DNA from: a virus
Length of the DNA: 24,711 bases
Reading direction: 5' to 3' (one strand)
Virus record (IMG/VR): IMGVR_UViG_3300012208_000010
Location: 1-24,711 of that record
The translations under genes were made by a program, and so were the position numbers. Below are positions 1 through 24,711 of the stretch, piece after piece. Position 1 is the stretch's first letter. Each line of letters opens with the position of its first letter. Below the pieces are notes generated by a model. The model was not told the origin of the DNA. It did no database searches and saw only the letters and a program-made list of their open reading frames with translations.

Positions 1-372
1 GATGACGTAGAAGACCTGACATACAATTTCGACAAATACGGGGGTGGCTCTGGAATTATTCCGGAGCCCACCAACGAGCAAATCAAGACGTTCCAAAAAA
101 CCCTCAAACGAACAATTGCGTCAGCTATCGACTCGGAAGAAACCTCCGCAATAACGCCAGAAATGACGGATGAGGAAAAGCTAAAAGCTTTCGTCAACAT
201 GCCGGACGAAGCAATCGATCAACAGGACGGCCTTTTTGATGCGGTGCTGCAAGCATCCGCTGAATTATGTTCACATCAGCCAAGTTTTGAGCAGATCAAA
301 AAACTACCAAGTCGTACACAAAAAGCATTCTTTGGATGGTTGTCGGGAGTGTTCGGCGACCCGGAAGCATAA
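1..372 (+). CDS. Tail assembly chaperone, G-like (5' partial)
   Basis: The frame is open from base 1, so the true start lies upstream; 123 codons are visible. Immediately before a tape measure gene, this is the position of the G-type tail assembly chaperone of siphoviruses, a cytoplasmic protein that coats the tape measure protein while the tail tube forms. The visible part is acidic in the middle and ends in FGDPEA. A second frame (-1 relative to this one) is open from 291 and continues to 623, so a fraction of ribosomes probably shifts to make a longer GT product. Assignment rests on position, the overlapping -1 frame and the wording of the extension, not on a strong domain signature in the G part. 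Confidence 0.75.
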   Translation, partial: DDVEDLTYNFDKYGGGSGIIPEPTNEQIKTFQKTLKRTIASAIDSEETSAITPEMTDEEKLKAFVNMPDEAIDQQDGLFDAVLQASAELCSHQPSFEQIKKLPSRTQKAFFGWLSGVFGDPEA

Positions 373-623
373 GCGTCCGCTATGAGCAGCTAACAGGCGG
401 GCGCGAACAACGGCAAGAAACATATCTAGCTGCAAGGTATTTGAATTATAAGCACCACGAATGGATAGCGCTGCCTTGGCACATTCGCCAGACCTATCTT
501 GAGGGCATAGAAAACGAAGGGACTTCTCGCAATGAATATGACGAAAGTTCTTCGGATTCTTACCAAGATCTCGCCAGCGCTGACATGGATTCTTTGGCGG
601 CAATGGGTTTCGACGTCAGCTAA
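291..623 (+). CDS. Tail assembly chaperone T-type extension, reached by -1 frameshift
   Basis: This frame is open from just after a TGA at 288-290 to a TAA at 621-623 and lies -1 to the upstream chaperone. An ATG at 336 exists but has no ribosome site, so access by frameshifting is more likely than independent initiation. The only A-rich slip candidate in the 291-372 overlap that suits both codons is C AAA AAA C at 297-304 (zero frame ATC AAA AAA CTA). Its P-site re-pairing would be imperfect, so it is a candidate rather than proof. The extension contains LPWHIRQTYLEGIENE, which resembles the T segments of other chaperones, and ends SLAAMGFDVS. GT products bridge the chaperone to the tail tube protein during assembly. 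Confidence 0.7.
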   Translation, partial: ADQKTTKSYTKSILWMVVGSVRRPGSISVRYEQLTGGREQRQETYLAARYLNYKHHEWIALPWHIRQTYLEGIENEGTSRNEYDESSSDSYQDLASADMDSLAAMGFDVS

Positions 624-715
624 AGCTGTGTCAGCCGTGGCGTGGCGAGGGTTTGCGTTCGCCGGTTTCATTGTCTCCGATCCCGGCGAACGCGGCCCTC
701 GGCTGGTGCATCATT

Positions 716-3700
716 ATGCCTAGTTTTGATGCGGGCTCAATTGAAGCCACAGTGCATCTGAATCGCGACCCGTTCACCGAAGGCCTACGCATCGCGCAAG
801 AACAAGCACGGCTGTTTGAGAGCGACGACATACACAAAACAGTTATTGTCTCCCAGACGCTGCATGAAGACGGCGGAACATTTGACGAAACTTCTGTGCC
901 CGGTTCGCAAGAACGCACGATTCACATCAACACTGAAGCGGATACAGCTGCGACAGATGCGCGACTTGCCGCACTTAACGCCGAAATCGATCATCTGGAC
1001 GGCCGGACGATCGACATCCACACCGACGTGTCTCGCCGGAATGTTGATGAGTTGGGCCGGTCTCTGGACCGAGCGGCAGGAGACTCTACGAACGGCCAAG
1101 GCGGAGGCGGCGGTATGCGCGGGCTCATCCTCGCCGCACTCGCTTTAGCTCCGGCGTTAGCGCCTGTGGTGCCTCTTGTGGGCGCTCTTGCAGGGGGTCT
1201 AGCCAGCGCGTTCACGACAGGGATTGCGGGCGTGAGTGCTTTTGCTATTGTTGCGAAATCCGATTTCACGCAAATCTCGACCGCTGGCCAGCAAATCATT
1301 AAAGATCAAGCAACGCTTGCTAACGCTTTCAGCACAACAGCCCAAAAAGCAGCTGCATTACAAGACATAAACAAAGTGATGAGCGGCATGTCTTTTCCGA
1401 TGCAAACCGCTGTGAACAGCTTTACGAACATGGTGCATCAGTTTGATTTATTGAAACAACGAACGTCGTCTGGTGTGCTTGACACTATCTCTAAAGCATT
1501 CATGGTTATCGATGACATTTTGGCTAGACTTGCGCCTGTCATCAACGCAACGGCGACAGCTTTTAGCGCCATTTTCACTAAAATTGACGCCGGAGTTAAA
1601 GGGCAAGGTTTCCGGAATTTTCTGAGCTTTGTGGCGACGAACATAGGCCCGCAGTTGCTGGCGCTTGCGCATGGATTCGGTGTGTTTGGTGGGGCCTTCA
1701 TTCAGCTTATGGAAAAGCTCAATCCTCTGGCGATCGCGGTTGCTAACGGTTTCGTAAAGCTAGCCGACGCGTTTGCTCGATGGTCGTCCAGCCTGACTTC
1801 TTCGGGCGTGGCCAGTTTTATGGCGGGGCTGGGTGACATGCTTGGCAGATTTATGACGTTGCTGGGCTCATTTTGGATGCTTTTACGTGGCATTAGCGCG
1901 GGTCTTGCCCCGCTAGTTAGCCCGGCGCAGGATTTCCTCACCGTTTTGCTGTACGGTTTCTCAAAATTGACGCCGGCCTTAGCGGCTGTAGCAAAGCTTA
2001 TAGGTAGTTTTTTTACTGCAATTGAGCCTCTAACTCCTGTTATCGTCGATCTAATTAACGCGGCTGTAGTGCCCCTTGCTAATGCCCTAAATTCTCTCGT
2101 CACTTCATACTTGACCCCCGCCATAGAAGCTTTTTCTAGGTTCTACCGCACACACAAAACTATTGTTGATGCTTTTGCGAGCGTGGCATTTGCTGTTTGG
2201 TTATTGAATGTGGCACTAAATGCCAGTCCGTACGTATTGCTGGCTAGGGCTATTTTCATTCTTGGGGCGGTGATCTATAAGTATTGGGATCAGATAGAGG
2301 CTGTAACCAAACGTGTGTGGAAAAACATCGTCGATTTTATGCGTCCGGTGACAGAGTTTATTGAAACTCGGTTAATCCCTGCATTTGTCGCTATCTATGG
2401 CGCTGTTAGTGGCTTCTTAGCGCCTTTAGTGGGTGCCGTCGAGAATTTCGCCAAAAATATCGTAAAACACATCCTAGATGCAAAAGATACATTTAGCGGT
2501 TTCGGCGAAGCGTTGGGGCATGTTCTTAAGGTCGTTGGTGTTGTTGTTAGTTTTTTGACGACTGCTCTTGCCCCGGCGATAGCTGCTGTATCGGCAGCAT
2601 TCGAAGCAGGTTTCAAAATAATTCGCGAGGTTGTTGTTACTGCCGTTCATGTAATTAGCGCTGTACTTGGCGGCATTGTTGATGTGGTCAGCGATGTGAT
2701 TAAGTTCGTCATCGCACTTATCAACGGCGATTGGAAAAAAGCGTGGGATGCTTTCACAGCGTTTTTCCACGATCTCGGCAAAACCGTGCTAGGTGCCCTA
2801 GGCGCTCTCGGAAGCGGCATTCTTGCTGTGCTCGGAGATCTTGGCTCGATGCTATGGAGCTGGATTAAGTCGCTAGGCTCACTTATAGCCAAAATTCCTG
2901 GCCTTTTGCTGGATGCTCTGAAAGGGCTAGGGCTGCTTTTAGTAGCTCCGTTTGTTCTCGCTTTTGAGGGCATAAAAAAGGCATTAATAGATTGGCTTCC
3001 TGCTCTCGGTAAGTTCTTTTTAGAGCTGCCTGGGAAAATTCTAAGTTTTATTGGCGATGCGGGCGGCTGGCTATTCCAAAAAGGCAGTGACATTCTTAGC
3101 GGATTACTGCACGGGCTTGGTTTTGCTTTAGGCTCTGTGGTGAAGTGGTTTGCAGATCTTCCGGCCAATATCATCAAAGCGGCCGAAAGTGGGAAGAAAT
3201 TCACCGAATGGCTATGGGATAAGGGTAAGGATTTACTTACAGGTCTTGTAAACGGCCTAATAGCTAAAGAAAAAGACGTGGGTGATTGGTTTTCCAAGTT
3301 ACCTGATAAAATCACGGCTTGGGTCGGAGACACTAAGAAATGGATTAAAGACAAAGGTTCTGATGTTCTTACGGGTTTCATAGACGGCATACTTGCCAAA
3401 GAAAAAGATATAAGCGATTGGTTCACTGACTTACCCGATAAAATATTAAAGTGGGTAGGCGATACAAAAAAATGGATTAAAGATAAAGGCAAAGATATTG
3501 TTGTTGGATTCTTTGAGGGGCTAGACAACGCAATAACTATGAAAGACATAGGCGAGTTTTTCCGCAAATTGCCGAGCCGAATCCTTGGATTTACGAAAGA
3601 TTATGCGCGAACTCTTTTTCACGTAGGCAGTGAATTAATCCGCGGCCTTGCTTTTGGTATTGGCGCAGGCATAGGTGCCATGGTGTACCTGTTTACTCAA

Positions 3701-4678
3701 CTACCTTTCAAGATTGCTAAGTGGCTGGACGGCGCTGCTACATGGCTTATCCACACTGGCGAAGACATTATTTCGGGGCTGTTGAACGGAGCCATACGAG
3801 GCACTCTAGTTTTAGGCGATTTCTTCTTACGCCTCCCCGGGCGTGCTATTTTGTGGACAGCGGGCGCAGGCGCGTGGTTATTCGGCGTGGGTGAGAATAT
3901 AATGGCTGGGCTGCTGAATGGAGCCATTAAGGGCACTGTGGTTGTCGGCGGGTTTTTCTTACGACTGCCTGCCAAAATTCTAAGCTGGGTGTTGGATGCA
4001 GGCTTTTGGCTTATTCACATCGGCGAAGAAATTATGTCAGGGATACTTACAGGCTTGATTAACGGCCTCGCGAGTATTGGAAAATGGCTTGTCGAGCTGC
4101 CTGGTAAATTCTTGGATTTTCTCGTGGGGCCAGGAAAATCAGCAGCACTGTGGCTGCTCCAAGTGGGCAAAGATATCGTGTCAGGACTACTTAACGGGCT
4201 CAACACAGTAAGCTCAGCCATCGGTCATTGGATTTCCAGCATCAGAGATTCTCTGGTCGGCGGTTTCAAAAGCGCTTTCGGCATACATTCACCATCGCGC
4301 GTTTTCCACGAGCTGGGCTTAAATCTCATGGACGGGCTTTTTAATGGCATTGACGCTGGGCATGAAAACGTAATCGCACAAGCGCACGTTTTAGCAAATA
4401 ACCTCACTAAGGCGTATAAACCGAAGTTAAGCTTGGACTTGACGGCGCATGCAATGGCGACCCAAGGCCCAGTAACTAATTCGATTATTTCGACACAGAA
4501 ACAACTGGCTAAAGCTATCAGCCTGATGCGGCAAGATTTCAGCACTCTACCGAAACAGATCGGTGAAGAGACGGGCAACGCCGTGGCTAATAAGCTTGAC
4601 CCTAAACTTAAGAAGCAGACAATGGATGGGCACCAGCTAGCAGTGATGCGCGCACGTCAAGGGACAGGTGAAGGCTGA
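716..4678 (+). CDS. Tape measure protein
   Basis: A 1320-residue protein that sets tail length, is packed inside the tail tube and is ejected ahead of the DNA. The ATG at 716 is chosen because the protein then begins MPSFDAGSIEAT, a beginning typical of actinophage tape measures, with GGTG seven bases upstream. TTG codons further up (653, 671) are less suitable. Residues 1-135 are charged and helical, a glycine linker follows, and then long hydrophobic stretches alternate with amphipathic helices. Nine degenerate 44-residue repeats occupy the C-terminal third. Near the end is GIHSPSRVFHELG, a motif common at tape measure C-termini, and the last 110 residues are polar. At roughly 0.15 nm per residue the tail would be near 200 nm, a family rule rather than a measurement. 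The stop overlaps the next start (TGATG). Confidence 0.95.
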   Translation: MPSFDAGSIEATVHLNRDPFTEGLRIAQEQARLFESDDIHKTVIVSQTLHEDGGTFDETSVPGSQERTIHINTEADTAATDARLAALNAEIDHLDGRTIDIHTDVSRRNVDELGRSLDRAAGDSTNGQGGGGGMRGLILAALALAPALAPVVPLVGALAGGLASAFTTGIAGVSAFAIVAKSDFTQISTAGQQIIKDQATLANAFSTTAQKAAALQDINKVMSGMSFPMQTAVNSFTNMVHQFDLLKQRTSSGVLDTISKAFMVIDDILARLAPVINATATAFSAIFTKIDAGVKGQGFRNFLSFVATNIGPQLLALAHGFGVFGGAFIQLMEKLNPLAIAVANGFVKLADAFARWSSSLTSSGVASFMAGLGDMLGRFMTLLGSFWMLLRGISAGLAPLVSPAQDFLTVLLYGFSKLTPALAAVAKLIGSFFTAIEPLTPVIVDLINAAVVPLANALNSLVTSYLTPAIEAFSRFYRTHKTIVDAFASVAFAVWLLNVALNASPYVLLARAIFILGAVIYKYWDQIEAVTKRVWKNIVDFMRPVTEFIETRLIPAFVAIYGAVSGFLAPLVGAVENFAKNIVKHILDAKDTFSGFGEALGHVLKVVGVVVSFLTTALAPAIAAVSAAFEAGFKIIREVVVTAVHVISAVLGGIVDVVSDVIKFVIALINGDWKKAWDAFTAFFHDLGKTVLGALGALGSGILAVLGDLGSMLWSWIKSLGSLIAKIPGLLLDALKGLGLLLVAPFVLAFEGIKKALIDWLPALGKFFLELPGKILSFIGDAGGWLFQKGSDILSGLLHGLGFALGSVVKWFADLPANIIKAAESGKKFTEWLWDKGKDLLTGLVNGLIAKEKDVGDWFSKLPDKITAWVGDTKKWIKDKGSDVLTGFIDGILAKEKDISDWFTDLPDKILKWVGDTKKWIKDKGKDIVVGFFEGLDNAITMKDIGEFFRKLPSRILGFTKDYARTLFHVGSELIRGLAFGIGAGIGAMVYLFTQLPFKIAKWLDGAATWLIHTGEDIISGLLNGAIRGTLVLGDFFLRLPGRAILWTAGAGAWLFGVGENIMAGLLNGAIKGTVVVGGFFLRLPAKILSWVLDAGFWLIHIGEEIMSGILTGLINGLASIGKWLVELPGKFLDFLVGPGKSAALWLLQVGKDIVSGLLNGLNTVSSAIGHWISSIRDSLVGGFKSAFGIHSPSRVFHELGLNLMDGLFNGIDAGHENVIAQAHVLANNLTKAYKPKLSLDLTAHAMATQGPVTNSIISTQKQLAKAISLMRQDFSTLPKQIGEETGNAVANKLDPKLKKQTMDGHQLAVMRARQGTGEG
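3011..4201 (+). repeat. Nine tandem ~44-codon repeats inside the tape measure gene
   Basis: The pattern is an aromatic residue, then LP.KI, a tryptophan-containing helix, a second tryptophan, G.DI.SGLLNG and a short spacer. Copies begin at KFFLELPGKI, KWFADLPANI, DWFSKLPDKI, DWFTDLPDKI, EFFRKLPSRI, YLFTQLPFKI, DFFLRLPGRA, GFFLRLPAKI and KWLVELPGKF. The third and fourth are nearly identical, exactly 132 bases apart (3263 and 3395, both starting AKEKD), which points to a recent duplication. The others are diverged, so the expansion is mostly old. A degenerate tenth copy may lie around the GIHSPSRVF motif. Confidence 0.85.
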
Positions 4679-5127
4679 TGTCATCAAGCGCAACACCTTA
4701 CGCCAACGCAGTGTGTCTGTCAGATGCGTCTAGCCCCGCATTCCTTATAAGCCCTCCTGGCGGCGGTGGCGCACCCACGTCAATCATTTGCGGCACTTCA
4801 GGCAATGCTGGTGGCGGAGGTTCACGAACCACAGTCGGCATCCGCACGGGCGCTATTCGCTCCTACGGCAGCGGTCGGATTCGCGCGGTCGCCGGGCCGA
4901 CAACAATTGAAACACAAACCCTCACACTCCGGCGTCTTGCGCCGACCGAAGTCGCACAGCTGCTCGCATGGCGGGACGCCAGCACGTTAATGCTTTTGCG
5001 GGACACATACGGGCAACGTTCATTTGGCGTAGTTTTCGAGTGCGACATCACATACATCCCGCTTGACGCATCTTTAAGCGATGTGGCTATTACTTTCAGC
5101 AGCGTCACAGTTCCGGCAGGGTGGTGA
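4678..5127 (+). CDS. Minor tail protein, Dit-like (distal tail)
   Basis: 149 residues, starting at the ATG that shares an A with the tape measure stop, so translation is coupled. The first half is low complexity, rich in Gly and Ser (PPGGGGAP, GNAGGGGSR). The second half has the beta-rich pattern LLRDTYGQRSFGVVFECDI followed by SDVAITFSSVTV, which resembles the end of short distal tail proteins of actinophages, where a strand pair faces the tail tube. Its position directly after the tape measure is where the distal tail protein sits, joining the tube to the baseplate hub. Family assignment is by pattern and position only. Confidence 0.6.
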   Translation: MSSSATPYANAVCLSDASSPAFLISPPGGGGAPTSIICGTSGNAGGGGSRTTVGIRTGAIRSYGSGRIRAVAGPTTIETQTLTLRRLAPTEVAQLLAWRDASTLMLLRDTYGQRSFGVVFECDITYIPLDASLSDVAITFSSVTVPAGW

Positions 5128-5131
5128 CACG

Positions 5132-6400
5132 ATGCAAGGCTTGCTTGATGCGCCTAGAACAGATCTGACAGAAGACCAGGTGCGTTTTGCGTTGCAGGGC
5201 TCACCCACACTACAAGTCAGCTATGGGCTCGAAATAGTCATACCGTCAACATCATATTTGCCTCTCGATTCTCAGGCGTTTTTGGATGTGAGCGACATTC
5301 TTGTTGACGGTGTGGTAATGCACGACAACAGTGCTGCGATAAGCGGAACAGCGACACTATCTTTAGATCCAAACTTGTACGAGGTTTTGCATGGCTACGC
5401 ACTTATCCCGCCGTACGGTCCTGCTGAGATTGCACCCGAAAACAGTTTCAGTTTAATATGGGGTAACCCCGTCACCCGGCTACGACCATATATGGTCCTT
5501 ACTCCCGGTGGGGGCGTCCCCTGCAAGTTTTATTTGGGGCTGTTTGTTCCAGCAACACCGTCCGTCAGCAATGTGAGTTTCGGTAGTGGTTCTCAATATG
5601 ATGTGACTTGCTACGATTCAACAGCCGTGCTTAACACAGAAATAGGCGACTCTTTTTCAGTCGCATCGGGCGCAAATGTGCTTTCTGCGGTACAAAGCAT
5701 AATCCAAGCGCAAGACCCTTTAGCGCATCTTTGGTATTTAGCCGATTCTTCCAGCGGCGCGACAACACTTTCAGCTCCCATGACATGGGCTATCGGCTCT
5801 AATACAACTTGGCTTGATGTCATCAACCAACTGCTAAAAGCTATCGGCTATAACTCTTTGTGGTGTGACGAATACGGCTACTACCGCGCAACGCCGTATG
5901 TTGCGCAAGTTGCGCGAGAATCAGAATATTTACTGGATGCCACTAATTCAGAAAATGTAATTGATCCCAGCAGTACGTCGTGGGTGCCTGATGTATGGGG
6001 CATACCTAACCGGTGGGTTTTCGTTAACAACAGCGTGACCGCTACGCCAACTGAAGGCGCAGGAAAATACACAGTAAATAATATCAATTCGGGGCCGACA
6101 AGCCAGGCGGCGCAAAATCGAATTTTGCCGACATACGTAACACTCACAGCCGCGAATCAAACAGATCTTGAAACACAAGGCGATGCTATTGTGACTGACA
6201 CGATTTTGCCTTTTGAGTCGTGGTCAATAAACACAGGTCCGCTACCTATCGCAGGGCATCAAGACATCATGACCCTTAACTTTCCTGAGCTGGAGCCTAA
6301 CAGAATTACGGGGGGTAGCTCCCGCAAAGCTTATGCTTTAAGCTGGGCTATGCCTCTCAATGGGGACGATATGACATGGACTTTAGGGACGGTGGCGTAG
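5132..6400 (+). CDS. Minor tail protein (baseplate hub-like)
   Basis: 422 residues. The ATG at 5132 is preferred: GGTGGTGA lies just upstream, overlapping the end of the previous gene, and in-frame codons further up would overlap that gene by 50 bases. The protein is beta-rich and acidic, without signal peptide or membrane segment. The region GDSFSVASGANVLSAVQSII and the later TWLDVINQLLKAIGYNSLW resemble second minor tail proteins of actinophages, which form the hub at the tail tip. It lies between the Dit-like gene and the adhesin, as expected for a hub or tail-associated protein. No catalytic motif is visible. Confidence 0.65.
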   Translation: MQGLLDAPRTDLTEDQVRFALQGSPTLQVSYGLEIVIPSTSYLPLDSQAFLDVSDILVDGVVMHDNSAAISGTATLSLDPNLYEVLHGYALIPPYGPAEIAPENSFSLIWGNPVTRLRPYMVLTPGGGVPCKFYLGLFVPATPSVSNVSFGSGSQYDVTCYDSTAVLNTEIGDSFSVASGANVLSAVQSIIQAQDPLAHLWYLADSSSGATTLSAPMTWAIGSNTTWLDVINQLLKAIGYNSLWCDEYGYYRATPYVAQVARESEYLLDATNSENVIDPSSTSWVPDVWGIPNRWVFVNNSVTATPTEGAGKYTVNNINSGPTSQAAQNRILPTYVTLTAANQTDLETQGDAIVTDTILPFESWSINTGPLPIAGHQDIMTLNFPELEPNRITGGSSRKAYALSWAMPLNGDDMTWTLGTVA

Positions 6401-6595
6401 ATGCGTAAACGGCTCACACACCAAAACCTGGGCGTCATCCACACAGCAAGCCCGCTCACTGTGGTGCATGACGGGGCATCTACGGCAGTGCCTGCCACAA
6501 ACGGCGCGATGGGTTCATATTCCCCTTCGATCGGGGATCGAGTCATTACGCTGCAATTCAACAACGTTACGTTTGTGCAAGGAAAAATCGCATGA
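6401..6595 (+). CDS. Small minor tail protein, unknown function
   Basis: 64 residues. The ATG directly abuts the stop of the hub-like gene, and GGTGG seven to eleven bases upstream can serve as ribosome site within the previous reading frame. The stop overlaps the next start (ATGA at 6592). The sequence alternates hydrophobic and polar residues in a way that suggests a small beta barrel (GDRVITLQFNNVTFVQGKIA at the C-terminus). Many phages have a small oligosaccharide-binding-like or plug-like protein here. I do not recognise a named family. Location and coupling make it very likely a real tail-tip component. Confidence 0.6.
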   Translation: MRKRLTHQNLGVIHTASPLTVVHDGASTAVPATNGAMGSYSPSIGDRVITLQFNNVTFVQGKIA

Positions 6596-8379
6596 GTACG
6601 ACTGTCACGTTTGGATATTCTGGTGTTTTGCAGTCGTGGGCTGTGCCACCGGGAATAACGAGCCTCGACGTTACTTGTCGTGGTGCTGATGGCGATTCGT
6701 TTGGTGGTTGCGGTGCACAGATAAATTTGACTGGCGTGCCTGTCACTCCCGGCGAAACGCTGTACATCAGTGTTGGTGAAGCTGGCGCTCATCAAGCTGG
6801 AGGTGGGGGGCCAGTTACGGCAAGTGGCACATTTGGCGGGGGCGGCGCGGGGGGTGACGGTGGTATAGGTTTCATCACAGGTGGTTCCGGCGGAGGCTCG
6901 TCAGATATTCCGCGTGGGGGCACAGCACTTGGCAATCGCGTTATTGTTGCAGGCGGAGGCGGTGGTAGCTGTCAAACAGGGCCTGGGGGAGGGTCTGGTG
7001 GCGCGGGCGGTAGTTGGGGTGGTGGCCTTATCACAGGAGTCACATCACCGCTCCCGGGGGCGAATGGTGCGATTGACAGCGGCTCTGGCGTTGCTGGCGG
7101 CTATGGCGGTACGGGCTCAGCTGGCGGCATAGCCGGGGGATTCAGTGGCGACCCTGGCACTGACGGCTTCAGCGGCAGGGGCGGCGACGGTTCAAGCTCA
7201 AGCACCCAAAACGGCTCCGGCGGAGGCGGTGGCGGCTATTTTGGCGGAGGCGGTGGCGGGCAGGACGCCGGAGCATTGTCAAGCTGCAACGGCGGCGGGG
7301 GCGGTTCGAGCTGGTGGTCTGTTGCCACAACCGCAACATCGGCGGTAACGGATGCGCTTGCTTCAGACGGCATTGGTGGCGGCACGGGCTCCAGCGGTTT
7401 TGGTTTCATTTCGTTCACATACAACTATCCGCCAAACCCGCCAACGCCAACAAGCCCAGCGAACAATTCGTATAACGATCTTGCGAGCGGTGTAGTGACC
7501 ACATGGTCTTTCTCTGATCCGAACGGCGATATCCAAAGCGCGGCTGACATACGTTTTAGAGCAGTGGGCGCAACATCGTGGACAACAATCACAAGCGCTG
7601 TCACTGGCCCCAGCAATACATATACAATCACCCCAGGCAGCCTTACAAATGGTGTGCGTTATGAATGGCAAGTGCAGGGATACGACACTTCCATAGCCGC
7701 GTCTGGCTGGAGCGCGTCTAGGTTCTTTTATGCAGTTTCTTTGCCAAGCATGCCTGCAATCGTGTCACCTGCAACAAACCAAGTCATCCTGTCTTTACCG
7801 TCGGTGTCTCTGTCATGGACTCCAGTTGCAGGCCAAACAGATTATGAATTGAAACGCCTTAACGACGTCGGCGGTGTTGTGGGTTCGATTGAGTATGAAC
7901 ATGTTGGGCCAGTTGTATCGGCGGCATCTTCGGCACATTTTCTTGACACAATGGTTGACATAAGTCTGTTTGAACATTGGCAAGTTCGAGTGCGAACGTA
8001 TGGCACATTCTGGTCCGATTGGGCTAATGTTCGGGTTCGTATGAACCTCAACCCTCCGGCGATGCCGACAATCAGCGTCACGGCGCAAACACACACGTCC
8101 AAAGACGCCGGTTTTTTTATCACTAACAATGTAGTTACGGTGACTCTAGGTTTGGGGGGCGCAGCGCCAAACAAGCTACAGCTTTTGCGCAGTTACGATG
8201 GCGCTGTGTTCAAAGAAATACCAGGAGCACTGATTAGCGGTGCTGTCCCATCTGTTTCTGTTTTTGAGGACTATTCAGCGCCGCTGAACATTAAAACGTG
8301 GTATGCCGCTTCACTTACAGCGGCGGGGCCATTCATTATCGGGTCATCGTTGCTTGGCGGCGAAGATGTGCTTACGTAG
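6592..8379 (+). CDS. Glycine-rich tail tip adhesin with Ig/FN3-like domains
   Basis: 595 residues and probably the receptor-binding protein. Residues 1-285 form a glycine-rich module that opens with a beta strand stretch (SGVLQSWAVPPGITSLDVTC) followed by many GGGG tracts. This matches the glycine-rich domain seen in phage adhesins and animal ALK-type receptors, where Gly stretches can pack as polyglycine II helices. Residues about 286-385 (PPNPPTPTSPANNS to SASRFFYAV), 386-480 and 481-575 look like three FN3/Ig-type beta sandwiches. FN3-like domains in tail fibres bind carbohydrate or act as spacers. The start overlaps the previous stop (ATGA). Which part contacts the host cannot be told. 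Confidence 0.75.
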   Translation: MSTTVTFGYSGVLQSWAVPPGITSLDVTCRGADGDSFGGCGAQINLTGVPVTPGETLYISVGEAGAHQAGGGGPVTASGTFGGGGAGGDGGIGFITGGSGGGSSDIPRGGTALGNRVIVAGGGGGSCQTGPGGGSGGAGGSWGGGLITGVTSPLPGANGAIDSGSGVAGGYGGTGSAGGIAGGFSGDPGTDGFSGRGGDGSSSSTQNGSGGGGGGYFGGGGGGQDAGALSSCNGGGGGSSWWSVATTATSAVTDALASDGIGGGTGSSGFGFISFTYNYPPNPPTPTSPANNSYNDLASGVVTTWSFSDPNGDIQSAADIRFRAVGATSWTTITSAVTGPSNTYTITPGSLTNGVRYEWQVQGYDTSIAASGWSASRFFYAVSLPSMPAIVSPATNQVILSLPSVSLSWTPVAGQTDYELKRLNDVGGVVGSIEYEHVGPVVSAASSAHFLDTMVDISLFEHWQVRVRTYGTFWSDWANVRVRMNLNPPAMPTISVTAQTHTSKDAGFFITNNVVTVTLGLGGAAPNKLQLLRSYDGAVFKEIPGALISGAVPSVSVFEDYSAPLNIKTWYAASLTAAGPFIIGSSLLGGEDVLT

Positions 8380-8393
8380 AAAAGAGACCACTC

Positions 8394-9056
8394 ATGGCTA
8401 ATATAAAGACTTTCGTCGATGACGTAGATTTGCCTGCGAGTGATCTCAACAACTATTTGATGAAGCAAGCAGTGATTGCTTGCACATCAACAACACGACC
8501 CGCAAGCCCGGTGCCCGGAATGCATATCACCGAAACGGATACGGGTTTTGATCGCAAATGGAGCGGCTCAGCTTGGGTGCATGTTGACGATGGTTGGACA
8601 ACGTATACACCTTTATGGCAAGCAGCGATAGGCACGCCTACTACAGGCACTGACGGCAGCTTGACAGGCACATATAAACTAGAAAACGGCGGCTTACGCT
8701 ACCTCATTTCACATTCATTCGGCACTGCTGCAAACGGATTAAGTGGCGCTGAAGAAACATTGAATTACACGCTGCCTTCTCCTTTTGTAGCGGACTCCGG
8801 GTTGCCCAAGCAATGCGGCGGGAACGCCACATTATCTACGCCTGGCTATGCTGATTGGCCGGGGCAGGTTATGCACTATGCGGGAACTGGCACTGTCGCA
8901 GTGTTTTTTCCTACTTCTATTTCGGACACAAGGCTGTCCAATTGGCGGTCGTGTGACAGCACTGCTGCGTTGGGTAGCGGCAGGCCTGTTAACCCAGGCA
9001 ATTTTAGCGTTACTGATAACGGCAATTGCTATGTTTCAGGATTTGTCAAACTATGA
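8394..9056 (+). CDS. Minor tail protein, C-terminal beta domain
   Basis: 220 residues from the ATG at 8394, 14 bases after the adhesin stop, with a weak AAAGAGA ribosome site. The N-terminus (ANIKTFVDDVDLPASDLNNY) is the standard opening of actinophage minor tail proteins, where the phrase DGD.LTASDLN or similar anchors the protein to the tail tip. Residues 60-80 have WSGSAWVHVDDGWTTYTP, a small carbohydrate-binding-like strand pair. The remaining 140 residues resemble a beta-sandwich with aromatic residues, like a fibre head. Together with the adhesin it probably decides adsorption. The stop overlaps the next start (ATGA). Confidence 0.7.
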   Translation: MANIKTFVDDVDLPASDLNNYLMKQAVIACTSTTRPASPVPGMHITETDTGFDRKWSGSAWVHVDDGWTTYTPLWQAAIGTPTTGTDGSLTGTYKLENGGLRYLISHSFGTAANGLSGAEETLNYTLPSPFVADSGLPKQCGGNATLSTPGYADWPGQVMHYAGTGTVAVFFPTSISDTRLSNWRSCDSTAALGSGRPVNPGNFSVTDNGNCYVSGFVKL

Positions 9057-9433
9057 CAGTCGTAACGGTAGCTATCACGAAAACGGCTCTATTTCTAGGG
9101 ATGCCCGGGCCAACAATGCACACAAGTGTTGGAGGCGCTGGTGTAGTTTTGGCTGGAGGGTTTTCTGGGGGAGAATTGGCGGGACTGGTGGGGGCTGTTA
9201 TCGGCGGCATGCTTGGGGCAATCACGCTTATAGTTACGGTTCGCGCCTCAAATGCAACTCAAGCCCGAGAATACCGAAAAGAAATACAAGACTCTCACGA
9301 CAGGGGCGCTCTTGAAGCCAAAGAAAGTGCAGCCTATGAGATCGACAGGTTGCGTGATATCTTGAGAGATTTGCGTGCCGACAAAGAAGACTTGCGGGAG
9401 CAACTAAGAAACCAGGCTAGCAGTCGTGACTAA
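9053..9433 (+). CDS. Membrane protein with coiled-coil tail, lysis region
   Basis: 126 residues, starting at the ATG in ATGA with the previous gene's stop. Residues 26-66 are a long glycine-rich hydrophobic stretch (GAGVVLAGGFSGGELAGLVG and beyond) long enough for one or two membrane passes. The C-terminal 55 residues are charged and heptad-like (YEIDRLRDILRDLRADKEDL), a likely cytoplasmic coiled coil. It lies just before the endolysin and next to another one-pass membrane protein, so it may be a holin or holin regulator. I cannot separate these roles from the sequence. Confidence 0.6.
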   Translation: MTVVTVAITKTALFLGMPGPTMHTSVGGAGVVLAGGFSGGELAGLVGAVIGGMLGAITLIVTVRASNATQAREYRKEIQDSHDRGALEAKESAAYEIDRLRDILRDLRADKEDLREQLRNQASSRD

Positions 9434-9818
9434 AGACAGCATTTCGCAACGACGAAACAAACTTTTACTCTATTCAGTGGTAGTGCTGAACGTCTTCTTG
9501 ATGGCAGCATTAACCTCAGTCACTGTGCTTGTGATCAATTATCGTCAGCAAAGCACCAAGGATGCTGTCCGGCTAGCTAATGCCAACAAAGCAATAGCGG
9601 AATGCATCAACATAAACCTAGGGTTACGTGCGAAGCCTGGAGCCGACGATCTTATCGCACAACAGGAATGGTTGACTGAAATTAACGAGTATTTCCAAGA
9701 AGTCCAAAAAGGCGCAGTTGTAGATAAGCTACGCATCCCAACTGCGACAGTCAAATACCAGGCAGCCCTGAACGCAGACGCTGCGGTTCGAGCAGCTCAT
9801 CCGCTAGGTCAATGCTAG
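9426..9818 (+). CDS. Single-pass membrane protein, lysis region
   Basis: 130 residues, starting at GTG 9426 and overlapping the preceding gene by eight bases, so coupled. Residues 13-38 are a clear membrane helix (LLLYSVVVLNVFLMAALTSV), preceded by the basic residues RRNK, so the short N-terminus should be inside and the remaining 90 residues outside. The outer part is helical with two cysteines (one near residue 56, one at the very C-terminus). Position between tail genes and endolysin suggests a lysis accessory protein, for example a holin partner or a spanin-like protein. No known family was recognised. Confidence 0.55.
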   Translation: MTKDSISQRRNKLLLYSVVVLNVFLMAALTSVTVLVINYRQQSTKDAVRLANANKAIAECININLGLRAKPGADDLIAQQEWLTEINEYFQEVQKGAVVDKLRIPTATVKYQAALNADAAVRAAHPLGQC

Positions 9819-9849
9819 AAACGAAAAACAGGTAACTCTAGGAGACAAA

Positions 9850-11058
9850 ATGAATGTGTTTGACGCGGCATACCCGCCCAACATCGCAACATGCAAAGCC
9901 AATGGTGCGATCGCAATTTCTAGGTACGTGGCGGGTGGCGGGCAACGGCAGTGGAAACGTCTTTCGCTTGCCGAAACGGATCGTATCCTCGCGGCTGGAC
10001 TCGGAGTGATTTACAACTATGAAGGCCAAGCCGACGAAGCGCTACATGCCGGGAGAACAGGCGGGCTGATTGCTGCGCGTATTGCGATCGCGGACTCAAT
10101 CAATTTAGGCCGAGCGCGAGCCGATGGCAGCGAGGCGATTTACTATTCTGTGGACGTCAACACTCCCGCGTCTGCGTTTGGTGCAATTGCGGATTATTTC
10201 CGGGGTATTCGTGACGGCACACAAGGGCGCTTTCAGATCAAATTCTATGGACAAGGCTCACTCGGTGACTACCTACTTTCCCTCGGATTGATCGACGGAA
10301 AGTACTGGTTGTCGGGGTCAACCTCATTCCCCGGCTATGACCGCAATTCTCCGCACGTATGCATGTGGCAGCATGTCGGTTCGCCGGTCGCGGGAACGGA
10401 CCTAAACACGGTCACGGATGCCAGCGAGCTTGGCGCGCATTTTGCAGGCGTTTCCTACAAACTGCTCAACCCTACGTCGCTTACCGCGCTGTTCGGCGCG
10501 GCTGCTATGGCAATCGGTTTATTGTTGGGGCTTGACCCCATTTCGACATTGCCGCAAGGCAAAGTGTTGCCGCCCCAATCGATCGCGACACCGGTACCAG
10601 GTGCGCCCATAGTGCCAGTACAGCCGCCGATCGCACAACCTGCGCCGCCAACCAGCATTTCGCCCACGCCGACCAGCCCTAAACTTCCGGCGAAAAGGGT
10701 TGTCATGCCGTCTGGCTGCTCGATCACGATCCACCCAGGCGACGTGTTGTCACGACGTGACCCATCAAATTGGCGTGCCGATGCACGGCTGAACCACATT
10801 AACGCACATCGCATTTTTCCTGGCCAAGTGATCCGGCTCGCAAAATGCGGCTCAAGCTCAAGCGTGTCGAGCCCGGTGGCTAGAGTTTCGCCTGGTAAGC
10901 ACAGAGCTACAACGCGACGCGTCAAAGTGATTCATGATATCTCAACAACAGCCGCACACTATGGCCTTAAAACTAAGACTGTTTTGGCATACAATCCGCA
11001 ATACAAGGCGCATCCGGATTTCATTCTCGCAGGCGCAACACTCGCAATCCCCAACTAG
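9850..11058 (+). CDS. Endolysin: DUF1906-like glycoside hydrolase domain plus two LysM-like repeats
   Basis: 402 residues, with a strong ribosome site (CTAGGAGACAA) before the ATG. Residues 1-200 match the Rv2525c-like DUF1906 fold, a TIM-barrel relative of GH25 muramidases, with FDAAYP at the first strand, YNYEGQAD, an IYYSVDVN strand carrying the acidic residue, and WQHVG near the end. Residues about 215-235 are hydrophobic, and a proline-rich linker follows. Two LysM-like repeats close the protein, at about 288-333 (SGCSITIHPGDVLSRRD onward, the more diverged) and about 356-402 (ending GATLAIPN), to hold peptidoglycan. No lysin B is visible. The barrel assignment is moderate because bond specificity cannot be read. 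Confidence 0.8.
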   Translation: MNVFDAAYPPNIATCKANGAIAISRYVAGGGQRQWKRLSLAETDRILAAGLGVIYNYEGQADEALHAGRTGGLIAARIAIADSINLGRARADGSEAIYYSVDVNTPASAFGAIADYFRGIRDGTQGRFQIKFYGQGSLGDYLLSLGLIDGKYWLSGSTSFPGYDRNSPHVCMWQHVGSPVAGTDLNTVTDASELGAHFAGVSYKLLNPTSLTALFGAAAMAIGLLLGLDPISTLPQGKVLPPQSIATPVPGAPIVPVQPPIAQPAPPTSISPTPTSPKLPAKRVVMPSGCSITIHPGDVLSRRDPSNWRADARLNHINAHRIFPGQVIRLAKCGSSSSVSSPVARVSPGKHRATTRRVKVIHDISTTAAHYGLKTKTVLAYNPQYKAHPDFILAGATLAIPN

Positions 11059-11075
11059 AAAAAAGGGTTATTTCG

Positions 11076-11450
11076 ATGGACTTTCTTACGAAAATTCGCA
11101 ACACCGCGCTTGTGCTTAGGGGCACAACCACGGACTTTCTTACAAAAATTCGCAATACCGAGCCGTTGCTTTTCGGGCAACTTGCGTTGTCGCTAGTAAC
11201 AGCTGGACTGTCTGCGCTTGTGCTTCGGGGCGCAATCACGGACACGCAAGCCTCAACATTGACGCAAGTTCTCGTGCCGTTGGTAACGGCGGGCCTCACG
11301 TGGTTGGCTGGCCTTGTTATTCGGCTGTTTGTGAGCCCTGCTTCAGTGAAGCCAAGCCCTGCATCGACTCCCAGTTCGGAGCAGGCACCCACACCCTCTC
11401 AGGTCGCTGATGTTGTCCCGCCCGCGCCGCTAGTCGATCCGACGCACTAA
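11076..11450 (+). CDS. Holin-like two-pass membrane protein
   Basis: 124 residues with AAAGGG ten bases upstream of the ATG. Two hydrophobic segments (about 34-55, LALSLVTAGLSALVL, and 67-89, VLVPLVTAGLTWLAGLVIRL) are separated by a short polar turn, and the C-terminal 36 residues are rich in Pro and Ser (SPASVKPSPASTPSSEQAPT). Two passes and a position directly after the endolysin suit a class II holin. The N-terminus carries an 18-residue tandem duplication (DFLTKIRNT twice), unusual for a holin. It is the last gene before the terminator at 11474. Confidence 0.7.
   Translation: MDFLTKIRNTALVLRGTTTDFLTKIRNTEPLLFGQLALSLVTAGLSALVLRGAITDTQASTLTQVLVPLVTAGLTWLAGLVIRLFVSPASVKPSPASTPSSEQAPTPSQVADVVPPAPLVDPTH
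11078..11160 (+). repeat. 54-bp tandem duplication at the start of the holin-like gene
   Basis: GGACTTTCTTACGAAAATTCG at 11078 recurs at 11132 with one change near its centre, exactly 54 bases (18 codons) apart. Both encode DFLTKIRNT. The intervening ALVLRGTTTD also matches ALVLRGAITD encoded about 115 bases downstream (near 11215-11245). The N-terminus therefore looks assembled by copying from a mixture of sites in the same gene. Confidence 0.85.
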
Positions 11451-11473
11451 GGTCACAGTCTAACCAGTGAGGT

Positions 11474-11511
11474 CAGAACGCCGGACATTGAGCTTTGCGT
11501 CCGGCGTTCTG
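11474..11511 (+). terminator. 13-bp hairpin after the holin-like gene
   Basis: AGAACGCCGGAC (11475-11486) pairs perfectly with GTCCGGCGTTCT (11499-11510), and a C-G pair at 11474/11511 adds one more. The loop is 12 bases. No U-rich tract follows, as is common for actinobacterial intrinsic terminators. It lies 24 bases after the last tail/lysis gene and before a promoter, so it most likely ends the late transcript. Confidence 0.75.
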
Positions 11512-11529
11512 TGGCGTCTGAGAGATCGA

Positions 11530-11588
11530 CTCAAAAATTCCTGAGGTTCGGCCGTACACACGAGCCTGTGTTTTCAGAAATTTTTGAG
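11530..11588. repeat. 15-bp imperfect inverted repeat upstream of the early promoter
   Basis: CTCAAAAATTCCTGA (11530-11544) is complementary to TCAGAAATTTTTGAG (11574-11588) with one mismatch. The spacer is 29 bases and contains GGCCGTACACACG. It lies 17 bases upstream of the predicted -35 box, where an activator or repressor could bind. It could also be part of the late terminator. Arm length and AT-richness argue for a functional site. Its role is inferred. Confidence 0.55.
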
Positions 11589-11604
11589 AAAAACGTGCGT
11601 ATGG

Positions 11605-11634
11605 TTGCGTTGCCGAGAAAACATGTGTTACTGT
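11605..11634 (+). promoter_or_regulatory. Promoter for the right-hand gene block
   Basis: TTGCGT (11605-11610) and TACTGT (11629-11634) are separated by 18 bases, and the -10 fits the TANNNT form common in actinobacteria. The predicted start near 11641 would open the transcript with TCGG-TTA-CCGA (11643-11653), a small hairpin. The first gene is at 11681, with GGGAG five bases before its GTG. It lies in the only sizeable gap between the tail/lysis and the replication gene blocks. Confidence 0.55.
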
Positions 11635-11680
11635 TTTATTAGTCGGTTACCGAGACTGACAAAAAACTTTGGGAGAAGTT

Positions 11681-11926
11681 GTGGCAGAGAATATCGAATA
11701 CGCGCTTGCTGTAGAGTGGTCAAATAACAACAGAGTTTCGGAAATAGAATTCATTCCTGCCCGGAACGTGGGTCACGCCGAACAGATGGCCGTCGAATGG
11801 TATGGGCATCGGCCGTCATGGACAGTGTGCCGTGAGATTCAACCTTGGCATTACGCTAGCGCATCTTCCACTAAAATTGCTAGTGTAGCTAATCTCACGC
11901 CTTTCAGTGTGGGGACATCGCGATGA
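11681..11926 (+). CDS. Small unknown protein, first gene of the right-hand block
   Basis: 81 residues from GTG 11681, chosen because GGGAG sits five bases before it; a TTG at 11669 would overlap that site. The protein is mildly acidic, with EYALAVEWSNNNRVSEIEFI and a central EQMAVEWYGHRPSW, and has no membrane segment or cysteine cluster. It overlaps the next gene by ATGA, so the two are coupled. It follows the strongest candidate promoter in this area, which suits an early-expressed protein. I do not recognise it. Confidence 0.65.
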   Translation: MAENIEYALAVEWSNNNRVSEIEFIPARNVGHAEQMAVEWYGHRPSWTVCREIQPWHYASASSTKIASVANLTPFSVGTSR

Positions 11927-12102
11927 GCGCGCTACCGAAAAACTCTGAAATCAAGATCCACTACTGCCCTACGTGCGGTCGAGACAATCGAATCGATCAT
12001 CTATCACAGCGACATTTCTGGGCAGGTAAAGTTTGCCCTAACCCCGAAGGGTTGCGCCGCGCGACGTACCGCTACGTCTCATCAGAACCGATAGAGCGAT
12101 GA
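11923..12102 (+). CDS. Small zinc-ribbon-like protein (59 aa)
   Basis: The ATG at 11923 overlaps the preceding stop by ATGA and the frame runs to TGA at 12100-12102. The protein has CPTCGRDN (Cys15, Cys18) and a third cysteine at 38 (GKVCPNPEG), with His26 and His31 between, an arrangement that could hold a zinc ion. Basic residues surround it, as in small nucleic-acid-binding zinc ribbons. Coupling and the coherent cysteine pattern support a real gene in spite of its size. Its target is unknown. Confidence 0.6.
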   Translation: MSALPKNSEIKIHYCPTCGRDNRIDHLSQRHFWAGKVCPNPEGLRRATYRYVSSEPIER

Positions 12103-12149
12103 GCACGACGCGTTGTAACGTTGCTGAGCGCGGGTTGCGTAATGCCTAA
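12099..12149 (+). CDS. Possible 16-codon coupling ORF
   Basis: The ATG at 12099 is in an ATGA overlap with the zinc-ribbon gene's stop. Sixteen codons later the TAA (12147-12149) lies just past the ATG of the Spo11-like gene at 12142. That gene has no good ribosome site of its own, so a ribosome terminating here could restart on it. The peptide (STTRCNVAERGLRNA) has no recognisable feature. It is best seen as a possible translational coupler. Confidence 0.25.
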   Translation: MSTTRCNVAERGLRNA

Positions 12150-13125
12150 AATTACATACGAGAAATGGTCGCCGCGCGGTGAAGCTCGCGAGCTAGTTTC
12201 GCAGGCCGAGGCTATTTGCGTCGATTTTCAGTCACAAGGCTACGACCTTACGTTGCGTCAGCTCTACTACCAATTCGTAGCTAAAGCTTTGATCCCCAAC
12301 AACCAACTAAGTTACGATCGTTTAGGCCAGACGATAAATAAGGCGCGAATGGCTGGCTATCTTGATTGGAACTACATCGTAGATCGAACACGCAACCTGC
12401 AAAGCAATTCGCATTGGACGACTCCGGCGAGCATCATGGAATCAGCAGCTGATGGCTACGCGGAGGATCTGTGGGGCGATCAACCTAACCGTGTTGAGGT
12501 GTGGGTCGAAAAAGAAGCGCTTGCTGGTGTTGTTCAGCGGGCCGCAGATGCTCTTGATTGCGCTTGGTTCTCGTGCCGGGGGTATGTAAGTCAGTCTGAA
12601 ATGTGGGGCGCGGCACAACGCATAGGCCGCTATCTTCGCAATGGCCAAAACGTCACCATTCTACACCTAGGTGATCACGACCCTAGTGGCATCGACATGA
12701 CACGCGATATTCGCGAAAGATTGGATTTATTCACGCTCACCGATTTTGCTAGGCTAAGCGGTTTTCGAGATTCTCTCACGTATAACGGCATTCGAGCAAG
12801 CATGTCTGCCGAGCTTACAATTGAACGTATTGCACTTAACATGGATCAAGTGGAACAGTACGGCCCGCCCCCAAACCCGGCGAAACTCACGGACAGCAGA
12901 GCGCAAAGCTACATCGAGCAGTTTGGATATGAGTCCTGGGAGCTTGATGCACTATCGCCTGCCACGCTCGACGAGCTGATTCGAAACAGCATACATGAAC
13001 GAATGGATTCGGGCCTTTACCAAGAATCTGAGGATCAGGTAGAGCGCCAGCGCGATTACTTGCTTAGCGCTTCGCGCAACTGGGACAACATCGTAGATCT
13101 AATCGAAGGGGATTGGGCAGAATGA
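12142..13125 (+). CDS. Orphan Spo11/topoisomerase VI A-like protein with TOPRIM domain (mini-A type)
   Basis: 327 residues. The N-terminal winged-helix-like part has LTLRQLYYQFVA (36-47), matching the R-(D/E/Q)-L-Y-Y motif that carries the DNA-cleaving tyrosine in topoisomerase VI A and Spo11; Tyr43, or Tyr42, would be the nucleophile. The TOPRIM part shows VEVWVEKEAL, with Glu123 in the conserved acidic position, and ILHLGDHDPSGIDM, with Asp178 and Asp180 as the DxD metal pair. No GHKL ATPase B subunit gene is present in the window. This fits the Topo mini-A group described from mobile elements, whose activity is poorly understood. It starts by coupling and overlaps the next gene by ATGA. 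It may nick or break DNA during replication or recombination. Catalysis is inferred. Confidence 0.75.
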   Translation: MPKITYEKWSPRGEARELVSQAEAICVDFQSQGYDLTLRQLYYQFVAKALIPNNQLSYDRLGQTINKARMAGYLDWNYIVDRTRNLQSNSHWTTPASIMESAADGYAEDLWGDQPNRVEVWVEKEALAGVVQRAADALDCAWFSCRGYVSQSEMWGAAQRIGRYLRNGQNVTILHLGDHDPSGIDMTRDIRERLDLFTLTDFARLSGFRDSLTYNGIRASMSAELTIERIALNMDQVEQYGPPPNPAKLTDSRAQSYIEQFGYESWELDALSPATLDELIRNSIHERMDSGLYQESEDQVERQRDYLLSASRNWDNIVDLIEGDWAE

Positions 13126-13376
13126 GCGGATACACAGGCAAAATCATCGACAAAGTACTATCACCAATGCCTTACCAAGAGCGACAACTTGCTGATGACC
13201 TCGACACTGCTTTACAGGTCTTGGCAGAAATTCAAGCAACGCAGTGCGCAAGTGATGACGAAGCGCGCAATTGCTGGAGAGACTACAGATTAGAGATCAA
13301 ATGTCCAGGCGCATCTGAAATTCGCTGCCTTGACGACTGGATTACCGAGCTATTGGAAAAGTACCGCGATGAGTAA
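13122..13376 (+). CDS. Unknown 84-residue protein
   Basis: ATG 13122 overlaps the previous stop (ATGA); a TTG at 13113 is not needed. The sequence is acidic and mostly helical. It has YQERQLADDLDTALQVLAEI in the first half and a C-terminal CLDDWITELLEKYRDE, with cysteines at residues 43, 51, 62 and 70. No membrane segment or known motif is visible. The next gene starts inside its last codons (ATGAGTAA at 13369), so it belongs to the coupled series that follows the Spo11-like gene and may share its pathway. Confidence 0.6.
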   Translation: MSGYTGKIIDKVLSPMPYQERQLADDLDTALQVLAEIQATQCASDDEARNCWRDYRLEIKCPGASEIRCLDDWITELLEKYRDE

Positions 13377-13623
13377 CGACAATCGCATCGGCGAAACTTG
13401 TTCAGGGCGCAGCATTCTTGAAATACTCTGGGAGCAGCTCGACAGCATGTATGCAGCTCTTTTAGATGCGCGCGAACATCCCTCAGAGAACCATCACGAT
13501 ATTCGTTTGTCTGGAGTTTGCAGAGGTTTTGCGTATTGTATAGCGACAATACAAGCGCCGTATGAGCCTGATGTCAAAGCCGTGTTGCGTGAAATGAAAG
13601 AACGAGCCCGTGGCGACAAGTAA
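13369..13623 (+). CDS. Unknown 84-residue helical protein
   Basis: Starts at the ATG in ATGAGTAA, eight bases before the end of the preceding gene. It looks like an all-helical protein, with SILEILWEQLDSMYAALLDA and a C-terminal KAVLREMKERARGDK. The middle stretch CRGFAYCIATIQAPY has two cysteines. Actinophages often carry small helical proteins of this size in such positions, without known function. I do not recognise a named family. Confidence 0.6.
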   Translation: MSNDNRIGETCSGRSILEILWEQLDSMYAALLDAREHPSENHHDIRLSGVCRGFAYCIATIQAPYEPDVKAVLREMKERARGDK

Positions 13624-14137
13624 AGCGCAGCAGTTCGCTCTCATCGCTGAAGGGCTCGGCTGGGCCGTGCGCCGGATCAAGAGAGATGAAAAACGGCAAG
13701 TCATCGCCACACGCGAAGCCGAGAAATATGTGCTCATGTGGGGTGTAGACGAAACCACGGGTCGCGATCGTTTCCTCGGGGGTAGTTACCGGTATGACAC
13801 GCACCATGAGCCGGTGAGGCTTGTTAAAGCCGCAATTGAAGCCATGTCGAAAGCGCCACAGACGCAACGCGTGCATGACGACGGCGAGTTGTCTCGCCTG
13901 CCTTTTGATCCGGCGCATTCAACCGACAATGAAATTCTGGCCGCTGTGCTCGGCAAAAAGATCATCTGGCGTTCAGCTTTAAGCGGCTTGGACGACGAAG
14001 GCACAGTCTCACAAGACAAACGCTACCTACGCATCGAAACAATGCCAACAAACGGCAAACGCATCCTCACGTTTGTTTCACCTCTCCTCGGTGGCTTCCG
14101 TTCCGTGGACATCAACACAATCAGAAAGGTTTACTGA
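13610..14137 (+). CDS. Unknown 175-residue basic protein
   Basis: Starts at GTG 13610, overlapping the preceding gene by 14 bases, with GAAAG upstream. The protein begins ATSKAQQFALIAEGLGWAVR, then a basic stretch RRIKRDEKRQVIATREAEKY and a hydrophobic strand. The C-terminal half has alternating strands, ending LTFVSPLLGGFRSVDINTIR. The size and mixed alpha/beta pattern suggest a compact soluble protein. No catalytic motif is seen. It ends in TGATG with the next gene, so expression is coupled. Confidence 0.6.
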   Translation: MATSKAQQFALIAEGLGWAVRRIKRDEKRQVIATREAEKYVLMWGVDETTGRDRFLGGSYRYDTHHEPVRLVKAAIEAMSKAPQTQRVHDDGELSRLPFDPAHSTDNEILAAVLGKKIIWRSALSGLDDEGTVSQDKRYLRIETMPTNGKRILTFVSPLLGGFRSVDINTIRKVY

Positions 14138-14328
14138 TGTTCGAGCAAGTTCTTTTGCATTCGGCTGCGTCGGCGTTCCTTATTGCGCTGGCTGGGCTGA
14201 TTGTCGCAATCATCTTCGCCACACCGAAACCCGAGCCGGAAGAACACGTTCACGATGAGACGCTGGAGTACGATATTGTTCGTCGCGGTCTCGTGCGTTC
14301 GTGCTGGCTTTGCGGCCCCCTGCACTAA
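14137..14328 (+). CDS. Small membrane protein (63 aa)
   Basis: ATG 14137 shares its A with the preceding stop (TGATG). Residues 9-28 are a strong membrane helix (SAASAFLIALAGLIVAIIFA), followed by a Pro/Glu segment and a C-terminal soluble part with Arg-rich RRGLVRSCWLCGPLH and a CxxC pair. The orientation is not clear. Small one-pass proteins with a CxxC tail are common in phage accessory regions, for example as host membrane modifiers. Function unknown. Confidence 0.55.
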   Translation: MFEQVLLHSAASAFLIALAGLIVAIIFATPKPEPEEHVHDETLEYDIVRRGLVRSCWLCGPLH

Positions 14329-14349
14329 CTACGGCTAGGAGACAAGCTG

Positions 14350-14778
14350 ATGCGCGTTACAGAAGTGCAGCAAGTTGCCGAAATGATTTGCGGCAATCTC
14401 TACAAAACCAATTTTCAGTTCCTCGGGGAAACCGATAACGGCGCGTCCACGTGGTGGACTCGTGGCGTGGCCCCTAAAATCGTGCGTGTCGAAGTGCAGC
14501 GCTCGACGCTCGCGCCCGTTGTGCTAATCAACCTAGAGTTTCCTAACATCAGTGTGCCGGGGCAAGTGTTTCGCGCCAGGAAAACCTTGCAAGTGCATTG
14601 CGCGGATGGTGGCGTGTTTTACAATGACACGCAGCTGATGGAAGCTAGTGCGCACACAATAAAGCGCATCCTAGAAACATTCCGTGACGTTCTTGAGGGC
14701 AAAGGCGCGGCCGGGCCAGATGGGCTTAAAGACAAAATCGCGCACGACACCCAATACGACACCGACCACAGCGACTGA
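14350..14778 (+). CDS. Unknown 142-residue protein
   Basis: Begins after a 21-base gap with CTAGGAGACAA before the ATG, the same box used for the endolysin, so it initiates on its own. The N-terminal half is mixed, with MRVTEVQQVAEMICGNLYKT, followed by beta strands (PKIVRVEVQRSTLAPVVLIN) and a helix with HTIKRILETFRDVLEG. The C-terminal 20 residues are acidic and His-containing. No motif is recognised. It lies just before the SNF2-type helicase gene, which starts four bases after it ends, so the two are probably translated together. Confidence 0.6.
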   Translation: MRVTEVQQVAEMICGNLYKTNFQFLGETDNGASTWWTRGVAPKIVRVEVQRSTLAPVVLINLEFPNISVPGQVFRARKTLQVHCADGGVFYNDTQLMEASAHTIKRILETFRDVLEGKGAAGPDGLKDKIAHDTQYDTDHSD

Positions 14779-14781
14779 GCT

Positions 14782-16671
14782 GTGGCGGGTATGCGCGCTG
14801 AGTTAGATGAAAGCGGCAAACGAATCCACCTCTACGGCTGGGTTGGCCCCACAACGCCAACGCTATGCAAAAAGATCGACGGATGCCGTTTCAGCAAGCA
14901 CAGCGGCGCACACTGGAGCTACCCACTCGCAACAAGCACATGCAAGCAAATGCGCATGATATTTAAGGACCGGCTCTCCCTTGGTCCCCGGCTTAACGCG
15001 TGGGCGTGGCAAGCACGACGAAACGAGGAACAGCTAACTCAACTGATTACCGGCAGGGATGCAACACTCACACACTTGCAAATCAGAGCACCACGTATCG
15101 CCGAAGCGATGGGAAGTCGCACATACCAGAAAGTAGCAGCGGCTTTCGGTGCGCGGGTCGGTTCGTTTCTACTGTCCGATCAACCCGGCGTGGGCAAGAC
15201 GATTGAAACGCTTGCCACAATTATTGAAGTCAGCGCAGGTAAGCCTGGACTGCACCTGATTTTCTGCCCCAGCATCGCTATCAACACCGTGTGGTTCGAC
15301 GAGATCAATCAGTGGCTTGGTGGTCGTGCCGAAGCGGTGCCGCTCACCGGCCAGCGGCCCAACCGTGAAGCCGGGCTGGAATACGCGTTAGCTCGGGCGA
15401 AAACTAACGCGCGAGAAAACCGACACACTTTTGTTATCGCTAACCCGCACATGGCCGCGATTTTTCCACCCAAAGACGGCAAGCCTGCACGAGCCTCATA
15501 CCCCAAGTTTTTCGGTGTGCAGTGGGATACATGCGTTGCCGACGAATCTCAACAGCAACTCATTCGCACGAAGCACAAAAACACCCAAATTCGCGCCGGG
15601 ATGGTGCATATTCGAGCTAAGCAGCGTATCGCCTTGTCGGGCACACCAATGCGGGGCAAGCCTCAACTTCTGTGGGGCACCCTCAACTGGCTTCGACCAG
15701 GCATCTATACAAGCTACTGGCGATGGGTCGCCAAATACTGGCAACTCGGTTCGGACGGCTTTTCGAACTACGTCATTGGCGATTTCTTGCCGGGCGGCGA
15801 AGAAGCGCTCGCGCGTGACCTTGCCTCAATTTCTCTCCGGCGCACAAAAGCCGAAGTGATGCCAGAATTACCCGCGAAGCTGTATGGGGGGACGTACCTT
15901 ATTTCGGGCGACACAGATTCACCGCATGGCGTATGGCTGCGGTTTAGCTCAGAGCAGAAACGTCAATACGATTCGCGTATTTCGGACGGTGTTGTTGCCG
16001 ACAATGGCCGGGAGTTGATTGTTAACGGCACGTTACCGCAAGATATGCGGCGCAAGCAGATTTGTGGCGCGCCGGGAACAATCGAAGATGAGCGGTTTCA
16101 ACCGAAGATTAAAGCCGCGTTAAGCGGCGAGGGTAATAGCGCTAAGTTTGATTGGGTTGTGGCTAAACTCGTCGAGCTAGGACTTACAGGCTCGGACGAG
16201 CCTGTAGAAGATGCACGTATAGTTATCGCATCCCAATTCACGAGTCTGATAAACGAGTTCGCCAGTGAGCTTGTGGGGCTCGGCATCCCTGTTTCTGTCG
16301 TCACTGGCAAGACACCCCAAAAACGACGCGACGTATTGGTGCGAGATTTTCAATCGGCTGGGCCGAGCGCGCGAGTGTTTCTCATCAACACACGAGCGGC
16401 AGGCGTGGCTATCACACTAGATATGGCGGACTACCTCGTGCTGCTGGATGAAACATGGACGCCAGATGACCAGGAGCAAGTTGAGGATAGAATCCATCGC
16501 GCGAGTCGCATCCATAACGTTGTGATTTACTACCTACGTGTGTTAGATTCGATCGAAGAAGAAATTGCATGGATCACGGCAGCAAAAGAAAACGTGCAAA
16601 AATATATACTTGATGGCTCGCGAGGCGTAGAGTACGCCCGTAAGCTATACAAAGAGAAACAAGCCAAATAG
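14782..16671 (+). CDS. SNF2-type superfamily II helicase/ATPase
   Basis: 629 residues from GTG 14782 (ATG 14791 is the alternative). Residues 1-95 form a small N-terminal domain with LYGWVGPTTPTLCKKI and HWSYPLATSTCKQMR, similar to the HARP-like domain before phage SNF2 enzymes. Motif I is QPGVGKT (Lys139, Thr140). Motif II is ADESQQ (Asp254, Glu255), with Gln in place of the usual final His. Motif III is LSGTPMRGKP. The second lobe has LRRTKAEVMPELP, then TRAAGVAITL (motif V) and QVEDRIHRAS (motif VI, Arg570 and Arg573). Such enzymes translocate on double-stranded DNA to remodel replication forks. It lies with replication genes. Direction and substrate are unknown. Confidence 0.9.
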   Translation: MAGMRAELDESGKRIHLYGWVGPTTPTLCKKIDGCRFSKHSGAHWSYPLATSTCKQMRMIFKDRLSLGPRLNAWAWQARRNEEQLTQLITGRDATLTHLQIRAPRIAEAMGSRTYQKVAAAFGARVGSFLLSDQPGVGKTIETLATIIEVSAGKPGLHLIFCPSIAINTVWFDEINQWLGGRAEAVPLTGQRPNREAGLEYALARAKTNARENRHTFVIANPHMAAIFPPKDGKPARASYPKFFGVQWDTCVADESQQQLIRTKHKNTQIRAGMVHIRAKQRIALSGTPMRGKPQLLWGTLNWLRPGIYTSYWRWVAKYWQLGSDGFSNYVIGDFLPGGEEALARDLASISLRRTKAEVMPELPAKLYGGTYLISGDTDSPHGVWLRFSSEQKRQYDSRISDGVVADNGRELIVNGTLPQDMRRKQICGAPGTIEDERFQPKIKAALSGEGNSAKFDWVVAKLVELGLTGSDEPVEDARIVIASQFTSLINEFASELVGLGIPVSVVTGKTPQKRRDVLVRDFQSAGPSARVFLINTRAAGVAITLDMADYLVLLDETWTPDDQEQVEDRIHRASRIHNVVIYYLRVLDSIEEEIAWITAAKENVQKYILDGSRGVEYARKLYKEKQAK

Positions 16672-16698
16672 CTTTCCTCGCTCACGGGCGCAGGAAGC
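16671..16698 (+). terminator. 10-bp bulged hairpin at the helicase stop
   Basis: GCTT-CCT plus CGC (16671-16681) pairs with GCG plus AGGAAGC (16688-16698), with single-base bulges at 16675 and 16691. The loop is six bases. It starts inside the stop codon. No U tract follows, so it may end the helicase transcript, protect its 3' end, or be the first helix of the RNA region that follows. Confidence 0.4.
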
Positions 16699-16721
16699 CA
16701 GAAAAACCGAGAAAACGCGAT

Positions 16722-17141
16722 GCTCGAAGCGAGCTAAGCCGGTCTGGCACAACTGAATAAAGGTTCTTTTATTCTCGTGCGGTAGGTCCGACCGATCCAA
16801 TATCGAGAACGAAAGGGCGCACGCCTCCCTGAAAGAAGTGCCTGCCCGGTATGGAAAGCTCGTGGGTCCAGGAATCTTAGAGAGTGGAGCTATCCGGGCA
16901 GGCCGGATCGTGCGCTAGGCACCTCGCTGACGTGAGGTTTTGTGAAAACGTCAGGGCGCTCGTGCTTTATAGATCGGGAGAAGTCTCGGTTAGAGGACAG
17001 CAGCCCGTTCGAGTCGGGCCACGAGCACAGGGAGATCCGTAAAACTAGGTGCAACGCCTCTGAGAGCCACGTCTTGCAGCCGACTTTTGTCGGTGGTTGA
17101 GCGGACCAAGCGTTAGCAGCAAGTCCCTTGTGAATCTCCCG
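16722..17141 (+). ncRNA. Candidate large structured noncoding RNA, region A
   Basis: A 565-base stretch without a credible ORF is packed with perfect short helices. In order: GCTCG/CGAGC (16722-16734); GAATAAA/TTTATTC (16755-16774); CCTGCCCGG/CCGGGCAGG (16841-16849 with 16894-16902), nesting AGCTC/GAGCT; and CGGATC/GATCCG (16904-16909 with 17034-17039). The last closes a multibranch domain holding GTGC/GCAC, CTGACGT/ACGTCAG and a tRNA-like element. A second domain, closed by GGGAGAT/ATCTCCC (17030-17036 with 17134-17140), holds AGGT/GCCT, CCGAC/GTCGG (17080-17093), TGGT/ACCA and CAAG/CTTG (17120-17130). The two closing helices share three bases, so they must shorten or alternate. No promoter is certain; TTGTGA-N17-TTAGAT at 16520-16548, inside the helicase gene, is a candidate. 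Rfam class not recognised. Confidence 0.5.
16958..17027 (+). ncRNA. tRNA-like element without a normal anticodon arm
   Basis: GCTCGTG (16958-16964) pairs perfectly with CACGAGC (17020-17026) as a 7-bp acceptor stem, followed by discriminator A and no CCA. Directly next to its 3' strand is a perfect T arm: GCCCG, loop TTCGAGT, CGGGC (17003-17019), with canonical G53-C61 and TTCRANN. The 38 bases between 16965 and 17002 are too short and irregular for normal D and anticodon arms. GTCT/GGAC (16983-16998) around CGGTTAGA has a D-loop look. Alternatively CTTT/GAAG encloses ATAGATCGGGA, with A14, GG and A21 as in a D loop. Neither reading leaves a 7-base anticodon loop with U33. It may be a tRNA mimic or a decayed tRNA. 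It lies inside the multibranch domain of region A. Confidence 0.6.
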
Positions 17142-17147
17142 CAAAAG

Positions 17148-17206
17148 TCGCAAGAAAATTAAAAAAAGATTTAACTCTTGCGAAGCATGAAGACATCAGG
17201 TAACGT
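17148..17206 (+). promoter_or_regulatory. Inverted repeat, A-rich loop and promoter before the AT-hook gene
   Basis: TCGCAAGA (17148-17155) and TCTTGCGA (17176-17183) are perfect inverted repeats around a 20-base A-rich segment, the most AT-rich stretch nearby. TTGCGA (17178-17183), the right arm, is a good -35 box and TAACGT (17201-17206) a good -10 at 17-base spacing. The predicted transcript starts near 17213, 24 bases before the AT-hook gene, which has AGGAG five bases before its ATG. A protein bound to the repeat would cover the -35. An origin of replication is an alternative reading. Confidence 0.5.
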
Positions 17207-17236
17207 GCCGGATGACCGAGAAAATCAGGAGAAAAC

Positions 17237-17866
17237 ATGCCACCGAAGGGCCAAACAAAGCCTGTCGCCGTCGTCGAAGACGAGTGGGAGGACGCTGAAG
17301 ACACCGAGCTGGACGAGGACGCCGAAGAGGTCGAATCCGACGGAGACGAGACCGAAGAGGTTGAGTCGGACGAAGAGGCCGAAACCGGCTACGAAGGCGA
17401 GCTGGACGAGGCTGTCGCAACCGCGCTCAACCGCAACCCACGCAGCAACGAAATTGCTTATGCTGCATGGTTGAGCGAGAACGCGGGTATCGACATTGGT
17501 GCCGAGGGTGTTCATGCCGCGTTGTCGCTTTATCGGGTGTGGAAAGCTAGCGAAAGCTACGTCGCGTACAAGGAGGAGCTGAAGTACAACACTGAGCACA
17601 AGGATGAGGCGATTGCACGGCGCAAGTTGGCCAAGCTCGCGCAGCGTCGTGCAGAAGTGGAAGCTGAGCTGGAAAAGATCGCACTTGCTCGCACGGCAGG
17701 CGCAAAGGCAAAGGCAGTAGCCAAGGCGAAGGCTCCAGTAGCTACTAAGAAGGCTGCTGCGAAGGCGATCGTTGCTGCTCCGGCGGCAAAGCGAGGCCGT
17801 CCACGTAAGGCTGTCGAGATCGTGCCGGACATCGCGGAATACGAAGACGACGAAGACGACTTCTAA
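17237..17866 (+). CDS. Acidic, Lys/Ala-rich AT-hook DNA-binding protein
   Basis: 209 residues, with CAGGAG before the ATG. Residues 12-58 are extremely acidic (DEWEDAEDTELDEDAEEVES). Residues 59-150 look helical, with NEIAYAAWLSENAGIDIGAE and a coiled coil around ARRKLAKLAQRRAEVEAELE. Residues 152-192 are Lys/Ala-rich (GAKAKAVAKAKAPVATKKAA) and end in KRGRPRK (185-191), a textbook AT hook that binds the minor groove of A/T-rich DNA. The last residues, EYEDDEDDF, are an acidic tip with a terminal aromatic, similar to the SSB C-terminal tip. This is the architecture of a histone H1- or Lsr2-like nucleoid protein with acidic ends. The gene is flanked on both sides by hairpin-rich noncoding DNA. 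Role inferred: DNA compaction, replication or silencing. Confidence 0.7.
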   Translation: MPPKGQTKPVAVVEDEWEDAEDTELDEDAEEVESDGDETEEVESDEEAETGYEGELDEAVATALNRNPRSNEIAYAAWLSENAGIDIGAEGVHAALSLYRVWKASESYVAYKEELKYNTEHKDEAIARRKLAKLAQRRAEVEAELEKIALARTAGAKAKAVAKAKAPVATKKAAAKAIVAAPAAKRGRPRKAVEIVPDIAEYEDDEDDF

Positions 17867-17923
17867 ACCAACCACAAGCTTTGGGTAACGATCACGTACC
17901 GTACTGCGAGAGTCGGGGGACGC

Positions 17924-18127
17924 TTGCAGCACAAACATGGGGGCGAGGTCGCTGCACAGAGGAAACTCGTCAGCAAATTCCGGGGGGAACGGACTGACGA
18001 GGGTCGCGTAACACCAAAAGCGGTAGAACTTCCCCTCACCGCTAAGGGTGCGCTCGTTCACGACGAGATACGCGCACGAGGATTTCACCGACAACCAAAA
18101 TCCCGGCAAAGGACTGATCGAAAATGA
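17924..18127 (+). CDS. Doubtful 67-residue ORF across RNA region B
   Basis: It can start at TTG 17924, with GGGGG four bases before, and its stop overlaps the next gene's ATG (ATGA at 18124), as in genuine coupled genes here. The protein is basic (QRKLVSKFRGERTDEGR) with no recognisable motif. Against it, the same bases form six perfect helices, and composition differs from neighbouring proteins. A conserved protein in relatives would rescue it. Otherwise region B is better read as RNA. Confidence 0.25.
   Translation: MQHKHGGEVAAQRKLVSKFRGERTDEGRVTPKAVELPLTAKGALVHDEIRARGFHRQPKSRQRTDRK
17925..18103 (+). ncRNA. Candidate structured noncoding RNA, region B
   Basis: Between the AT-hook gene and the next firm start (257 bases) lie six perfect helices in tight order: TGCAGC/GCTGCA (17925-17930, 17951-17956); CTCGTCAG/CTGACGAG (17966-17973, 17994-18001), with TTCC/GGAA nested; CGCGTA/TACGCG (18005-18010, 18069-18074), enclosing AGCGGT/ACCGCT (18019-18024, 18038-18043) and CTCGT/ACGAG (18053-18067); and GGATTT/AAATCC (18080-18085, 18098-18103). 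The enclosed 70-base unit is a three-way junction of similar size to the tRNA-like element of region A. The 57 bases before it show nothing firm. It could be a leader regulating 18124 or an independent RNA. Confidence 0.45.
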
Positions 18128-18495
18128 CCCAAAACGCTAACATAATAAACATTGATGGCGAAATATTTGTGCGACAGGGATCAAAGCCGTCGTCCCATAC
18201 AACAATTGATGCCGATTTACGACCATACGTAGTTGTGCGCTCCGCGACTGCATCCCCATTTGCAGGTTACTTGGTCGCGAAAACTGAAACAACGGTAACG
18301 CTGATGAAAGCTCGTCGCATTCGGCGTTGGTTTGGCGCGATGGATTTGAACCAACTTGCAACTGAGGGCACAACTGCGCCCGAAAAATGCCAATTTGGTG
18401 TTCCCGGCATCGTAGAAATTCCGTTCAATGAGATTCATCTTTGCACGCCCGTGGGAGCCGCATCTATTCAGGCGGTGAAAGAATGGAAGATCTGA
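18124..18495 (+). CDS. DUF6948-like protein
   Basis: 123 residues from ATG 18124, with AAAGGA eleven bases upstream. It has YVVVRSATASPFAGYLVAKT, then VTLMKARRIRRWFGAMDLNQ, then APEKCQFGVP and a final IHLCTPVGAASIQAVKEWKI. These match the order and wording of DUF6948, a small all-beta-like domain found in many phages, usually reading YVVVR..AG.FAG, ARRIW.W.GA..L.QLA.EG and P..C.F. The function of the family is unknown. It overlaps a Tyr-Gly repeat protein by 13 bases, a pairing I recall seeing next to DUF6948 genes elsewhere. Confidence 0.7.
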   Translation: MTQNANIINIDGEIFVRQGSKPSSHTTIDADLRPYVVVRSATASPFAGYLVAKTETTVTLMKARRIRRWFGAMDLNQLATEGTTAPEKCQFGVPGIVEIPFNEIHLCTPVGAASIQAVKEWKI

Positions 18496-18671
18496 CGAGC
18501 TACGGCTACGGCTACGGCTACGGCGACGGCTCCGGCGACGGCGACGGCTACGGCTACGGAGACGGCTCCGGCTACGGCGACGGCTCCGGCGACGGCTACG
18601 GCTACGGCTACGGCGACGGCTCCGGCTACGGCTACGGCTACGGCGACGGCTCCGGCTACGTCGATGAGTAA
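18483..18671 (+). CDS. Gly-Tyr/Gly-Asp/Gly-Ser repeat protein
   Basis: 62 residues from ATG 18483, with AGGCGGTGA ahead, overlapping the DUF6948-like gene by 13 bases. After MEDLTS the whole protein is a two-residue repeat of Gly with Tyr, Asp or Ser (YGYGYGYGDGSGDGDGYGYG), ending YVDE. Tyr-Gly-rich low-complexity sequences tend to be disordered and to form condensates or hydrogels. No fold or enzyme activity is suggested. Copy number should vary easily by slippage. Coupling in frame between two real genes argues for translation. Confidence 0.65.
   Translation: MEDLTSYGYGYGYGDGSGDGDGYGYGDGSGYGDGSGDGYGYGYGDGSGYGYGYGDGSGYVDE
18501..18659 (+). repeat. GGCTAC/GGCGAC/GGCTCC hexamer repeat
   Basis: About 26 tandem six-base units, always GGC (rarely GGA) followed by TAC, GAC or TCC, encode the Gly-X repeats. 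Larger units also recur, such as GGCTACGGCGACGGCTCC. Strictly repeated codons rather than synonymous variation point to recent growth by slippage or recombination. Confidence 0.9.
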
Positions 18672-18996
18672 AAACAACACACGCAACAAGAAAATGGCTC
18701 GCAAAATCCTCAAGCGCATGTTCGCGGATGCGAAACAAACAAAATATGAAGACCGGCTGACCGCCATACGAGCCGAAGTATCTGCTGAAATTGCAGTGAA
18801 TGGCGGCGTGAGAACAGCGGGAGCATTTACTGAAGCGCAGGCCACTGGCCAGACAAGCGTCGAGACGCTGGCCCTCGGGGATGCGATCCCAGAGCCGTTC
18901 TGTATAGCTTGCTCAAAAAGCTTTAAAAGTCCGGCTGGCCTCAAAACACACGAGCGCAGTAAAAGCCACCTTGCGCTAGTTGGTGTTACGGCATGA
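18664..18996 (+). CDS. C2H2 zinc-finger protein
   Basis: 110 residues from the ATG in ATGAGTAA at 18664, overlapping the repeat protein's stop. Residues 1-45 are basic and helical (NTRNKKMARKILKRMFADAK). Residues 80-102 form a single finger, FCIACSKSFKSPAGLKTH and beyond: Cys80, Cys83, His96, His102, with Phe and Leu at the usual core positions. The spacing (C-x2-C-x12-H-x5-H) is that of eukaryote-like and Jaz/U1-type fingers, seen now and then in actinophages. A single finger with a basic helix suggests DNA or dsRNA binding. It is coupled downstream to a coiled-coil gene. Confidence 0.7.
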   Translation: MSKNNTRNKKMARKILKRMFADAKQTKYEDRLTAIRAEVSAEIAVNGGVRTAGAFTEAQATGQTSVETLALGDAIPEPFCIACSKSFKSPAGLKTHERSKSHLALVGVTA

Positions 18997-19262
18997 CCGA
19001 CCCACTGCCAGAGCCATTGCCTGCAAATCTCGACCTCATTGAGCCGCTCGGCGCTGCGTTTAAGCAATTTCTCGATCCCTTATTAGGCACAGCCAAAGCC
19101 CTATTGGACCAGACTACTAAAGAGCTTGAATGGCACCGCGAGCAACACAAGCGCACTCAAGAGCTGAAAGACGAAAACAACAAACTTCGGCAAGAACTTG
19201 ATCGAGTGAATAGGATGCTGAATGCATGGGATTTGGCCGCTACGGAGGACACCCGGCCGTGA
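18993..19262 (+). CDS. Coiled-coil protein of unknown function
   Basis: 89 residues from the ATG in ATGA at 18993. The N-terminus is proline-rich and hydrophobic (LPANLDLIEPLGAAFKQFL). Residues 40-78 are a strong heptad coiled coil (REQHKRTQELKDENNKLRQE). It ends in GTGA with the nuclease gene. It may be a small dimeric adaptor; no name can be given. Confidence 0.6.
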   Translation: MTDPLPEPLPANLDLIEPLGAAFKQFLDPLLGTAKALLDQTTKELEWHREQHKRTQELKDENNKLRQELDRVNRMLNAWDLAATEDTRP

Positions 19263-20440
19263 GCGCCGCACACACACACGTGCCGCATTTTCGCACAAGT
19301 GAGCGCCGATCGCTGAAACGCTGCCCCCAGCAATGGCAATGGACGTACCGGCAAGGGCTGACCACCAAGTCCATCCGTCCCGGCGCATTGTGGTTTGGCA
19401 TCGGCATCCACCTAGCCTTACAAGAGCGCTATAAGTACAAAGGCTTGCGCCGGGGTAAAGATGTTCTCAAAGTGTGGCGCGATTATGTGGGCGAAGAAAT
19501 CGCTTTCGTGAACACGACAAACTATGAGGACGCCGATCCCAATGTTGCGCCAGAGCAAGAATGGGTTGAAGCACAAGCTTTAGGCGAAGCGATGCTTGGA
19601 GCCTACTTGGACAAATACGGCAAAGACGAGCGCTGGCATGTGATTAGTGCGGAGCAGACTTTTGAAATCCCAATACCGCGCCCAATGTCCGCAAGCGAAC
19701 GGCGTACCAACTCGTCTGCGCAACGCATAGCGCGTATACCACTCGTATACTACAACGGTACGTTTGATCTTGTGGCACTGGACGCCGAAGCGGAAGAGGA
19801 AAACTCGTTATTGCTGTGGGATCACAAGACAGCAAAGCAGATCACAACAAGTCACCTATCGCTCGACGACCAAGCTGGAGCGTATTGGGCGATCGCATCA
19901 GATGTGTTGGCACACCAAGGACTCATTAAGCCGGGGATGAAGCTCGATGGCATTCTCTACAACTTTCTGCGCAAAACCATACCTGACGATCGGCCGACAA
20001 ACGTGGACGGCGAAGCAACCAACAAACCCACCAAACAACAATATATAGCCGCTTTTCCGAAAGACGTGCAAGATTGGGCGCAGGATAAAAAGACAACACT
20101 AGCCGATCTTGTCCGTATGGCTAATGAATACGGCATAATTGTGTTGGGCGATGTCTCGAAGACACAGCCGACGCCAATGTTTGTGCGTGAAACCGTTGTG
20201 AGGACGCGTAACGAACGCCGAACACAGATACAGCGCATTCAGGGTGAAGCACTGCTAGCCGAAAAGTACCGGACGCGCGAACTGCCGCTGATAAAAAATC
20301 CGACAAAAGATTGTTCGTGGGATTGCTCGTTTTTTTCGATGTGTGAGCTGCACGAAGCAGGCGGCGACTGGCAAGAATACCGCGACGCCGTGTACAAGAA
20401 AACGGACCCTTACGCCAACCACCGAAAGGCCGCGATATGA
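19259..20440 (+). CDS. Cas4/AddB-like Fe-S PD-(D/E)XK exonuclease
   Basis: 393 residues. GTG 19259 is chosen because it overlaps the preceding stop (GTGA) and has GGAGG ten bases upstream. The core of the nuclease is GTFDLVAL with Asp170, then LLLWDHKTAK with Asp188 and Lys190, and DDQAGAYWA with Gln205 and Tyr209 (QxxxY motif). The N-terminus reads RTSERRSLKRCPQQWQ with Cys22, and three more cysteines follow near the end, DCSWDCSFFSMC (Cys352, 356, 362). One plus three cysteines are the iron-sulfur cluster set of Cas4 and AddB. No CRISPR array or cas gene is near, so it acts in phage recombination or end processing, with the Sak4-like ATPase and the SSB-like protein downstream. Polarity unknown. 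Confidence 0.9.
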   Translation: MSAAHTHVPHFRTSERRSLKRCPQQWQWTYRQGLTTKSIRPGALWFGIGIHLALQERYKYKGLRRGKDVLKVWRDYVGEEIAFVNTTNYEDADPNVAPEQEWVEAQALGEAMLGAYLDKYGKDERWHVISAEQTFEIPIPRPMSASERRTNSSAQRIARIPLVYYNGTFDLVALDAEAEEENSLLLWDHKTAKQITTSHLSLDDQAGAYWAIASDVLAHQGLIKPGMKLDGILYNFLRKTIPDDRPTNVDGEATNKPTKQQYIAAFPKDVQDWAQDKKTTLADLVRMANEYGIIVLGDVSKTQPTPMFVRETVVRTRNERRTQIQRIQGEALLAEKYRTRELPLIKNPTKDCSWDCSFFSMCELHEAGGDWQEYRDAVYKKTDPYANHRKAAI

Positions 20441-20751
20441 AGCTTGGAGAACAGGCTACAATGAAAATCGAGCAGCGCCGCATTTGCTGGCCTCAATTCG
20501 ATGCCACTTGCCTTGAAGGCGGCTGTCTGTATTGCAACGACCACCCATTCAAAAACATAAGCACGATCCAACGAGCAGTGTTGCAAGGCCAAGGGCAAGC
20601 CCGTAATCGAGGCAACGGTGCTCCGGCGAATCTGGAAACCGCGTTTTTCTGGGGGCTCGGCAACGGTTGGTGCAATGCCCAGAGCCGCATTCTCACGAAG
20701 AAGACTAAAGGAAGCGCGCCCCTACGAAGAAAACTAGGAAGTCAGGCATGA
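20437..20751 (+). CDS. Small cysteine-rich protein, possible zinc binding
   Basis: 104 residues, coupled by ATGA to the exonuclease. Near the start are four cysteines in RRICWPQFDATCLEGGCLYC (Cys17, 25, 30, 33), an arrangement that could hold one zinc ion. Downstream are AVLQGQGQARNRGNGA and FFWGLGNGWCN. The combination of the CLEGGC.YC motif and a WGL.NGW segment occurs in small actinophage proteins of unknown role. It probably belongs to the recombination gene set. Confidence 0.6.
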   Translation: MKLGEQATMKIEQRRICWPQFDATCLEGGCLYCNDHPFKNISTIQRAVLQGQGQARNRGNGAPANLETAFFWGLGNGWCNAQSRILTKKTKGSAPLRRKLGSQA

Positions 20752-20942
20752 GGCAAACACACACCATTTCATACAAGATACCACCGACCTTCGCACAGCT
20801 AGCCTACGATTTGGGAGAATTTAACCACGGCGCACCTACCGAAGCGAGCACTCGAACACGAATCACATTTCGTGTAGGGCTTCGCGGCCAAGTTAAAAGT
20901 TTCACGGTGGTCGAAGATAGCGATAGTGATGCGAAGCCTTAA
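20748..20942 (+). CDS. Unknown 64-residue protein
   Basis: Begins at the ATG in ATGA at 20748. It has RQTHTISYKIPPTFAQLAYD and an extended strand RTRITFRVGLRGQVKSFTVV, ending in an acidic tail EDSDSDAKP. Probably a small beta-sheet protein. It overlaps the next frame by 14 bases. Nothing else can be said. Confidence 0.5.
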   Translation: MRQTHTISYKIPPTFAQLAYDLGEFNHGAPTEASTRTRITFRVGLRGQVKSFTVVEDSDSDAKP

Positions 20943-21111
20943 AACACGCGGCATCGAAGAAATTCGAGCATTGCACAACCGCGTGAGCCGATCGTACGGT
21001 ATGCGGCGAATTAGCGCAGAGGACGCGTGTTTTCTCGATAAACGGTGCCGAGAAATCGAACAGAGATTGGCGCTACTCGATGAGCGCCTTGACGGAACGG
21101 CGGAAATCTGA
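20929..21111 (+). CDS. Unknown 60-residue helical protein
   Basis: Starts at ATG 20929 (GTG 20926 is directly before it), inside the end of the preceding gene. Nearly all residues are in predicted helix, with RSLKTRGIEEIRALHNRVSR and a C-terminal helix REIEQRLALLDERL. It is basic at the front and acidic at the back. It ends in TGATG with the next small gene. A helical hairpin that binds DNA or a partner is possible, but no family is known. Confidence 0.5.
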   Translation: MRSLKTRGIEEIRALHNRVSRSYGMRRISAEDACFLDKRCREIEQRLALLDERLDGTAEI

Positions 21112-21245
21112 TGATTCAATTGCTAGCAGTCTTGTTTTTGTGTACGGCGGTCGTCACGACGCAGGTGAACGTGCATAAGAACTGGCTAGCCAATCCACAC
21201 CCATATCAGGGCCGACACCGACAAGGAACGCCTTATGCCACCTAG
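21111..21245 (+). CDS. 44-residue membrane peptide
   Basis: The ATG at 21111 shares its A with the preceding stop (TGATG). The TAG at 21243-21245 lies 11 bases past the next gene's ATG. The peptide starts MIQLLAVLFLCTAVVTTQVN, a short membrane or signal-like helix, followed by a basic tail with Trp, His and Arg (HKNWLANPHPYQGRHRQG). Coupled at both ends, so probably expressed. Function unknown. Confidence 0.5.
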   Translation: MIQLLAVLFLCTAVVTTQVNVHKNWLANPHPYQGRHRQGTPYAT

Positions 21246-22020
21246 ATCAGCGCCGACAATCACGGCGCTTGACGAGTATACGGAATCCATTAATCTGCTC
21301 GCGTATTCGGATGCGGGCGGCGGGAAAACAGTTTTCGGTGGCTCGCACCCCAAAGGGCTGATTATCGCTACCGAACCTGGCACGGTAGCAGCCGCACGGC
21401 AACACAGCCAGGCGAAGCTTAACCGTGTGCACAGCTGGCTTGAACTGGAAAACACTCTCAAATGGTTGCAGGCTCGCGATCGCGGATTTGCATGGGTCAC
21501 CATCGATTCTGTGACAGCGGCGCAAGAAATGCTGACCGCACACATCACCGGCGAGGGTTTCAAGGCTAACCCGTCGAAACGTAAAGACGAAGACACGATG
21601 CAGCTGCAGGATTATTTGAAGCGCGACACGAGTACCAAGAAGATGATTAACGCGTTCAATGATTTGCCAATCAATGTGCTGTGGCTTGCCCGGGAAATTC
21701 AAGAAGAAAACAGCGAAGGCGAGCTGGTTGTACGCCCCGCTATTCTCGGCAAGATGGGCACTAACGACAAAGCAGCAATGAGCCGCTGGCTGTGCGGTTC
21801 AGTGCACGCTTACGGGCACTTGGTGGTGCGTACAGACAAAGAAACCAAAACGGAGTTTCGTCGCCTCAAATTTAACCGGCCAGTCGGCAAAGACCGTTAC
21901 GGCGTACTTGGCCCATACATCGACAATCCAACATTGCTCGAAATTGAGCGGCGAATTCTTCTCCCAGTCCCGGCACCGTCGCCCCGGCGTCGCCGAACAC
22001 CCACAAAAGAAAGCGAGTAA
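21235..22020 (+). CDS. Sak4-like RecA-type ATPase (AAA_24 style)
   Basis: 261 residues. ATG 21235 has AAGGAA upstream and lies inside the end of the preceding small gene. The P-loop is YSDAGGGKTVF (Lys31, Thr32). Walker B is AWVTIDSVTA (Asp91). INVLWLAREIQEE resembles the sensor strand, and LEIERRILLPVP is near the C-terminus, followed by a Pro/Arg-rich tail (PSPRRRRTPTKES). Phage proteins of this type are single-domain RecA relatives that pair single strands (Sak4), usually next to an SSB. The SSB-like gene does follow, four bases after this gene's stop, so the pair probably drives annealing during replication or recombination. Confidence 0.8.
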   Translation: MPPRSAPTITALDEYTESINLLAYSDAGGGKTVFGGSHPKGLIIATEPGTVAAARQHSQAKLNRVHSWLELENTLKWLQARDRGFAWVTIDSVTAAQEMLTAHITGEGFKANPSKRKDEDTMQLQDYLKRDTSTKKMINAFNDLPINVLWLAREIQEENSEGELVVRPAILGKMGTNDKAAMSRWLCGSVHAYGHLVVRTDKETKTEFRRLKFNRPVGKDRYGVLGPYIDNPTLLEIERRILLPVPAPSPRRRRTPTKESE

Positions 22021-22024
22021 GTGA

Positions 22025-22756
22025 ATGCCCAAAAAGTGGCGCGCACCCGAAGACCATTCAAAGGTCAAACCTTCTGAAGGTTTCGGCGATTACACCGGAC
22101 CAACACCCCCGGCGGGAGTTTACCGAGTCGAAATCAAGCTGGCCCGACTCGTGCAGGAAAACAAGTCCGGCAACCCTATGCTGAAGGTTTTGTTCGAAAT
22201 CGTGGACGCCAAAGGCCCCAAGTCGAAGTACAAAGGCGCGGGTATTTGGTGGAACGGCAACTTGACGGCGCAAGGTGCACCATTCGTTAACCGCTGGGCT
22301 GAAGCGTTCGGAATGCAATACACGGCACTGTGGCGTGGTGGCGTTGTGCTCGATGACGACAACGACGACCAGCCGAGCATCCTTAAAATCGGTGGCAAGA
22401 AGCCGGTCGGTTTGACAGCTAACGCTAAATGCCGCCGCCGGGAACACCCGAAAGGTTCGGGCGAGTTTTCACTGAACGCCAACGATTTTTTTGGTGTCAG
22501 TGAATCTGACGACGAGGATGATGGCGAAGAAGACGACGACCTCGACGATGAAAGCTCGGACGACGATTTCGACGACGATTCGGACAGTAGTGAAGACGAT
22601 GACGACGAATACGAGGATGACGAAGAAGAGCCAGAGCCAGTAAAGAAAGCACCGGCTAAAAAGGCTCCAGCTAAGAAAGCAGCGCCAGCGAAACGCAAGC
22701 CAGCGCCCGTCGAAGACGACGATGAGTACGACGACGACGACGAAGACGCATACTAA
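22025..22756 (+). CDS. ssDNA-binding-like protein with acidic-basic-acidic tail
   Basis: 243 residues. The N-terminal 150 residues form an OB-like domain, with GDYTGPTPPAGVYRVEIKLA, then SGNPMLKVLFEIVDAKGP, WWNGNLTAQGAPFVNRWAEA and ANAKCRRREHPKG. This order resembles the DUF669/ssDNA-binding group of phages that accompanies Sak4. Residues 158-205 are a long acidic run (DDEDDGEEDDDLDDESSDDD). Then a basic island KKAPAKKAPAKKAAPAKRK (210-228) is followed by the acidic tip VEDDDEYDDDDEDAY. Typical SSBs have a single acidic tip, so the basic island is unusual. It ends before a gene gap with its own promoter. Confidence 0.75.
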   Translation: MPKKWRAPEDHSKVKPSEGFGDYTGPTPPAGVYRVEIKLARLVQENKSGNPMLKVLFEIVDAKGPKSKYKGAGIWWNGNLTAQGAPFVNRWAEAFGMQYTALWRGGVVLDDDNDDQPSILKIGGKKPVGLTANAKCRRREHPKGSGEFSLNANDFFGVSESDDEDDGEEDDDLDDESSDDDFDDDSDSSEDDDDEYEDDEEEPEPVKKAPAKKAPAKKAAPAKRKPAPVEDDDEYDDDDEDAY

Positions 22757-22795
22757 ACCACGTAATTCGTAGCTGTCGTTTACAAAGCTAGTTTC

Positions 22796-22804
22796 TGGTA
22801 GAAT
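22796..22804 (+). promoter_or_regulatory. Extended -10 promoter for the polymerase unit
   Basis: TAGAAT (22799-22804) is preceded directly by TGG, an extended -10 element. No -35 box at 16-18 bases is strong; TTTACA (22779-22784) is only 14 bases away. The predicted start near 22811 is just before the hairpin at 22812. The upstream unit ends at 22756, so this region separates two transcripts. Genes 22876, 23085 and the polymerase follow. Confidence 0.5.
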
Positions 22805-22811
22805 CGAGTTT

Positions 22812-22855
22812 GGCGAGGAAACGTGCATAGACTGCCCTGTGTGCGTTTCCTCGCC
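22812..22855 (+). other. 16-bp hairpin at the expected 5' end of the polymerase transcript
   Basis: GGCGAGGAAACG (22812-22823) pairs perfectly with CGTTTCCTCGCC (22844-22855). TGCA and TGTG continue it (two wobble pairs) to 22827/22840, leaving a 12-base loop. The stem begins about one base after the predicted start. It could protect the mRNA, act as an attenuator, or terminate reading from the SSB-like gene. No U tract follows. The ribosome site GGAGG is at 22866, just outside. Confidence 0.6.
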
Positions 22856-22875
22856 TTCTGCGTTTGGAGGACGTT

Positions 22876-23085
22876 TTGAGCAACAAAGTGAGCCCGATCG
22901 AAGAGATGAGCGACGACACTCTTGTGAAACATTACAACGCCCGGCATATGCCAATGGCAGGCTGGACCGAAATTAAGCCATACAGCAACAATGACGGACA
23001 GCGCGTATTGCGCGCATACCACAAACACGTGCACAGCCACGACGAACAAAACCACACTCATCGGGATAGCAGGGAAACAACATAA
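22876..23085 (+). CDS. Unknown 69-residue protein with His-rich end
   Basis: The TTG at 22876 has GGAGG five bases before it, the best start; a TTG at 22864 would overlap that site. The protein is LSNKVSPIEEMSDDTLVKHY with a central MAGWTEIKPYSNNDGQRVLR, and it ends with HVHSHDEQNHTHRDSRETT. Seven histidines near the C-terminus could bind metal. It is the first gene of the polymerase unit and ends in TAATG with the next small gene. No family is recognised. Confidence 0.55.
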   Translation: MSNKVSPIEEMSDDTLVKHYNARHMPMAGWTEIKPYSNNDGQRVLRAYHKHVHSHDEQNHTHRDSRETT

Positions 23086-23189
23086 TGAAAGATAAGAACG
23101 TTGGCTACCTGCTTTGGGGCGGTTTAATGGCTCTGTGCTTTGTTGTGTGGTCTGTTGTCGGGCTGCTTACGCTTCACTACTTCACGTAA
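23085..23189 (+). CDS. 34-residue membrane peptide
   Basis: The ATG at 23085 shares its A with the preceding TAA. The peptide is MKDKNVGYLLWGGLMALCFV followed by VWSVVGLLTLHYFT, one clear membrane helix. The coupling and coherent helix make translation plausible. Small one-helix proteins are often overlooked in such operons. Function unknown. Confidence 0.5.
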   Translation: MKDKNVGYLLWGGLMALCFVVWSVVGLLTLHYFT

Positions 23190-23195
23190 ACTGAC

Positions 23196-24711
23196 ATGGG
23201 CACACGACGAACGTACGAGGTCGCCGGGGAGAAGGTGGCCGTTGTAGCGCTGCCCAACTCGACGCAGGAGCGGCTTGACGATTTTTACAAGTTCGTCGAT
23301 TCGGATCGAATATTAGGGCTTGACGTCGAGACAACCACCATCGAAGACATGGGCGTTTTTGCGCCCAACGCTCGCATGCGACTGCTTCAGCTGGGAACCA
23401 AAACTGAGGCGTGGGTGCTTGACCCCCATGATCCATTTTGGCGACCCCAGATCCAGCGCGTGCTTGAAGGCGCGGACGTCTGGAGCGCAGGGACACGATT
23501 TGTCACGCACACCAACTACGACCCGCTATGGGTCCGGCGCGAATTCGACATCAACCTCAATGAGCGCAGCATCGACACCCTGCCCATGACTTGCCTTTTA
23601 CTCCCCGGCGAACGCAACGACCACACGCTTAAAACATGGGCAAGCCAGCACATTGACCCCGGCTTACGTCACGCCGAAGAGGAACTACACGCAGAGTTTA
23701 AGCGCCTCGCGCCGTCTGGTTCACGCGTGGGCGGCAAAATGAAATCGTGGGGTTTCACCAACATTCCATTGAATAACGAGATTTATACCAAATATGCGGG
23801 CCTTGACGCGATTTATGTGCGGCGTTTGCTCGATATTTTGAGCGCCATGATGCGAAGCAAAAAAGAGCGGGCGTTGTCGCGACGCGAACAAAACATTGCG
23901 CGGATGGCAAATGACATGCAATGGCGCGGGATGCGCATTGACCGCCAGTACACGCGCAAGATCCTCGACGACATTGAATTCGATTACCTCAAAGCCGACA
24001 GCGAGCTGCTGGAGCTTTTCGGTTTCTCCCCACGTTCGCCGAAAGTTGTGGGCTGGCTTGAGGAACGCGGTGTGCGTTTTCATGAGCGCACCAAGACAGG
24101 GCGCGGCAAGCTCGACAAAACCACACTGCCGATCCTTGCGGCGCAAGCCGATCCTTTAAGCGAAGTCGGGCAAGCCCTGCACAACAAGCTCATTCTGAGC
24201 ACTAACCAGAATTTGCTTAATAATTTGCGGGGGATTCTCACGGTCGCTGACCGTAACGACATGATCCACCCGCGCATCAACACGCAAGCGGCAGTCACCG
24301 GCCGGTCATCCATTGTCAACCCGGCGATGCAGACGTTCAAGAAAACCGACAAACGCTTACGTGGTTGTTTTATTGCACGTGACGGCTATTTGTTTGTCGG
24401 TGCTGACTACGACGGCCAAGAAACACGGCTAGCCGCCGCATACAGCCAAGACGAAATGTTGCTCAAAATTCTCGACCGGGGGCTTAGGCAGCATGTCGAA
24501 ACCGCGATCTCGATTTTTGGCAAAAACTACACTGAGCCTGAGTACGGTGATGCGAAAATTCTCGACTTCGCTCAACAGTATGGGGCAGGCCCGCGTAAAC
24601 TGGCCGCGCAAATGGGCGTGCCGTATGCCGTGGCTTTAGAGCGCTGGAAAGCGTGGCGAGGAACCTACGCTGGGCTGGTCAGCTGGACTGAGTTTATGAG
24701 TACGTTGCCGA
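23196..24711 (+). CDS. polA: Family A DNA polymerase with 3'-5' exonuclease (3' partial)
   Basis: 505 codons before the right edge, open at the 3' end. Starts at ATG 23196 with no strong ribosome site, seven bases after the small membrane gene. The exonuclease has LGLDVETTT (Asp43, Glu45), HTNYDPLW and KYAGLDAIYVRRL (Exo III). The polymerase has TGRSSIVNPAMQTF (template grip). Motif A is VGADYDGQETRLAA, with catalytic Asp404 and Glu409; the usual S-Q-I is replaced by D-G-Q. Motif B reads GDAKILDFAQQYGAG, with the Lys and Tyr-Gly in place. Motif C, with the second catalytic Asp, lies outside the window. The enzyme replicates the phage genome with the helicase, SSB-like protein and ATPase. Confidence 0.95.
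   Translation, partial: MGTRRTYEVAGEKVAVVALPNSTQERLDDFYKFVDSDRILGLDVETTTIEDMGVFAPNARMRLLQLGTKTEAWVLDPHDPFWRPQIQRVLEGADVWSAGTRFVTHTNYDPLWVRREFDINLNERSIDTLPMTCLLLPGERNDHTLKTWASQHIDPGLRHAEEELHAEFKRLAPSGSRVGGKMKSWGFTNIPLNNEIYTKYAGLDAIYVRRLLDILSAMMRSKKERALSRREQNIARMANDMQWRGMRIDRQYTRKILDDIEFDYLKADSELLELFGFSPRSPKVVGWLEERGVRFHERTKTGRGKLDKTTLPILAAQADPLSEVGQALHNKLILSTNQNLLNNLRGILTVADRNDMIHPRINTQAAVTGRSSIVNPAMQTFKKTDKRLRGCFIARDGYLFVGADYDGQETRLAAAYSQDEMLLKILDRGLRQHVETAISIFGKNYTEPEYGDAKILDFAQQYGAGPRKLAAQMGVPYAVALERWKAWRGTYAGLVSWTEFMSTLP

Follow-up and report, generated by a model that had tools for sequence, protein, structure and literature searches.

A noncoding intergenic region with a tRNA-like module in a virus with an actinophage-type gene set

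GOLLD is a large structured RNA of phages and prophages that lies close to tRNAs and in some cases carries one in its linker, and ROOL is a large noncoding phage RNA often found close to tRNA islands (PMC12286853). The known substrates of RNase P include tRNA-like structures in mRNAs and in non-tRNA RNAs of phages and other sources, among them phage M3 RNA and the C4 antisense RNA (PMC11143913). Here we describe an intergenic region of IMG/VR record IMGVR_UViG_3300012208_000010, a linear record of 24,711 bases that was analysed whole (the window) and is probably a genome fragment. The window carries an actinophage-type gene set, including a tape measure protein, a helicase, a Cas4-type exonuclease and a Sak4-like protein. 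Its protein relatives are less than 60% identical and occur in phages of Gordonia, Rhodococcus, Mycobacterium and Streptomyces. The DNA helicase gene (PHROG 62; phrog_62, E 8.8e-94) occupies 14782-16671 on the plus strand, and its nearest phage relatives are at 37-40% identity. The helicase stop codon adjoins a gap of 565 bases (16672-17236), which ends at the start, 17237, of a gene in the same direction that has a Shine-Dalgarno sequence, AGGAG, at 17227-17231 (plus strand; by eye from the sequence). This gene (17237-17866, plus strand) encodes a 209-aa protein with an acidic N-terminal half and a basic C-terminal part containing an AT-hook-like KRGRPRK; it had no PHROG match and no relative in viral contigs. 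The original description of the surrounding genes as nearly gapless was overstated, as 17867-18123 is likewise without a listed gene. Further along, tandem 18-base and 12-base repeats at 18499-18664 encode GYGDGSGDGYGYG-type sequence inside a small ORF (18441-18671).

The gap codes for nothing. Codon scores were below zero in all six frames across its whole length and above zero for all listed genes, and every one of the six frames contains 3-9 stops. The longest plus-strand ORF is 52 aa with a GTG start, and an 87-aa ORF on the minus strand has a negative codon score. Two short sub-segments scored slightly above zero on minus-strand frames (0.03 and 0.11), which we read as noise. The original prediction that about 565 bases here hold no plausible ORF was thus confirmed.

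Within the gap lies a tRNA-like module at 16958-17026 (plus strand), followed by ACA. Its acceptor-type stem is a perfect 7-bp helix of GCTCGTG (16958-16964) with CACGAGC (17020-17026). Stacked directly on this stem is a canonical T-arm, GCCCG-TTCGAGT-CGGGC (17003-17019), with five of five pairs and a consensus T-loop. The spacing from acceptor to T-arm is 38 nt; most of the real tRNAs encountered have 39-43 nt. A strict scan for the module architecture gave no match in 2.83 Mb of shuffled sequence; in real sequence it returned the window module and, among related loci, only tRNA-type matches. A looser scan gave 1.2 chance matches per 1.94 Mb. The perfect acceptor and T-arm pairing and the empty strict scan of shuffles bear out the tRNA-like part that had been predicted here, and the module is present beyond chance.

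An acceptor-type stem with a T-arm is a minimal RNase P substrate, and the module has the two stacked, with a consensus T-loop. In this it resembles the tRNA-like RNase P substrates phage M3 RNA, C4 antisense RNA and the TYMV 3' end. It differs from tRNAs and these substrates in that its D and anticodon arms are degenerate, neither forming well, and that it scores below the tRNA model threshold; its cleavage is a prediction. A functional tRNA gene would form a cloverleaf with an anticodon arm, which the module does not, and neither ARAGORN nor Rfam called a tRNA. The module is also like tmRNA, in which an acceptor and T-arm are kept and the lower half of the tRNA is absent or replaced. However, in tmRNA distant 5' and 3' ends close the tRNA-like domain, with a tag-coding part between them, whereas the gap has no such arrangement, the acceptor strands of the module being just 55 nt apart, and ARAGORN was negative. 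A covariance model (R1) of 25 anticodon-less tRNA-like elements (alignment A1) ranked the module top in the window (14.2 bits, E 0.008), a score that is not independent evidence for the T-arm or acceptor because the R1 sequences were selected for T-arm and acceptor pairing. These 25 phage elements (examples are L049:2907-2968, L074:8611-8672, L088:1350-1411 and L045:4042-4103, with 21 others) have an acceptor, D-arm and T-arm, and a few bases replace about 17 nt of anticodon arm. Of those scanned, many pass the Rfam tRNA model. The string GGTTAGAG, when used as search bait, led to anticodon-less tRNA-like elements elsewhere; in the window it is probably not a D-arm, as its loop would be 5 nt.

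The near-tRNA length (38 nt between the arms) together with degraded D and anticodon arms is what would be expected if a tRNA gene or tRNA cluster had been decaying in this intergenic spacer and the module were what is left of it, with no present function. We consider this unlikely. All 12 of 12 acceptor and T-arm pairs are intact, which is unexpected for drifting sequence, and decay leaves unexplained the 112-nt closed domain (z -2.7) and the other hairpins of the gap, described below.

To compare the folding of the region with dinucleotide-shuffled controls, as had been proposed, we used RNAfold on 16671-17145. The plus strand folded at -187.7 kcal/mol (z -3.05), with none of 100 shuffles as good, and the minus strand at -172.3 kcal/mol (z -2.63). 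This z-score is modest evidence, since several coding stretches fold equally well or better after GC correction; among overlapping 475-base stretches of the window, the GC-adjusted rank of the region was fifth on the plus strand, below coding stretches. The predicted fold is therefore suggestive and not decisive. By part, z was -3.1 for 16840-16910, -3.5 for 16958-17029, -2.7 for 17030-17141 and -3.8 for the hairpin at 17148-17190, and the 5' segment 16672-16957 as a whole was near chance (z only -1.7). Predicted hairpins in this plus-strand segment are at 16674-16696, 16697-16748, 16755-16774, 16840-16903 and 16927-16954, the last drawn by eye from the sequence and absent from the minimum-energy (MFE) structure. 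The hairpin at 16840-16903 is long and bulged, is closed by GCCTGCCCGG/CCGGGCAGGC and is present in both the MFE and the centroid. The 3' domain (17030-17140, plus strand) is closed by a perfect 7-bp helix of GGGAGAT (17030-17036) with ATCTCCC (17134-17140), whose pairs have probabilities of 0.78-1.0. A further hairpin, TCGCAAGA/TCTTGCGA with an A-rich loop, lies in the leader of gene 17237 (17148-17183, plus strand) and has no terminator-like T run. We found no promoter or terminator signal belonging to 16672-17140 itself.

All the helix strings quoted in the original prediction are present: CCTGCCCGG at 16841 with CCGGGCAGG at 16894, CCGAC at 17080 with GTCGG at 17089, GGGAGAT at 17030 with ATCTCCC at 17134, and CGGATC at 16904 with GATCCG at 17034. 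The last two helices are mutually exclusive, because GATCCG (17034-17039) overlaps GGGAGAT (17030-17036) and bases 17034-17036 are common to both. A second exclusion concerns the module. The minimum-energy multibranch fold is closed by a long-range helix of about 16778-16796 with 17009-17028 (feature 16778-17028, plus strand), which pairs the T-arm away and destroys the module. The free MFE was -185.1 kcal/mol and became -174.8 kcal/mol with the module enforced, a cost of 10.3 kcal/mol in energies that omit D-loop/T-loop tertiary contacts and the order of folding during transcription. In the full-length ensemble the module had a pair probability of 0. Folded alone it reached 0.85-1.0 for the acceptor pairs and about 0.9 for the T-arm, and once a few tens of flanking bases were included it became a minority state (0.23-0.37). 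The earlier interpretation thus holds for a structured noncoding segment and for a tRNA-like part, but not for a multibranch fold and a tRNA-like part together.

The two folds raise the idea of a new large phage RNA class in which one sequence would alternate between the multibranch fold and the tRNA mimic, as a complementary segment about 210 nt upstream captures the T-arm or lets it go; we regard this as distinctly unlikely. They also bear on whether the gap is a long 5' leader that regulates gene 17237 in the manner of a riboswitch or attenuator, with competition for the T-arm as the switch. The gap does lie directly 5' of a gene with a Shine-Dalgarno sequence and can form two mutually exclusive structures. 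Nevertheless, such a leader is very unlikely: Rfam detected no known riboswitch, there is no terminator and no evident expression platform beside the Shine-Dalgarno sequence, and no relative of the 17237 protein was found.

Homologues of the gap were sought at several levels. The Rfam search proposed with the original prediction gave no relevant match to the gap at the gathering threshold or even at E<=10, in agreement with the statement that no known class was recognised. A blastn search of 50,697 phages at E<=10 found nothing. In plasmids, blastn gave only weak matches of 26-34 nt, two of which cover the T-arm in Streptomyces plasmids; no full acceptor partner was seen, and these were put down to chance or to another kind of T-arm hairpin. 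At loci around relatives of the helicase, exonuclease and topoisomerase, blastn, nhmmer and a single-sequence covariance model (R3) detected no RNA homologue. The best other match of R3 (20.3 bits, E 0.012 by rough calibration) was in a Streptomyces plasmid, L108, a locus chosen because its T-arm matched. Pattern scans with two stretches of the 3' domain matched only unrelated, apparently coding DNA, and a search of bacterial genomes for helicase relatives found none. The searches may not have covered near-identical records, and the absence of the gap RNA from relatives with 35-60% protein identity indicates that the segment is not widely conserved, and no more than that.

These searches weigh on the reading of the gap as a single stand-alone structured RNA of about 470 nt (16672-17140), similar to GOLLD or ROOL, with the module as an internal domain or linker. 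A new ornate RNA of this kind is possible and unproven, and we judge it somewhat unlikely. Its length, helix density, z of -3.05, lack of an ORF and tRNA-like part all fit, and GOLLD and ROOL adjoin tRNA islands in phages, where tRNAs can occupy the GOLLD linker (PMC12286853). On the other hand, neither the search at E<=10 in Rfam nor any other search produced a homologue, no promoter or terminator of its own was seen, and in the 5' half the advantage over shuffles is slight. The covariance model of GOLLD (RF02032) did not match at gathering or at E<=10; GOLLD is often more than 800 nt, against about 470 nt in the gap, where its conserved 3' region is undemonstrated. The Rfam model of ROOL did not match either, and a multibranch core in the gap is unproven.

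The interval between helicase and exonuclease varies freely among related phages. Two of them (L195 and L201) have a real tRNA-Met gene there, and a third (L118) has nine or more tRNAs arrayed downstream of its topoisomerase gene; real tRNAs near the same genes are consistent with decay of a tRNA gene in the window. In a fourth phage (L112), whose topoisomerase is 57% identical to that of the window, a stretch of about 800 nt located 2.5 kb downstream of the topoisomerase gene (8795-9605) has no ORF that makes a convincing gene and contains three tRNA-like parts. The first is a tRNA whose anticodon region carries an insertion of 41 nt (Rfam, 43.5 bits), the second a module with 7/7 and 5/5 pairs and 15 nt between, and the third a T-arm ending in GCGACCA. 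The stretch terminates in a 16-bp hairpin followed by CCTATTTT. As an ORF-less, helix-rich stretch holding tRNA-like parts in a related phage, it fits a stand-alone ornate RNA, but it has no sequence similarity to the window and folds with a z of only -2.0. It is an analogue of the gap and not a homologue. ORF-poor gaps downstream of the helicase in L002-L006 look unrelated to that of the window. In L197-L222, the intergenic stretches with very strong structure consist of long hairpins and terminators and are no ornate RNA. Among these, very stable long intergenic hairpins (L221 9183-9946, L222 4607-5113, L217 9543-9979 and L218 980-1690) had rough z values of -7 to -10 with eight shuffles each; some have GCGCGAGCG-rich arms and others are followed by T runs, unlike the region in the window.

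A separate tRNA-like element was found between the genes of other phages. It is 43 nt long and ungapped, and consists of a T-arm-like hairpin on a 5-bp outer stem (consensus GGGTGACCGGCAGACACCGGGGTTCGAGTCCCCGGCACCCACT). The linker and T-loop (GGCANRCAYCGNGGTTCGAG) were set by the search pattern and the outer stem was left free; that stem was 98.6% paired over 84 distinct sequences (alignment A3, which omits by choice two of 86 copies, both without the outer stem); over all 86 copies the five outer pairs were 95-99% paired. Exchanges, GC/CG and UA/CG/AU/GC among them, occur in the outer stem, with pairing far above slid controls, and two further covarying pairs, 7-13 and 14-29 (the second from linker to T-loop), were picked after viewing the data. 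The median distance of the element from the preceding stop is 13 nt, and the next start most often follows it by 30-50 nt. Up to 12 copies occur in 7.5 kb (L242), and the cultured Streptomyces phages listed have 3-8 places per record; its loci include L302 and L394 (Streptomyces phage Zemlya). When one copy was searched by blastn, 159 phage records matched, and some of the weakest matches were tRNA genes or coding sequence. High-scoring copies were also present in genome contigs of actinobacteria, Gemmatimonadota and Bacteroidota. In Mycobacterium phage Riparian (L393 6003-6045) the element contains the start annotated for gene 81 (6005), suggesting that the true start is probably further downstream. 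The element had no match in Rfam, and literature searches found no description of it, which does not prove absence. The window module is like this element in having a T-arm stacked on a stem between phage genes, but it has no GGCANRCAY linker. Against the model of the element (R2) it scored 7.6 bits (E 3.3), with the T-loop alone matching; it is not a member of the family.

The reading that we tentatively prefer is that the gap is an untranslated, structured processing region of the rightward transcript, built around a module cut by host RNase P. It is favoured by the absence of coding potential and the shared direction of the flanking genes, and by the perfect acceptor and T-arm, consensus T-loop and near-tRNA spacing of the module. 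The possible hairpin at 16927-16954 ends 3 nt upstream of the module and the 7-bp domain begins 3 nt downstream, which also argues for it. Support from elsewhere comes from the RNase P precedents in phage and other non-tRNA RNAs (PMC11143913), from the independent 43-nt tRNA-like elements between genes of other phages and from the ORF-less L112 stretch with its three tRNA-like parts. Against it stand the competing helix, better by 10.3 kcal/mol at full length with tertiary energy uncounted, the lack of a detected homologue together with the degenerate D and anticodon parts, and the position of the module outside the 43-nt family (7.6 bits, loop only). From module to start there are 210 nt, far more than the usual 30-50 nt in that family, which also counts against it.

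Under the preferred processing reading, the gap would be transcribed as part of one rightward phage RNA. Host RNase P would cut on the 5' side of the module, whose 3' side would be trimmed by RNase Z or by exonucleases. Excision of the module would separate the helicase message from that of gene 17237. The helicase mRNA would then end in the hairpins of 16672-16957, which would form its 3' trailer, and the mRNA of gene 17237 would begin with the 7-bp GGGAGAT/ATCTCCC domain at its very 5' end. Such structured ends may slow mRNA decay. The long-range helix that sequesters the T-arm could also make cutting conditional.

Processing of the module, if it occurs, would mean that phages separate genes by tRNA-like punctuation, in the way that mitochondria use tRNAs, and would provide a simple way to test how mRNA ends are set in crowded phage operons. 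The 43-nt element is strongly supported and occurs in cultured Streptomyces and Mycobacterium phages, and it permits a direct test of the punctuation idea in laboratory strains.
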